From Vicinamibacteria bacterium (GTDB lineage: Bacteria; Acidobacteriota; Vicinamibacteria; Fen-336), in contig JAICEW010000004.1 in the NCBI GenBank assembly GCA_025923995.1, positions 1 to 56,499 of the forward strand: a DNA stretch of 56,499 bases. The letters run 5' to 3'. Numbering within the stretch: the first letter of the stretch is position 1; every line of letters begins with the position of its first letter. The notes beneath the pieces are model-generated. The model was given only the letters and a program-made list of their open reading frames with translations. It was not told the origin of the DNA and did not search any database. A program made the position numbers and the translations under genes. Below, in pieces: positions 1-56,499 of this stretch.

Positions 1-693
1 GACGAGCCGACCGGGGACGACGACGAGGGGCAGGGCAACTGGCTGGCCAACCTGCGCGCGGCGTTCCAGCAGAGCCGCGCAGGCCAAATCGCCCCACGGC
101 TCTGGGTCTGGTGCAAGCGCGTGACCCTCGCCGCGGCGCTCCTCCTGATCGCGGCGCTGCTCGCGTCCCACACGTCGGTGTGGCTCCCGGCGACGACGGA
201 GGTGGGCATCGCCCTGTTCGGCCAGGTGGACAAGATCAAGGAACGGGTCGCTCCCTCCACCCTGCCGCCGGCGGCGGCCGCGGCGATGGCGGCGGCGAGC
301 GAACAGCTCCCGCACCTGCGCACCGAGACGATCGAGCTGATCATGGCCAGCAGCGCGCATCGGGCGCTCGAGCCGCCGCAGGTGTTCCGGCTCGCGGGAG
401 ACGCCGTCGAGCGGGGCCGCGCGGCCCTCGGCCAATCCTCGGCCGCGGAGCTCGACCGGCTCACGGAGGCCCTCACGGCGGAGCTGCCACGGGCGGAGCG
501 CAGGCGGCTGGGGGAATACCTCAAGCGCGTGCGCGCCCAGGCCGCCACCGCACCCTTCGAGGACCAGGAAGCCGTGTGGCTCATGGCGCGGGCGGCGCGG
601 CGCTTGCCGGCGGAGCAGCTGTTGCGACTTCAGGATCTGTTCGCACGCGCCGCGGCTCTGGGCCTGCAGCCGACCGCGTCCGCGCCGGGGTAG
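1..693 (+). CDS. C-terminal part of an unrecognised single-pass membrane protein (5' end outside window)
   Basis: The reading frame is open from base 1 to the TAG at 691-693, so the gene starts upstream of the window and about 230 residues are visible. The first 40 residues are acidic then mixed and hydrophilic (DEPTGDDDEG at the edge). One clear membrane segment follows (about residues 41-62, rich in Ala/Leu/Ile). The remaining roughly 165 residues are Ala/Glu/Arg-rich, look helical and lack cysteines. No catalytic motif is visible and I do not recognise the family. A GTG at 121 could serve as an internal start, but it would place the start exactly at the membrane segment and ignore the open frame upstream, so I prefer the longer partial reading. 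The next gene converges on it with only two bases between the stop codons. Confidence 0.6.
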   Translation, partial: DEPTGDDDEGQGNWLANLRAAFQQSRAGQIAPRLWVWCKRVTLAAALLLIAALLASHTSVWLPATTEVGIALFGQVDKIKERVAPSTLPPAAAAAMAAASEQLPHLRTETIELIMASSAHRALEPPQVFRLAGDAVERGRAALGQSSAAELDRLTEALTAELPRAERRRLGEYLKRVRAQAATAPFEDQEAVWLMARAARRLPAEQLLRLQDLFARAAALGLQPTASAPG

Positions 694-695
694 CG

Positions 696-3314
696 TCAGG
701 AGCCGGCTTCGAGGGCTCCCCTGCGCGCGGGCAGGCGTGGATCGAGTCGAACGAACCGCGTGACGACTGGGCCGAAGCGGACCTGGCCGCGTCCCTGTCG
801 CGGATCCCGATAGAGCGAGAGCGTGGCATCCGCCAGGCTGGCGGTGGCCGGCACGGACGTCCACGTCTCCCCGTCGGTCGACAGGCTTACGACGGGCAGG
901 GACGGCCAGGACCGGTCGTCCACCTCGAACACCAGCCGATCGATCGCGCGCGTCTCGCCGAGATCGACCACCGGGCCGTCGGCCGTCCACAGCGTCGGCT
1001 GGGCGGTGCCGGCCGCCACGATGGCCGCCGTGTCGCCCGACGGCACGTCGAAGACGCGCTCCTCTCCGAAGCGCGCGGCTTCCCGCAGGCCGGGCGCGTC
1101 CGCCGCCACGACCTGCGTGACGCCGACCGCGCGCAGGAAGCGCAGCCCCTCCGGCGTGAGCGGCCCCTCCAGCAGCTCCATCGCGCGGGTGTAGGGTCGC
1201 GGCACGAAGCCGGAGTCTCCGTTCACGAGTGGCCGCCAGTGCGCGACGCCGCCGAGCAGCGCGGCCGTGTCGCCCTCGCCCAGCGGCAGGCGCGCGACGG
1301 CGCCGGTGCCGCCCGCGAGGAAGCGATCGGCCTCCGGCGGGCCCGCGTAGGAGTGATAACGGATGGGCGCGTTGGTGGACTCGACCAGGAAGAGGCCGAG
1401 CGCCGGCCACACCAGGCGCCGCCGTCCGGCCAGCGCGAGGCCCGCCAGCACCGAGAGCGCCAGGACCGGAAGGAGCGAGAAGCGCGAGAGGGCCCGCACG
1501 CCGCGGACGAAGACGAAGTGCTCGTGGAGGAAGCGGTAGAGCCCGGTCTGGGGACCCAGCGAGATCACGATCGCGGCCAGCGAGGCCAGGAGGGCGACCG
1601 CGCGATACCGTCGCGGTGCCACGGCCAGCCCCGCCAGCCCCAGCGACAGCGCGACCAGCCCCGGGAACAGCGCGTCCTGGACGTCCCCAGGGTCGAGGTG
1701 GCGCTGGGTCAGGCCGCCGTAGACGCGGGTGCCCGACGCGGCGTACGACGTCAGCGTCGTCGCGTACCTGCCGACGTCCGCCACCGTCCACTCGACGCCC
1801 TGGAAGGCGCTCATGCGCAGGTACGGACGCGCGACCGGCGCGGCCAGCACGAGCGCGAGCGCGGCTCCGGCGGCCAGGGCCAGCAACCCGCGCCGCCCCA
1901 GGCCGGCCAGGACCGCGACCAGCACCGCCACCGCGAGGCCGAGCGCGGTGATCGCGGCCAGGTAGACGGAGCTCCAGGCCTGCAGCGCGAGCATCAGCCC
2001 GACGAGCAGCGCGCGGCCGGGCGTGCGCCGCTCCCAGAAGCGGTCGAGCGCCCACAGGGTGAGCGGCAGGAACGTCGTGACCTGCGCGTGGATGTGCGCC
2101 AGGCGGATCCAGCGGTGCGCGCCCGCGGCGAAGAGGACGCCCCCGGCGAAGGCGGCGACGCGGTCCCCGGTCACGCGCCGCACCAGCAGCTGCGTCGCCA
2201 GGCCGGACGAGGCCATCGCCAGCAGGAGGACCAGGTTGTAGCCGAGGACCGGCCCACCCCAGCGGAGCGCCGGCGAGACCACGATCGCGGGCAGCAGCAG
2301 GTTCTCGGAGAACGCGAGCGAGTCGGGCAGCGGGTGGAACGCGGGCGCGTCCCACAGCCGGCCGGGCGCGTGGAGCAGCGCCTCCACGTCCCACGCCATG
2401 ATCCACGCCGTGAGCCGGCCGTCGGGCCGGTCCATGACGCCCAGGTGCGCGGGATCCGTCGCCAGCGGCCAGCTCATGAGCACGAAGACCGCCGTGTGCC
2501 CCGCGAGCGAGGCCACGACCTCGCCGGCCGTGATCGGTGACGGCAACGGCACCCTTCGGCGCGCGTCCCACGGCACGACCACGACCAGCGCGCCGAGCAG
2601 GCCCGCGGACGCGAGCGCGAGCGCGTCCGTGGCCAGCCACCACGATCGCGCGGTGGCGGGCCCCAGCGCGCGCAGAGGAAGCGTCTCGGACCGTCCGTCG
2701 GGGCGCGTCCAGCCCAGGCGCAGGCGCGGGCCCGGCCCGGTGCGCGTGAGCGCGACGCGCAGGTCGTGCGCGCCGCGGCCGATCGCGACGTCGGCGCCGG
2801 CGCGCAGCGCCTCGCCCTCCCCCTCCAGCACGCGCGCGCCGTCCAGGTCGACCTCGACGCGCCCGCGGCCTTCCGTCCACAGGCGATACGTGCCGCTCGC
2901 GGGCACGCGCAGGCTTCCCTCCCAGCGGAAGGTCCACTTGCGGACCGGCGTCAGCCCCCGCAGGCGAGGGCCATCGATCTCGATCGGCCCCGGCGCCAGC
3001 GTTCCCAGGGAACCCGCAGGTCCCGACGCTTGCGCCGGAAGGCCAGCCGCGGGTCGCAGCGCGACGACGAGCCCCAGCAGCGCGACCGTCACCGCGAGCG
3101 CGACCGCGATCGGGCGCCAGCGCCCGGCGCGACGCGGGCCGCCGGCCGCGGCCGCGAACGCCGCCAGGATCACGGCGGGCCCGAACAGCGGAAGGGCGCG
3201 GACGTCCCAGGGCGGCGACGCGTGGATCGGTGACCAGCGCGTGATCGCGAGCGCGATCAGGGCCACGAGCGCGGCGGTGCCCCAGCGCGCCGCGCGCGCG
3301 AGGAGTCGGATCAC
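696..3314 (-). CDS. Large polytopic membrane protein with PA14-like and discoidin-like domains (GT-C-like)
   Basis: 872 residues from a GTG at 3314. Two N-terminal membrane segments are followed at about 115-215 by a beta-rich PA14-like domain (hallmarks VPASGTYRLWTEG and a later LDG), then a long multi-spanning region (about 225-620) of the sort seen in GT-C/YfhO-like lipid-linked sugar transferases. The soluble C-terminus (about 765-865) resembles an F5/8 type C (discoidin) domain: LGETRAIDRLVFEVDD, then STDGETW, then RFVRLD. PA14 and discoidin folds usually bind carbohydrate. The combination suggests a membrane glycosyltransferase or glycan-handling protein with extracytoplasmic sugar-binding modules; the substrate is unknown. 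It lies 4 bp downstream of the exonuclease gene, so the two are probably co-transcribed. A second PA14-carrying membrane protein lies at 4874-7030. Confidence 0.72.
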   Translation of the reverse strand: MIRLLARAARWGTAALVALIALAITRWSPIHASPPWDVRALPLFGPAVILAAFAAAAGGPRRAGRWRPIAVALAVTVALLGLVVALRPAAGLPAQASGPAGSLGTLAPGPIEIDGPRLRGLTPVRKWTFRWEGSLRVPASGTYRLWTEGRGRVEVDLDGARVLEGEGEALRAGADVAIGRGAHDLRVALTRTGPGPRLRLGWTRPDGRSETLPLRALGPATARSWWLATDALALASAGLLGALVVVVPWDARRRVPLPSPITAGEVVASLAGHTAVFVLMSWPLATDPAHLGVMDRPDGRLTAWIMAWDVEALLHAPGRLWDAPAFHPLPDSLAFSENLLLPAIVVSPALRWGGPVLGYNLVLLLAMASSGLATQLLVRRVTGDRVAAFAGGVLFAAGAHRWIRLAHIHAQVTTFLPLTLWALDRFWERRTPGRALLVGLMLALQAWSSVYLAAITALGLAVAVLVAVLAGLGRRGLLALAAGAALALVLAAPVARPYLRMSAFQGVEWTVADVGRYATTLTSYAASGTRVYGGLTQRHLDPGDVQDALFPGLVALSLGLAGLAVAPRRYRAVALLASLAAIVISLGPQTGLYRFLHEHFVFVRGVRALSRFSLLPVLALSVLAGLALAGRRRLVWPALGLFLVESTNAPIRYHSYAGPPEADRFLAGGTGAVARLPLGEGDTAALLGGVAHWRPLVNGDSGFVPRPYTRAMELLEGPLTPEGLRFLRAVGVTQVVAADAPGLREAARFGEERVFDVPSGDTAAIVAAGTAQPTLWTADGPVVDLGETRAIDRLVFEVDDRSWPSLPVVSLSTDGETWTSVPATASLADATLSLYRDPRQGRGQVRFGPVVTRFVRLDPRLPARRGALEAGS

Positions 3315-3318
3315 GCCT

Positions 3319-4188
3319 TCACTCGCGCCAGGCGGTGACCCGGTCGAGCAGGTCGGTCTCGCCCAGCTCGCGGCACAGCTCGAGCAGCTCGTCGCGCCGC
3401 GCGCCCTGCCACCGCAGGTCCTCGAGGGTCTCGGGCAGCGGCGCGTCGGTGCGCAGCGTGGCCAGGCGCTTGAAGAGCACGACGTCCTCGCGGTGCTCGC
3501 GCAGGCTGGCCCCCAGGGCGGCTGCGCCTCGGACGGTCACGTCCCACGCCCGGTCGTCGTCCGGGATGTCCTCGATGCGGTCGTAGCGCGCGAGCAGCGC
3601 GGACGCGCTCTTGGCGCCCCACTTCGGCACGCCGGGGTAGCCGTCCGCGCTGTCGCCCACCAGTGCCAGCCAGTCCGGGATGGACGCGGGCGGGACGCCG
3701 AACTTGGTGACCACGCCCAGGTGGTCGAGCGTCTTCTGCTGCCGGCGGTCGAAGCAGACGACGCGCTCGCCGCGGACGCACTGCGTGAGGTCCTTGTCGG
3801 GCGAGCAGATCACGACCTGCTCGGCCTCCTCCGCCCAGCGGGCGGCGCCGGTGGCCAGCGCGTCGTCCGCCTCGAACTCCACCATCGGCCAGACCACGAT
3901 GCCCAGCGCGTGCGCGGCGCGCTCGGCCAGCGGGAACTGGGAATGAAGCTCCGGCGGGATGCCTTCGGACGTCTTGTACCCGGGGTAGAGGTCGTTGCGG
4001 AAGGACTCGATCACGTGGTCGAACGCGGCCGCGACGTGCGTCACCCCGTCCGAGCGCAGCAGCGCCCAGAGCGAATAGAGGATGCCGCGGGTGGCGCCCA
4101 CCTCGCGGCCGTCGGGCGAGAGGCTGGGCGGCGCGCCGAAGAAGGAGCGGAACAGCTCGTAAGTTCCGTCGACGAGGTGGACCTTCAT
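3319..4188 (-). CDS. 5'-3' exonuclease / flap endonuclease family protein
   Basis: 289 residues starting MKVHLVDGTYELFRSFFG, the N-terminal metal-binding pattern of the DNA polymerase I 5'-nuclease and FEN families. Acidic metal ligands follow (VEFEADDALATG, CSPDKDLTQC), and the helix-hairpin-helix DNA-binding signature is present (LVGDSADGYPGVPKWG). Length and motif order match stand-alone bacterial 5'-3' exonucleases, as opposed to the N-terminal part of a polymerase. Expected role: removal of RNA primers or 5' flaps in DNA replication and repair in the cytoplasm. The ATG at 4188 lies 26 bp from the divergent TetR gene. No Shine-Dalgarno is obvious upstream of it. Confidence 0.9.
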   Translation of the reverse strand: MKVHLVDGTYELFRSFFGAPPSLSPDGREVGATRGILYSLWALLRSDGVTHVAAAFDHVIESFRNDLYPGYKTSEGIPPELHSQFPLAERAAHALGIVVWPMVEFEADDALATGAARWAEEAEQVVICSPDKDLTQCVRGERVVCFDRRQQKTLDHLGVVTKFGVPPASIPDWLALVGDSADGYPGVPKWGAKSASALLARYDRIEDIPDDDRAWDVTVRGAAALGASLREHREDVVLFKRLATLRTDAPLPETLEDLRWQGARRDELLELCRELGETDLLDRVTAWRE

Positions 4189-4206
4189 GGCGGGCGCCGT
4201 TATGTT
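4178..4206 (+). promoter_or_regulatory. Candidate promoter for the TetR gene
   Basis: A -35-like TGGACC (4178-4183), a 17-base spacer and a -10-like TATGTT (4201-4206). The -10 ends eight bases before the ATG at 4215, so transcription would begin about at the start codon (leaderless). The -35 lies inside the start of the divergent exonuclease gene. Read on the other strand, the same GTTATGTTATG tract offers a weaker -10 (TAACAT) for that gene. Confidence 0.4.
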
Positions 4207-4214
4207 ATGCCCAC

Positions 4215-4910
4215 ATGAGCGACCCGTCCCTCCCCGCCGAGCGCCCGGCGGACGACCACCGCGACCGCCGCCGCGCCATCCTGGAGACGGCCGCGCGCCT
4301 CATCTGCGAGCGGGGCTACGAGGGGACCTCCATCCAGGACATCGCGGCCGCCTGCCAGCTCACGAAGGCCGGGCTGTACCACCACATCCGCAGCAAGGAG
4401 CACCTGCTGCTGGAGATCATGAACTACGGGATGGACATCTTCGAGGACTCGGTGCTGACGCCCGTCCTGCCCATCCTGGACCCGCTGGAGCGGCTCACGG
4501 CCTGCATGGAGCGCAACCTCATGCTGGTGACCGAGACCCGCAGCAAGGAAGTGACGATCATCCTCCACGAGCACAACACGCTGACCGGCGAGGCGCGGGT
4601 CCACATCGACGCGCGCAAGAAGCGCTACGTGCGCATGCTGGAGGCGTCCTTCGGCGAGGCGATGCGGGAGGGCCGCATCCGCGCGGTGAACCCCACGGTG
4701 GCCGCCTTCTCGTTCCTGGGCATGGTGCTGTGGACCTACAAGTGGTACAGGCCCGAGGGCTCCATCTCGCGGGAGACGCTGGCACGGGAGATGGTCTCGC
4801 TCTTCTTCGGCGGGCTCGTCACCCGGCGCCTGCCGCGACGGCCCGGGCCGCGCCGGCGCGCGGCCGTCCCCTCTCAGTCGCGGCGCAAGCCGCGGCGCCG
4901 CGCGCGCTGA
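4215..4910 (+). CDS. TetR/AcrR family transcriptional regulator
   Basis: 231 residues. The N-terminal helix-turn-helix is typical of TetR (about residues 20-65: RRAILETAARLICERGYEG, then TSIQDIAAACQLTKAGLYHH and IRSKEHLLLEI). The C-terminal ligand-binding half resembles the KstR2/FadR-type regulators of lipid and CoA-thioester metabolism, but the effector cannot be read from sequence. An arginine-rich tail of about 35 residues follows the conserved part. No Shine-Dalgarno is visible and a -10-like hexamer lies just upstream, so the mRNA may be leaderless. It diverges from the exonuclease gene across 26 bp, a layout compatible with autoregulation. Its 3' end overlaps the convergent membrane-protein gene by 37 bp. 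Confidence 0.9.
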   Translation: MSDPSLPAERPADDHRDRRRAILETAARLICERGYEGTSIQDIAAACQLTKAGLYHHIRSKEHLLLEIMNYGMDIFEDSVLTPVLPILDPLERLTACMERNLMLVTETRSKEVTIILHEHNTLTGEARVHIDARKKRYVRMLEASFGEAMREGRIRAVNPTVAAFSFLGMVLWTYKWYRPEGSISRETLAREMVSLFFGGLVTRRLPRRPGPRRRAAVPSQSRRKPRRRAR

Positions 4911-7030
4911 AGCGCCGCCGCCCCCTGGGCGGCGAGGAACACGTAGAGCGCCGGCTCCAGGAAGAACTTGAAGCGCATGTTCTCGCCGCCCTCGAAGAGC
5001 ACGCTGACCGCGAACACGTAGCCGACCGGGAGCGCGAGGGCGAGGCCCACGCGCCGTGAAGCGGCGTCCGAGCGGGCGAGGAAGCCCGCCGCGGCCAGGA
5101 CCAGCAGCGCGACGAGCGGCGCGCCCGAGAACACGAAGTCGAACGCGCCCCGCCAGGGCAGCCGGTCCACCAGCACGTGCTCGGTGTAGCGGCTGGACGG
5201 GCGCAGCCAGAAGGCGACGTTGCGGCGCAGCGCTTCCGCGTTCTGGCGCCAGTTGCGCGTGCGCAGGAGCTGCCGGTACTCCGCCATCTGCGCGAACGAG
5301 CGGCGCAGGAATGCGACCTGGTTGTAGTTGTACTCGCCGTTGAGCTTGGCCGTGCGGGAGAGCACGCGGGCGCGGGAGGGGTCGGGCAGCGGCGGCCGCG
5401 CGGTCTCGGTGACGCCCGGGCAGTACTCGTGGAGCCCCTTGCAGAAGTTGTCGGCCGCGAAGGAGGACGTGAACGTGACGCCGAACAGCAGGCGCTGCTT
5501 CGTGACGTACGCCCCCATCACGAGGCCGACGGCCGCGATCAGCGCCGCCAGCCGCCGGCGAGGAAACCCAAGCAGCGCGAGCGAGGCGGCCGCGACGAGC
5601 AGGAACGGCCACTGGAACACCGAGCGCGTGAAGAAGAGCAGCAGGATGGCCGCGGCCAGGCGCGGCGCGGACCCGCCGCCGCCGCGTGCCCGCCAGAGCT
5701 CGTAGAGGAACCAGGTCACGCCGAACGCGGAGAGCAGCGTGCCGTCGAGCAGCGTCGCGTAGAAGACGGACGCGGGATGCAGGACGAACACCAGGGCGGC
5801 CGGCACCGCGAACGCCGCGCGCGTCAGCCGGCAGAGCCAGAGGCACACGACCCCGGCCAGCGCGGACGCGACCAGCCCCCAGACCGCGTACAGCCCCGCG
5901 TCGACGCGACGCATGAGCGCGTCGCCCTCGGCGGTGCGATAGACGCGGGCCAGGACCGCCCGCACGGTGTCGAGCAGCGGCGGCTGGATGTGCAGGTACC
6001 ACAGCGAGCGCAGCGGCTCGTCGCGCAGGTCGGCCACGCTGACGGTCTGCATGAGGTACTCGGACGTGTACTTCTGGAGGTAGAACCCGTCCGGCGCGTG
6101 CGGCCGCGCGTACGCCTCGCCCAGCGCCAGCAGCAGCGCGGACGCGACGAACACGGCGGCGGCCGGGCGAACGTGCGGGTCGGCGGAGAGCGCTCGACGG
6201 ACTCGTGACATCGCGGGGCCCAGCCAGGCCCGCTTCGACTCGCCCGCGATCACGATCAGCCCCGCGGCGGCGGCGAACCACGCGAAGGACAGGCCGAGCG
6301 CGCCCAGGATGCGCACGCGCTTGGCGAGCAGGCGCCGGGGCGTGACCTGGCCCGGCTCGTCGGCCAGGTGGTGCTCGAGCGACAGCAGCTCGAGCGTCTC
6401 CGGGCGGTCCCAGAGCACGCGCAGGGACGCGGCCTCGCGCACCTGCGTGTAGCTCAGCGCAAAGGCGTGCGCGCCACGCGTGAGCGCAACCGCCGCCTCG
6501 CCCTCGCCCGTCGCGGGCAGCACGGCGCGGCCGTCGATCCACAGCGCGCAGGAGTCGTCGGCCCTGGCCTCGAACCGGTGGAGACCCGTGGTCGGCACGT
6601 AGAGGATGCCCCGCACCTCCAGGCGCACGTCCTCGCCGCGGCCGAGCAGGCGGCGGATCACGCTGCGCCGGGGGAGGCGCAGCGAGGGCAGCCCGACCGT
6701 GGCTTCCGGCGTGCGCGCGCCGTGTGCGTACACCAGCCCGGCCACGGGGAAGTCGGACCGCCGAGCGTCGCGCCGGTAGGCGTCGAGCGGCCCCGCGAGC
6801 GCCGCGAGGAGCAGGACGGCCAGCGCGGCGACACGCCTGCCCAGCGGGCGCGACCGCGCCGGCGCCAGCGCGAACGCCGCGACGCCCGCGGCCCCGAGGT
6901 AGGTCCACTCCCAGGCTGGGGCGGCCCAGCGCCCGATGCGGGCGCCCTGCTCGCCCAGGAGCCAGGCCAGGGACAGCACGGCCAGCGCGGCCCACAGCGC
7001 GCGACCGGCCGCTCGCTCGGGGAGGACCAT
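4874..7030 (-). CDS. Polytopic membrane glycosyltransferase-like protein with PA14-like domain
   Basis: 718 residues from ATG 7030. A longer in-frame reading exists, but its extra residues look non-coding and run into the divergent gene. Two or three N-terminal membrane segments lead to a PA14-like domain (about 135-230) with a good signature (ILYVPTTGLHRFEARADD then ALWIDG). After another membrane segment comes a long multi-spanning part resembling GT39/ArnT-type (GT-C) dolichyl- or polyprenyl-phosphate sugar mannosyltransferases (FYLQKYTSEYLMQ, HIQPPLLDT, LHPASVFYATLLDG). It probably moves a sugar from a lipid carrier on the outer face of the inner membrane. The usual catalytic acidic pair of the first periplasmic loop is not obvious, so activity is unproven. 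It ends in a 37-bp convergent overlap with the TetR gene. Confidence 0.72.
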   Translation of the reverse strand: MVLPERAAGRALWAALAVLSLAWLLGEQGARIGRWAAPAWEWTYLGAAGVAAFALAPARSRPLGRRVAALAVLLLAALAGPLDAYRRDARRSDFPVAGLVYAHGARTPEATVGLPSLRLPRRSVIRRLLGRGEDVRLEVRGILYVPTTGLHRFEARADDSCALWIDGRAVLPATGEGEAAVALTRGAHAFALSYTQVREAASLRVLWDRPETLELLSLEHHLADEPGQVTPRRLLAKRVRILGALGLSFAWFAAAAGLIVIAGESKRAWLGPAMSRVRRALSADPHVRPAAAVFVASALLLALGEAYARPHAPDGFYLQKYTSEYLMQTVSVADLRDEPLRSLWYLHIQPPLLDTVRAVLARVYRTAEGDALMRRVDAGLYAVWGLVASALAGVVCLWLCRLTRAAFAVPAALVFVLHPASVFYATLLDGTLLSAFGVTWFLYELWRARGGGGSAPRLAAAILLLFFTRSVFQWPFLLVAAASLALLGFPRRRLAALIAAVGLVMGAYVTKQRLLFGVTFTSSFAADNFCKGLHEYCPGVTETARPPLPDPSRARVLSRTAKLNGEYNYNQVAFLRRSFAQMAEYRQLLRTRNWRQNAEALRRNVAFWLRPSSRYTEHVLVDRLPWRGAFDFVFSGAPLVALLVLAAAGFLARSDAASRRVGLALALPVGYVFAVSVLFEGGENMRFKFFLEPALYVFLAAQGAAALQRARRRGLRRD

Positions 7031-7103
7031 GTCGCGGCGGACAGTAGCACGCGGGCGGCCTGCCGATGGCGCGCGTCGAGCCGCTCTGGGATAGAGTGAA
7101 GGG

Positions 7104-7562
7104 ATGTCCCTCGCGGTCTGGCTGCTGGTGGCAGCGGTGGCGCAAGCGTCGCCCGCCGACGCCAACGCCAGGAAGAAGGAAGGCGAGGGCCAGCCGCGCA
7201 AGCTCGACCTGGGGCCCTACGGCGCTCCCACGGGTGGCAAGCCGGAGGTCGAGGAGCTCACCGACATGCCGCGCTTCGAGTCCACCATCGAGGTGGAGGG
7301 CAAGGCGCCGGCGGACCTCAACCAGACGATGTCGGTCTGGTGGGCGCACTTCAACATCCCGATGGGCGCCGTCTACGGGCGCGGCACCGCGTTTCGCGCC
7401 GCCCCGCCGCAGGGCAGCGTGGACGTCACGCCGCTGGTGTCGCTCGTGTCGAAGAAGGTCAGCGACTACAAGCGCAACCGCCGCGCGCGGCCCAAGCCCG
7501 ACGCGTCGCCGTCGCCCGGCGCGTCCGCCTCGCCGTCCCCGTCCCCCACGCCCCAGCCGTGA
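7104..7562 (+). CDS. Small secreted protein of unknown function with Pro/Ser-rich tail
   Basis: 152 residues. The N-terminus MSLAVWLLVAAVAQASPADA is a short signal peptide, probably cleaved after AQA. The middle (about 30-130) is an unrecognised, partly conserved-looking domain containing ELTDMPRFESTIEVEG and MSVWWAHFNIPMGAVYG. The last 30 residues are a low-complexity Pro/Ser/Ala linker. The stop overlaps the GTG of the next gene by 4 bp (GTGA), so the two are very likely translationally coupled. Upstream, TAGAGT (7092-7097) ends six bases before the ATG. GAAGGG directly abuts the ATG, which is too close for a normal Shine-Dalgarno. Confidence 0.75.
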   Translation: MSLAVWLLVAAVAQASPADANARKKEGEGQPRKLDLGPYGAPTGGKPEVEELTDMPRFESTIEVEGKAPADLNQTMSVWWAHFNIPMGAVYGRGTAFRAAPPQGSVDVTPLVSLVSKKVSDYKRNRRARPKPDASPSPGASASPSPSPTPQP

Positions 7563-9499
7563 CGTCCCGCCGCCCGCTCGCGCTCGCGGGCGCGATCGCG
7601 GTGTGCGCGGCCGTCGTCGTGTGGCCGGCGCTGCGGGTGCCGTTCTTCTTCGACGACACCGGGGACATCGTGAACAACCCCGAGATCCGCCAGCTCTGGC
7701 CGCCGCTGTGGCTGACCGCGGGCCCGCCGCACTCGAACGCGCTGGCCGGACGGCCCGTCTCCGCGCTGTCCTTCGCGATCAGCTACGCGGTCTCGGAGCT
7801 CGACCCGGTCGCGCACCACGCCGCGAACCTGCTCCTGCACGTCGGGTGCGCGCTGCTGGTGTTCGGCCTGATGAGGCGGACGCTGGCGCTTCCTCGCGCG
7901 GGCGGTTTCGCGCCGGACGCGGCGTCCGGTCTCGCCGCGGCGGCGGCGCTGCTGTGGTCCATCCATCCGCTCAACACCGAATGCGTCGCGTACGCCATCC
8001 AGCGCACCGAGCAGCTGGGGGCGCTGCTCTTCCTGCTGACGCTGTACGCCGCGGTGCGCGCGCTCGAGAGCCGCACGTGGGCGGCCGTGGCCATCGTCTC
8101 GTGCGCGCTGGGGATGGGCACGAAGGAGGTCATGGTGTCGGCGCCGCTGGCGGTGATCGCTTTCGATCGGGTGTTCCTGGAGCGGCCGGGCGTGCGCGCT
8201 CGCCGCGGCCTCTACGCCGGCCTGGCCGCGACCTGGCTGGTGATGGGCGCGCTGCTCGTCTCCGGCAAGCAGGGCGCCGTCGCCCTGCACGCGAACGACC
8301 CGCTGACGCCGTGGCAGTACCTGTTCACGCAGGGGCGCGTGATCGCGCGCTACCTGCGGCTCGTGCTCTGGCCCAGCCCGCTCGCCATCGCGTACGACTG
8401 GCCGCAGGTCACGCCGGTCGCGCTGGGCCTGCCGTGGTTCCTGCTGGTCGCGGCCCTGTTCGTCGCCACTTCGTGGGCCCTGTGGCGGCGGCTGCCGATC
8501 GGATTCGCCGGCGCCTGCGTGTTCCTGCTGCTCGCGCCGTCGTCGAGCCTGGTGCCGCTGCCGACCGAGATCGCGGCCGAGCGGAGGATGTACCTGCCGA
8601 GCGCGTTCGTGATCGCGGCGCTGGTGGTGCTGGCCTGGAACGGCCTCGCGCGAGTCGTCGACGCGCGCCGGCGCCCGCGTGTCGCGATCGCGAGCCTTGC
8701 CGTGGTCGCCGTTGCGCTTGCGGTCGCCGCGCGCGACCGGCTGGCCGACTACCGCACGCCGCTCGCGATCTGGGAGGACGCCGCGCTCAAGTCGCCGAAT
8801 CACTCGACGATCCGCGGCAACTATGGTCGCGAGCTGGTGCTGGCCGGACGCGCCGCCGAGGCCGTCCCCCACCTGCGCGCCTCGATCGCGATGCGGGGCG
8901 ACCATGCGGCGCCGCACTACCTGCTGGGCGCGGCGCTCCTCAACTCCGGCGAGGCGGGCGGCGCGGTGCCGGCGCTGCGGGAGGCGCTGCGGCTCAAGCC
9001 GGACATGCTCGACGCGCGGTTCGCGCTGGGCCGCGCGCTGGCCGCGTCGGGCGACTGGACCGGCGCGGCGCAGGCGTTCGAAGAGGTCCTGCGTGCCCGG
9101 CCGGACGACGGGGAGACGCGTACCGAGCTGGCCCGGGCGCGCAACAACGAGGCGAGCGCGCTCATGCGCGCGGGCCGCCCCGCGGACGCGGTGCGGCTGC
9201 TCGAGGAGGCCGTGCGGCTCCAGCCCTCGTACGCGCTGGGCCACCTGAACCTGGGCAACGCCAGCGCGGCGGCCGGCCGCTTCGATCGGGCCGTGCCCGC
9301 GTGGCTCGACGCCGTGCGGGCCGCGCCCCAGGACGCGCGCGTGCGCCAGATGGTGCTCGATCGCCTGCGCAGCGTTCCGGAGGCGGGTCGCGCTGCCGTG
9401 TCGGCGGCGCGCAACGATACCGACGCGATCGTGCGCGAGACCGTGAAAGCCGCGGTTGACGCGAAGGCCAAGCCCGCAACGGACCTGCGCGGACGTTGA
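7559..9499 (+). CDS. TMTC-like polytopic membrane protein with C-terminal TPR repeats
   Basis: 646 residues from GTG 7559, chosen because it gives a 4-bp overlap with the upstream gene and an immediate signal-anchor; the open frame extends further upstream inside that gene. The first half (about 10-380) has about ten membrane segments and the features of TMTC/GT-C proteins: an acidic loop motif FFFDDTGDIVNNPEI after the first segment, HPLNTECVAYAIQRTEQLG, and PTEIAAERRMYLPS before the last segments. The second half (about 400-600) contains tetratricopeptide repeats (YGRELVLAGRAAEAVPHLR, ALGRALAASGDWTGAAQAFE, HLNLGNASAAAGRFDRAVPA). Eukaryotic TMTCs are O-mannosyltransferases; the bacterial homologues are mostly uncharacterised. 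Sugar transfer to exported proteins is possible but inferred. Confidence 0.82.
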   Translation: MTSRRPLALAGAIAVCAAVVVWPALRVPFFFDDTGDIVNNPEIRQLWPPLWLTAGPPHSNALAGRPVSALSFAISYAVSELDPVAHHAANLLLHVGCALLVFGLMRRTLALPRAGGFAPDAASGLAAAAALLWSIHPLNTECVAYAIQRTEQLGALLFLLTLYAAVRALESRTWAAVAIVSCALGMGTKEVMVSAPLAVIAFDRVFLERPGVRARRGLYAGLAATWLVMGALLVSGKQGAVALHANDPLTPWQYLFTQGRVIARYLRLVLWPSPLAIAYDWPQVTPVALGLPWFLLVAALFVATSWALWRRLPIGFAGACVFLLLAPSSSLVPLPTEIAAERRMYLPSAFVIAALVVLAWNGLARVVDARRRPRVAIASLAVVAVALAVAARDRLADYRTPLAIWEDAALKSPNHSTIRGNYGRELVLAGRAAEAVPHLRASIAMRGDHAAPHYLLGAALLNSGEAGGAVPALREALRLKPDMLDARFALGRALAASGDWTGAAQAFEEVLRARPDDGETRTELARARNNEASALMRAGRPADAVRLLEEAVRLQPSYALGHLNLGNASAAAGRFDRAVPAWLDAVRAAPQDARVRQMVLDRLRSVPEAGRAAVSAARNDTDAIVRETVKAAVDAKAKPATDLRGR

Positions 9500-9550
9500 G
9501 TGCATCGCACTCAACCGGCCCCGGGACCGGTTGAGTCCAGCCCACTCAAC
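9495..9550. repeat. Alternating inverted repeats (GTTGAGT/ACTCAAC x4), possible terminator or switch
   Basis: Four alternating copies of a heptamer occur: GTTGAGT (9495-9501), ACTCAAC (9509-9515), GTTGAGT (9530-9536) and ACTCAAC (9544-9550). They allow hairpin A (GTTGAGTGC 9495-9503 with GCACTCAAC 9507-9515, loop ATC) or hairpin B (ACTCAACCGG 9509-9518 with CCGGTTGAGT 9527-9536, 8-base loop). A and B share a strand and exclude each other. The element covers the stop codon of the TPR protein (TGA 9497-9499) and lies between convergent genes, so a bidirectional terminator is the plain reading. There is no U-run. Confidence 0.7.
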
Positions 9551-9590
9551 GCTTCCGAGTCCGGTCTCCCTCGTCGCGGAGTGTCTTGCC

Positions 9591-10784
9591 CTACTCCCGC
9601 TTCCGCGGCGGATCGAAGAACGGAAGCGCGGTGACGGTGACGCCCACCCGCTTGCGCTGGTGGTCGATCGTGAAGTCCATGTCGAGGTCGGTGCCCGGCG
9701 CGGACACGTTCGTCGAAACCGTCGCGAGCGCGATCAGCTTCTTGAGCGTCGGCGACCAGGTGCTGCTGGTGGCCTTGCCGACCTGCTGCTCGCCGTCCCA
9801 CACCGGCACCGACAGGCGCGACGCGGTCGCGGGCAGCTGGGGCGGCAGGCCCGCCTCGTCGTGCAGCCGCTCGAGGTCGTCCCAGTCGACCGCGAGCCCC
9901 ACCAGCTGGCGCGCTGGGCCGCGCGCGACCTCGCGGCGCAGCGCGGCCTGGCCGACGAAGGGCGCCTTGTCCAGGTGGACGAGGCGCCCGAGGCCGATCT
10001 CGTACGGCGAGTAGCGCTGCGAGCCGGTGAGCGCCTTCTTCGCGCCGACGTAGTCGACGTCGAGCAGGATGAGGCCCGCCTCGATGCGGGCCATGTCGAG
10101 CGCGAGCAGGCCGATGGGGGTGATGTCCCACGGCGCGCCGGCGGCCATGAGCGCGTCCCAGACCGGCTCGGCGGACGCGGCGTCGACCCAGATCTCGTAG
10201 CCGAGGTCGCCCGTGTAGCCCGTGCGCGAGATCTCGACCGGGACGCCGGCGATGCGCGCGCGCGTCAGCCGGAAATAGCGCAGCGACGCGACGTCCGTGT
10301 CCGCCTCGGCGCAGGCGGCGAGGATGGCGCGGCTGGTCGGTCCCTGCAGCGCGAGCGCGGCGGTCTTCTCCGACACGTCCTCGATGCGCACGTCGAGCCC
10401 GGTCGCGTTCATCGTGATCCAGCGCAGGTTGGGCTCGGCGGCGGTCCAGCGGTACACGTCGTCCCCCAGCCGCTGCACGGTGCCGTCGTCGATGACCTTG
10501 CCTTCCGCGTCGCACCAGTTCGTGTACGCGACCTGGCCGACCTGGACCTTGTTCATGTCGCGCGTGACGACGCGGTCCACCAGCCGGCGCGCGTCGCGGC
10601 CGGACACGCGGTACTTGAAGAGCGGCGAGACGTCGAGCAGGCCCGCGGCCTGGCGGATCGCGTTGTACTCGCGCTCCGGTGTCGTCTCGTAGCTGGTGAC
10701 CGCGAAGTAGCCGGCCCAGTCCTTCCAGCCCAGGTTGTGGTTGAGGGCCGCGGTGCGCGAGTGGAACGGCGTGGGTACCGGCAT
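9591..10784 (-). CDS. GcvT-family (aminomethyltransferase-like) folate-binding protein
   Basis: 397 residues resembling the glycine-cleavage T protein throughout. Family features seen are AGLLDVSPLFKYRVSG near residue 50, the conserved acidic loop GKVIDDGTVQRL, the ALQGPTSR segment, and SRTGYTGDLGYEIW at about residue 210, followed by the C-terminal barrel domain (about 290-390). True GcvT transfers an aminomethyl group to tetrahydrofolate. Here there is no gcvH or gcvP nearby, so it may instead be a DmdA-like or O-demethylase-like member of the family acting on another methyl donor. The ATG at 10784 has no Shine-Dalgarno, but a good -10-like TATCAT sits eight bases upstream. It converges with the TPR membrane protein. 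Confidence 0.88.
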   Translation of the reverse strand: MPVPTPFHSRTAALNHNLGWKDWAGYFAVTSYETTPEREYNAIRQAAGLLDVSPLFKYRVSGRDARRLVDRVVTRDMNKVQVGQVAYTNWCDAEGKVIDDGTVQRLGDDVYRWTAAEPNLRWITMNATGLDVRIEDVSEKTAALALQGPTSRAILAACAEADTDVASLRYFRLTRARIAGVPVEISRTGYTGDLGYEIWVDAASAEPVWDALMAAGAPWDITPIGLLALDMARIEAGLILLDVDYVGAKKALTGSQRYSPYEIGLGRLVHLDKAPFVGQAALRREVARGPARQLVGLAVDWDDLERLHDEAGLPPQLPATASRLSVPVWDGEQQVGKATSSTWSPTLKKLIALATVSTNVSAPGTDLDMDFTIDHQRKRVGVTVTALPFFDPPRKRE

Positions 10785-10792
10785 GGCGGGGG

Positions 10793-10798
10793 ATGATA
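10793..10798 (-). promoter_or_regulatory. Candidate -10 element for the GcvT-like gene (leaderless layout)
   Basis: Read on the minus strand this is TATCAT, five of six bases of the sigma-70 consensus, followed by eight bases and then the ATG at 10784. No convincing -35 lies 17 bases upstream. Because no Shine-Dalgarno precedes the ATG, a leaderless message is the simplest reading. Confidence 0.35.
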
Positions 10799-10836
10799 CC
10801 CCGGCGGCGCGCCCCGAGACAGGTACGGCCGAGGCC

Positions 10837-10865
10837 GGGAGCGGCCCCCGGAATCATCCGCTCCC
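10837..10865. terminator. GC-rich hairpin in the gap after the 187-residue protein gene
   Basis: GGGAGCGG (10837-10844) pairs with CCGCTCCC (10858-10865) around a 13-base loop. It lies 72 bases beyond the stop of the 10938-11501 gene in the direction of transcription, within an otherwise featureless 153-base gap. There is no U-run, so it is only a possible terminator. Confidence 0.3.
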
Positions 10866-10937
10866 GACCCCGTCCTGGCTGCTTAGCCCGCGAAGCCGCC
10901 CGCGCCGGCGTACGTACCTGGCCCGGCCGGCCCCGTC

Positions 10938-11501
10938 CTACTTCTTGTACTTCTTCAGCACCTCGCGCAGCTCGTTCACCGTCCCCATCAGCAGCGCGTT
11001 GAGGTTGTTGCGGCCCTGCTCCCCCGCCAGCACGTACTGGTCGATGTCGATGACGGCGCCCTTCTCCGCGAAGATGCTGTTGAGCTCGTGGTTCACCTTG
11101 ACCTGGCCCATGAGCGGGAACTTCAGGATGTTCTTGATGTCGGTCGCCCACTGGTTCACGAGGTCGTCCGGGTCGGCCAGGTGGTTCTTGACCTCGCCGG
11201 TGATGTACAGGGTCGCCTTCGACCCCACGAGCGCGGCCGAGAGCGCGCCGCTGCCGCTCTTGCGGTCCAGCCGGACGTGCAGCGAATACAGGACCGGGTC
11301 GTTGAGCGTGCGGAAGCGCACGTTCTGGAGGTCGGCGCCGGTGGCGGTCACCTCCACGCCCATGATCTTGCGGGTGAACCCGATGCAGGGCCAGCCCGTG
11401 AGCGAGAGCAGGTAGATCATCTCGCCGATGAAGATCTCGTCCTTGCTCTCGCGGATCTCGCCCTTGTGCTTGAACTTGTTGACCATCCCCAGCAGTGACA
11501 T
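10938..11501 (-). CDS. Unrecognised 187-residue lysine-rich protein
   Basis: 187 residues, no signal peptide and no membrane segment, ending VLKKYKK. It is unusually rich in lysine and isoleucine for this GC-rich region (MSLLGMVNKFKHKGEIRESK at the start), which often goes with high expression and strong conservation. I do not recognise the family. A near-ideal Shine-Dalgarno (AGGAGG, six bases before ATG 11501) fixes the start. The upstream gene ends 9 bp before, so the two form an operon. Predicted cytoplasmic, mixed alpha/beta. It may be a distant relative of its 191-residue neighbour, since both have an EIFIG/DDIFLG-like segment near residue 30, but this is weak. Confidence 0.75.
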   Translation of the reverse strand: MSLLGMVNKFKHKGEIRESKDEIFIGEMIYLLSLTGWPCIGFTRKIMGVEVTATGADLQNVRFRTLNDPVLYSLHVRLDRKSGSGALSAALVGSKATLYITGEVKNHLADPDDLVNQWATDIKNILKFPLMGQVKVNHELNSIFAEKGAVIDIDQYVLAGEQGRNNLNALLMGTVNELREVLKKYKK

Positions 11502-11510
11502 CGCGTCCTC

Positions 11511-12086
11511 CTATGCCAGCTTGAGACGGCCGTCGAGGTACTTGTAGAGCGAGACCTCGCAGCAGTAGATGTGGGACGCGATCTTGTCGTAGTCGGGCTG
11601 CCAGCCGCTGTCGCCCAGGTACTCCTCCAGCCTCCAGATGAGCGGGATCTGGGCGTAGATGTAGCCGGACGACATGTCGGCGTCGAGCGTCACGATGCCG
11701 GGCTCGTCCTGCATCACGAACGCGCTCTTGAACTCCTGCTTGAACGCGCCCCAGAGCTTGCCCAGGTCGCTCACCAGCCGGCCCACGCCGATGGTGACGT
11801 TGGCCTGGTGGCCTTGGGCCTTGGCCGCCATCAGCGTCGGTGTCAGGTGCTGCAGGCGGAACGTCATGCGCGAGCGGTTCGACATGTCCTCGAAGCGCAC
11901 GAAGTGGCTGGTGCCGTCCGACTCCAGGTCGATCAGGCAGCGGCCCAGGCGCACGGCGGAGGAGATCACCGCCCCCAGGAAGATGTCGTCCACGCGGGTC
12001 GCGTGGTCCATCTCCCCGAACATCTTCCAGCTCTTCTGGACGAGGTCGACGAACACGGCTTCGTAGGCTTCGGTCTGCCCGGTCAA
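11511..12086 (-). CDS. Unrecognised 191-residue protein, first gene of a two-gene operon
   Basis: 191 residues from TTG 12086, chosen because GGGGAGG stands five bases upstream; a GTG at 12092 is the in-frame alternative, but it overlaps that Shine-Dalgarno. The open frame continues far upstream, antisense to the sulfatase, and that part is not coding. The protein has no signal peptide, includes a short hydrophobic stretch (FLGAVISSAVRLGRCLI), and ends with an aromatic segment containing HIYCCEVSLYKYL. No known family recognised. It is co-transcribed with the 187-residue protein and diverges from the sulfatase gene. The strong ribosome-binding sites of both genes suggest a well-expressed cytoplasmic pair. 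Confidence 0.72.
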   Translation of the reverse strand: MTGQTEAYEAVFVDLVQKSWKMFGEMDHATRVDDIFLGAVISSAVRLGRCLIDLESDGTSHFVRFEDMSNRSRMTFRLQHLTPTLMAAKAQGHQANVTIGVGRLVSDLGKLWGAFKQEFKSAFVMQDEPGIVTLDADMSSGYIYAQIPLIWRLEEYLGDSGWQPDYDKIASHIYCCEVSLYKYLDGRLKLA

Positions 12087-12169
12087 TGTCACCTCCCCAC
12101 GGACTGGTACGGGCCCTTTGCAAGAGATGAGAGGAGGACCGGCGCCGTTTTGCTCACCCCGCCGGCGGT

Positions 12170-12199
12170 TTGACGCGCGCGGGCGCCGCCTCGCAGAAT
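12170..12199 (+). promoter_or_regulatory. Candidate promoter for the sulfatase operon
   Basis: TTGACG (12170-12175), an 18-base spacer and CAGAAT (12194-12199). The -10 ends seven bases before the TTG start at 12207. There is no usable Shine-Dalgarno, so the transcript may be leaderless. Confidence 0.4.
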
Positions 12200-12206
12200 T
12201 CGAGGG

Positions 12207-14348
12207 TTGCGCGCTCCCCTCGTCCGGCCCGTCGTCACCGCGCTCGTCCTGCTCACGGCGTGCGCCGCGCCCGCCTGCCGGCGAGCGGCCAGGCGACCGA
12301 ACGTCGTCTTGATCACCTTCGACACGACCCGGGCCGACCACCTCGGCTGCTACGGGTACGCCGCCGCCCGCACGCCCGTCGTGGACCGCCTGGCCGCGGA
12401 GGGCGCGCTCTTCGAGAGCGCGTACAGCTCGATCCCGCTGACCGCCCCCTCGCACTCCACGATCCTGACCGGCAAGTACCCCATGGCCCACGGTGTGCGC
12501 GACAACGGCCTGTTCGTGCTGGCACCCGAGCAGCAGACCCTGCCCGAGATCCTCAAGCCGCACGGCTACCGGACCGCGGCGGCGGTGGGCGGGTTCCCGC
12601 TCGTGGCCCGCTACGGCCTGAACCAGGGCTTCGACCTCTACGACGACCGCCTCACGCCGCTCCACGACAGCCCCCTGACCGAGGGGCCGCGGCGCGACGC
12701 GTTCGAGTTCGAGGAGCGCAGCGCGGCGCGGGTGAACGAAGCCGTGTTCGCCTGGCTCGGGGCCGAGCCGCGCGAGCCGTTCTTCCTCTGGGTCCACTAC
12801 TACGACCCGCACCGGCCGAACGCGCCGCCCGTGCCCTACGACCAGCTCTTCGCCGACCAGCCCTACGACGGCGAGATCGCCTACGCCGACGAGAGCCTCG
12901 GCACGCTGCTCGCGCGCCTGGGGAAGGCGCGCGCCTACGACCGCACCCTGGTGGTGCTCACCTCCGACCACGGCGAGGGGCTGGGCGAGCACCAGGAGGC
13001 GACGCACTCGTACCTGCTCTACGAGTCGACGATGCACGTGCCGCTGGTGATGCGCGGACCCGGGGTCAAGGCGGGGCTGCGCGTGCCGGGCCGCGTGCGC
13101 CTCGTCGACGTCGCGCCCACGATCCTCGACCTGCTCGGCGTCCCGATCCCTCCCGACATGCAGGGACGCAGCCTGGAGCCCCTCCTCGGCGGCGGCGCGG
13201 CGCGCGTCGAGCGCACGCACTACGCCGAGACGCTCTCGCCGCGCCTGAGCCAGAACTGGGGCGAGCTGCGCGCGCTCTACGAGGGGCCGATCAAGTACAT
13301 CCACGGGCCCAAGCCGGAGCTCTACGACCTGGCGTCCGACCCGCGCGAGCTCCGGAACCTCGTCGCGGAGCGGCCGCAGGAGGCGGAGCGCATGCGCGCC
13401 CAGCTCGCGGAGTTCCTGCGGAGGAACAGCCCGCCCGGGGGCAGCCGCATGTCGCCGGTCGATGCCGACACCCGCGCCCGGCTGGAGGCGCTCGGCTACC
13501 TGGCCGCGGGCGCGGGCGAAGGGCAGGAGATCCGCGAGGAGCTGCGCGGCGACGGCATCGCGCCCCAGGACCGGGCGCAGGACGTGAGCCTGATCGGCCT
13601 GGCGCGCTCGCTCAGCTACCAGGGAAACTACTGGGGCGCGCGCGACATCGTGCTGAGGCTGCTGGTGGGCGCGCCCAACGACCCCTTCTACCTGGAGATG
13701 CTGGCGGCGGCGGAGCTGAACCTCGGACGGCTGGACGAGTCGCTCCAAGCGGTCGAGAAGCTGCTCGCCCTGGGGCCGGGCAGCAACCGCTCGGCGGAGA
13801 GGCTGCTCCTGCAGATCGGCGTGCGCAAGCGGGGCGAGGGCGATCGCGCCGCGGGCCTCCGCCTGATCCGCCGCAGCCTGGAGCTGGAGCCGACCGCGGA
13901 GAGCTACTACCTCCTCGCCGCCCTGGAGGGGCAGGAGGGACGGACGGCCGAGCAGAAGTCCCTGCTCGAGCGGGCGCTGGGGCTCGACCCCAGGTACGGT
14001 CCGGCCCGCCTGGACCTGGCGGCCCGGCTGGCGCAGGAGGGGCGTCGCGACCAGGCGAAGGCCGAGATGGAGCGCCTCATCGCCGACCATCCCTACTACG
14101 CGAAGGCCCACTACAACTACGGCGCGTTCCTCTTCGAACAAGGCGACGCCGCCAGCGCCCTGGCGCGCTTCGACCGGGCGATCGCGCTCGACCCGGACTA
14201 CGTCAAGGCGCGCCTGGCCGCGATCGCGGCCCGCCTGGCCCTCGGCCGGCGCGACGAGGCCCGCAAGGGGCTGGCGGAGCTGCAGGCGCGGGCCCCTGCG
14301 AGCGCCGAAGCGGAGCAGGCGCGCCGGCTGGTGGAGAATCCCTCATGA
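12207..14348 (+). CDS. Sulfatase-superfamily lipoprotein with C-terminal TPR repeats
   Basis: 713 residues. Residues 1-24 are a lipoprotein signal (lipobox LTAC, Cys19). An alkaline-phosphatase/sulfatase domain follows (about 30-400): metal site NVVLITFDTTRADH, then PLTAPSHSTILTG, TSDHGEGLGEHQEATH and a closing DLASDPRELRNL segment. The nucleophile position that is Cys or Ser in classical sulfatases is Thr79, and the following arginine is His83. This is closer to phospho- or phosphoethanolamine-transferring members, so sulfate-ester hydrolysis is not assured. The C-terminal third (about 470-710) is a set of TPR repeats. Start is a TTG without Shine-Dalgarno. It overlaps the next gene by 4 bp (ATGA). 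Expected location: outer leaflet of the inner membrane or the periplasm. Confidence 0.85.
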   Translation: MRAPLVRPVVTALVLLTACAAPACRRAARRPNVVLITFDTTRADHLGCYGYAAARTPVVDRLAAEGALFESAYSSIPLTAPSHSTILTGKYPMAHGVRDNGLFVLAPEQQTLPEILKPHGYRTAAAVGGFPLVARYGLNQGFDLYDDRLTPLHDSPLTEGPRRDAFEFEERSAARVNEAVFAWLGAEPREPFFLWVHYYDPHRPNAPPVPYDQLFADQPYDGEIAYADESLGTLLARLGKARAYDRTLVVLTSDHGEGLGEHQEATHSYLLYESTMHVPLVMRGPGVKAGLRVPGRVRLVDVAPTILDLLGVPIPPDMQGRSLEPLLGGGAARVERTHYAETLSPRLSQNWGELRALYEGPIKYIHGPKPELYDLASDPRELRNLVAERPQEAERMRAQLAEFLRRNSPPGGSRMSPVDADTRARLEALGYLAAGAGEGQEIREELRGDGIAPQDRAQDVSLIGLARSLSYQGNYWGARDIVLRLLVGAPNDPFYLEMLAAAELNLGRLDESLQAVEKLLALGPGSNRSAERLLLQIGVRKRGEGDRAAGLRLIRRSLELEPTAESYYLLAALEGQEGRTAEQKSLLERALGLDPRYGPARLDLAARLAQEGRRDQAKAEMERLIADHPYYAKAHYNYGAFLFEQGDAASALARFDRAIALDPDYVKARLAAIAARLALGRRDEARKGLAELQARAPASAEAEQARRLVENPS

Positions 14349-16042
14349 GATCCCGCGTCGCGTGCTGCGCCCTGCTGGCCGCCGTGTCGACCGGCACGGC
14401 CGGATGCCGCCAGAAGGCGCCACCGCCGGCCGAGCCCGCCGTGGCCACGTTCGATGGCGGCCGCGTGACCGCGGCCGACGTGGACCGCGCGGTGCTCGAG
14501 CTGCCGCCCGAGCGGCGCCAGCCAGCCGACGGCGACCTGCTCACCTGGTACGAGCGCATCGCGCGCGACCTGGCCATGCAGTCCGTGCTGGTGGCCGAGG
14601 CCCGCCAGGCCGGCCTGGAACGCGAGCGCGACTTCGAGCGCGTCCGCGACGAGGCGCGCCGCCAGGCCACGGTGGCCGTGTTCCTGGAGAAGAGCCTGCC
14701 CCGCCTGGCCGCTCCCACGGCGCAGGAGGTCGAGGCCTACTACCGCGAGCACTCGAGCCAGTTCAAGAGCCCGCCCGCCCGGCAGGTCCATCACCTGTTC
14801 CGGCGCGTGAGCCCCGGGGCCGACCCGGCGCCGGTCGTGGCCGAGGTGCGCCGCCTCCGCGAGCGGAGCCTGGCCGGCGAGGACTTCGGACAGCTGGCCG
14901 GAGAGTTCTCCGAGTCGGAGTCGCGGCACCGCAAGGGGCTGCTGGGCTGGATCACGCCGGGCAAGGTCGCGCCCGAGCTGGAGAAGGTCGTGTTCGCGCT
15001 GCCGCTCCGGGTCCCGAGCCAGCCGATCCGGACCGCGGCCGGCGTCCACCTGTTCGTCGTCAGCGCGGAGCAGCCCGCGAAGACGCTCACGCTCTCCGAG
15101 GTGCGCAACGCTATCGGCGTGGTGCTGGCGGACGAGCGGCGCAAGGCGGAGGTCGCGAAGCTCATCGGCTCGGACCCGCTGCCCGGCAGCATGGTGCCGA
15201 CCGACGACGAGCTGCGGACCCTGTTCGAGGCGGGAGACCCTTCGGCGGTCGCCCTGCGCGTGGACGACTACCAGCTCACCTTGGGCCAGCTGCAGGCGCG
15301 CCTGCTGGCCGGCCAGCTCGGCATCGCTGCCGGGGGCGACTCGCCGGCCCACGCGCTGGTCGTCGGGCTCGAGCAGCGCGAGCGGGCCTACCGGAAGGCC
15401 GTCGCGCAGGGCGTCGACCGCAGCCCCGAGGTCGCGGCGGCGGTGGAGCGGCTGCTGGAGCGGGAGCTGGCCGGGCTGCAGCTGCGCAAGCGGCTCGTCG
15501 AGCGCATCGACCGGGATCCGCAGCGGCTGCAGGAGTACTACGACGCGAACCGGAGCCGGTTCTCGACGCCGCTGCGCCTGAAGGTCCAGCGCTTGAGCGT
15601 CCCCCTCGAGGGCGACGCCAACCGGGCGATGGCGCGCCTGGAGCGCGCGCGCCCCGAGCTGGACGCCGGGCGGCTGGACTTCGCCGCTCTCGCCGCCGAG
15701 CTGGGGGGCACGCTCCTCGAGCCGGTCTGGGACCTGCCGACGCGCATCGCGCTCCGCGAGCGCCGGCCGTCCTCGCCCACGGCCGGCCTCCGGGCCGGGA
15801 AGCACTCGGCTCCGTACCGCACGCAGGACCACATCGAGATGGTGCGCGTGCTGGAGCGGTCGGAGCCCGAGGAGCAGCCGCTGGAGCGGGTGAGGGAGCG
15901 GGTCCGGACCGACCTGCTGGTCACGCACCGGCAGGAGGAGTACGCGGCCCTGGTCCAGGAGGTCCTGGCGTCCCGGCACTACGCGGTGGCGCGGAGCGAG
16001 CTGGAGGCGATGCTGAAGCGGCCGGCGGCGGAGGGCGGATAG
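14345..16042 (+). CDS. SurA/PpiC-like peptidyl-prolyl isomerase lipoprotein
   Basis: 565 residues. Signal peptide with lipobox-like TAGC (Cys21). The N-terminal helical part (about 30-135) resembles the SurA chaperone module, followed by a parvulin domain (about 138-236: ARQVHHLFRRV, GEDFGQLAGEFSES, KGLLGWITPG). A second, degenerate parvulin-like segment lies around 385-520 (YYDANRSRFSTPLRLKVQRL). Such proteins assist folding of outer-membrane and secreted proteins in the periplasm. The ATG overlaps the sulfatase stop by 4 bp, so they are translationally coupled. Downstream lie a secreted protein and then another SurA-like protein in convergent orientation. Confidence 0.85.
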   Translation: MRSRVACCALLAAVSTGTAGCRQKAPPPAEPAVATFDGGRVTAADVDRAVLELPPERRQPADGDLLTWYERIARDLAMQSVLVAEARQAGLERERDFERVRDEARRQATVAVFLEKSLPRLAAPTAQEVEAYYREHSSQFKSPPARQVHHLFRRVSPGADPAPVVAEVRRLRERSLAGEDFGQLAGEFSESESRHRKGLLGWITPGKVAPELEKVVFALPLRVPSQPIRTAAGVHLFVVSAEQPAKTLTLSEVRNAIGVVLADERRKAEVAKLIGSDPLPGSMVPTDDELRTLFEAGDPSAVALRVDDYQLTLGQLQARLLAGQLGIAAGGDSPAHALVVGLEQRERAYRKAVAQGVDRSPEVAAAVERLLERELAGLQLRKRLVERIDRDPQRLQEYYDANRSRFSTPLRLKVQRLSVPLEGDANRAMARLERARPELDAGRLDFAALAAELGGTLLEPVWDLPTRIALRERRPSSPTAGLRAGKHSAPYRTQDHIEMVRVLERSEPEEQPLERVRERVRTDLLVTHRQEEYAALVQEVLASRHYAVARSELEAMLKRPAAEGG

Positions 16043-16080
16043 CCTCGTCTCCCAAAGCGCAGAAAAACCCGAGAAGCTCC

Positions 16081-16110
16081 TTGACAGCGGCGACGCGGAA
16101 CGGCTATCGT
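16081..16110 (+). promoter_or_regulatory. Candidate sigma-70 promoter for the first YDTGTN secreted protein
   Basis: Perfect -35 TTGACA (16081-16086), an 18-base spacer and -10 TATCGT (16105-16110). It lies in the 121-base gap after the SurA-like gene and gives a leader of about 45 bases containing a strong Shine-Dalgarno (GAGGAGGGG), eight or nine bases before GTG 16164. The gene therefore probably has its own promoter in addition to any read-through. Confidence 0.6.
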
Positions 16111-16163
16111 CCGGTTTCATCTGAAGTGCTGGCTGAGTGCCCTTGCGCGAGGAGGGGTGTCCC

Positions 16164-16820
16164 GTGAAGAAGACCGCGTGGATCGCTGCGTGCCTTGTCG
16201 TCGTCAGTCCTATGCTGTCGGCCGTCGGCGCCGCGGAGAGCAGCCGCCGGGGCCAGAACCGCGTCGAGGCGAGGGTCGTTCCCCCCGAGCCGCAATTCTT
16301 CGGCACGGTCACCTACGACACCGGCACCAACGCCGGGTTCCACCCGGACGGAACGAACGGTGGGAACGCGAACCGCACTGTCGGTAACCGCTTCAACTCG
16401 GCCCTGGGCGGACCACTGCTCATGACGGGCATGGTCACGATGCTGACGGCCTTCCCGGCCAGCAACGGCATCCAGTCGGTCTCGATCGCGACGACGCCCA
16501 CTCCGGCCAACACCGCGACCGTGGTCGCCTTCGTCAACGCCAGCCTCATGGCGGGACAGTTCAACGCGGTGCCGATCGCCGCGACCGTGCCGCCGGACTT
16601 CCTGGGGATCTTCGTGGGGGCCTTCAACAACACCAACCCCGCGGGCCTGCTCGGCATGTCCGACATGGCCAACGGCAACCAGGGCTACCACGCCATCCAG
16701 GCGTTCTACGCGGCCGGGGCGCAGACCATGATCGAGGTCGTGCCCAACCGCAACGCCATGATCCGCGCGACCGGCGACATCCTGGTGCCGGTCGAGCTGA
16801 TGGACTTCAAGATCCAGTAG
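16164..16820 (+). CDS. Secreted protein of unknown function, YDTGTN family, copy 1
   Basis: 218 residues from GTG 16164, supported by the Shine-Dalgarno AGGAGGGG. MKKTAWIAACLVVVSPMLSA is a signal peptide, probably cleaved after VGA. The mature protein is rich in Asn, Thr and Gly with no lysine-rich or catalytic pattern. The core motif is FGTVTYDTGTNAGFHPD, followed by RTVGNRFNSA, LLMTGMV, GYHAIQAFYAAG, VPNRNAM and the C-terminal ILVPVELMDFKIQ. It aligns end to end with 23467-24162. The small, beta-rich, cysteine-free composition suggests an extracellular or surface protein, but the function is unknown. A good terminator follows. Confidence 0.85.
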   Translation: MKKTAWIAACLVVVSPMLSAVGAAESSRRGQNRVEARVVPPEPQFFGTVTYDTGTNAGFHPDGTNGGNANRTVGNRFNSALGGPLLMTGMVTMLTAFPASNGIQSVSIATTPTPANTATVVAFVNASLMAGQFNAVPIAATVPPDFLGIFVGAFNNTNPAGLLGMSDMANGNQGYHAIQAFYAAGAQTMIEVVPNRNAMIRATGDILVPVELMDFKIQ

Positions 16821-16844
16821 CCCCGACGCACGGCTGATCTCCGG

Positions 16845-16877
16845 AAGGCGCGGCCCTCGGGCCGCGCCTTTGTTTTT
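16845..16877 (+). terminator. Rho-independent terminator
   Basis: AAGGCGCGGCCC (16845-16856) pairs with GGGCCGCGCCTT (16859-16870), a 12-bp stem with a minimal TC turn, followed by TGTTTTT. It ends the 16164-16820 transcript. The opposite direction lacks a U-run of note, so it is mainly one-way. Confidence 0.85.
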
Positions 16878-16886
16878 CCGTGGACT

Positions 16887-18503
16887 TCAGGATCCGGTAG
16901 CCGCCGGGGCCGGCGTCGTGAGCTCGAGCGCGCGCTTCGCCTCCGCCTCGCGTTCCTGCTGCAGCGCGGCCACCCGGGCGTCTCCCAGCTCCTTCTCCAC
17001 GACCGTGGCGGACTCCTCGTAGGTGAGCGGCCGGGAGGCCTGCCGCTCCAGGAGCTTCACCACGAAGAGCTGCTTGTCCTGCTGGACGACCCCGCTCAGC
17101 TGTCCGGGAGCGAGCCCTTCGATCGTCCGGTAGACGTTGGGGCCGAGGTAGGCGAGGTCGGTCAGGGGCTGCAGGCCCAGGCGGCCGCCGCGCGCGGCCG
17201 AAGGATCCGTCGACATCCGTCTGGCCGCCTCGTCGAACGGGAGCTCCCCCGCGCGCAGCCGGGCCACCATCGCGTCCGCCTCCTCGAACTGGCGGCGCTG
17301 CGGTCCCTCTCCGAGCGGCCACCGGATCAGCGCGACGTCCACCCGCGTCGGGCTCAGGTACCTGTCCCGGTTCTTCTCGTAGTGCGCCCGCATCTCCGCT
17401 TCGCCCGGCGGCACGAGCGAGAGGTTGACGCGGCGCGCGATCTCCGCGGTGGCCAGCAGCCGCGCCCGCTCCCAGCGCACCTGCGCCTGCAGCGCGGCGT
17501 CCTCGTGGAGCCCGCGGGCCCGGGCGCGGGCGGCCGCCGCCAGCCGGACGACCTGCTCCTCGAGCACGGCGCGGCGCGCCTCCGCGGGCATCCCGTCGAT
17601 CGGCCGGGCCGCGAGCCACCGCAGCTCCGCCAGGGTGATGCGGCCGCCGCCGCGGAGCTCCGCGACGGGCGCGTCGTCGCCGCCCTGGGGCTCGACGTAG
17701 CGCGGGGCGGCCTCCTGCAGCAGCTCGGCACGGAGCCGGGCCTGCCGCGCGTCCGACGCGCGCGTCCACAGGCCCCGCCGGATCATGGTCCGCGCCTCGT
17801 CGAGCGGGATCACGCGGCCCTCGTCGATGTCGTCGCAGCGCAGGAGCGTGAAGCCGTCGGCCGACGCGAGGACGGGAGTCAGCTCCCCCTTCCCGAGGGC
17901 GAACGCGATCCGCTCCACCTCCGGAGCGAGCACCCCCGGGGGCACGTAGCCCATCGCGCCGCCCCGGAAGCGCGTCTGGGAGTCGGACTCGCGCCAGGCC
18001 AGCTCCTCGAAGTCCGCGCCGGCGAGGAGCTCCGCTCGCAGCGCTTCCATGCGCGCCCTGGCCGCCGCGCGGACCGGCTCGGGCGCGTCCGCCGGCACGC
18101 GCTTGAAGATGTTGCGCAAGCGCACGGTGCGCGGCTTGTACCGCTCCTTGTCCTCCGCCTTCAGCTCCGCCTCGACCTCGGCGTCGCCGATCACGATCTC
18201 GCGGTCCGCCTGCCGGCGCAGCGCCGACGCGAGCAGCCCCGTCTCGATCTGCGCGAGCCGGAAGGCCGTGTGCAGGCTGCGGTCGAGTCGCGCGCCGAGG
18301 GCGGCCGCCTCCAGCGTCTCGGCCAGCGCGATCGTCTCCAGGCGGGCCCGGCGCTGGCCCTCGTCGTCCTTCTGCCCGTTGGCGAGCAGCCAGCTCTCGT
18401 ACTCGCCGCGGGTGACCGTGCCGCCGCGGTAGGTCGCGAGCACGTCCGTTCCGGCGGGGGGTGAGGCGAGCAGGATCGGGAGGACCAGCAACGGGAAGGG
18501 CAT
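16887..18503 (-). CDS. Second SurA/PpiC-like peptidyl-prolyl isomerase with two parvulin domains
   Basis: 538 residues with a short signal peptide (MPFPLLVLPILLASPPAG) and no lipobox. After a helical chaperone-like region come parvulin domain 1 (about 120-240: VRLRNIFKRVPADAPEP, GADFEELAWRESDSQ, GGAMGYVPPG) and parvulin domain 2 (about 385-490: DVALIRWPLGEGPQ, LPFDEAARRMSTDPSAARGG, GQLSGVVQQDKQLFVVKL). Soluble periplasmic location expected. It converges on the secreted-protein gene and lies beside another SurA-like gene, so the secreted protein is bracketed by two prolyl isomerases. A -10-like TAGAAT (18518-18523, minus strand) lies 14 bases before the ATG. Confidence 0.85.
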   Translation of the reverse strand: MPFPLLVLPILLASPPAGTDVLATYRGGTVTRGEYESWLLANGQKDDEGQRRARLETIALAETLEAAALGARLDRSLHTAFRLAQIETGLLASALRRQADREIVIGDAEVEAELKAEDKERYKPRTVRLRNIFKRVPADAPEPVRAAARARMEALRAELLAGADFEELAWRESDSQTRFRGGAMGYVPPGVLAPEVERIAFALGKGELTPVLASADGFTLLRCDDIDEGRVIPLDEARTMIRRGLWTRASDARQARLRAELLQEAAPRYVEPQGGDDAPVAELRGGGRITLAELRWLAARPIDGMPAEARRAVLEEQVVRLAAAARARARGLHEDAALQAQVRWERARLLATAEIARRVNLSLVPPGEAEMRAHYEKNRDRYLSPTRVDVALIRWPLGEGPQRRQFEEADAMVARLRAGELPFDEAARRMSTDPSAARGGRLGLQPLTDLAYLGPNVYRTIEGLAPGQLSGVVQQDKQLFVVKLLERQASRPLTYEESATVVEKELGDARVAALQQEREAEAKRALELTTPAPAATGS

Positions 18504-18582
18504 CGCGCGCGTCTGGCATTCTAGCGTGGGGAGGGCTAAGCTCCCCGCCCACCATGCGCGCTCCGCGGCCCACGATCCGAGC

Positions 18583-21500
18583 GTGAGACCGCCGCTCCGC
18601 TTTGCCCTGCTCCTCGGCTGCTTCCTCCTTTCGGGGATGGCGGGGCTCGTGTACCAGACGGCCTGGACACAGCAGTTCGCCCTGACGTTCGGTGCCTCCG
18701 AGCTCGCGGTGGTGGCGGTGCTCGCCGCCTACATGGCCGGGCTGACCGCGGGCGCGGCCGCGGGCGAAGCCTGGCTGCGCGCGGTGCGGCGCCCCGTGCT
18801 GGCCTACGCCCTGCTCGAGCTGGGGATCGCGGCGTCCGCCCTGGCCGTGCCCGCGCTGCTGGGCCTCGCGAACCGGATTCAGGTGGCGCTGCTGGGCGGG
18901 GTCGACGCGCTGCCCGAGGCGGGCGGAGCGCTGACGGTCCTCTTCCACCTGGCCGCGGCCTTCGCGATCCTGCTGCTCCCCACCGCGCTGATGGGAGCCA
19001 CGCTGCCGCTCCTCGCGCGCTACGTGGTGGTACGGGACGCGGACCTGGCGGCGCGCGTGGGGACGCTGTACACGGTGAACACGGTGGGCGCCGCCCTCGG
19101 CACGCTGGGCGCGGGCTTCCTGCTCCTGCCCCGCCTGGGCCTGGGCCGGACGGTCTGGGCGGGGGTCGCGCTCAATGCGCTCGCGTTCCTGCTGGCCACC
19201 CCGCTCTTCCGCTCGACCGCGGTCGTGCGCGAGGCCTCGCCGGACGAGGAGCCGCTCGCCCATCGCTACCTCCTGCCGCTGATGCTCCTGTCGAGCGCGG
19301 TGTCGTTCACGTACGAGGTGCTCTGGACGCGCCTGCTGACGTTCGTGCTGGGCGGCAGCGTGTACGCGTTCTCCACGATGCTGGCGACCTTCCTGGCCGG
19401 GATCGCGATCGGGGCGGGCGTCGCCGCCCGCCTGGGCCGTACGCCCGCCGCGGCGCGCCGGGGCTTCGGGATCGCGCAGTGGGGCACCGCGGCGTTCTCG
19501 CTCGTCGCGTTCCGCTTCGCGGACCACCTGCCCCGCCTCGCCGAGCGCCTTTCGGGCGCGGGCACGGGCCCGCTGCTGGCCGGGGCGGCGCTGTCGGCGG
19601 CCACGCTGCTGCCGGGCGCCCTGTGCATCGGCGCGACCTTTCCCTTCGCGGTGCGCGCGCTCGCGACCCACGCCGGCCAGGCGGGCGCGGCGACGGCCCG
19701 CGCGTACGCCTGGAGCACGGTGGGCGCGGTCCTGGGGGCCGTGGTGGGCGGCCTGTGGGTGCTGCCCGCGCTGGCGTTCGAGGGGACCGTGCGCGCGCTC
19801 GCGGCCGCGAGCCTGTTGACGGCCGTCGGCTGCGCGCTGCTGGGCCGGCCCCGCCTGCGGCCGCTCGCCGCCCTCGCCGTGGTCTCGCTGCTGGCTCCTC
19901 TGCTGATCCCGCCGCGGGCGCCGTGGAGGCTGTTGCGGCACTCGATGCTCCCGGGGAGGACGGAAGGGGCGGTCGTCTACCGGGGCGTCGGACGCGGCGC
20001 GACCGTGCTCGTGCTGGACCAGGGGGGCGAATACCGCCTCTCCTCGAACGGCCTGCCCGAGTCGGCGATCGAGGGCCCCGGATCGCGGCCCAGCCGCTAC
20101 GCGGTCGCGCACTGGCTCTCCCTGCTGGCCGTCGCCGCGCGGCCCGAGGCGCGGTCCCTGATGGTCGTCGGCCTGGGGGCCGGTAAGACGGTCGAGAACG
20201 TGCCGCCCTCGATCGCGTCCATCGACGTCGTGGAGCTGGAGCCGGAGATCGTGCGCGCGAACCTCGCGCTGTCGGGCCGCCGCGGGCGCGACCCGTTCAG
20301 GGACCCGCGCGTGCGGGTCCACCTCAACGACGCGCGCAGCGCGCTGCTGCTCACCGAGAGGCGCTTCGACGCGATCGTCTCGCAGCCGTCCCATCCCTGG
20401 ACCGCCGGGGCCGCGCACCTGTTCACGCGCGAGTTCTTCGAGCTGACGCGCGATCGCCTGGGCGACGACGGCGTGTTCGTGCTCTGGATGGGCCAGGCGT
20501 TCGTCGACGAGCCGCTGCTGCGGTCGCTCCTGGCCACGCTGCGCTCGGTGTACCCGCACGTCGAGGTGTACGACCCGCGCCCGGGAGGCTCGCTGCTGTT
20601 CGTGTCGGCGACTCGCCCCCTGCGCATGGAGGAGACGGCGGGACGCGCGATCGCGGCGGCTCCCGCCACCTGGGCCGCCCAGGGCGTGATGACGACCGTG
20701 GACGTGCTGGCCGCGCGAGTCGCGGACGAGGAGGGGGTCGCCCGCGTGGCGGAGGGCGCGCCGGTCAACACCGACCGCCGGAACCTGCTCCAGACGCGCT
20801 CGCCGCGCATCCTGGCCAGCGCCCTCGGCGCCGCCGGCGCGGACCGCGTCTTCGCGCCCTACGATCCCGTCCGCCGCCTGGCCGCGGGACCCGAGGGCCC
20901 GCGCCTGGTCCAGCGCTACATCCGGGACGGGCGGCTGCGCCGCGCGCGCCGGGTGCTGGGGGCGATGCCCGCGGGGCCGTCCCGCCGCGTCGCGAGCGCG
21001 CGGATCGACCTGGCCGCGGGTGCGCAGGCGCGCGGCGAGTCGGAGCTGCTGGCCCTCGTGCGCGAACGGCCGCCCGACAGGGACGCGGCGCGCGCGCTGA
21101 TGGTCGCGCGCGGGGACGCGCTCCTGCGCGGCGAGGATCCGGACGGGCTGCTGGGCGTCCTGGCGCACGATCCGCTGGCCGCGGGCGTCCTCGAAGGCTG
21201 GCGGCGCTCGGCCGCGGGCCGGCTGGCGGACGTCGCGGAGCTGGAGCCCGTGCTGGCGGGCGCGGCTCGCCACGATCCGCTGGAGGAGCCGGCGCTGCGG
21301 CTGCGGATCGGCTGGCGTTTGACGAGCGGCGATCCCGCCCGCGCGCGCGAGGCCATCGCGCTGTTCGATCCCTTCATGGCCGAGGCGGCCAAGGCGCCCG
21401 ACGCGCTGCTGCGCGCCCGCCTGGCGCTGGCGGCCCGCGACGCGGCGACCGCCTACGCGAGCCTGATCGAGATCGCGGACCTGGGCCTGTACGTGTCCGA

Positions 21501-21624
21501 CTACCAGCAGACCGCGCGCGAGGGCCTGGAGGTGATGGAGCGCGTCCAGGCCGCGACCGGCACGCCGCCACCCGGCGGCCTGCGCGAGAGGCTGCTCAGG
21601 GGGTCCGCGGGGCCGCTTCCCTGA
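18583..21624 (+). CDS. Membrane-embedded spermidine-synthase-like protein with TPR-like C-terminus
   Basis: 1013 residues from GTG 18583, chosen because the first membrane helix follows directly; a GTG at 18526 would add 19 residues. About twelve membrane segments (residues about 1-450) resemble MFS-like membrane parts fused to spermidine synthase. A Rossmann methyltransferase/aminopropyltransferase domain follows (about 470-690): VVGLGAGKT for the nucleotide loop, DVVELEPEIV, NDARSALLL and DAIVSQPSHPWTAGAAH. The usual catalytic Asp context of spermidine synthase is altered, so polyamine synthesis is doubtful. The last 300 residues are Ala/Arg-rich helical repeats. The 3' end overlaps the convergent gene by 29 bp. 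Confidence 0.82.
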   Translation: MRPPLRFALLLGCFLLSGMAGLVYQTAWTQQFALTFGASELAVVAVLAAYMAGLTAGAAAGEAWLRAVRRPVLAYALLELGIAASALAVPALLGLANRIQVALLGGVDALPEAGGALTVLFHLAAAFAILLLPTALMGATLPLLARYVVVRDADLAARVGTLYTVNTVGAALGTLGAGFLLLPRLGLGRTVWAGVALNALAFLLATPLFRSTAVVREASPDEEPLAHRYLLPLMLLSSAVSFTYEVLWTRLLTFVLGGSVYAFSTMLATFLAGIAIGAGVAARLGRTPAAARRGFGIAQWGTAAFSLVAFRFADHLPRLAERLSGAGTGPLLAGAALSAATLLPGALCIGATFPFAVRALATHAGQAGAATARAYAWSTVGAVLGAVVGGLWVLPALAFEGTVRALAAASLLTAVGCALLGRPRLRPLAALAVVSLLAPLLIPPRAPWRLLRHSMLPGRTEGAVVYRGVGRGATVLVLDQGGEYRLSSNGLPESAIEGPGSRPSRYAVAHWLSLLAVAARPEARSLMVVGLGAGKTVENVPPSIASIDVVELEPEIVRANLALSGRRGRDPFRDPRVRVHLNDARSALLLTERRFDAIVSQPSHPWTAGAAHLFTREFFELTRDRLGDDGVFVLWMGQAFVDEPLLRSLLATLRSVYPHVEVYDPRPGGSLLFVSATRPLRMEETAGRAIAAAPATWAAQGVMTTVDVLAARVADEEGVARVAEGAPVNTDRRNLLQTRSPRILASALGAAGADRVFAPYDPVRRLAAGPEGPRLVQRYIRDGRLRRARRVLGAMPAGPSRRVASARIDLAAGAQARGESELLALVRERPPDRDAARALMVARGDALLRGEDPDGLLGVLAHDPLAAGVLEGWRRSAAGRLADVAELEPVLAGAARHDPLEEPALRLRIGWRLTSGDPARAREAIALFDPFMAEAAKAPDALLRARLALAARDAATAYASLIEIADLGLYVSDYQQTAREGLEVMERVQAATGTPPPGGLRERLLRGSAGPLP

Positions 21625-23362
21625 CGGCGGGCTCGACGGGCGAGCGCGGGTCCCCCGGGGGCACGGGCGCGCGGGCCAGGGCGTCGATGCCGGCCAGCAG
21701 GTCGGCCACGGCCTGCTCGACGATCTTCTCGCCCTTGTGCCAGGTCGCGAGCGTGGGATCGCCGAAGACGCCGGACGGCGCGAAGTGCCCGCCCTTGCCG
21801 CGGTCGCGGGTGAGCGGGCCGCTCGAGGCACCCCCGCCGTCCGCCACCGCCTTGTCCATGCGCACGGTGCCCGGCCGCATGTAGAGGACCATCGACGTCT
21901 CGATCTCGTCCGCGTGCGTGCCGTACTCCTGCTCGCGCACCGCGTCCTCCGCCGCCTTCCCGATCTGGAGCACGTCGGAGAAGTGCAGCGCGATGCCCTC
22001 CTGCGCCAGCAGCTCGGCCGTGGCCTGGAGCGGACGCGCCGTGGAGACGCCCGTGTTGAGCACGTAGAAGCGGCGCGGGCCGTGCCGCGCCACGCTGCGT
22101 ACGATCTGCGCGATCGCGTCGCGCTGCGTCTCGAACGACAGCGACGTCGATCCGGGGAAGTCCAGGAACGCGGGATAGAAGCCGTAGGTCAGCGTCGGCA
22201 GCATCGCCACGTCGCGGGCCGCCAGCACGCGGCCGGCGTAGTACTCGGCCAGGATCTCGTCGTTGCGCAGCGTGAGGTGCGGGCCGTGCTCCTTCGCCGC
22301 CGCGCCCAGCGGGAGCACCACGACGCGCTCGGGCGTCAGCACCTTCTCCGCTTCCGTCCACGGCACGTCGGCGAGGCGCACGCCGGGGCGAGCGGACGAC
22401 GCCACGCGCTCCGGCAGGTAACGCTTGGGGAACTTGGCCACGACGGTGTAGACGGGGTCCACCACGTTCGCGACGCGCACCACCGCGACCTGCGACACGA
22501 GCTGGTAGGCGTCCGCCTTGTCGAACCCGTGGTCGGCGACGAGCCAGTCGATGAGCTCCACGAAGGCGATCCGCAGCGCGTCGGTCAGCGGCCGCGTGCT
22601 GCCCGCGACCATGAGGTGCTCGGCGTCCTCGAAGCGGGGCCAGGCGATCGCCCGCTTCTTCAGGAGCCCGAAGCGGAAGGCCACGTCCATCGAGGTCTCG
22701 AGCCCCGAGCCACACACCTCGCCATCGCCCTGGAGGGCGTGGCCGTCGCCGAAGTAGAACAGCGCGCCGGGATGGTACACGGGCAGGTAGACGGTCGTGC
22801 CCTCGCGCACGTCCGAGGCGTCCAGGTTCCCGCCGAGGGGCCCGGGCCACAGGCCGCCGAACTCCTCCTCTCCGGACGGCGCCACGGCCACGCGGCCCAG
22901 CATGGGCGCGAGCGGCACGGTGACCGACTTCATCCGGCTGCCGGGCAGGTCCACCGTGCCCGTCATGCGCTGGCGGTCCAGCCGCCAGACATAGCGCCCC
23001 GTCGGGAACGGGTCGTTGAGGAACGCAGTGCGCGAGTCCGGGACGAGGGCCCCGAAGCGCCCGCCCTGGGTGGACACAGCGGTGTCGCGGTTGGGACGCA
23101 CCTTCAGCACCTCGACCACCAGCGTGTCGCCCGGCTCGGCTCCCTCGATCGCGATGGGGCCGACCTCGCCGGGCCACTTCGCGCCGGGCTTCTCGTACCA
23201 CTCGCCCCACAGCGACTCGCTCTCCAGCACGTCGCCCGGCTTGACGGTCAGGACGGGCGGGCGCACGGCGAACGTGGCGTGCCCGACCGTCGGCTTCAGG
23301 CGATGGGTCTCGGCCGCCGCCGCGGCCGGCAGCAGCGCGGCCAGCACGAGCACGTGTCGCAT
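21596..23362 (-). CDS. Secreted acetamidase/formamidase-creatininase fusion protein
   Basis: 588 residues. Signal peptide MRHVLVLAALLPAAAAA, then a full FmdA/AmdA-type acetamidase/formamidase domain (about 20-320: VKPGDVLESESLWGEW, GDTLVVEV, YHPGALFYFGDGHALQGDGE). A creatininase domain follows (about 335-575): metal-ligand motif EHGPHLTLRND, then THADEIETSMVLYM. The usual NGHGGN loop of creatininases reads NTGVST, so one metal-binding or substrate residue is changed. Both families hydrolyse amides or ureido compounds and are normally separate cytoplasmic enzymes. A secreted fusion suggests periplasmic hydrolysis of a cyclic or formylated amide; the substrate is unknown. Start ATG 23362 has Shine-Dalgarno AGGAGG and a TACAAT -10 upstream. 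Confidence 0.85.
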   Translation of the reverse strand: MRHVLVLAALLPAAAAAETHRLKPTVGHATFAVRPPVLTVKPGDVLESESLWGEWYEKPGAKWPGEVGPIAIEGAEPGDTLVVEVLKVRPNRDTAVSTQGGRFGALVPDSRTAFLNDPFPTGRYVWRLDRQRMTGTVDLPGSRMKSVTVPLAPMLGRVAVAPSGEEEFGGLWPGPLGGNLDASDVREGTTVYLPVYHPGALFYFGDGHALQGDGEVCGSGLETSMDVAFRFGLLKKRAIAWPRFEDAEHLMVAGSTRPLTDALRIAFVELIDWLVADHGFDKADAYQLVSQVAVVRVANVVDPVYTVVAKFPKRYLPERVASSARPGVRLADVPWTEAEKVLTPERVVVLPLGAAAKEHGPHLTLRNDEILAEYYAGRVLAARDVAMLPTLTYGFYPAFLDFPGSTSLSFETQRDAIAQIVRSVARHGPRRFYVLNTGVSTARPLQATAELLAQEGIALHFSDVLQIGKAAEDAVREQEYGTHADEIETSMVLYMRPGTVRMDKAVADGGGASSGPLTRDRGKGGHFAPSGVFGDPTLATWHKGEKIVEQAVADLLAGIDALARAPVPPGDPRSPVEPAVREAAPRTP

Positions 23363-23383
23363 GGCACCTCCTGGGGAGGGCCG

Positions 23384-23389
23384 ATTGTA
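23384..23389 (-). promoter_or_regulatory. Candidate -10 element for the amidase-creatininase gene
   Basis: TACAAT on the minus strand (five of six consensus bases), 21 bases before the ATG at 23362 and just upstream of its AGGAGG. No good -35 was found. Confidence 0.4.
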
Positions 23390-23397
23390 CGGCGGGC

Positions 23398-23426
23398 TTG
23401 CCTTCCGGGCCGCTCGAACCTAGGCT
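23398..23426 (+). promoter_or_regulatory. Candidate promoter for the second YDTGTN secreted protein
   Basis: TTGCCT (23398-23403), a 17-base spacer and TAGGCT (23421-23426). It is back to back with the -10 of the divergent amidase fusion, so the 104-base gap holds both promoters. GAGGAGG (23454-23460) is the Shine-Dalgarno for GTG 23467. Confidence 0.45.
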
Positions 23427-23466
23427 CCCTTCGACGTCGTGCCCGACTCCCCCGAGGAGGTGTGTG

Positions 23467-24162
23467 GTGAGGAAGACGGCGTGCGTCGTGGTCGGGCTGC
23501 TGCTGTCGGGCACGCACACGCCGGGCGCCGACCGCCCCGCCCGCACGCGCGACGAGGCGAAGAGGGTGCAGGGCAAGGTGGTTCCCCACGAGCCCCAGCC
23601 CCTCTCCCGCACCCCTCAACGGATCTTCGGCACGATCACCTACGACACCGGCACCAACTCTGGGTTCCATCCGGACGTGTTCGCTGGAGCGGCGAACCTG
23701 AACCGGACGGTCGGCAACCGCTTCAACAGCGCCTACACCCTGCCGCTGCTCATGACCGGCATGGTCTGGAGGCTGACGGTCTTCCCGGCGAACGACGGGG
23801 ACCAGTCCGTCTCCATCGCCGACACGCCGACGAGCATGAACACCGCGATGGTCCTCGTCTTCGTGAACGCCCCGCTCATGGCGAACCAGTTCAACGCCGT
23901 CGACCTGACCCCGGGCGTCTGGGTCGGGCCGGACTTCCTGGGCCTGTTCATCGGGCAGTTCAACGCCGCGCAGACCGTCCTGCTGGGCATGTCGGACATG
24001 TCGATCCTGGGGCAGGGCTTTCACGCCATCCAGGCGTTCTACACCACGGAGGGCGGCGGGTTGCAGACCATGATCGACATGGTCCCCAACCGGAACGCGA
24101 TGCTGCGCGCGAACGTCGACATCCTGGTGCCGGTGGAGCTGATGGACTTCCGCATCCAGTAG
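23467..24162 (+). CDS. Secreted protein of unknown function, YDTGTN family, copy 2
   Basis: 231 residues from GTG 23467, six bases after GAGGAGG; the GTG at 23464 is a weaker alternative. The signal peptide is MRKTACVVVGLLLSGTHTPG with likely cleavage after PGA. The mature part matches 16164-16820 over its whole length: FGTITYDTGTNSGFHPD, NRTVGNRFNSA, LLMTGMV, PDFLGLFIGQFN, GMSDM, FHAIQAFYTT, VPNRNAML and the C-terminal ILVPVELMDFRIQ. Copy 2 has a slightly longer linker after the signal peptide and a short Gly insert near the end. Function unknown. The two copies lie about 7 kb apart in the same orientation. Confidence 0.85.
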   Translation: MRKTACVVVGLLLSGTHTPGADRPARTRDEAKRVQGKVVPHEPQPLSRTPQRIFGTITYDTGTNSGFHPDVFAGAANLNRTVGNRFNSAYTLPLLMTGMVWRLTVFPANDGDQSVSIADTPTSMNTAMVLVFVNAPLMANQFNAVDLTPGVWVGPDFLGLFIGQFNAAQTVLLGMSDMSILGQGFHAIQAFYTTEGGGLQTMIDMVPNRNAMLRANVDILVPVELMDFRIQ

Positions 24163-24164
24163 CC

Positions 24165-24180
24165 GCGCCCGACGGGGCGC
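24165..24180. terminator. GC hairpin downstream of YDTGTN copy 2
   Basis: GCGCCC (24165-24170) pairs with GGGCGC (24175-24180). An outer pairing AGCCGCG (24161-24167) with CGCGGCT (24187-24193) is an alternative. No U-run follows, so termination is only possible. Confidence 0.35.
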
Positions 24181-24192
24181 CGCGCCCGCGGC

Positions 24193-24221
24193 TTGCCTCC
24201 GCCCCCGCCCTGCATTACCCT
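24193..24221 (+). promoter_or_regulatory. Weak candidate promoter for the AsnB-ACP-NadE operon
   Basis: TTGCCT (24193-24198), a 17-base spacer and TACCCT (24216-24221), leaving a leader of about 70 bases. The leader holds a short palindrome CGATCCGTATCG but no clear Shine-Dalgarno before ATG 24298. Confidence 0.25.
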
Positions 24222-24297
24222 TTCGCAATCTCGGCGCGATCCGTATCGTTCCCCCCGCCGGACTCCGGGCTTTGACCCGTAAAGGGCTGCTGTTCCC

Positions 24298-26232
24298 ATG
24301 TGCGGAATCGCCGGATTCGTGAACCTGGCGGGTGAGCCCGCGGACGCCAGCGTCCTGCGGGCGATGGTGGCGACGCTGCGCCACCGGGGCCCGGACGCGC
24401 AGACCTTCGAGACGCTCGGACCCTGTGGGCTGGGTCACACGCGCCTCGCCATCATCGACCTCTCGGGCGGCAGCCAGCCCATGCGCACGGACGACGGGCT
24501 GTGGATCGTCTTCAACGGCGAGATCTACAACTACCTCGAGCTCCGCGAGGAGCTGATCGCGAAGGGCAGGCGCTTCCAGACGAAGTCGGACACGGAGGTG
24601 ATCCTCCAGGCCTACCGCGAGTACGGGCCGGAGTGCGTGACCCGCTTCAACGGCCAGTTCGCGTTCGCGCTGTGGGACGAGGGCGCGCGCGCCCTGTTCC
24701 TCTCGCGCGACCGCCTGGGCAAGAAGCCGCTCTACTACGCGCAGCGCGGCCGCCACCTGGTGTTCGGCTCGGAGATGAAGGCGGTGCTGAGCCATCCCGC
24801 CGTCCCGCGCGAGCTGGACCTCAAGGGGCTGGACCAGGTCCTCACCTTCTGGTGCACGGTGCCGCCGCGCACCGTGTTCGATGCCATCCGCGAGCTGCCG
24901 CCCGGCCACTCGCTGCTGCTCGCGGGTGGGCAGGTGCGGACCTGGCCGTACTGGCAGCTCGACTACCAGCCGGACGAGCGCGAGCGGCCCGAGGCGGAGT
25001 ACGCGGAGGAGCTGCGGGCGCTGCTGATCGACGCGACCCGGCTGCGCATGCTGCGGTCGGACGTGCCGGTCGGCGCGTACGTGAGCGGCGGCATCGACTC
25101 GACCGTCATCGCCGCCCTGGTCCGCAAGTACACGGACCAGCCGCTCGACACCTTCTCGGTGACCTTCGAGGACCCCGAGTACGACGAGAGCGGCTTCCAG
25201 CGCCAGGTGGTCGAGCACCTGGGCATCCGGGAGCACCGCTCGGTGCACTGCGCCGGCGAGGACATCGGGCGCGTGTTCCCCGACGTCGTCTGGCACACCG
25301 AGCAGCCGATCGTGCGCACCGCGCCGGCGCCGCTGTTCCTGCTCTCGCGCCTGGTGCGCGAGAACGGGTACAAGGTCATCCTGACCGGCGAGGGCTCGGA
25401 CGAGGTGCTGGGCGGCTACGACATCTTCAAGGAGGCCAAGGTCCGGCGCTTCTGGGCGAAGGACCTGGCCTCGGGCATGCGGCCGGCGCTGCTGAAGCGG
25501 CTGTACCCGTACATGACGAACCTGCAGAGCCAGCCGCCCGCCTACCTGCGCGCGTTCTTCCACGTCCGCGCGGAGGACCTGGCCGATCCCTTCTTCTCGC
25601 ACCTTCCCCGCTGGGAGCTGACCGCGCGCTCCAAGATGTTCTACTCGGACGAGGTACGCGCAGCGCTCGGCGGCTACGCGGCCCGCGACGAGATCGCGCT
25701 GCCGGAGCGCTTCGCGGGCTGGGACGGCTTCTGCCAGGCGCAGTACCTGGAGACCTCGGGCCTGCTGCCTGGCTACATCCTCTCCAGCCAGGGCGACCGC
25801 ATGCAGATGGCCCACTCGGTCGAGGGCCGCTGCCCGTTCCTGGACTACCGGGTGGCCGAGTTCGCGGGCCGGCTGCCGCCGCGGCTCAAGATGAAGGTGC
25901 TGAACGAGAAGTACATCCTCAAGCGGGCCACCTCCGACCTGCTGCCGGGCTTCCTGCAGAAGCGGCCCAAGCAGCCCTACCGGGCCATGGAGGTGCCGAG
26001 CTTCTTCGACACGCAGAGGCGGCGCGCCCGCTTCGAGTGGGTCGACGAGATGCTCTCGCCGGGAGCCGTGAAGGAAGCCGGCCTGTTCAACCCCGGGGCG
26101 GTGGAGAAGCTGGCGCAGAAGGCGCGGGAGGGCGGCGTCGTGGGCGTGAAGGACGCCATGGCGCTCGTCTCGATCCTGTCCACGCAGCTGACCGTCGCCC
26201 AGTTCACGAAGGACCTCAGGAAGATCGCGTGA
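24298..26232 (+). CDS. asnB: Glutamine-dependent asparagine synthase-like amidotransferase
   Basis: 644 residues. Class II glutaminase domain at the N-terminus with catalytic Cys2 (MCGIAGFVN), RHRGPDAQ, the glutamine-site segment IVFNGEIYNYLELREEL and DTEVILQAYREYG. The C-terminal ATP-pyrophosphatase synthetase domain has its P-loop at about 262-268 (VSGGIDST), then LTGEGSDEVLGGYD and DRMQMAHSVEGRCPFLDYR. In polysaccharide loci such AsnB homologues (for example WbpS and WbmC) are linked to amidation of uronic-acid sugars, so asparagine itself may not be the product. It overlaps the acyl-carrier-protein gene by one base (TGATG) and starts an operon of three. Confidence 0.92.
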   Translation: MCGIAGFVNLAGEPADASVLRAMVATLRHRGPDAQTFETLGPCGLGHTRLAIIDLSGGSQPMRTDDGLWIVFNGEIYNYLELREELIAKGRRFQTKSDTEVILQAYREYGPECVTRFNGQFAFALWDEGARALFLSRDRLGKKPLYYAQRGRHLVFGSEMKAVLSHPAVPRELDLKGLDQVLTFWCTVPPRTVFDAIRELPPGHSLLLAGGQVRTWPYWQLDYQPDERERPEAEYAEELRALLIDATRLRMLRSDVPVGAYVSGGIDSTVIAALVRKYTDQPLDTFSVTFEDPEYDESGFQRQVVEHLGIREHRSVHCAGEDIGRVFPDVVWHTEQPIVRTAPAPLFLLSRLVRENGYKVILTGEGSDEVLGGYDIFKEAKVRRFWAKDLASGMRPALLKRLYPYMTNLQSQPPAYLRAFFHVRAEDLADPFFSHLPRWELTARSKMFYSDEVRAALGGYAARDEIALPERFAGWDGFCQAQYLETSGLLPGYILSSQGDRMQMAHSVEGRCPFLDYRVAEFAGRLPPRLKMKVLNEKYILKRATSDLLPGFLQKRPKQPYRAMEVPSFFDTQRRRARFEWVDEMLSPGAVKEAGLFNPGAVEKLAQKAREGGVVGVKDAMALVSILSTQLTVAQFTKDLRKIA

Positions 26233-26498
26233 TGAACGAGACAGTCGAGAGCCAGGTACGCGCGTACGTGGTGGACCATTTCCTCTTCGGGCAGGGCGGC
26301 GACAAGCTGGGCAGCGAGGACTCGTTCCTGGAGAAGGGCCTCATCGACTCCACGGGCGTGCTCGAGGTCGTGATGTTCCTGGAGGAGCGCTTCGGCATCA
26401 AGGTGCAGGACGAGGAGCTCGTCCCGGACAACCTCGACTCGCTGGCCCGCATCGCGCGCTTCGTCGAGCACAAGGTGCAGCAGAAGGCGACCGCGTGA
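26232..26498 (+). CDS. Acyl carrier protein
   Basis: 88 residues with the ACP fold pattern. The phosphopantetheine attachment site is Ser40 in GLIDSTGVLEVVMFLEE, followed by acidic helix II and FGIKVQDEELVPDNLDS. It sits between an amidotransferase and a NadE-like ligase, overlapping both (1 and 4 bp), so it is most likely dedicated to this pathway and not the housekeeping fatty-acid ACP. It could carry an acyl or aminoacyl group to be attached to a sugar. The PaaK/CapK-like adenylating enzyme at 42865-44232 is a conceivable loader, which is inference. Confidence 0.9.
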   Translation: MNETVESQVRAYVVDHFLFGQGGDKLGSEDSFLEKGLIDSTGVLEVVMFLEERFGIKVQDEELVPDNLDSLARIARFVEHKVQQKATA

Positions 26499-27472
26499 GC
26501 GCGCGACCGCCGCTCACCGCCTCGCTGCTGAAGCTGGACGCCGCCCGCGAGGCGGACCGCATCTGCGACTGGATCCGGGCCACCGCGCACGACGTGAAGC
26601 GCCGCGGCGCGGTCGTCGCCTTCTCCGGCGGCATCGACAGCAGCGTCGTGGGCTCGCTCTGCGTGCGCGCCCTGGGCAAGGAGAACGTCGCCGGACTGCT
26701 CATGCCGGAGGAGGACTCCTCGCCCGAGACGCTGGGGCTCTCCACCAGCATCGTGGAGCACCTGGGCATCTCCTACCGCCTGGAGAACCTGACGCCGATC
26801 CTGGCCGCGGTCGGCTGCTACCGGCGCCGCGACGAGGCCATCCGCTCGGTGGTGCCCGACTACCAGCCGGGCTGGAAGCACAAGATCGTCCTGCCGGGCG
26901 TGCTGGACACCGACAGCTACCGCGTCTACTCCATCGTGGTGCAGACGCCCGAGGGGCAGACGCGGAAGGAGCGGCTGCCGGTGGGCGCGTACCTGGCGAT
27001 CGTCGCCGCCACCAACTTCAAGCAGCGCACCCGCAAGATGATGGAATACCACGAGGCCGACCGGCTGAACTACGTGGTCGCGGGCACCCCCAACCGCCTC
27101 GAGTACGACCAGGGCTTCTTCGTCAAGCTGGGCGACGGCTCGGCCGACCTGAAGCCGATCGCGCACCTGTACAAGACGCAGGTCTACCAGATGGCCGAGT
27201 TCCTGGGCGTGCCCGCGGAGATCCGCCGGCGTCCGCCCACGACGGACACCTACTCGCTCCCGCAGTCGCAGGAGGAGTTCTACTTCTCGCTCCCCTACGA
27301 CCGCATGGACCTGTGCCTGTTCGCGCGCGACAACGGCTACAGCGCGGAGGAGGCGGCGTCGGGCCTGGGACTCACGGCGGAGCAGGTCGAGCGGGTCTAC
27401 CGCGACATCGAGGGCAAGCGGCGCTTCGCGCGCTACCTGCACCTGGAGCCGCAGCTGCTGGAGCCGGCCTAG
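26495..27472 (+). CDS. NadE-like ATP-pyrophosphatase (NAD synthase family)
   Basis: 325 residues. PP-loop at 44-50 (SGGIDSS) and the NadE C-terminal features GTPNRLEYDQGFFVKLGDG, ADLKPIAHLYKTQV and RRPPTTDTYS. The usual DE-x-x-LG segment after PTxD is replaced by SQEEFYFSLPY. A middle region (about 105-175) is longer than in Escherichia coli NadE. There is no glutaminase domain, so ammonia would come from elsewhere, for example the neighbouring AsnB. True NAD synthesis is possible, but the location between an ACP and an export operon points to a specialised amide-forming enzyme. GTG 26495 overlaps the ACP stop by 4 bp. Three bases separate its stop from that of the convergent kinase. Confidence 0.87.
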   Translation: MSARPPLTASLLKLDAAREADRICDWIRATAHDVKRRGAVVAFSGGIDSSVVGSLCVRALGKENVAGLLMPEEDSSPETLGLSTSIVEHLGISYRLENLTPILAAVGCYRRRDEAIRSVVPDYQPGWKHKIVLPGVLDTDSYRVYSIVVQTPEGQTRKERLPVGAYLAIVAATNFKQRTRKMMEYHEADRLNYVVAGTPNRLEYDQGFFVKLGDGSADLKPIAHLYKTQVYQMAEFLGVPAEIRRRPPTTDTYSLPQSQEEFYFSLPYDRMDLCLFARDNGYSAEEAASGLGLTAEQVERVYRDIEGKRRFARYLHLEPQLLEPA

Positions 27473-27475
27473 GCC

Positions 27476-28306
27476 TCAGAGGTAGCGGTCGTAGCCGTAC
27501 TTGTAGTGGGCGTGCAGGAAGTCGCGGTGCTCGTTCACCACCACGCCCACCACCCGCTCCGCCTGCAGGCGCTCCAGCGCGCGCAGCGTCGTCTCGCGCG
27601 GCGAGAGCCGCTCCCGGACGACGAAGAGGAAGCCGTCGATCCGCTCCTGCAAGATGATGGTGTCGGCCACGGGCATGACCGGCGCGCAGTCCACCACCAC
27701 GAAGTCGTAGGTGCTGCGTGCCGACGCCAGCAGCCCCTTCATCCGCTCGGAGCCGAGCATCTCGGCGTGGCGCCCGTCCGACGAGCGCCCCGCGGGCAGC
27801 AGGTGGAAGCCCGCCGGCATGACCCGCCGCATGGAGATCGTGCTGCCACCGCTGTCCAGCCACTCCGCCAGCCCCGGCAGGCGCGGCAGGCCCAGCGAGT
27901 CCTCGACGGCGGGCCGCCGCAGGTCCGCCTCCAGCAGGAGGATGCGGGCCCCGTGCTCCTGGGCCATCACGGTCGCCAGGCCGACCGCGATCGTGGTCTT
28001 GCCCTCGCCGACGATCGCGCTCGTGACGCCCAGGCAGCGCAGGCCACGCTCGGTGTCGAGCGTCCGCACGCGCGCACGCAGGCGGCGCAGCTCCTCGGTG
28101 ACCGGCCCGCCCGCGGTGATCGACGCCAGCGCGCCGCTCGGCCGCCGCGGTGTCACGTCGACGCGCGCCTCCAGCACCGGCCCCGCATCGGGGGCCGCCG
28201 AGCTGAACTCGATGTCGATGCTCGATCCGGGCGGGCGCGCCGGGGCCTGGCGAGGAGGCCTCCCCATGCTCTTGAGGAGTGCCTTGGGATCGAACATCTC
28301 GTCCAT
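27476..28306 (-). CDS. CpsD/CapB-type tyrosine-protein kinase (BY-kinase)
   Basis: 276 residues. Walker A at 98-105 (IVGEGKTT), Walker A' (LLLEADLRRP, about 123-132) and Walker B (VVVDCAPV) define a bacterial tyrosine kinase. The C-terminus has a tyrosine cluster at 268, 270, 272 and 275 (HYKYGYDRYL), the usual autophosphorylation site. Such kinases act with a separate membrane chain-length protein to control polysaccharide assembly, and that partner is the next gene upstream (28323-29762, 16-base gap). ATG 28306 has GAAGGA seven bases upstream. It is the last gene of the export operon. Confidence 0.9.
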   Translation of the reverse strand: MDEMFDPKALLKSMGRPPRQAPARPPGSSIDIEFSSAAPDAGPVLEARVDVTPRRPSGALASITAGGPVTEELRRLRARVRTLDTERGLRCLGVTSAIVGEGKTTIAVGLATVMAQEHGARILLLEADLRRPAVEDSLGLPRLPGLAEWLDSGGSTISMRRVMPAGFHLLPAGRSSDGRHAEMLGSERMKGLLASARSTYDFVVVDCAPVMPVADTIILQERIDGFLFVVRERLSPRETTLRALERLQAERVVGVVVNEHRDFLHAHYKYGYDRYL

Positions 28307-28322
28307 CGGGTGTCCTTCGCTC

Positions 28323-29762
28323 CTACTCGCGCGATCCGGAGCTGCGCGCGCGGCTGGCCTGGTGGGTCTTCATGTGCGCCACCTTGCCCGGGCGCGCGGC
28401 GACCGCGGCGTCCAGGTGCGGCAGCGCGGCCAGCACCGGGAACGGCAGCAGCGCTTCCACCTCGCGCAGGCTCTTGATCGTCGGGTCCATCATCTCCGCA
28501 GCCACCGAGGCGCCCAGGCCGGCGACGAGCCCGCCCAGCATGCCCAGCCAGAGGAAGAGCCAGCGGTTGGGCGAGACGGGACGCTCGGGCAGGAAAGCCG
28601 GGTCCAGGATGCGGAAGTTGTCGGTCTTCCACTGGTCCTGCAGCCGCTCGGCCATCTGCGCGTCCATCTTCTTGCGCAGCAGGTCCAGGTAGTTCTGGTT
28701 GAGCTGCTGGTAGTCGCGCGTGAGGGTGGCGAGCTCCTGCTCCGTGCGGGGCGTCTCCTCCACCCGGCCCTGGAACATGGAGATGCGGCGGTCCACGTCG
28801 GCCAGCTTGCCCTCCAGGTGCCGCACCTCCGCGCGCGCCTGCTCCAGCTGGGCGTCGCCCTGGTTGGACTGGGTGCGAGCCGACACCTGCTTCTCGAGCC
28901 GAGCGACCTTGGCCTGCACCGCCTGCACGTCCGGGTGCTCGTCCGTGTAGCGGGCGCGCAGCCCGGCCAGCTCGTTGCGCGCGGCGGTCAGGTCCGCCAC
29001 CGGGTCGTTGCCGGGGCTCGCGCCCGTGCTGGACGACATGCCCCTCTCGACCAGGAGCGCCCGCTCCCGCGCCGCGCGCAGGCTGTCGCTGACCGACTGC
29101 TGCTCGAGCTGGAGCCTCTGCAGGATGGCCAGGTTGGCGCCGGTCTGCTCGGGCAGCCGGCCCATGCGCGACTCCTTGTACTGGCGGAGGGCCTTCTCCT
29201 TCTCCTCCAGCTTCTGGCGCGCCTCGGTCAGCTGGGACTCGATGAACTCGCCGGTCACCTCGACCTGCGTCTTGCGCGCCTGGCTGCTCTCCTCGATGAA
29301 GAGCGTGGCCAGGCGGGCGGTCACCGCCTGAGCCATCTTGGGGTCGCGGTGCGTGTACTCGAGGGTGAACGAGTCGTTGCCCTTGACGTTGATGGCGATG
29401 GCGGCACGCATGCCCTCGACGATCGCGGTCAGCGGCGCCCGGCCGGCGCGCTCCGGGTAGGGATTGAGCTCGTCGAGGATCCGCTCCAGCCGCGTGCGGC
29501 TCAGGATCTCCTGGCGGATGGTCTGCAGGCGAGGGCGGCTCGCCGCCGCGTCGCGCGTCCCCTCGTTGATGAACGACTGCGGCACCTTGTCGGACTCCAC
29601 CAGGATCAGGGTGGAGGAGGTGTAGGTCTTGGTGATGGCGAGGCTGGCCACCACCGCCAGCACCGTGACCAGCACGAACGGGATGGCCACGTGCCACGGC
29701 CGGCGCAGCGGGATCTGCAGGTACTCGAGGATCGATGGACGGTCGGCGGCAGGCTCGGTCAC
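28323..29762 (-). CDS. Polysaccharide chain-length determinant (Wzz/GumC family)
   Basis: 479 residues from GTG 29762, five bases after the upstream stop. Two membrane segments (about 25-45 and 401-425) enclose a large periplasmic part with a Wzz domain and long coiled coils (about 160-380, for example QLTEARQKLEEKEKALRQYK and EVRHLEGKLADVDRRISMF). A GNVR-like segment precedes the second membrane helix (FLPERPVSPNR). The short cytoplasmic tail lacks a kinase domain, consistent with the separate kinase downstream. It acts in the inner membrane and periplasm to link polymerisation with the Wza-like exporter. Confidence 0.9.
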   Translation of the reverse strand: MTEPAADRPSILEYLQIPLRRPWHVAIPFVLVTVLAVVASLAITKTYTSSTLILVESDKVPQSFINEGTRDAAASRPRLQTIRQEILSRTRLERILDELNPYPERAGRAPLTAIVEGMRAAIAINVKGNDSFTLEYTHRDPKMAQAVTARLATLFIEESSQARKTQVEVTGEFIESQLTEARQKLEEKEKALRQYKESRMGRLPEQTGANLAILQRLQLEQQSVSDSLRAARERALLVERGMSSSTGASPGNDPVADLTAARNELAGLRARYTDEHPDVQAVQAKVARLEKQVSARTQSNQGDAQLEQARAEVRHLEGKLADVDRRISMFQGRVEETPRTEQELATLTRDYQQLNQNYLDLLRKKMDAQMAERLQDQWKTDNFRILDPAFLPERPVSPNRWLFLWLGMLGGLVAGLGASVAAEMMDPTIKSLREVEALLPFPVLAALPHLDAAVAARPGKVAHMKTHQASRARSSGSRE

Positions 29763-29767
29763 GGCGT

Positions 29768-31069
29768 TCAGAACCCTTTCGAATAAGCCAGCGTCAGATG
29801 GGCGGAGTCGCTCAGCGTCGCCGGTGCGTCCCCTTCGGTCGCGCGGCGCTGCACGTAGGCGGCGGTCAGGCTCAGGCCTCGCGTGAGGCCGAAGCGCACG
29901 CCGGCATCCCACCCGTGGGCCTCGAACACGAAGGTGGGGTCGAAGACGTCCTCGCTCCGGCTGTAGCCGTAGTGGGCGAAGGCCGTCGCCCAGGTGACGA
30001 GGTCCCGGCCGACGCCGACGGACACCATGTCGCCCTCGCGCACGCGCCCGGTCCCCAGCGCCTGGCTGACCGAGTGGGAGTAGCGCCCCGACAGGCTTCC
30101 GTGCCGGCCGTTGAAGGTGCCCTCCACCGTGGCGAAGGGCGCCCACTCGCTCGGCGTCCGGTCCGTCTCCGGCAGGTAGGTGGCGCCTCCCGCCAGGTAG
30201 AACGAGAAGCGCGGCCCGCTGGTTCCGGCCCAGCCCAGGTGCAGCGAGTGGGCCGGCTGCGTGTACGCCTCGAGCATGCTGCGCTGGTGCACGTAGATGA
30301 GGTCCAGGCTGCCCGTCGCGCTCAGCTGGCGCGAGAAGCGCGCCCCCAGCGCCAGCTCCGACCCGTTGGGCAGATCCTCCTCCGGGAAGTCCACACTATC
30401 GTACCGCGCGTTCACCGCGACCGTGTTGCGGGCCGACGGCTGGTGAGCGACCTCCACCGCCCCGTGCGTGCTGAGCGTCCGGGCCAGCGGCAGCAGCACC
30501 CCGCTGCCGGTGAGCACCGAGCTCTCGCGCGTGTACGCGGACACCACGTCCTCGCTGAGGCTCAAGGTCGTGCGCGTGGTCAGGCGCTGGACCGCGTCCA
30601 TGCCCGCCGCCCAGCCGAAGCGGTTGAGGTCCGAGTCGTCGTGGTAGCGCACGCCGTTGCCGTTCCCGTGCAGCGTGAGCCGGCCGCGCGACCCGCGGAA
30701 GGTCCGCGAGAGCGTCACGCCGCCGCTGTCCACGAACGTGTTCTCCTCGTTCTCCCCCTCCACGAACCGCGGGTTCTCCTGGTAGCTCTCGCGCAAGCGC
30801 ACGGTGAGCAGCCACGGCGGCAGGCGCGCCACCTCGCCCTCGACCGGCGGCGGCTCCATCCCCGCCAGCGGGCGTCCGCCGGCGGGCGGCAGCTCTCCCG
30901 ACACGATCGGCGCCTCCGGCAGGCTCGGCGGCGGCGAGGCCATGGGCAGCGGGCTCGGTGAAGGGGAGGGCGACGGCGAGGGCGAAGGCCTGGGGGCCTG
31001 GGCCCGCACCCACGCCGGGAGGGCGAGCAACAGCGAGGCGGCCAGCAGCAACCGCACGGCCCCGCTCAT
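29768..31069 (-). CDS. Outer-membrane beta-barrel protein of the polysaccharide export operon
   Basis: 433 residues. Signal peptide (cleavage near VRA-QA), then a Pro-Ser repeat (PSPSPSPSPSPSP) as a linker. About 85 residues in, the rest is built of alternating amphipathic strands ending in an aromatic residue (LTLAYSKGF), the usual C-terminal signal of outer-membrane barrels. It resembles the barrel proteins that accompany exosortase-linked or GumC-type export loci. Probably an outer-membrane pore or assembly partner for the exported polymer. It overlaps the Wza-like gene by 4 bp (ATGA). No exosortase or PEP-CTERM protein is seen in the window. Confidence 0.82.
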   Translation of the reverse strand: MSGAVRLLLAASLLLALPAWVRAQAPRPSPSPSPSPSPSPLPMASPPPSLPEAPIVSGELPPAGGRPLAGMEPPPVEGEVARLPPWLLTVRLRESYQENPRFVEGENEENTFVDSGGVTLSRTFRGSRGRLTLHGNGNGVRYHDDSDLNRFGWAAGMDAVQRLTTRTTLSLSEDVVSAYTRESSVLTGSGVLLPLARTLSTHGAVEVAHQPSARNTVAVNARYDSVDFPEEDLPNGSELALGARFSRQLSATGSLDLIYVHQRSMLEAYTQPAHSLHLGWAGTSGPRFSFYLAGGATYLPETDRTPSEWAPFATVEGTFNGRHGSLSGRYSHSVSQALGTGRVREGDMVSVGVGRDLVTWATAFAHYGYSRSEDVFDPTFVFEAHGWDAGVRFGLTRGLSLTAAYVQRRATEGDAPATLSDSAHLTLAYSKGF

Positions 31070-31674
31070 GGAACGAGGATCGTGTCGCCGGGGCGCAGCA
31101 GGATGTTCTGGCTGATGTCCCGGCCGTCCTCGAGCTTCTTGTAGTTGACCGGGACGAAGGTCTGCGTGCCCTGGCTGACGCGGATGATCTGGATGCCGTC
31201 CGCCTTGGCGAACTCGCGCAGGCCTCCGGCCAGCGCCAGGCCCTGCAGCACGGACACCCTCCCCGCCAGCGGGAACACGCCCGGCGTGTTGACCTGGCCC
31301 ATGACGTAGAAGCGCGAGCTGTTGGCCTGCGAGACGCCCAGCGTCACCTGCGGCGACGACAGGAAGCGGCCCAGCGCCTTGCCCAGGTCCGCGCCCAGCT
31401 GCTGCGGCGTGCGGCCGGCGGCGGCCAGGTCGCCCAGGAGGGGCACCGTGATCTTGCCGTCCACGCGGACGGTGACGTCACGCGTGAGGTCCGGCTCCTT
31501 CCACACGAAGATCTGGAGCACGTCTCCCGGCCCGATCACGTAGTCGCCCTCCACCTGCTCCGGGCCGCGGGCGGGCGCTGGCGCCTGGGCCTCTGCGGGG
31601 GGGGCCGGCGCGAGGATGAGGGCCGCGAACAGGAGGATCGCGGCGGTCGGGGACGGCGACGGATGACGCGGCAA
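31066..31674 (-). CDS. Wza-type polysaccharide export protein
   Basis: 202 residues from TTG 31674, preferred because GAGGAGT lies four to five bases upstream and the signal peptide then begins at once (MPRHPSPSPTAAILLFAALI, cleavage near AEA-QA). ATG 31707 is the alternative. The polysaccharide-export domain (YVIGPGDVLQIFVWKEPDL, VRVDGKITVPLLGDLAAAG) is followed by one SLBB domain (YVMGQVNTPGVFPLAGRVS, LQGLALAGGL). It lacks a lipobox and the C-terminal amphipathic helix of E. coli Wza, so it probably works with the neighbouring barrel protein. First gene of the export operon. Confidence 0.9.
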   Translation of the reverse strand: MPRHPSPSPTAAILLFAALILAPAPPAEAQAPAPARGPEQVEGDYVIGPGDVLQIFVWKEPDLTRDVTVRVDGKITVPLLGDLAAAGRTPQQLGADLGKALGRFLSSPQVTLGVSQANSSRFYVMGQVNTPGVFPLAGRVSVLQGLALAGGLREFAKADGIQIIRVSQGTQTFVPVNYKKLEDGRDISQNILLRPGDTILVP

Positions 31675-31770
31675 GCGGACTCCTCGATTCGGGGTCACGT
31701 CACGCATGTGGATCGGCCGCCGGGGCGGCACGGCCCGGGAAACGACCGCGGAAGGGAACGCGAAGCGTCA

Positions 31771-31799
31771 ATTACGACCTGAGCGGTCCCCTTTGTCAA
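31771..31799 (-). promoter_or_regulatory. Promoter of the export operon
   Basis: On the minus strand: perfect -35 TTGACA (31794-31799), a 17-base spacer and -10 CGTAAT (31771-31776). The -35 overlaps the stop codon of the upstream gene (TGA, 31796-31798). It would give a leader of about 90 bases to TTG 31674. Confidence 0.6.
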
Positions 31800-32740
31800 G
31801 GGTCCGGTCGGGCCAGGCCGCGCTCGATCCGCTTCTCCATGCGGCCCAGCGCGGGGTGGCTCGGGTGCTGCTCGCGCATGCGCGCGAGCAGGGGTTCGAC
31901 ACGACGGCGCCGGACGTCCAGGGGCTCGGGACCGCCGGCGTAGAACGCGGCCAGGTCCGCGAGCGCCCAGAAGTACCCGGGATCGACCTGGAGCGACCGC
32001 AGGTAGCTCCGCTCGGCCGCGTCGCGGTCCCCGAGCCGCGCGTACGCTTCGCCCTTCAGGTAGTCGGCGCGGCCCGGTCGGGCGGTGGACGGCCAGGACG
32101 CGGCCCGGTCCAGCAGCGCCAGGCCGGCCCGCGGGTCGCCCCGCTCGATCCGCTGGCGTGCCTCCTCGAACTGGCGCTCCCGCCGGTCGCGCAGCCCGTG
32201 GGTGACGACCGCCGCCAGCACGATCGCGATGGTGAGCGCGTGCACCGCCCAGGAGCGGCCGCCCGGCGTCGCGCCCGCCTCGCGCGGACGGAGCCGGCGC
32301 ACGATCAGGTAGGCGAGGAACAGGCCGCCGAAGAGCAGGGCCTCGCCGCTCGGGCTCTCCGGGACGAGCGGGCGCTCCAGGATCAGAGGCCGCGCGGAGA
32401 ACGGCCACCACGGCTGCCGGTCGGTGCTCTGCAGCACGTCGAGCAGGTCGTGGAGCAGCAGCGAGCCGAACGCGACGAGCCAGGCCCGGATGCGGGAGAC
32501 GCCACCGGCCGCGGAGAGGGCCAAGGCCACGACCGGGCCGGCCGCGACCGCGAACACGACCGAGTGCCCTGCGCGCGGCGCGTCCGTCCAGCCCGCCAGC
32601 AGTCCCAGCTGCCCCACCACGTCGGGCAGGTAGGCGGTCGCGATGACCGCCGGCGCCCACAGGGCGGCGCCCGCGGCCCGCGGGGGCCGGGCCTCGAGCG
32701 CGGTCGCCCATCCCACCAGCGCGTGGCCGATCAGGGGCAC
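31796..32740 (-). CDS. DUF457/YdjM-like membrane metal-dependent hydrolase with TPR-like C-terminus
   Basis: 314 residues. The N-terminal half has several membrane segments and the histidine/aspartate pattern of the YdjM (DUF457) family: PLIGHALVGW, YLPDVVGQL, AGHSVVF and LLLHDLLDVLQS. The C-terminal part (about 195-310) is soluble and TPR-like (YLKGEAYARLGDRDAAERSY, LRSLQVDPGYFWALADLA). Function in the polysaccharide locus is unknown. It lies 19 bp after the beta-helix protein in the same direction, so it is probably co-transcribed with it. The stop overlaps the promoter of the export operon. Confidence 0.75.
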   Translation of the reverse strand: MPLIGHALVGWATALEARPPRAAGAALWAPAVIATAYLPDVVGQLGLLAGWTDAPRAGHSVVFAVAAGPVVALALSAAGGVSRIRAWLVAFGSLLLHDLLDVLQSTDRQPWWPFSARPLILERPLVPESPSGEALLFGGLFLAYLIVRRLRPREAGATPGGRSWAVHALTIAIVLAAVVTHGLRDRRERQFEEARQRIERGDPRAGLALLDRAASWPSTARPGRADYLKGEAYARLGDRDAAERSYLRSLQVDPGYFWALADLAAFYAGGPEPLDVRRRRVEPLLARMREQHPSHPALGRMEKRIERGLARPDP

Positions 32741-32759
32741 GCGGCCGACCCGTCCCGGA

Positions 32760-35642
32760 TCACTTCAGCTTGTGCTCGAACGGCGTGTCGAACGCGAAGC
32801 CTCCCTGGGAGTCGATGGTGACACCCTTGGCGGCGAGCGTCCCGTAGGGCGCGTTGGACGTGAGCGTCACCGTGCCTCCCTGCCCGAGCAGCGGCGCGTT
32901 GAGGAGCGGGTGGAGCTGGTAGACGCCGCGGACGGGCACGACGAACGTCCGCGCGTAGACGAGCGCGCCCGCCTGGTTCCAGAACCACAGGGTGCCGTTC
33001 ACCTGGAACGGGTTCGGATTCTGCACGATCAGGACCGAGATGTTGTTCTGGACGTTGTTGAACCGCGACATGGTCATCGTGGTCTCGTACAGCCGGAGGC
33101 GATAGCGGTCGTCCGCGTCGCAGGCCGTGGTGCACCCGGTGCTGCGCACCCGCAGCGTCTGGTGCATCGCGTCGACGGCGCTGGCCTGCTCCCAGCGCAG
33201 GCTGCGCGCCGAGCCGGTGCCCACCGGCTGCCCGGTCTGGAGCACCGTCAGGTTGTCCGACCCCAGCCGCTCCAGGACCAGCCCGGGGGCGATGTCGCCC
33301 GACACCTCGTCCGCCACCACCTCCCACGACGAGCGCGCGGGCTGCGCGATCCGGTAGTGGTCCACGTCCGGGGCGCCGGTGGACGCGAGGTCCGCCTCCA
33401 CCGTCCAGCCGTGCAACAGCTCGTCGGTGCTCAACGGAGGCGCGTCGTCGTCCAGGATCAGCCCCTCGCCCTCGTCGGGCGCGGTCGCGTTCTGCGGGCT
33501 GGAGAGGTTCAGGGTGAACGCCTCGTCGAACTCGGTGGCGCTGTCCCCACCGACCATCACGTCCACCGTCTGCTGCGCGGAAGTGCCCGGCGGGAACGTG
33601 AGCGTGCCGGAGGCGGGGTTGAAGTCCTGGCCGGCGGCCGCGCTGCCGGAGACGGTCGTGTAGCTCGCGCTGACCGGGAAGCTGCTGGGCGCGGTCAGGG
33701 ACACGCCAAAGCGGCAGGGGCTCGACCCGGAGTCGCCCTCGACCACGCCGCAGTCGGACACCACCAGCTCGGGCGCAGCGTCGTCGTCCACGATGGTGAC
33801 CACCGCCTGCGGGTCGCCCAGCACCGCGTTCGTCGAGCCGGTGAGCGTCACGTTGTAGGTCTCGTTGTTCTCGTCCATCAGGTCCGGCAGGATGTTGACC
33901 GGGAGCGAGTAGGAGGTCGTGAACGGCGGAATGACGACCGAGCCCGGGCCGGCCACGAAATCGACCCCCGCCGTGGCGGTGCCCGCGGTCACCGAGTAGT
34001 TGACCTGGATCGGCACGGGGCTGCTCCCGCTCAGCGCGAGCGGGACCGCGTGCGTGAAGGGCGTGTAGTGGCCCTCGGCCAGCGACGCGTCGAGAACGGA
34101 CACGGTCGCGGCGATCTCGTAGGCGCCGATGTCGAACGCGGGGCCCACCGGGCGGCCCACGCCGTCGTGGTCCCGAGAGATGTCGACTCCGTACAGGCGG
34201 AGGTAGCGGGCGAACGCCGGGTGCGCGTTCAGCCCGGTGTTGACGGCCGGGGAGGTCCCCGCGATGTGGAAGTCCGCTCCCGCGGGGTTCACCAGCTGCG
34301 GGTTGGCGTTGATGCACTGCGAGACCTGGCCCGGGAACGCGGCCTGGGTCTGCTGGCAGTTGCGCACCGTCGAGCTGCCGAACCGGATGCGCGCCGTCGC
34401 GTCGAAGACGTTGTTCCGCAGCACGTTCGCGGACGACGAGGAGCCGACGGCGACGTGGTGTGAGGGCTGGGTCAGCCCGGCCACGACGTTGTTGATGAGC
34501 TCCACGTGGCTGCCGTTGGGCGCCGAGATGCCCGCGTCCGAGCCGAAGATCGTGTTGCTGATGGCGTAGAAGTCCGGAGTGGCGTTGGCGCGGATGGCCT
34601 GCACGCCGAACATGCTGTTGGGGTCGTAGGGGTCGCCCGGCTCGTGCCGGATGTTCCATACGAGGTTCCCGATCACGTAGTAGCCGTCCTGCGCTCCGGT
34701 GCAGCGGATGCCGTTGGACGCGTCGTGCACTCGGTTGTGGAGGATCCACACGCGCTGGGGGTCGTAGTGGACGACCAGGGCCGTGCCGTCGTCGGTGCCG
34801 CTGGCCGGGATGTCGAAGTTGTACATGTCGTTCTGCGACACCACCACGTCGCGGCTCTGCTTGACGTCCAGGCCGTTCTCCTGGTTGTCGTGGAACACGT
34901 TGCGCGCGATGTAGGTGTAGCGGGTCCACGGCTCCGGCGCCGGCGGGTTGTCGCCCACCCGCGCCGAGTCTCCCGCCAGGTGGTGGATCCAGTTGTCCAC
35001 CACCCACACCCGCTGCGAGCCGTCGTCCACCACCACGCCGATGATGTCCAGCTCCTCGGGGCTGTTGATGTCGCCCGCGTCGTGGATGTGGTTGGCCAGG
35101 ATCACGACGTCGGAGACGGTGTGTGCCGAGACCATCGAGGTGGGACCGTCGCTGGGCCAGACGCCGATGTCGTTGTAGCGGATGGCCACGCGCGAGCTGC
35201 CCGGCTCGATCCCCAGGTTCGCCGACCGGAGGACCAGCCCTTCCACGATCAGGTTCGTGCCCCCCACCTCGATATGGCCCTGGTTGCCCTGGAAGACGGG
35301 CGACCCGATGCCGCGGATGAAAACCGGCGCGGTCGGGGTGCCGTTGCCTCTCCAGGTGATGGACCCGACCGTGTAGGGCCCCCCGCGCACCTCCACCACC
35401 GAGCCCGCGGGGAGCGTGCTGGTGGGCACCGTCAGGCGCGGCTGGCTGGGCGAGCCGTTGGGGTTGTTCGTGTTGGTGGCCTGGGGGTGCGTGTTGTCCA
35501 CGTAGTGCGTGAACGCCCCGGCCACCTGGTCGATGCCGAAGGGAGGGTAGGGCACGCCGATCGGAGGATCCCACGCCGCTGCGGTTCCCGCGCAGGACAG
35601 CAGGCAGACGGCGGCGAAGCCGCGTGCGATGGCGTGCTTCAT
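32760..35642 (-). CDS. Secreted right-handed beta-helix protein with two Calx-beta domains
   Basis: 960 residues. Signal peptide (cleavage after AAA-WD). The parallel beta-helix (about 60-500) has many short repeats such as VAIRYNDIGVW, VVILANHIHDAGD, VVVSQNDMYNF and VWILHNRVHDASNG, with conserved blocks GDNPPAPEPWTRY and NGLDVKQSRDVVVSQN. Two Calx-beta domains follow (about 510-620 and 622-735, each ending in an acidic VDDD or LDDD). The C-terminal 220 residues are beta-rich. Beta-helix proteins of this kind are often polysaccharide lyases or epimerases; no catalytic residues can be assigned. ATG 35642 is preceded by GGAGG. Close paralogue of 35787-37373, which lacks the Calx-beta part. Confidence 0.87.
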   Translation of the reverse strand: MKHAIARGFAAVCLLSCAGTAAAWDPPIGVPYPPFGIDQVAGAFTHYVDNTHPQATNTNNPNGSPSQPRLTVPTSTLPAGSVVEVRGGPYTVGSITWRGNGTPTAPVFIRGIGSPVFQGNQGHIEVGGTNLIVEGLVLRSANLGIEPGSSRVAIRYNDIGVWPSDGPTSMVSAHTVSDVVILANHIHDAGDINSPEELDIIGVVVDDGSQRVWVVDNWIHHLAGDSARVGDNPPAPEPWTRYTYIARNVFHDNQENGLDVKQSRDVVVSQNDMYNFDIPASGTDDGTALVVHYDPQRVWILHNRVHDASNGIRCTGAQDGYYVIGNLVWNIRHEPGDPYDPNSMFGVQAIRANATPDFYAISNTIFGSDAGISAPNGSHVELINNVVAGLTQPSHHVAVGSSSSANVLRNNVFDATARIRFGSSTVRNCQQTQAAFPGQVSQCINANPQLVNPAGADFHIAGTSPAVNTGLNAHPAFARYLRLYGVDISRDHDGVGRPVGPAFDIGAYEIAATVSVLDASLAEGHYTPFTHAVPLALSGSSPVPIQVNYSVTAGTATAGVDFVAGPGSVVIPPFTTSYSLPVNILPDLMDENNETYNVTLTGSTNAVLGDPQAVVTIVDDDAAPELVVSDCGVVEGDSGSSPCRFGVSLTAPSSFPVSASYTTVSGSAAAGQDFNPASGTLTFPPGTSAQQTVDVMVGGDSATEFDEAFTLNLSSPQNATAPDEGEGLILDDDAPPLSTDELLHGWTVEADLASTGAPDVDHYRIAQPARSSWEVVADEVSGDIAPGLVLERLGSDNLTVLQTGQPVGTGSARSLRWEQASAVDAMHQTLRVRSTGCTTACDADDRYRLRLYETTMTMSRFNNVQNNISVLIVQNPNPFQVNGTLWFWNQAGALVYARTFVVPVRGVYQLHPLLNAPLLGQGGTVTLTSNAPYGTLAAKGVTIDSQGGFAFDTPFEHKLK

Positions 35643-35753
35643 CGGTTTCCTCCAGAGGCCCCCGGAGGCTCCTGGGGAACGCGGCGTGGAGCCCGGGTTA
35701 CGGCAGGTTGGCGCCTCTGACCCGACGCCCGCCGGGCCCGGCCAAAGGCCGGG

Positions 35754-35786
35754 ATTGTAACATCGGCGGGCCCTGTAACAGTTACA
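35754..35786 (-). promoter_or_regulatory. Extended -10 promoter and TGTAACA operator-like repeats
   Basis: On the minus strand TGTTACAAT (35754-35762) is an extended -10. On the plus strand TGTAACA occurs at 35756-35762 and 35774-35780 (18-bp pitch), and TGTAACAGTTACA (35774-35786) is a perfect 13-base palindrome abutting the stop of the upstream gene. The first copy overlaps the -10, as expected for a repressor site. The rest of the 144-base gap is a GC-rich leader with a CCCGGCC-TTT-GGCCGGG hairpin. Confidence 0.45.
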
Positions 35787-37373
35787 TCACTGGGTCATTT
35801 CGTACGCGCCCACATCGATGGACCGTCCCTGGGGACGGGCGCGTCCATCGAGGTCCTTGCGGATGTCCACGCCGTAGAGCTGCCGGTAGCGGTCGAAGGC
35901 GGGATGGTCGATGCCCGCGTCCAACGCGGGCGAGCCCGGGCCGAGGTGCAGGTCCAGCCGCGCGGCGTCGACGAACCGGGGGTCGGCGTTGATGCAGCGG
36001 TCCACCTGGTTGGGGAAGCTGGCCCGCGCGTCGCCGCAGTCGCGCACGCTGGTGGACCCGAACTTGACCCGCGCGCTCGCGTCGAACACGTTGTTGCGCA
36101 CCACGTTCGCCGACGCACGGTTGCCGACGGCCACGTGGTGGGACGGCTCGTTGAGCGCGGCCACGATGTTGTTCACGATCTCGCCGTGCGTCCCGGTCGG
36201 ATAGGAGATCCCGGCGTCGCAGCGGTAGACGGTGTTGTTGATCGCGTAGAAATCGGGGGTCGCGCTCGCCCGGATGGCCTGGACGCCCCCCATGCTCCGC
36301 GGGTCGTATTCGTCGCCCGGCTCGTGCTTGATGTCCCATACGACGTTGCCGATGACGTAGAGGCCGTCCTGGGCGCCGGTGCTGCGGATGCCGTTCGACG
36401 AGTCGTAGACCTGGTTGGCCAGGATCCAGACCCGCTCGGGGTCGTAGTGGATGACCAGGGCCGTGCCGTCGTCCGAGCCGCTGGCCGGGCGGCGCAGGCC
36501 GTGCATCTTGTTCTGCGAGACCACGATGTCGCGCGACTGCTTGACGTCGAGCGCGTTCTCCTGGTTGTGGTGGAAGTCGTTCCGGCCGATGTAGACGAAC
36601 CGCGTCCAGGGCTCGGGCGCGGGCGGGTTGTCGCCCACGCGCACCGAGTCGCCGGCGATGTCGTGGATGTGGTTGTCGACCACCCAGACGTTCTCGGACC
36701 CGTCGTCCACCACGACCCCGATGATGTCCATCTCCTCGCGGCTGCGGAGGTCGCCGCAGTGGTGGACGTGGTTGCCGATGACGACGGTGTCCGTGACGCC
36801 CGTGGCCCCGATCATGGCCGAGGGGCCGTCCGGGTAGTTCCGTATCTCGTTCGAACGGATCGCGAGCTTGATCGACCCCGGCTCCATGCGCAGGCGCACC
36901 TGGTCGAGCACCAGCCCCTCGACCACCAGGTAGCTGCCGCCGACGATGATCTGCCCCTCGCGGCCGGTAAAGACCGGCGAGCCGACACCCTTGATGAAGA
37001 CGGGAGCCGCGGCCGATCCGCGAGCCTCCCACATGGTGCGGCTGACGGTGTACGGCCCTCCCCTCACCTCGACCACCGAGCCCGCGTCGAGCGACGAGGG
37101 CACGGTCGCCCGCGGGCTGCCCCTCGTACCGCGCGGGTTGCCCGAGTCGGTCGCGGCCGGGTTCGTGTTGTCCACGTAGTGGGTCGCCGTTCCGGCCTGC
37201 TCGACGATGCCGAACGGAGGCGGCGGGACGCCGAGCGGGGGCGTCCAGGCGGCGCCCGTGCCCGTGCCCGTGGCTGCGCCCGTCCCGGGGGCGGGGGTCT
37301 CGGCCTCTTCCGCTCCCCCGCAGGCAGGGGAGGCGAGAGCGATCAACGACAGGATCAGCGGCAGCTTCTTCAC
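35787..37373 (-). CDS. Right-handed beta-helix lipoprotein, paralogue of 32760-35642
   Basis: 528 residues from GTG 37373 (GAGG six bases upstream); GTG 37388 would add five residues. Lipoprotein signal MKKLPLILSLIALASPACGG with lipobox SPAC. A Thr/Gly/Ala linker precedes the beta-helix. It shares HYVDNT, EVRGGPYTV, GVVVDDGS, VWVVDN, GDNPPAPEPWTR, DVKQSRDIVVSQN, STGAQDG, PSHHVAVG and LYGVDI blocks with its neighbour, clearly a tandem duplication. It ends at the position where the neighbour begins its Calx-beta domains. Likely membrane-anchored and exposed to the periplasm or cell surface. Polysaccharide lyase or epimerase activity is possible but unproven. Co-transcribed with the upstream glycosyltransferase (30-base gap). 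Confidence 0.87.
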   Translation of the reverse strand: MKKLPLILSLIALASPACGGAEEAETPAPGTGAATGTGTGAAWTPPLGVPPPPFGIVEQAGTATHYVDNTNPAATDSGNPRGTRGSPRATVPSSLDAGSVVEVRGGPYTVSRTMWEARGSAAAPVFIKGVGSPVFTGREGQIIVGGSYLVVEGLVLDQVRLRMEPGSIKLAIRSNEIRNYPDGPSAMIGATGVTDTVVIGNHVHHCGDLRSREEMDIIGVVVDDGSENVWVVDNHIHDIAGDSVRVGDNPPAPEPWTRFVYIGRNDFHHNQENALDVKQSRDIVVSQNKMHGLRRPASGSDDGTALVIHYDPERVWILANQVYDSSNGIRSTGAQDGLYVIGNVVWDIKHEPGDEYDPRSMGGVQAIRASATPDFYAINNTVYRCDAGISYPTGTHGEIVNNIVAALNEPSHHVAVGNRASANVVRNNVFDASARVKFGSTSVRDCGDARASFPNQVDRCINADPRFVDAARLDLHLGPGSPALDAGIDHPAFDRYRQLYGVDIRKDLDGRARPQGRSIDVGAYEMTQ

Positions 37374-37403
37374 GTCACGCCTCTGCACGGAGGGGATCGT
37401 CGA

Positions 37404-38726
37404 TCATACCTCCGCCGGGCTCGAGGCGGACGAGAGGATCGCGTCCCAGCGGGCCGTCGTGTGGCCCGTCTCGTACCGGAGGGCAGACGCCCGCGCCCGC
37501 CGGGAGTAGGCGCGAAGCTGCTCCTCATCCTCCAGCAGGTCGAGCAGCGGCCGGGCGAAGGCCTCCGGCGTCCGCTCGGCCACCAGGAACCCGTTGTCGC
37601 CCGGCTTCACCAGCTCCGGCAGGTCCCCCACGTCCGACACCACGGCCGGCAGCCCGCAGAGCATCCCCTCCATCAGCGCGAGCGAGAGACCCTCCGAGTC
37701 GGAGGTGAGGACGAAGATGCGGGCCTGGCGCAGCCAGCGCTCGACGTCGGCCCGGTGCCCCACGAACTCGACACGGTCCCGCAGGCCCAGCGACGCCGCC
37801 TGGGCCTTGAGCGCCGGCAGCAGGGGCCCGTCACCCACCACGATCGCGGAGACCTGCGGCCGCACACGCGCCACGCGCTCCACCGCTTCCAGGAAGAGGT
37901 CGACCCGCTTCACGCCGGACAGGCGGGCGACCAGGATCAAGTCGGCGCGCGGCGGCTCCGTCGCGGGCGCGAAGCGGGCCGCGTCCATCCCGCCCGAGAC
38001 CACGTGGAAGCCCGCGTCGGCGCCCCGGGCGCGGAAGAACTCCACCGCGCGATCGCCCATGGTGATGACCCAGTCGAACCCGCCCACCGCCCGCAGCAGC
38101 CTCCGCTCGACGACCGGGTCGGGCGTCTCCATCAGGGTGAACAAGCGGTTCTGGCCCCACACCCCGCCGTCGAGCACCTCGGTGGGGCCGCCGCCGCAGA
38201 AGTAGATCGAGCGCGCTCCCACCAGGCGGGCCAGCGGCAGCGCCACCAGGCCGTTCAGCAGCAGGTGAAACCCCCCCACGACGTGCGGCCGCGAGCGCAC
38301 GGCCCCGAACGCGAACGCCGCGAGGCGGGCCACCGTTCCTCCGGCCAGGCGGGACAGCCACAGGGGCGGCCGCACCCATTCGACCTTCGGGAGGTCCGGC
38401 ATGCGGTACGTCGTCACCACGCGCAGCCGACGGCAGCGCCGGGACGCGGCCAGCGGCGCCACGTGGGCGGCGACCCAGTTGTCGGCGTAGAACGTGCCGG
38501 TTAGGAGGATGTCCGCGCCCTCCGCGGGCAACGGCCGCGGGGACGGCCCGATCGCGGTCGCCAGGCGGACCATCCCGGCCTGCGCCGCCGTGAGCGCACG
38601 CAGGGCACGGTGCATCACCCATCGTCGGAGTCGGCGCGGGGCCGACGCGGGCGCGGCGCGCGCCCGGTCGTAGGCGACCCGCTCACCGCCGGCCGGGGGC
38701 GAGGCCTCCGCCGGCCGGTCGGTCAC
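37404..38726 (-). CDS. GT4-family glycosyltransferase
   Basis: 440 residues from GTG 38726, which overlaps the heparinase-like gene stop by 4 bp (GTGA). N-terminal part is Arg/Ala-rich, followed by a GT-B fold: LTGTFYADNWVAAHVAPLA in the acceptor half, then ADLILVARLSGVKRVDLFLEA, VVGDGPLLPAL and the E-x7-E nucleotide-sugar motif SDSEGLSLALMEGMLCGLP. A retaining glycosyltransferase of the cytoplasmic face, using a nucleotide sugar. Donor and acceptor unknown. A start at ATG 38612 is possible but would lose the coupling to the upstream gene. Confidence 0.9.
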   Translation of the reverse strand: MTDRPAEASPPAGGERVAYDRARAAPASAPRRLRRWVMHRALRALTAAQAGMVRLATAIGPSPRPLPAEGADILLTGTFYADNWVAAHVAPLAASRRCRRLRVVTTYRMPDLPKVEWVRPPLWLSRLAGGTVARLAAFAFGAVRSRPHVVGGFHLLLNGLVALPLARLVGARSIYFCGGGPTEVLDGGVWGQNRLFTLMETPDPVVERRLLRAVGGFDWVITMGDRAVEFFRARGADAGFHVVSGGMDAARFAPATEPPRADLILVARLSGVKRVDLFLEAVERVARVRPQVSAIVVGDGPLLPALKAQAASLGLRDRVEFVGHRADVERWLRQARIFVLTSDSEGLSLALMEGMLCGLPAVVSDVGDLPELVKPGDNGFLVAERTPEAFARPLLDLLEDEEQLRAYSRRARASALRYETGHTTARWDAILSSASSPAEV

Positions 38727-40753
38727 CGCGGTGGCGCCCCGACGCCCGCCGGCAGCACCTCCAGCCGGCAGACGAATGCCGTGCTGGCGATGCACTCCGC
38801 CCGCCCGACGAGCGTCGTGGACGGCGCCTTGACGTGGTAGCCGCGGCTGACCCAGCCGCCCATGGGCGACTCGCTGCCGGTCAGCGTCTCGACGGTCAGC
38901 CGGGAGTCCATCTCGAGCACGACCACGCCCCGGTCGGCCACGTGGATCTCGAAGCGGTTCCCGTCCCGCGCGGCCACGCGGCAGTGCTCGGCCAGGTGGA
39001 AGCGCACCGCGATGCGGTGGAAGCCCTCGGTGTGGATCTCGTCCAGCACCGTGATCGTGCGAGGCGCGGTCTCCAGGCGGACCTGGCGCCTGTGCACGAC
39101 CGGGTCGGAGAGGGCTCTGTAGCCGTCGTGCTGGCCCGTCACCTCCACGCCGGTCTCGTCCGAACGGAACTCCAGGCAGCGCGCGTTGGCGCGTGTGCCC
39201 CAGAGGAACAGGCCCAGCTGCTGCGACTGGTCGACCTCGTCGACCTCGACCGTGTTGTGCGCCTGCGTGCTGCGGAAGTAGCGCCGCCACTCGTGGTGCG
39301 TGAAGTAGTCGTACGTGCCGGGGTCCACCAGCACGTCGGTCCCGAACGCGCGCACGGTGAGGCTGAGCGCGTCCGCGTGGCCGTGGGCCGCGATGGAGCC
39401 GAACCCCAGCTCGCCGCAGTCGAAGAGCACGCTGATGCGGTCGCGGCTGCCGTAGCGGCCGCACTGCAGGAGGTAGTAGCCGGCGTCAGGAAACGCGGAA
39501 GACGGCAGCGTGATCCGCGTGGTGTCGGGCACCTCGCGGAACAGGGTGGATGCCTGCGGTCCCAGCAGCCAGGCCGTGGACTCGCGCAGGCCTCCCGACC
39601 AGCGCTTGAAGTCCGCCCGGCCCCGCAGCACGGCTCCCGTCGACAGCAGCCCCTTGGCGTCACGGGCGTCGCCGAGGTCCAGCACGTAGCCGTCGTCCGC
39701 GTCGCCGAACGCGGGCGGCTGGTCGCCGCCCTCGCACAGCGCTCCCGCGAACTCCAGCATCTTCTCGAGCCGACCCCAGTAGGCGGCGGAGAACTCGCGG
39801 CGCGTCCAGCGGCCGACCAGCCCGGCCAGCAGGAAGAACTCGAGCACGAACACGTGGTAGGCGAAGGCGTGTTCGCGGTTGGCGCCGTCCGCGTAGGTCT
39901 GGGCCAGGATCTCCCGCTCGAGCACGGCCGCGCTCTCCGCCCGCCAGCGCGGCGAGTCGGCGAAGGCGGAGAAGTAGCTGGAGCCGATGAAGACCCCGGC
40001 CGCCTCGCCGATGAGGTGGTTGTTGGCGGAGGAGCCCTTCGAGAACTTGCGGGCGACGTCCCACAGGTGCAGCCAGGCCGAGTGCCAGACCCGCTCGCGC
40101 AGCGCGTCCGTCAACGCGCCCGAGTCCGCCACCAGGTCGAGCGCCCACACCCAGTTGATGAGGCGGATGGCCAGCTCCAGCGGGCTGCGCCAGTTCATGC
40201 CCCGCCCGAAGGGACAGGCGTCGAGCCACGACTCCAGCTGCTCGGCCAGCGCCCTCGCATAGTGGACGTCGCCAGTGGCGCGCCAGGCCCGCGCCAGCAC
40301 CACCAGGTGCTGGTGGCGGCTGGGCTCCCACACCAGCTTGCAGTCGCCGGTCACGGAGAAGTCGCGGTAGTCGATGCCGCCGGCGAAGCCCACCGGAGTC
40401 GCCTTGTCCGCCGAGTGGTCGCGGTTCCAGTCGATGGGGTCGCCCAGGAACCGGTCGCGCAGGTCGAAGAAGCTCAGCCGGTGCGCGGCGGCCGCATCGG
40501 CCCTCGCGACCAGGGCGTCGCGCCAGCGCCCCTCGTCCCCGGAGGCCTCCTTCCAGGCGCCGGGCGGCGCGTCCGGCACGCGAAAGCCGGGCGCGGCCTT
40601 CGCCGCCTGCGCGAGCTCGGACGGCCGTGGCACCCATCCGACCGTGACGCGGGCGCGGTCGCCCAACGTCCGCATCAGGCCGCCGACGCGCCAGGCGACC
40701 TCCCCCACGGACATGCCGCGCAACCGCTGGACGTACCACGAAGCCCGCTGCAT
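38723..40753 (-). CDS. Heparinase II/III-family polysaccharide lyase
   Basis: 676 residues. An (alpha/alpha) toroid N-terminal half (about 90-370: KLVWEPSRHQHLVVLARAW, NWRSPLELAIRLINWVWAL, KGSSANNHLIGEAAGVF) leads into the beta-sandwich heparinase II/III domain (about 400-650: GSIAAHGHADALSLTVRAFG, VDPGTYDYFT, RSTQAHNTVEVDE). The conserved Asn-Asn-His, His and Tyr residues typical of these lyases are present. No classical signal peptide is visible, as is common for EPS-locus members of this family. Expected role: cleavage of a uronic-acid polymer for remodelling or clean-up. First gene of a leftward operon behind a good promoter. Confidence 0.87.
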   Translation of the reverse strand: MQRASWYVQRLRGMSVGEVAWRVGGLMRTLGDRARVTVGWVPRPSELAQAAKAAPGFRVPDAPPGAWKEASGDEGRWRDALVARADAAAAHRLSFFDLRDRFLGDPIDWNRDHSADKATPVGFAGGIDYRDFSVTGDCKLVWEPSRHQHLVVLARAWRATGDVHYARALAEQLESWLDACPFGRGMNWRSPLELAIRLINWVWALDLVADSGALTDALRERVWHSAWLHLWDVARKFSKGSSANNHLIGEAAGVFIGSSYFSAFADSPRWRAESAAVLEREILAQTYADGANREHAFAYHVFVLEFFLLAGLVGRWTRREFSAAYWGRLEKMLEFAGALCEGGDQPPAFGDADDGYVLDLGDARDAKGLLSTGAVLRGRADFKRWSGGLRESTAWLLGPQASTLFREVPDTTRITLPSSAFPDAGYYLLQCGRYGSRDRISVLFDCGELGFGSIAAHGHADALSLTVRAFGTDVLVDPGTYDYFTHHEWRRYFRSTQAHNTVEVDEVDQSQQLGLFLWGTRANARCLEFRSDETGVEVTGQHDGYRALSDPVVHRRQVRLETAPRTITVLDEIHTEGFHRIAVRFHLAEHCRVAARDGNRFEIHVADRGVVVLEMDSRLTVETLTGSESPMGGWVSRGYHVKAPSTTLVGRAECIASTAFVCRLEVLPAGVGAPPR

Positions 40754-40835
40754 GCCTCTCCCGGGGGTCGCGCTCCTTTGACTGAGGGACGACGCTCCTC
40801 CAGGGAGCGCCGGTCGGTGCAACCGGAAACCGCAG

Positions 40836-40864
40836 ACTCTACGTGCCACGCGCGGGACTGTCAA
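40836..40864 (-). promoter_or_regulatory. Promoter of the lyase-glycosyltransferase-beta-helix operon
   Basis: On the minus strand TTGACA (40859-40864), exactly 17 bases, then TAGAGT (40836-40841). This is one of the two best promoters in the window. The leader to ATG 40753 is about 75 bases. The divergent epimerase gene starts 22 bases beyond the -35. Confidence 0.65.
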
Positions 40865-40885
40865 TGTCGTGTTAACGTCCGCCGC

Positions 40886-41992
40886 ATGAAAGCGGTCCTC
40901 GACCTGGTGGCGGGCGCGCGTCCGAACTTCATGAAGCTGGCACCCGTGCAGCGCGCCGTGGCGACGCTGGGTGCGCAGGACTTCCGCATCGTCCACACCG
41001 GCCAGCACTACGACGCCGACATGAACGACGTCTTCTTCCAGGAGCTCGGCATCCCCGCGCCCGACTTCCACCTGGAGGTCGGCTCCGGCAGCCACGGCGC
41101 GCAGACCGCGCGCATCCTGGAGCGCTACGAGGCGCACCTCGTGGCCAACCGCCCCTCCGCGACGGTGGTGTTCGGAGACGTCAACAGCACGGTGGCCTGC
41201 GCGCTGGCGGCGGTGAAGCTGGGCGTGCCGGTCGTGCACGTGGAGGCGGGGCTGCGCAGCTTCGACCGCACCATGCCCGAGGAGATCAACCGCCTGCTGA
41301 CCGACGCGGTGGCCGAGCTGCTGCTCGTGTCCGAGCCCAGCGGGGTCGCCAACCTGAAGCGCGAGGGCGTGAGCGACTCCAAGGTGCGCCTGGTCGGCAA
41401 CGTCATGATCGACTCGCTCATGGGCCAGCTCCCGCGGGCACGGGAGCGCGGCGCCGCGCAGCGGCTCGGGCTCGCGCCGAAGGGATACGGGTTCGTGACC
41501 CTGCACCGGCCCTCCAACGTCGACGACCCCGCGGTGCTGGGCCGCCTGGTGTCCCTGCTGCAGGAGCTGTCCCGAGAGCTGCCGCTCGTGTTCCCCGTGC
41601 ACCCCCGCACGCAGAACGCCGCGCGCAAGCTCGCGCTCCAGCCCGGCCTGGAGCCGGGCCAGGAGCGCCTGAGGTGCCTGGGGCCGCAGCCCTACCTCGA
41701 GACCATCTCCCTCGTCGCCGACGCCGCGGTCGTGCTGACCGACTCCGGGGGGCTCCAGGAGGAGTGCTCGGTGCTGGGCGTGCCCTGCCTCACCCTGCGC
41801 GAGAACACCGAGCGGCCCGTGACGGTGGAGCTGGGCACGAGCCGCCTCGTCGGCAACGACGTCGCGCTCATCCGGGCCGCGTTCGATGACGTGCGGGGCG
41901 GGCGCTGGCCCTCGGCCCGCGAGATCCCCCTGTGGGACGGCCGTGCGGGCGAGCGCGTCGCCCAGGCCCTCGCGGACTGGCTGGCGCGCTGA
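40886..41992 (+). CDS. wecB: UDP-N-acetylglucosamine 2-epimerase (non-hydrolysing)
   Basis: 368 residues, a full-length WecB. Motifs: GARPNFMKLAP, HTGQHYD, VVFGDVNSTVA, HVEAGLRSFDRTMPEEINR, TLHRPSNVDD, FPVHPRTQ, TDSGGLQEE and LRENTERP. It converts UDP-GlcNAc to UDP-ManNAc in the cytoplasm, which suggests that ManNAc or a derivative (for example ManNAcA) is part of the polymer. ATG 40886 has no Shine-Dalgarno. The open frame reaches far upstream across the divergent lyase gene, but that part is antisense and not coding. It is the only rightward gene of the right half and converges with the next gene, leaving 6 bp between the two. Confidence 0.93.
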   Translation: MKAVLDLVAGARPNFMKLAPVQRAVATLGAQDFRIVHTGQHYDADMNDVFFQELGIPAPDFHLEVGSGSHGAQTARILERYEAHLVANRPSATVVFGDVNSTVACALAAVKLGVPVVHVEAGLRSFDRTMPEEINRLLTDAVAELLLVSEPSGVANLKREGVSDSKVRLVGNVMIDSLMGQLPRARERGAAQRLGLAPKGYGFVTLHRPSNVDDPAVLGRLVSLLQELSRELPLVFPVHPRTQNAARKLALQPGLEPGQERLRCLGPQPYLETISLVADAAVVLTDSGGLQEECSVLGVPCLTLRENTERPVTVELGTSRLVGNDVALIRAAFDDVRGGRWPSAREIPLWDGRAGERVAQALADWLAR

Positions 41993-41998
41993 GGGCGG

Positions 41999-42778
41999 TC
42001 AGCGCGCTTCCGCCGCCGGCGCGGCGACAGCCGGGCCACGCCGGCACGCCAGCCAGGCCAGTACGCCCAGCCCCAGCCAGACCAGGGCGGCGTTGCACTC
42101 CTTGATCTCCACGACGGCGTGGCGCGGCGCCAGCCGCTCGAGGAACTTGCTGGCCGCGTAGTTCGCGAGGAACAGCAGGCCGACCGCCAGCGTCAGGGCC
42201 GGCGCGCCCACGCGCTCGAGCCAGGGCCGCCAGGGCGGCAGCCGCCAGCCCAGCGGCAGCAGCACCCCCACCGCGATGTTGAACGCCGCGAACAGCCGGT
42301 CCATGTTGTGGGTGAGCTCGAGCGCGCTCTTGCGCTGGTGGTTCCGGTCGTGGCCGTGGAACCACTCGAGGTTGTGCAGGTTGAGCTCGCGCTGCCTGTT
42401 CACGCGCGCGATCGCGTCCGGCGTCTTGAGGCCGAGCACCCTCTGGCCCCAGGAGATCTCCTCCATGCCGACCACGAAGAGGGCCGCGCACAAGGCGAGG
42501 TACCCGGGATGGCCCTTGAACAGGCGAGCGGTCCAGAAGGTCCGGCCGCCGCGCCGGCTGGCCCGATAGACCGCGCCGAAGGCGCACGACGCGGCGAAGA
42601 AGGCGAGCGCTCCAGCCGACTCGACGGGCCCGTCCTCGCGGGTCCAGGCGCGCTGGAGGTCGCGCCCACCCAGCACGGGCAGGTAGGCCAGGAGGAGCAG
42701 GAGGACGAGCGCCCAGAAGATGTAGCGCCCGGCGGAACCCGGACGGCCCGCGGAAGCCCGCGGGACTTCAGTCCCCAT
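41999..42778 (-). CDS. Polytopic membrane protein of unknown function (EEISWGQR family)
   Basis: 259 residues with about six membrane segments. The most conserved-looking part is the loop MEEISWGQRVLGLKTPDAIA, then NRQRELNLHNLEWFHGHD and ELTHNMDRLFAAFN, with several Glu, His and Asn that could form an active site in the membrane. I have seen such EEISWGQR-type proteins as a recurrent uncharacterised family, but cannot give a function. It follows the large leftward operon with an 86-base gap. Its Shine-Dalgarno GGAG lies inside a hairpin (42785-42803). Confidence 0.7.
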   Translation of the reverse strand: MGTEVPRASAGRPGSAGRYIFWALVLLLLLAYLPVLGGRDLQRAWTREDGPVESAGALAFFAASCAFGAVYRASRRGGRTFWTARLFKGHPGYLALCAALFVVGMEEISWGQRVLGLKTPDAIARVNRQRELNLHNLEWFHGHDRNHQRKSALELTHNMDRLFAAFNIAVGVLLPLGWRLPPWRPWLERVGAPALTLAVGLLFLANYAASKFLERLAPRHAVVEIKECNAALVWLGLGVLAWLACRRGPAVAAPAAEAR

Positions 42779-42784
42779 TCAAGT

Positions 42785-42803
42785 CTCCGGCCCCGGTCCG
42801 GAG
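42785..42803 (-). promoter_or_regulatory. Hairpin sequestering the Shine-Dalgarno of the 41999-42778 gene
   Basis: CTCCGG (42785-42790) pairs with CCGGAG (42798-42803) around a 7-base loop. On the minus strand the GGAG at 42785-42788, six bases before ATG 42778, lies in the stem. It could limit translation of the membrane protein. Confidence 0.35.
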
Positions 42804-42833
42804 GGAACGAGCCCGGGTCGGCGAGGACACTAC

Positions 42834-42850
42834 CCCACCGTCCAGGTGGG
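42834..42850 (-). terminator. Hairpin at the end of the large leftward operon
   Basis: CCCACC (42834-42839) pairs with GGTGGG (42845-42850), loop GTCCA, 14 bases after the last stop (TAG at 42865-42867). There is no U-run, so termination would be partial or Rho-aided. Confidence 0.35.
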
Positions 42851-42864
42851 TGCAACTGCGCGGG

Positions 42865-44232
42865 CTAGGGCGCGCCCGGATCGGTCAGCTCGTTCACGAT
42901 GTAGCGGTACTTGCCGGACCGGCTGGGCGCGATCGGGCCCACTTCGAGCTCGATTTCCGTCCCGCGCAGGAGCTGCCGGGCCTTGGCCAGCGGCGCGGCC
43001 ATCGCGGCGCGCAGCGTCTCCGCCCCCGCCGGGTCCTCGGGCTCGACGAGGAAGCGCACGCGGTCGCGCTGCACCTGGCGGAACTGGAAGCGGCGCAGGT
43101 TGGGCACCCAGTAGAGCAGCGTGGTGAGCGCCGTGCCGTTGATCCGCGTCCCGTCGCCGGCGACGAGGAAATCGCTCTGGCGGCCGAACACGGTCAGCAG
43201 CCGCCGGGAGACGCGTCCACACGAGCACTCCCCGTCGGCCCAGGCGGCCCGGTCCTCGATGCGGTAGCGGATGAGCGGCATGCTCCGGTTGGCGAGCAGC
43301 GTCACCAGCACGTCGCCTTCCGCGCCAGGCGCGCACGGGCGGCCGTTCGCGTCCACCACCTCCACGAAGTACATGAGCTCGCTCACGTGGATGGGCGTGT
43401 CCGCCGGGCACGAGCACCCGACGTCTCCGACCTCGCGGCTGCCGTAGCGGTTGAGCACCGGGCAGCCCCCGAACGCTTCCTGGATCGCCTGCCGGCGCTC
43501 GTCCGTGAGCACTCCCGCGCTCGTGATGATCCCGCGCGGGCGCGGCAGGGGGCGTCGATGGCGCAGCGCGTAGCGGCTGAGGTCGAACATCGCGTCGGCG
43601 TACGCCTCGATCACCGAGGGTGGACGGCGGCGGATCTCGTCGATCCAGCCCTCCAGCACGCCGTCCGAGACCTCGTAGCAGTTGAGGTACTGCTGGTGGT
43701 GCAGGAAGCGGTACACCCGCTCGCGGAGCGAGATGCCCTCGCGGAACGTCTGCTGGGGCGCTCCCCAGATGAGCAGGTGACGCTCGCCCGGCTCGAAGCC
43801 GAGCCAGCGCATGTAGAGCATCTTGGTCTCGGTGACGGCCCGGGTCATCGTGCGGTCCTGGAGCAGCCGCACCGGCTCGCCAGTCGAGCCGCCGCTCGTG
43901 TTCCAGTGCGTCCGCTCCTCCGCGCGCTCCGACCGCAGCGCGAGGCCCTGCTCGCGGATGACCGCCTTCGTCATCACCGGGAACGCGCGGACCGCCGCGG
44001 CCGGGTCGGCCAGGTCGGCGGAAGCGACCGGCCGGACCTGCCGGTAGAAGGGCACCGTCTCGAGGGCGTGGGAGAGGAGCGCACGCAGGCGCTCTTCCGC
44101 CGCCGCGTCCAGCGCCGCGCGCGGGCCGCGATAGGCGGCGTCCATGCGATCGACCTCGCCCAGGAAGCCCGAGCGGCCGCTGATGCGGTAGAAGGACTCG
44201 AACCCGGCGCGCCGGAGCGGGCCGAGGGTCAC
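42865..44232 (-). CDS. PaaK/CapK-like adenylate-forming enzyme
   Basis: 455 residues from GTG 44232, overlapping the CapA-like stop by 4 bp. Family features: ATP loop NTSGGSTGEPVRLLQDRTM, ITSAGVLTDERRQAIQEAFG, NRYGSREVGDVGCSCP, LIRYRIEDRAAW and a C-terminal SGKYRYIVNEL lysine segment. Phenylacetate-CoA ligase-like proteins in capsule loci (CapK) are thought to activate a carboxylic acid as its adenylate; the substrate is unknown. The CSCP and CSCG cysteine pairs look like a structural metal site. It could supply an acyl group for the polymer, perhaps through the ACP at 26232, which is inference. Confidence 0.87.
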   Translation of the reverse strand: MTLGPLRRAGFESFYRISGRSGFLGEVDRMDAAYRGPRAALDAAAEERLRALLSHALETVPFYRQVRPVASADLADPAAAVRAFPVMTKAVIREQGLALRSERAEERTHWNTSGGSTGEPVRLLQDRTMTRAVTETKMLYMRWLGFEPGERHLLIWGAPQQTFREGISLRERVYRFLHHQQYLNCYEVSDGVLEGWIDEIRRRPPSVIEAYADAMFDLSRYALRHRRPLPRPRGIITSAGVLTDERRQAIQEAFGGCPVLNRYGSREVGDVGCSCPADTPIHVSELMYFVEVVDANGRPCAPGAEGDVLVTLLANRSMPLIRYRIEDRAAWADGECSCGRVSRRLLTVFGRQSDFLVAGDGTRINGTALTTLLYWVPNLRRFQFRQVQRDRVRFLVEPEDPAGAETLRAAMAAPLAKARQLLRGTEIELEVGPIAPSRSGKYRYIVNELTDPGAP

Positions 44233-45296
44233 TGCCGGTACGCGGCTGGCCGAGGCGCGCGGGCGCGCAGGCCGAGCAGCTCGGCCGCCTTGCGCGCCAG
44301 TATGGCCCCCTTTTGCTCCCGGACCGCGAACTCCTCGTACCGGATGCGCGCCGCCTCCACCCGCCGCCGCGCGCCCCGCGTGCGGCCGGTGAGAGAGGCA
44401 CCCAGGCGGGCCAGCCGGCGCTCGCGCGACGGGCTGTCGGCCACGGCCACGCGGCGCCCGTCGGCCACGAGCGAGTGGACGCGCTCGAGGTGGAGGGCGC
44501 CGCCGCGCGCGCTGAAGAGCGGGAGCAGGCCCCACCGGCAGCGGGGCAGCCAGCGCAGCTGGTGGTGGTACCCGGCCACCACCGCGTCGTAGTCGGGGAA
44601 GCAGAAGTTGCCGAGGCTGTAGAAGACGTGCCGGCCCCGGTAGACCTCGTGCCCCTGCGCGGCGTGCGGATGGCTGCCGATCACCAGGTCGAACCCGACC
44701 TCGACCAGCAGCCGGCCGCGGCGCACCTGCTCGTCGGAGGCGTGATGGAAGTACTCGTCGCCCCAGTGCACCACGGCGACCGCGAAGTCGGAGCGGGCGC
44801 GCAGGTCGCGCAGGTCCTCCGCCGCCCGGTCCGCGTCGAGGTCGACGGGGCCGATGCGCGTCGCGGTCGCGTAGAGCGGCGACGTGTCGGGCGTGCAGTA
44901 GGCCGCGTAGCCCACCGTGAGGCCGCCGAACGGGAGCGCCACGCGATGGAACCCCGCTTCGCCCGTACGGCCGGCGCCGAACGTGGGCGCGAGGCGGGAC
45001 AAACGCTCGCGCGTCAGCTCGGCCACCGGCTCCCCGTAGTCGCCGATGTGGTTGTTGTTGAGGCAGAAGGCGTGGATGCGCAGGCGGTCGAGCGCGTCCA
45101 GCACGCGCGGCGGCGAGGTGAGCGAGATCTTCTGGCGCTGCTGGACCAGGCTCCCGGCGTCCTCGTGGAGCGTGCCCTCGAAGTTCAGGAACAGCGAGAC
45201 GTCGGCCGGGAGCTGCGCGGCCAGCGCGTCGAGCGGACGATCCGACGCGTCCGCGCCGAGGAACAGGTCGCCGGTGAAGCCGAGCAGCGCGCTCAT
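44229..45296 (-). CDS. CapA-family metallophosphatase-like protein
   Basis: 355 residues. CapA/PgsA pattern: MSALLGFTGDLFLG at the N-terminus, FLNFEGTLHE, FCLNNNHIGDYG, VAVVHWGDEYFHHASDEQ and VIGSHPHAAQGHEVYRGRHV, then FYSLGNFCFP. These are the metal-binding Asp, Asn and His blocks of calcineurin-like phosphoesterases. CapA members take part in poly-gamma-glutamate or capsule export, but in mixed loci their reaction is unclear. There is no signal peptide, so it may be cytoplasmic. The last 70 residues are Arg-rich. It starts seven bases after the upstream gene. Confidence 0.87.
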   Translation of the reverse strand: MSALLGFTGDLFLGADASDRPLDALAAQLPADVSLFLNFEGTLHEDAGSLVQQRQKISLTSPPRVLDALDRLRIHAFCLNNNHIGDYGEPVAELTRERLSRLAPTFGAGRTGEAGFHRVALPFGGLTVGYAAYCTPDTSPLYATATRIGPVDLDADRAAEDLRDLRARSDFAVAVVHWGDEYFHHASDEQVRRGRLLVEVGFDLVIGSHPHAAQGHEVYRGRHVFYSLGNFCFPDYDAVVAGYHHQLRWLPRCRWGLLPLFSARGGALHLERVHSLVADGRRVAVADSPSRERRLARLGASLTGRTRGARRRVEAARIRYEEFAVREQKGAILARKAAELLGLRARAPRPAAYRQ

Positions 45297-45303
45297 CGCG
45301 GGA

Positions 45304-46455
45304 TCATACCTCCCCCCGTCCGGAGGCTTCCAGGAACACCCGCTCGAAGCGGCCCATGGTGACCTCGGGCAGGTGGTTCTCGTTGAAGTAGCGCAGCGAC
45401 TCCTCCGAGGCCTTCTGCCAGGCCGCGGGAGACGCGAGCAGCGCGCGCATCTCGCGCAGCAGCCCCGGCGCGTCCTGCGCCACCGCCCCCAGCCCCCTCT
45501 CCGCGATCAGGTGGTCGGGATCGAAGGTGGAGACGACCGGCAGCCCCACGCTCCAGGCCTCCAGGAACGTGTTGGGGAAGCCCTCGATCGTCGAGGTGCA
45601 GCACAGGAAGGCGGCCGCCTCGTAGAGGGCGGGCATGCGCTCGCGCTCCACCCGCCCGTGGAGCGTGACGTTCGGGATGCGCGCGGCGCGCGCGAGCACC
45701 TGGTCGGAGTAGGGCGTGGGGCGCGTCGGTCCCCCGGCCACGTCGAAGTGCAGGTCGGGCGCCGCCTCGGCGACGTCGAGGAGCATCTCCAGCCGCTTGC
45801 CGCTCGCGATGCGGCCCACCCACAGCACGCGGGCGGGGTCCGCGCCCGGATGCCGCGCCCGCGCTCCCGTCGACGCCGGCGGGCAGGGCATGGGGATCAC
45901 CACCGAGTCCACGCCGAAGTGGTCGCGGAGCATCTGCCGCTGGATGCGCGTCTGGGCGATCAGGCGGTCGGCGTTCAGCAGGCCGTGCCGGTAGAGCAGC
46001 CGCTCCCGGAGCGAGCGCGTGCGGTTGAACTGCGCATCGCAGTCGGTGTCGTGTGCGGTCGAGAACACGAACTTGCGCCCGGCGCGCCGCGTCCACAGCG
46101 CCACCTGGCCGGTCACGTACTCCGCGGCGTTGTGGTAGTAGACCTCCGCGTCCGCGCGGCGCAAGGCGCGCAGCAGGCTCGTCCAGCGCGGGTGGAGGAA
46201 GCGCAGGCCGGGCAGGCCCTCGTCCTCGCGGCAGGCGCGGATCACGCGCACGCCGTCGATCACCACCTCGTCCGCGCCCTGCCCCTCGTCCCACGTGATC
46301 ATGCGGACGTCGTGCCCGCGCGCGACGAGCCAGCGCGCCATCAGCGACTGCTGCCGCTGGATGCCTCCCTTGTCCCCGCGGCGCCCGCCGGCCATCTCGC
46401 CGTACGCGGAGTGGGCCACGAAGCAGATCCGCAGGGGTCCGGCCTTCGAAGTCAT
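45304..46455 (-). CDS. GT4-family glycosyltransferase
   Basis: 383 residues from ATG 46455, overlapping the flippase stop by 4 bp. N-terminal GT-B half with a glycine-rich loop GGRRGDKGGIQRQQSLMARW. C-terminal half has RVLWVGRIASGKRLEMLLDV, NVTLHGRVERERMPALYE and the E-x7-E motif STIEGFPNTFLEAWSVGLP. A retaining, nucleotide-sugar-dependent transferase on the cytoplasmic side, one of two GT4 enzymes in the locus. Sugar specificity cannot be read. Confidence 0.91.
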   Translation of the reverse strand: MTSKAGPLRICFVAHSAYGEMAGGRRGDKGGIQRQQSLMARWLVARGHDVRMITWDEGQGADEVVIDGVRVIRACREDEGLPGLRFLHPRWTSLLRALRRADAEVYYHNAAEYVTGQVALWTRRAGRKFVFSTAHDTDCDAQFNRTRSLRERLLYRHGLLNADRLIAQTRIQRQMLRDHFGVDSVVIPMPCPPASTGARARHPGADPARVLWVGRIASGKRLEMLLDVAEAAPDLHFDVAGGPTRPTPYSDQVLARAARIPNVTLHGRVERERMPALYEAAAFLCCTSTIEGFPNTFLEAWSVGLPVVSTFDPDHLIAERGLGAVAQDAPGLLREMRALLASPAAWQKASEESLRYFNENHLPEVTMGRFERVFLEASGRGEV

Positions 46456-48068
46456 GACGCCACCCTCCCCAGACCAAGCCCACGAATCCGCGCCTTCCAG
46501 CGGTCCGGCAGCGCGGTCCGCCAGTAGGCGATCGCGAGCAGCAGGCCGCCCGAGCCCACGCCCGCGACCAGCGCGTGCAGCGGGTCGCGGAGCAGCAGCC
46601 GGGCGCCCACCAGGCACGCGAGGTACGGGAGCGCGCAGAGGACGGGGCCCCGCCACACCTCCCGCCAGAACGTCCCCGCCGGAATCTCCAGGCGACGGCA
46701 CGCGTACACCGGCAGGTAGATCCCGCTCACGATCGTGAGCGGCACGGCCACCGCCACGGCGACTCCCAGGACGCCGGTGTGCAGCACTCCGAGCGCGACA
46801 TAGCTCCCGACGAACGCCGTGCTCGCCGCGATGAGGTTCGCGATGCCGTAGGCTCCGTGCAGGTTGAGCCCCACCAGCGCGCCGTAGAGCGGGATGTAGG
46901 AGATCTGGCTGGACAGCCCCGCCACCACCACCGCGATCAGCATGCGGTCGGCGTAGCGGCCGCCCATCCAGGCCCGCATCACCTCGCCGCCGAACACGAC
47001 GAGCAGCAGCAGCACGGGCAGCGACAGGTAGATGCCGTAGCGCGTGGCCTTGAGCGCGAGCGAGCGCACCTCAGACCGGCGGCCGGCGCCCTGGAACGAG
47101 CTGATGGTCGGCGAGAACACCATCGCGTACTTGTTCACGAACACCTGGAAGTTGCGGACCAGCGAGACCGGGCGCTGGTAGAGCGCGAGCGCGGCCGGCC
47201 CCAGGTGGCCCGCGATCAGCAGGCTCACGGAGGAGTTCATGAGCAGCTGGCTGATGTAGGTCAGGAAGGCCTTGCCGCCAAAGCCCAGCATCTCCCTGGC
47301 GGTCGCCCAGCGGAAGTGCCTGCGCTTGATCTCCAGCCACGGGCAGAGTCGGTAGGCCACGACCATGCGCGCGCTCCGCCCCAGCGTCTCCCCCGCCACG
47401 TGCGCGACCGCGACGCCGATCACCCCCTGCCCCACCAGCAGCGCGCCCACCATCACCGCCAGGGTGAGGACGTTCGTGGCCGCGTGGATGCCGTTGTGCC
47501 AGTCCCAGCGGTGCAGGCCGGTCAGGATGCTGCTGTAGACGGTGGCGCTGATCTGGACGGCGAGGCCCAGGCCCAGCAGCAGGACCAGCCAGCGCGCCTC
47601 GGTCAGGTGCGCGCCCAGCCGCTCGCGGAACAGGGGGCCCACCAGGTACGTGAAGAGGAGGGCGAGGCCGAACGCGGCCGCTCCCATCACCCTCATCACG
47701 ATGGCGATGGAGCTCAGCACGCGGTTGATGCCCTCGAAGTCGTCCTTCGCGCGGTGGTAGGCCACGTACCGGTTGATGGAGGTGGTGACGCCGACCTGCA
47801 CGAGCCCGAAGTAGACGACGAGCGACCAGGCCAGGTCCCACACGCCGAGCGTCGCCTGGCCCAGGCGATGGTCGATCATCCGGGGCAGGACGAACCCGGC
47901 GACCATCTGCACCGCCTGCGCGCCCCAGTTGGTGAAGATGTTGCGAGCGAGTCGGCCTCGCCCGTGGATGTCGTGCGCGGGCTCGGTGGCGGGCGCGGGA
48001 TCGGCGGGCGTGGGCGGCGCGGCAGCCTCCGGGGGGGCGCCCCGGTCCGTTCCGTCAGAGGCTCTCAC
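46452..48068 (-). CDS. wzx: Wzx-type lipid-linked oligosaccharide flippase
   Basis: 538 residues from GTG 48068. The first 40 residues are Ala/Pro-rich and cytoplasmic. About 12-14 membrane segments of the MATE/MOP flippase type follow, starting at NIFTNWGAQAVQMVAGFVLP, with RYVAYHRAKDD in the first loop and FGGKAFLTYISQLLMNSSVS in the middle. It would move the undecaprenyl-diphosphate-linked repeat unit across the inner membrane. The start overlaps the upstream kinase-like gene by 14 bp, which supports coupling. Confidence 0.88.
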   Translation of the reverse strand: MRASDGTDRGAPPEAAAPPTPADPAPATEPAHDIHGRGRLARNIFTNWGAQAVQMVAGFVLPRMIDHRLGQATLGVWDLAWSLVVYFGLVQVGVTTSINRYVAYHRAKDDFEGINRVLSSIAIVMRVMGAAAFGLALLFTYLVGPLFRERLGAHLTEARWLVLLLGLGLAVQISATVYSSILTGLHRWDWHNGIHAATNVLTLAVMVGALLVGQGVIGVAVAHVAGETLGRSARMVVAYRLCPWLEIKRRHFRWATAREMLGFGGKAFLTYISQLLMNSSVSLLIAGHLGPAALALYQRPVSLVRNFQVFVNKYAMVFSPTISSFQGAGRRSEVRSLALKATRYGIYLSLPVLLLLVVFGGEVMRAWMGGRYADRMLIAVVVAGLSSQISYIPLYGALVGLNLHGAYGIANLIAASTAFVGSYVALGVLHTGVLGVAVAVAVPLTIVSGIYLPVYACRRLEIPAGTFWREVWRGPVLCALPYLACLVGARLLLRDPLHALVAGVGSGGLLLAIAYWRTALPDRWKARIRGLGLGRVAS

Positions 48069-48972
48069 GAGCCTTCTCCCACAGCCGGCTGGCGGCGTCG
48101 AGCCGGTACCGCTTCTCGGCCCGGTGCTCGCGGCTGTCCGTGCGACGCGCATCGACGAAGTCCTGGTACGCGTGCGCGACGCGCGCCCCGCAGGCGAGGG
48201 TCGTCGCCCGGTCGACCACGACGCCTGCGTGCGCGCGGTAACCGGCCAGGAACGCGTCGAGGTACCCGTCCACCTCGGCCGCGACGCCCGGCGAGAAGCC
48301 CGGGTGGCACCAGAGGCTGAAGACCAGCGTGCCCGCGTCCACGTAGACCGGGCAGCGGACGCGCGTGTCGTCGTCGGGCGGGGCGAGGTACCAGTTCGGC
48401 GTCGCGTCGAGCACGACCAGCGTGCCTTCGCCCGAGAGGAACAGGTTGCCGCACACGAAGTCCCAGTGGAGCGGGCGCAGCGGCGAGCGGGCCAGGTGCT
48501 CGGACGTCGCGGCATCGACCCGCGCGTCGCCGGAGCCGACGGAGCGGAAGGGCCAGTGCTCGGCCGCTCTGGGGTCGGCGTCCAGGGCCTCGTGGACGAT
48601 GGCGAGCGCGCGACCGGCCCGCTCGAAGTGCGCGGCGCGCTCGCCTCGCCGGTCGGGCCGCTTCGCGACGTCGTCCACCAGGTGCTCGCGCAGCTCGACC
48701 AGCCCCTCGAGGTGCTCCCAGACGATGAGGTCGTGCTCCGCGAGCAGGGCGAGTGGCTCCGGCGCGCGGAACGCTTGGCTGGCGACGGCCGCCCGATGGA
48801 TGGCGCGGCCGCGATCGAACTCGAGGGCGACGTGCGCGCGATACGACTTCACGAAGCGCGGCCGTCCGTACTGGAGGACCGCCGAGCGCACGGCCGAGGG
48901 CGCCGCGCGCCGGAGGCCCGTGTCGGCCCCGGCCAGCCTCGCCAGCGATCGCAGCAGCCGGGGCGCCTTCAT
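48055..48972 (-). CDS. Aminoglycoside-phosphotransferase-like kinase
   Basis: 305 residues from ATG 48972 (4-bp overlap with the upstream stop). APH/choline-kinase fold: N-lobe with lysine-bearing strand RPRFVKSYRAHVALEFDRG, hinge IVWEHLEG, catalytic loop HWDFVCGNLFLSGEG (His-x-Asp-x4-Asn) and metal Asp in LVVLDATPNWYLAPP. Members of this fold in polysaccharide loci phosphorylate sugars or lipid-linked sugars, but the substrate is unknown here. Cytoplasmic. Confidence 0.82.
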   Translation of the reverse strand: MKAPRLLRSLARLAGADTGLRRAAPSAVRSAVLQYGRPRFVKSYRAHVALEFDRGRAIHRAAVASQAFRAPEPLALLAEHDLIVWEHLEGLVELREHLVDDVAKRPDRRGERAAHFERAGRALAIVHEALDADPRAAEHWPFRSVGSGDARVDAATSEHLARSPLRPLHWDFVCGNLFLSGEGTLVVLDATPNWYLAPPDDDTRVRCPVYVDAGTLVFSLWCHPGFSPGVAAEVDGYLDAFLAGYRAHAGVVVDRATTLACGARVAHAYQDFVDARRTDSREHRAEKRYRLDAASRLWEKARESL

Positions 48973-50171
48973 GCCGGATAGCCCAGCCGCGGCCAGGGCA
49001 GCCCGATGCTGGCGCGCCCGGTGTGGTCCGGCGGGTTGCGCACGACCCGCGGCGCGGCCACGCCGTTGACGGCGAGCGCGGCACGGTCCGGATCGGCGAC
49101 GTAGACGGTGAAGCCGTCGAGGTCGGCCGTCGGCCCCGAGTAGGCGACGGCGACCTGCTGGAGCCCGCCGTCCGCCGGGGCCAGGCGGACCTGGGCTTCC
49201 CGGGCGGCCCGGCGCTGCCCCAGCAGCCGCCGCGTGGTCGTGACCAGCAGCTCGCCGCGCTGCTGGCGCTCGGCCAGGCGTGCCAGCGCCGCGCAGGTGG
49301 CGGCGCCGAACGGCCGCGAGCGATCCTCGATCTTCCCCAGGTGCGTGTAGAGGACGCAGGCGCCGCCGCGGCGGACGAGCGTGTCCAGCATGGGGTCGAC
49401 CACCACCTCCGCCAGGCCCTCGGCCGTTTCGCCCTCGTCCACGGCCGCCCAGTGCGGGTTGCAGCGGAGGAACTCCCGGACGGGCGAGCCGTCGCGCAGC
49501 CGGACGTCGTGAAGCACCGCGTTGTCCCGGTGCATGGCGTACTTGACGCTCCCGGTGCGCGCCAGGAATCCCTTGGCCGCCTCCTTGGCCAGCGTGCGCA
49601 CGGACGCGCCCAGGTGCGGACGCCGCGCGATGCCGGCCAGGCGGCGGCGCACGTCCTGCCCCACCACGCTCGTCACGCGGCCGCGCCACACGTAGCCCAC
49701 GCCGAACGCCACCGTGAGGTCCGAGTGGTAGGCGTCCGCGCCCGGCACGTCGCCCTGGCCGCACATGATGTCCGCCCCCAGGTTGGTGGCGGCGCGTGCG
49801 TGGTCGATCCAGACCTCGATGCGGCAGCCGTGCCGGTCCAGCTCGTCGAGCGCGCGCGCGGCGTGCGCGCGCGTGGTGGCCAGGTCGCCGAAGGAGTGGA
49901 AGCAGTCGATGTGCCCCGACCGGATGAGCGCACGCACCAGCTCGCGCCCGGCGTCGTCGGTGTTCCAGTACGCGAACTGGTCGGGCGGCATGTCGAAGTA
50001 GATGGTGTTGCCCACCTCGAGGCCCAGGCCCCGGCCCATCGCGGTGTCCGCGGTCGTGTTGAGGTAGCGCGCGATCTGCTCGTAGACGTGGCGGTCCGGC
50101 GTCTCGTCCAGGTCGCTGCAGATCGCGAGCGCGGCGCGATACGGGTACGGAAACGGGCGCGGTTCGCTCAC
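48969..50171 (-). CDS. NodB-like polysaccharide deacetylase-fold protein
   Basis: 400 residues from GTG 50171. The N-terminal half looks like a NodB-type barrel: AALAICSDLDETPD (metal Asp), IDCFHSFGDLATT (HSxxD where most have HSxxH) and EVWIDHARAATNLGAD. The C-terminal 90 residues are beta-rich and Arg-rich. If active it would remove an N-acetyl or other acyl group from a sugar; the altered metal motif makes this uncertain. No signal peptide. It sits between the kinase and the sulfotransferase, with a 7-base gap before it. Confidence 0.65.
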   Translation of the reverse strand: MSEPRPFPYPYRAALAICSDLDETPDRHVYEQIARYLNTTADTAMGRGLGLEVGNTIYFDMPPDQFAYWNTDDAGRELVRALIRSGHIDCFHSFGDLATTRAHAARALDELDRHGCRIEVWIDHARAATNLGADIMCGQGDVPGADAYHSDLTVAFGVGYVWRGRVTSVVGQDVRRRLAGIARRPHLGASVRTLAKEAAKGFLARTGSVKYAMHRDNAVLHDVRLRDGSPVREFLRCNPHWAAVDEGETAEGLAEVVVDPMLDTLVRRGGACVLYTHLGKIEDRSRPFGAATCAALARLAERQQRGELLVTTTRRLLGQRRAAREAQVRLAPADGGLQQVAVAYSGPTADLDGFTVYVADPDRAALAVNGVAAPRVVRNPPDHTGRASIGLPWPRLGYPA

Positions 50172-50178
50172 GCGCGCC

Positions 50179-51156
50179 TCAGACGTAACCGAGCTGACGG
50201 TTGAGCGCGCCCGCCTCGGCGTCGAAGGCCGAGAGCTCCGCGGGCTGGAGCGCCGTCCGCCAGCGCTCGTCCAGCCGCACCTCGGTGGTGGTGTCGAGCC
50301 GCATGCCGTTGCCGATCACGTGGTGGTCGAACGAGCGCAGCTGCGCGCCGCCGCGGTCCGGGTCGACGCCGGCGAACGCGTACAGCCGGCGCAGCGTGCC
50401 CTCGGTGTCGCGGCAGACGTCCTCGTAGCGCACCTCGGTCCAGCGCGAGCGGGGCAGCGCGCGCACGACGCTCTCCGCCTCCTCGTTGCTGCGCCGCCAC
50501 TGGTGCGCGGCCTCGGGCATGGTCTGCCGCTCGTTCGCCCGGTCGCCGCCCATGCCGCCCTGGCGCAGCCGCGGGTCGGTCGCGTCCGCGAAGCCGGCCG
50601 GGTCCATGTACGCCAGCGCGACCGCGCGGCCGTCGCGGATGATGCGGATCACGCGCACGTCGAAGGCGGGGTTGCGCAGCAGGTACTTGAGGCGCAGGCC
50701 CATCTTCGACGAGTCCACGATCGCCTGCTTCCCTGTCACGTCGAGCAGGCAGCGGGCCAGCTCGGCGTTCATGCGCTGAATCTGCGGCAGCGAGCGACGC
50801 CAGGCCGGCGAGAGCCAGAGCGCGGCGTCGCGGGCCATCTCCATCACCGGCCCCCGGTGCAGCGGCTTGAGCAGCCGGTGCACGTAGGGGGTGGCGCCGG
50901 TCCGGATGTCGGTGCCCGCCCTGGTCACGTCGAAGGGTCGGCCGCGCGCGCCCATCTCGTCCGCGACGCGGCGCCAGAAGGGGCACTGGAGGATCTCGGA
51001 CCCGCAGGAGCACCGGTAGCGGGACGCGTCGAGCGCGGTGGCCTTGATCTCGCCGACCGTGCAGAGGTCGGGATGGCTGCCCAGCAGGAAGGCCAGCAGC
51101 GTCGAGCCCGAGTGGCTCGCGGCCAGCAGGTAGACGAGCCGGACGGGGGCGCTCAC
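50179..51156 (-). CDS. PAPS-dependent sulfotransferase
   Basis: 325 residues from GTG 51156 (4-bp overlap). The 5'-phosphosulfate loop is VYLLAASHSGSTLLAFLLG near residues 8-20. The 3'-phosphate segment is IRIIRDGRAVALAYMDP near residue 165, and VDSSKMGLRLKYLLRNP precedes it. Cysteines in RCSCGSEILQCPFW may form a small metal or disulfide element. It would transfer sulfate from 3'-phosphoadenylyl sulfate to a sugar or lipid-linked intermediate, so the product may be a sulfated polysaccharide. Confidence 0.88.
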   Translation of the reverse strand: MSAPVRLVYLLAASHSGSTLLAFLLGSHPDLCTVGEIKATALDASRYRCSCGSEILQCPFWRRVADEMGARGRPFDVTRAGTDIRTGATPYVHRLLKPLHRGPVMEMARDAALWLSPAWRRSLPQIQRMNAELARCLLDVTGKQAIVDSSKMGLRLKYLLRNPAFDVRVIRIIRDGRAVALAYMDPAGFADATDPRLRQGGMGGDRANERQTMPEAAHQWRRSNEEAESVVRALPRSRWTEVRYEDVCRDTEGTLRRLYAFAGVDPDRGGAQLRSFDHHVIGNGMRLDTTTEVRLDERWRTALQPAELSAFDAEAGALNRQLGYV

Positions 51157-52625
51157 GAGGCGCGGGCCCAGAGCCGGTCGTCGAGGCTCGCGGCGGCGGG
51201 TGCGGGCTCGTGACGGACCGGCGACGCCGGCACGCGGCCGGGGACGGCGGGCCGCGCTCGCGGAGCCAGGACGGGCGCGCCGCTCGCGAGCGCCCGCGCG
51301 CGCTCCCGCTCGACGCGCAGGAGCAGGCCGATCGCGCACCACATGCCCACCGAGCCTTCGCGCGGGTAGAAGGTCTGGCTGCCGAGGGCCGCGACCAGCA
51401 GCGCCAGGACGAGCGAGATCATCACGCCGCCCGCGGCCGGGAAGACGGGGCTGCGCGCGTCGCGGAAGACGGAGAACCCCTTCGCCACGACGACCAGGTA
51501 GAAGGGCAGCACCAGCACCAGCCCCACGAAGCCGTTGTCGAGCAGCATCTCCAGGTAGGCGTTGTGCGGATGGGGGAAGCCCTCGCGCAGCTCGGTCCAG
51601 AGGAAGTCCTGCAGGCCGGTCGTCTTCATGCCGAGCCGGCCGTACCCGAAGACGGGCCGCTCGCCGATCTTGGCGATCACGTAGGGCCAGATCAGGTTGC
51701 GGCCGGACGTGACCTCGTACTCGTCGACGGAGCTCTCCTCCAGCAGCTCGTCCTCCGTCGACCCGAAGCCCTTCGTGAAGCGCTGCGCCGCCCCGGGCAC
51801 GGTCGTCATGAGGACGATGACCGCCACCGGAGCCAGCAGCAGGTAGCGCCGCCAGCGCAGCAGGCACAGCACGAGGCCGACGAGAGCCCAGGTCGCGTAG
51901 CCGGTGCGGCCCGCGGTGAGGGACTGCGCGAACAGGCAGACGACCGCCAGCGCGCAGACCGCCAGCCAGCGCCAGGCGCCGCGCACGAGCGAGCGGCAGG
52001 AGAAGATCGCCCAGGACGCTCCCGCCAGCATCATCGAGAGGTTCACGCGGTGGTACCCGACCTCGTTCGAGAGGATCTTGCTGCTGCGCGCCTCCAGCGC
52101 GTCTCCCGAGAGGGCGTATTCGAGCGGCATCCACTTGATGACCTGGATGCCGAGGGCCACGTAGACGCCCAGCGTGCAGGCCACCGCCCAGTTGAAGCGC
52201 TCGCGGCTGCGGCACCCGTCGAACAGCAGGATTCCGGGCAGCACCCACTTGAGCGCGTTCACGAAGTACTCGCTGACGATGCCGCCCAGCGTGAAGTCGT
52301 CGGACAGCACGTCGCGCTGCGGGATGAGGCGCAGGAAGCTCACCACCACCACGGCCATGTACATGAGGAAGAGGACGGTCACGTGGCCCGGCATGTCCCA
52401 GCGCAGGCGCTCGCGCCGGCGCGCATCGAGCCAGGCCAGCATCACCGACACCAGCACCACGTTCCACAGGTTCAGCCCCTGGATGCCGAACAGGCTCTTC
52501 GGCATGTCGGGGTGCTGGATGACGGCCATCATCAGGATGAGGCCGCACAGCGCCTTGAACCAGTCGCGCCAGGCGAAGACGGCCAGGCCGAAGCCGAAGA
52601 GGTACAGCGCCCCCAGCCGGATCAA
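51153..52625 (-). CDS. O-antigen ligase/polymerase-like membrane protein (Wzy-type)
   Basis: 490 residues from TTG 52625, which overlaps the upstream stop by 4 bp (TTGA). About ten to twelve membrane segments and a large periplasmic loop with the Wzy_C/O-antigen-ligase signature HPHNAYLEMLLDNGFVGLVL, preceded by TAGRTGYATWALVGL and SGRNLIWPYVIAKIGERPVFGYG. It would polymerise or ligate the repeat unit after flipping. The last 70 residues are a soluble Ala/Arg/Pro-rich tail. Confidence 0.88.
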   Translation of the reverse strand: MIRLGALYLFGFGLAVFAWRDWFKALCGLILMMAVIQHPDMPKSLFGIQGLNLWNVVLVSVMLAWLDARRRERLRWDMPGHVTVLFLMYMAVVVVSFLRLIPQRDVLSDDFTLGGIVSEYFVNALKWVLPGILLFDGCRSRERFNWAVACTLGVYVALGIQVIKWMPLEYALSGDALEARSSKILSNEVGYHRVNLSMMLAGASWAIFSCRSLVRGAWRWLAVCALAVVCLFAQSLTAGRTGYATWALVGLVLCLLRWRRYLLLAPVAVIVLMTTVPGAAQRFTKGFGSTEDELLEESSVDEYEVTSGRNLIWPYVIAKIGERPVFGYGRLGMKTTGLQDFLWTELREGFPHPHNAYLEMLLDNGFVGLVLVLPFYLVVVAKGFSVFRDARSPVFPAAGGVMISLVLALLVAALGSQTFYPREGSVGMWCAIGLLLRVERERARALASGAPVLAPRARPAVPGRVPASPVRHEPAPAAASLDDRLWARAS

Positions 52626-53425
52626 TGCCCGACCCCCGGAGGGGGGGCCTGGGGCCGGCCGCCCAGCCGACGCGGCAGGCCGCGCACGAACTCGCGCGCG
52701 AGCATCCCGCAGAACAGCGTGTTCGTGACGAGGTAGCGGCGCCAGAGCCGGCCCGGCTCCTGCTTCACGCGATACAGCCACTCGAGGCCGAGGCGCTGCC
52801 AGGTCTCCGGCGCCCGGTCGACCTTGCCCGCCATCACGTCGAACGACCCGCCCACGCCGTGGCAGATCGGGATGCCCAGCGTCTCGCTCCACCTGGCGAG
52901 GAACTTCTCCTTCTTGGGCGAGGTCATCGCGACCAGCAGGACGTCCGCCCGGGCGGCCGCGATGTCGGAAGCCACCCGCTCCTCGTCGGCGTCCTTGAAG
53001 TAGCCGTCGTGGAAGCCCGCGACCACCGCGCCCGGGTAGTCCTGCCCGATGCGGGCCACGACCTTCTCGAGCACCTCGCGCGTCGCGCCCAGGCAATAGA
53101 AGCGCCATGAGGCGGCGCTGCCCCGCCGGAGCATGCCGTGCATGAGGTCGATGCCGGCCACGCGCTCGGGCAGCCGCCGGCCCAGCACCCGTCCGGCCCA
53201 CACCACGGCGATGCCGTCCGCCAGGATCAGGTCGGAGGAGAGCACGTCCTCGCGCAGCGCCGGGTCGCGGCGCATGTTGACGACCTTGGCCGCGTTCACC
53301 ACCCCGATCTGCAGGCGCTGGCGCTTCGCGATCGTCTCCGAGACGCGGTCGAGCACCTGGTCCATCGTGAGCGGGGCGACGGGCACGCCCAGGATCTCGC
53401 GCGTCCCCGCCGTCGCCTGGCTCAT
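52622..53425 (-). CDS. WecG/TagA/CpsF-family glycosyltransferase
   Basis: 267 residues. GT26 motifs: IGVVNAAKVVNMRRDP, LILADGIAVVWAGRVLG, FYCLGATREVLEKVV, DVLLVAMTSPKKEKFLARW and GVGGSFDVMAGKVDRAPETW, closing with LGLEWLYRVKQEPGRLWRRY. Members transfer ManNAcA or ManNAc to GlcNAc-diphospho-undecaprenol, which fits with the UDP-GlcNAc 2-epimerase at 40886. It overlaps both neighbours by 4 bp. Confidence 0.92.
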   Translation of the reverse strand: MSQATAGTREILGVPVAPLTMDQVLDRVSETIAKRQRLQIGVVNAAKVVNMRRDPALREDVLSSDLILADGIAVVWAGRVLGRRLPERVAGIDLMHGMLRRGSAASWRFYCLGATREVLEKVVARIGQDYPGAVVAGFHDGYFKDADEERVASDIAAARADVLLVAMTSPKKEKFLARWSETLGIPICHGVGGSFDVMAGKVDRAPETWQRLGLEWLYRVKQEPGRLWRRYLVTNTLFCGMLAREFVRGLPRRLGGRPQAPPPGVGH

Positions 53426-54567
53426 CGCGCGGCGGCGCCGCCCGCGCGGCGCTTCCTGGGCCAGGCGTAGAAGAGCCAGCCCAGGTGGTACGGCCGGTCC
53501 TCGTAGTCGATCGGGCCCGGCGGCAGCAGCGCGTCCACGCCGGGGAAGCGGAGCTTGGGGTGCGCTGCGCTGGCGAGGGCCTGCAGGGAGCGCGCGAGCT
53601 TGCCCGGCTCGCGCCGCGCCACCTTGCGCCAGATGAGCCCGGCCGCGTCGTCCACGAGCGTCCCTCCGCGCAGCTCCGGCGCGCTGCGCAGCCACAGCAT
53701 GCCCAGCTCCACCTGCGCGCCGAAGCCCGGACCGCCCGCGTCCTCGACCGCGTGGAGGGCCATGGGAGCCATCGCGTCCTGGTGCACCGCGTAGACCGGG
53801 TAGCCCTCGATCACGTCACCCGTCCGCCAGTCGTAGTGCCACCACCACTGCCCGGCCTTGCCCATCAGCTCGCAGAAGCGGCGGGCGCAGGCGGTGGCCG
53901 CGTCGAGCGCCTTGCGGTCGCCGGTGGCGCGGGAGAAGTACGACAGCGCGTGCACGGGGTACACGAGGTCGGCGAAGCAGGACACGTGGGCGCGCAGCCC
54001 GCGGCCGCCGATCACGTGCGGGAACAGGGACGAGCGTCCGCCCTGCGCGTCCAGCAGGCGCCGGGCCAGCCGGTCGCGCAGGTCGCGGGCCGGCGCCTCC
54101 TCGTCGAGGCAGAGCGCGGCCAGCGCCCAGGCCACCTCGACCGTGTAGCGGGCGCCGACGTCGGGCGTCATGGCCGACAGCCGATCCCAGGCCGCGCGAC
54201 GGTCCGCGACGCCGACGGCACGCGCGGCCCAGAGCGTGAGCGCGACGTCGCCCAGGTTCGTGACCGACGGCAGCTCGTCGATCAGGCCCTGCGCGACCTC
54301 CTTCGCCGACTGGCCGCCCAGCATCTGCGGCGCGACCTCCGGCTCCTCCTCGGCCAGGCCGATGAGGGTGATGGCGGTGTAGCGCCGGCTCAGCCCTTCG
54401 CTGACGATCCCGTCCGCCGTGCGGCGGAGCCGGAAGACGTACCGCTTCTGGGGGACGCTCCACATGCGCGGGAGGCCGGAGAAGGCCAGCTCGCGCAGCC
54501 GGTCCAGGAACGACGGTGCGATCGCCGGGGCGGAGGGGGCGACGGGGAGGGCCGAGGACGAGGTCAT
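53422..54567 (-). CDS. Unrecognised (alpha/alpha)-toroid-like protein of the polysaccharide operon
   Basis: 381 residues, no signal peptide. Repeating helical pairs of about 50 residues (TVEVAWALAALCLDEEAPA, ALSYFSRATGDRKALDAATA, WWWHYDWRTGDVIEGYPVYA) suggest an alpha/alpha toroid as in glycosidases, lyases or terpene cyclases. His and Asp residues cluster around YPVYAVHQDAMAPM and PIDYEDRPYHLGW. I do not recognise the family and no reaction can be given. The position between the initiating transferase and WecG, with 4-bp overlaps, makes a role in polysaccharide synthesis very likely. Confidence 0.72.
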   Translation of the reverse strand: MTSSSALPVAPSAPAIAPSFLDRLRELAFSGLPRMWSVPQKRYVFRLRRTADGIVSEGLSRRYTAITLIGLAEEEPEVAPQMLGGQSAKEVAQGLIDELPSVTNLGDVALTLWAARAVGVADRRAAWDRLSAMTPDVGARYTVEVAWALAALCLDEEAPARDLRDRLARRLLDAQGGRSSLFPHVIGGRGLRAHVSCFADLVYPVHALSYFSRATGDRKALDAATACARRFCELMGKAGQWWWHYDWRTGDVIEGYPVYAVHQDAMAPMALHAVEDAGGPGFGAQVELGMLWLRSAPELRGGTLVDDAAGLIWRKVARREPGKLARSLQALASAAHPKLRFPGVDALLPPGPIDYEDRPYHLGWLFYAWPRKRRAGGAAAR

Positions 54568-56258
54568 GCGTTCTCCTGGAACTTGCTGGGCGGGATCACC
54601 CACGACAGGGGCACGTGCCCCTTGCCGCCCAGCGTGATGATCGTCGCGAACACGATCTTGAGGTCCACCCACGGCGACATGTGGCGGACGTAGAGCAGGT
54701 CGTAGTAGATCCACTGGTGGAAGTCGCCGGTCGCGCGCTCGTGGCGGCACACCTGCCACAGGCCGGTGATGCCGGGGCGCACGGACAGGCGCGCCTCGCG
54801 CCAGGGGATGCACATCTGGTTCTCGCGGAACGGCGAGGGCCGCGGGCCGACCAGGCTCATCTGCCCCGCCGCCACGTTCAGCAGCTGCGGCAGCTCGTCG
54901 AAGCTGATCGCGCGCAGGATCCGTCCCAGCCGCGTCACCCGTGGGTCGCGGTCCATCTTGAACTGCGGCCCGTCCATCTGGTTGGTGGCCATCAGCTCGC
55001 GCTGCATGTCCGCCGCGTTCTGCAGCATGGTGCGGAACTTGAAGCAGCGGAAGACCCGCCCGTTGCGGCCCTCGCGCTTGTCGCCGTAGAGGATGGGGCC
55101 GCGCGAGTCGAGCTTCACCAGGATGGCGAGCAGGATGAGCAGCGGCGACAGCAGCAGGAGCCCGAAGATGGCCAGCGACCCCTCGGCGACCGCCTTCCAC
55201 GTCACGTAGGACGAGGAGGGGCGACGGTCCTCGTCCTCGCGCAGCTCGACCGAGTCGTGGTCGAGCCCGAGCAGCGGGTCGTAGACGGGCGCCGGCGCGG
55301 CCCCCGTCTCCCGACCCTCCAGCAGCAGGCGATGGCGGGACGTGGACGCGCTGGGCAGCGACGCGTTCGGCCCCACCAGGCACTGCGCCACCACCGCGTC
55401 GCGGCCGACGCGGGCACCCGCCGCCAGCAGCGCCGGGCCCACGATGGTCGCGCCCGCCTCCACCTTGACGTCGTCCTGCAGCACGACGGGGCCGAGGATC
55501 TGCGCGGTCGGGTGCAGGTCCGCGCGCGGACCCAGGTGCAGCGCGGCTCCGGGCGCCAGGTCGGGCAGGTCGAGGTCGAGGATGACGCGCTCGTTGAGCC
55601 GCAGCAGGTCCCGCTCGTCCGTGAGGTCGAAGGCGGCGCCGGGCAGCGACAGGTCGTTGCTCGGCACGCCGCGGGAGGCGAGCGCCGTGCGCAGCTGCGG
55701 CAGCGACGTGAAGGGGACGTCGACCATCATCGCGCACGAGGCCGGCACCAGCGAGCAGCAGACGCCTTCCGCGAAGGTCCAGGTGACCGAGTCGTAGTAG
55801 CGCTGGATGCGGCGGACCCGTCCGTCCGCGTCGAACTCGACGCACTCGCGGGTGCCGGCGGCGTTGTTCTCGAGCGCCAGCAGGTGGCGCACCCACTGCG
55901 GCGAGGCGGCGAGCCCGTCGAGCAGCGGCTCCAGCCAGAGGCCGGAGACCGGGTAGCAGCGCGGGTCGATCATGAGCAGCCAGTCGGACGGCTCGTAGGT
56001 CGAGAGGTGGCCGCCCAGCTCGGCCGCGTACACGACCGAATCCACGCCCCCGCACGCTTCGTGGACCGCCTTCTCGTAGGCCGGGGTGGGCTCGAAGGCC
56101 GCCACCACCGTCAGCTTCTCGCGCCGCACCTGGCGCAGCTCCGTGTGGATGTGGTCGAGCAGCGTGGAGCGGCCCAGCGGCATGAGCAGCAGCGAGCCGG
56201 GCGCGGAGTGTCCGAGGTAGCCCGGACGCGAGTCGAGCAGGACGGGAAAGAGCTTCAC
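54564..56258 (-). CDS. Initiating sugar-phosphate transferase fused to nucleotidyltransferase-like and left-handed beta-helix domains
   Basis: 564 residues from GTG 56258. Residues about 1-240 resemble a nucleotidyltransferase fold that lacks the usual GxGTRL loop (LLLMPLGRSTLLDHIHTELR instead). Residues about 245-305 are hexapeptide-like beta-helix (PTAQILGPVVLQDDVKVEAG, ATIVGPALLAAGARVGRDAV). A single membrane segment (about 355-378) precedes a complete polyprenyl-phosphate sugar-phosphotransferase domain (KREGRNGRVFRCFKFRTM, SFDELPQLLNVAAGQMSLVG, RPGITGLWQV). It would start repeat-unit synthesis on undecaprenyl phosphate. The N-terminal half replaces the usual four-helix membrane part and CoA-binding-like domain of WbaP-type enzymes, an odd fusion. 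Confidence 0.88.
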   Translation of the reverse strand: MKLFPVLLDSRPGYLGHSAPGSLLLMPLGRSTLLDHIHTELRQVRREKLTVVAAFEPTPAYEKAVHEACGGVDSVVYAAELGGHLSTYEPSDWLLMIDPRCYPVSGLWLEPLLDGLAASPQWVRHLLALENNAAGTRECVEFDADGRVRRIQRYYDSVTWTFAEGVCCSLVPASCAMMVDVPFTSLPQLRTALASRGVPSNDLSLPGAAFDLTDERDLLRLNERVILDLDLPDLAPGAALHLGPRADLHPTAQILGPVVLQDDVKVEAGATIVGPALLAAGARVGRDAVVAQCLVGPNASLPSASTSRHRLLLEGRETGAAPAPVYDPLLGLDHDSVELREDEDRRPSSSYVTWKAVAEGSLAIFGLLLLSPLLILLAILVKLDSRGPILYGDKREGRNGRVFRCFKFRTMLQNAADMQRELMATNQMDGPQFKMDRDPRVTRLGRILRAISFDELPQLLNVAAGQMSLVGPRPSPFRENQMCIPWREARLSVRPGITGLWQVCRHERATGDFHQWIYYDLLYVRHMSPWVDLKIVFATIITLGGKGHVPLSWVIPPSKFQENA

Positions 56259-56295
56259 GGCCCTTGGCGCTGGTTCCGGGTCAGGCGCTCGCGGC

Positions 56296-56499
56296 TCACG
56301 TCAGGACGGGATCCGGGACCGGATCCGACGCGTCCGACGGCCGCGGCGCGCCCGACTCGAACAGCGGACGGCGTGAGTCCGCGCCCTTGACCTTGAACGC
56401 GTGGAACAGCCGCGCGCGCGGCGCGACGGTGGCGTCGTCCGCGAGGACGCACCCGTCCACCACCGCGCCCGCCCCGATGCGGCAGCGGTTCCACGCGAC
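56296..56499 (-). CDS. C-terminal end of a nucleotidyltransferase with left-handed beta-helix (5' part outside window)
   Basis: 67 residues are visible up to the TGA at 56296-56298; the gene continues past the right edge. The residues WNRCRIGAGAVVDGCVLADD, then ATVAPRARLFHAFKVKG, show hexapeptide-type turns as at the C-terminus of sugar-1-phosphate nucleotidyltransferases. The last 30 residues are Asp/Pro-rich. It likely supplies a nucleotide sugar to the operon. A different frame here (56255-56494) is open, but it is Arg/Gly-rich and not plausible as protein. The gap to the next start is 37 bases. Confidence 0.7.
   Translation of the reverse strand, partial: VAWNRCRIGAGAVVDGCVLADDATVAPRARLFHAFKVKGADSRRPLFESGAPRPSDASDPVPDPVLT

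Follow-up and report, generated by a model that had tools for sequence, protein, structure and literature searches.

Creatininases are hexamers. Their metal ligands, which we take to be E34, H36, D45, H120 and E122, were reportedly assigned their roles from the creatininase structure of Yoshimoto in 2004. Among the creatininase relatives (PF02633), BrbF from riboflavin synthesis is a formamide hydrolase (PMC9478397), and the homologs of formamidase and acetamidase (PF03069) comprise lactamases besides amidases (PMC5353710, PMC10781810). Here, we describe a gene from a Vicinamibacteria bacterium that joins the PF03069 and PF02633 families in one polypeptide, a type of fusion for which our literature search found no paper. 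The gene occupies positions 21596-23362 of the reverse strand of the window, i.e. the whole stretch of 56,499 nucleotides that was analyzed. We propose that it probably encodes an exported two-domain amidohydrolase, born from the joining of two separately secreted acidobacterial families, with independent, co-localized activities and a changed site in its creatininase half.

A fusion of two amidohydrolase families with an export signal

The gene is a single stop-free frame of 588 residues. Pfam recognized in it FmdA_AmdA (6.5e-29, 101.4 bits against a gathering threshold of 27), with the best stretch at residues 177-302 and a second stretch, and Creatininase (1.9e-47, 162.2 bits against 31.3) at residues 332-557. 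When PDB sequences were searched with phmmer, residues 35-316 aligned with the Yersinia acetamidase 5ubu (2.1e-52) and residues 329-555 with Pseudomonas creatininases. E-values this low rule out chance for both family matches, and the frame together with these matches bears out the first-pass annotation, which had read an amidase and a creatininase in one polypeptide. In each half, mismatches with the ortholog of the related genome G002 are concentrated at the third codon position (30/21/104 at positions 1/2/3 for FmdA, 54/47/88 for creatininase), so the frame is genuine on either side of the junction. A frameshift or an assembly artefact is ruled out by these mismatches and by the homologs.

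From its N-terminus, the protein consists of a signal peptide (residues 1-18, MRHVLVLAALLPAAAAAE; 23309-23362), an acetamidase/formamidase domain (residues 19-318; 22409-23308), a linker at about residues 319-326 (22385-22408) and a creatininase domain of what we call the NTG-type (residues 327-565; 21668-22384), all on the reverse strand. Both domains are delimited by Pfam, by alignment with PDB entries and by fold matches. The region of the linker (residues 319-329) shows 36-64% identity.

By inspection, the N-terminus MRHVLVLAALLPAAAAA followed by E reads as a signal peptide with probable cleavage after A17. It is found in the same place in the three other genomes that carry the fusion, and residues 1-14 have a pLDDT below 50 in the structure model. 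By its sequence, the protein is thus apparently exported, as had been proposed, and the mature fusion would be periplasmic. The two families had also been described as normally cytoplasmic. However, the nearest standalone FmdA relatives in the phylum (16 examined) have a hydrophobic signal-like N-terminal stretch, as have most standalone NTG-type creatininases, the exceptions being the one of G042 and a Nitratireductor protein; several canonical creatininases in the same comparison start directly at the domain. These assignments come from a crude nine-residue hydropathy window and inspection and are indicative. They suggest that exported PF03069 members are common in these Acidobacteriota and that the premise of a cytoplasmic localization can be set aside, at any rate in the lineages from which the fusion arose.

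The FmdA half keeps the family motifs GGN.D (177-181) and GD.HA..GDGE (205-215), which are shared with 5ubu, 2f4l and 2ii1. They lie within GGNLDASD (residues 177-184; 22811-22834) and GDGHALQGDGEVCGSGLE (residues 205-222; 22697-22750), both on the reverse strand. Its modeled fold matches 5ubu (TMt 0.79) and 2f4l (TMt 0.90), and this fold as well as both core motifs are common to the PF03069 family (5ubu, 2f4l, 3tkk, 2ii1 and the lactamase 2wkn). Unlike these proteins, the FmdA half is joined to a second hydrolase, and its 54 bits are far short of the 500 required by NF045496, the equivalog for formamidases. Considering its family and its intact motifs, it would most likely act outside the cytoplasm, on a small amide or on a lactam that it hydrolyzes.

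Distribution of the fusion and separability of its halves

The first-pass annotation had called for a search for other fusions. The genomes of relatives yielded complete orthologs in G002 (76% identity) and G007 (74%). In G010, two pieces were found at contig ends, covering residues 9-374 (83%) and 480-569 (63%), as expected if one gene had been cut by a contig gap. Including the genome of the window, the carriers are four acidobacterial species from three genera of one family (f1). Outside this family, no fusion was detected among 193 genomes of the class at E <= 1e-55, nor in a sample of 396 genomes of the phylum, and no place in plasmid records covered 80% of it. In these collections, the fusion is a pairing of already known enzyme families that is specific to one lineage. 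It had been anticipated that a fusion found only here, with halves lacking intact metal sites, would speak against the proposed function; the fusion recurs, and the loss of the canonical metal site is true of the creatininase half.

Each half also exists alone. At a locus syntenic with that of the fusion, G004 encodes a protein of 296 residues with only a signal peptide and a creatininase domain (67-70% identity). Conversely, G389 and G539, from family f11, encode an FmdA protein that is 82% identical to the FmdA half of the window and ends approximately at the point at which a linker would start. Whether G004 represents the pre-fusion state cannot be read from the creatininase tree, because the placement of the fusions in one clade gave a p-AU of 0.458. 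An eight-gene genome tree puts G004 among the fusion carriers, which form one clade in 8% of bootstraps, and this favors a secondary loss of FmdA in G004, without proving it. A pre-fusion state of G004 is accordingly disfavored by the genome tree, and single-domain trees do not decide. As for the FmdA proteins of G389 and G539, they are nested in the fusion clade (94/91), and a sister placement is not rejected (p-AU 0.099). Whichever history holds, either half persists in these genomes without the other.

A prediction of the domain interface had been suggested as well. In the structure model, the domains are confident (mean pLDDT 89.9), the linker falls below a pLDDT of 50 at residues 320-323 and the pTM is 0.59. 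These values give no sign of a fixed packing; they fit, as weak evidence, two domains that would lack a fixed interface.

The creatininase half and the NTG-type subfamily

The modeled fold of the C-terminal half matches that of the Pseudomonas creatininase 3a6j (TMt 0.79). Alignment to chain 1j2t and to the family places E34 at K357, Q35 at E358, H36 at H359, D45 at D368, H120 at G438, E122 at S440, H178 at H483 and E183 at E488. The position of E122, and only this one, is anchored by a PDB entry titled 'E122Q mutant', whose sequence reads NGHYQN. The corresponding motifs are KEHGPHL (residues 357-363; 22274-22294), NTGVST (residues 436-441; 22040-22057), which replaces NGH(Y/G)(E/G)N, and THADEIETS (residues 482-490; 21893-21919), in which D485 is subfamily-specific; all are on the reverse strand. 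EHGPHL, NTGVST and HADEIETS were correctly placed by the first-pass annotation, which was also right that the NGHGGN loop is gone. It overlooked the lysine in place of E34 and one extra residue before KEHG. Of the five ligands that make up the canonical two-metal site, three are therefore replaced (E34 by K, H120 by G and E122 by S), and H36 and D45 are kept, as are the catalytic H178 and E183. The half shares its fold and these four retained residues with Pseudomonas creatininase (1j2t/3a6j) but differs from it by the three replacements, the insertion and the export signal. It falls short of the cut-offs of the creatininase equivalog TIGR04448 (77 bits against 235) and of the mycofactocin peptidase MftE, TIGR03964 (80.7 bits against 172).

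Is this site remodeled or decaying? K357, E358, H359, D368, N436, T437, H483, D485, E486 and E488 are invariant in 11 clade-A and four clade-B sequences, and among the clade-A sequences are the standalone proteins from G004, G245, G159, G358, G068, G097, G249 and G192. Four of these residues (K357, E358, D485 and E486) are new invariants of the 15 sequences. The same signature recurs in the alphaproteobacterial protein WP_113156695.1 ('Creatininase family protein') from the Nitratireductor plasmid pOM-1, as KEHGHAL, LNTGVST and GHGDEHETS; unlike the fusion, this protein has neither a signal peptide nor an FmdA domain. Since H36, D45, H178 and E183 are kept and four other positions have become invariant, the site is remodeled rather than decaying, and remodeling is further favored because the same replacements occur in two phyla. 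Judged by these alignments, NTG-type creatininases form a coherent subfamily, with members among the Acidobacteriota and in at least one alphaproteobacterium.

Selection was estimated as dN/dS (NG86). Against the G002 ortholog, the ratio was about 0.13 for the FmdA half and 0.43 for the creatininase half, and over all comparisons with the gene of the window and between fusions it was about 0.11-0.19 and 0.31-0.43, respectively, the fusion pairs spanning about 0.13-0.19 and 0.32-0.43 and the comparison with G010 giving 0.11 for the FmdA half; these ratios are rough, synonymous sites being partly saturated and the genome GC-rich. The dN of the creatininase half is about three times that of the FmdA half. 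These comparisons indicate that purifying selection acts on both halves, the creatininase half being constrained though more tolerant of change.

Several observations concern other creatininase-like proteins. In G360, the equivalents of H359, D368 and E488 are also lost; the protein concerned (L138:7916-9358), which is exported and joins an NTG-type creatininase with a SnoaL/DUF4440-like domain, may be a pseudoenzyme. The Nitratireductor gene (L164:2995-3774) shares its operon with an oligopeptide ABC transporter and with a gene related to beta-eliminating lyases, a possible route to its substrate. No conserved neighbors were seen around the standalone NTG-type genes. Lastly, two proteins of about 766 residues (L051:4773-7079 and L052:3140-5440) carry a canonical creatininase domain at their C-terminus, preceded by about 500 residues in which Pfam recognizes nothing, and the genes beside them resemble by eye the enolase superfamily.

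Genomic neighborhood and possible function

In G002, G007 and G010, the fusion follows a tryptophan 2,3-dioxygenase (TDO) gene and a gene for a small membrane protein, with overlapping genes in G007, and in G004 the lone creatininase takes its place in the same order. An attractive idea would then be that the fusion hydrolyzes the N-formylkynurenine made by the neighboring TDO, all the more as formamides are substrates for members of both families. However, G005, G008 and G013 have the same TDO locus but lack the fusion. In the genome of the window, TDO is encoded on a different contig (C146), where its neighbor is a kynureninase-like gene, and the small membrane protein on yet another (C25). 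In addition, every fusion-carrying genome encodes elsewhere a KynB-like cyclase of about 210 residues (the copy of the window's genome reaches 184 bits against the TIGR03035 cut-off of 223), and TDO is cytoplasmic whereas the fusion is exported. With a linkage to TDO in four genomes but not in that of the window, and a KynB-like gene at hand, a role as the missing kynurenine formamidase was dropped. The TDO neighbor would rather reflect local synteny, and we give a functional link little chance, a place in tryptophan catabolism being most unlikely. The small membrane protein was likewise rejected as a functional partner, since genomes that lack the fusion have it too, in an unlinked position.

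Just as improbable is the pathway put forward by the first-pass annotation, a two-step process of the periplasm in which the creatininase half would open a cyclic amide and the FmdA half would remove the formyl or amide group. Enzyme fusion often signals linked function, and this one has been kept in at least four species. Yet the pathway is without positive support because each half is also found alone in close relatives (G004 on the one hand, G389 and G539 on the other), and further points against it are the model, which gives no sign of a fixed packing, a canonical metal site that is not conserved and the finding that the conserved neighbors of the fusion include neither a transporter nor a gene for a downstream step of such a pathway. 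Moreover, attributing ring opening to the creatininase and deformylation to FmdA is arbitrary: this order is one of several, because lactamases occur among the FmdA homologs and a formamide hydrolase among the creatininase homologs, so that both reactions are within reach of either family (PMC5353710, PMC9478397).

One would also wonder whether the creatininase half is an enzyme at all. It could be a pseudoenzyme without catalytic activity, serving to bind a ligand or to hold the oligomer together, and FmdA would then be the sole enzyme. A weakened or non-catalytic half is possible in view of its faster dN and of the further degeneration in G360, to which the replacement of three metal ligands out of five can be added. 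On the other hand, the four retained residues, the invariance of K357, E358, D485 and E486 over two clades, the recurrence of the signature in another phylum and purifying selection argue against it, and in G004 the creatininase survives with no fused enzyme to support; we thus hold this hypothesis to be rather unlikely. About as doubtful is a bolder hypothesis concerning the whole cross-phylum subfamily: the two-metal site could have been rebuilt around the invariant K357, together with E358 and D485. The resulting amidohydrolase would work with one metal or none on a new substrate, and in the exported fusion FmdA would be its partner, a second amidase, for an extracellular amide not yet described. 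The reading that we prefer remains that of two acidobacterial families, each secreted alone, which would have been joined into one exported protein. The creatininase half would most likely still break C-N bonds, either by means of a single metal or with the lysine taking over part of the work of a metal, and the fusion would co-localize two independent activities, neither of which was seen to feed the other.

The domain pairing as such is a lineage-specific curiosity, the more useful lead being the NTG-type subfamily. If active, its members would show a well-studied metal hydrolase fold working with a different site. The label 'creatininase family protein' on such genes does not mean creatinine metabolism.

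A few other features of these loci can be mentioned. A GcvT-like aminomethyltransferase gene (9591-10784, reverse strand) has similar counterparts close to the fusion (G010 and G002) or to the lone creatininase (G004), and together with a TetR-like regulator (4215-4910) it is common to the window and the G004 locus; it would be a neighbor by position, from which we draw no functional link. Short TDOs of about 268 residues (L048:7319-8125, L049:8760-9572 and L040:2092-2901), of which the G002 one is under the TIGR03036 cut-off, differ from the longer type of G000 and G004, both types occurring in this bacterial family. Two similar hypothetical proteins, neither with a Pfam match, are encoded on the forward strand at 16212-16820 (TVTYDTGTNAGFHPD...) and 23464-24162 (TITYDTGTNSGFHPD...), the second divergently from the fusion gene. 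Finally, the region 24298-56258 resembles a polysaccharide locus, most of its genes being read by eye, with asparagine synthase, acyl-carrier-like, NAD-synthase-like, chain-length and tyrosine-kinase-like, and glycosyltransferase-like genes.
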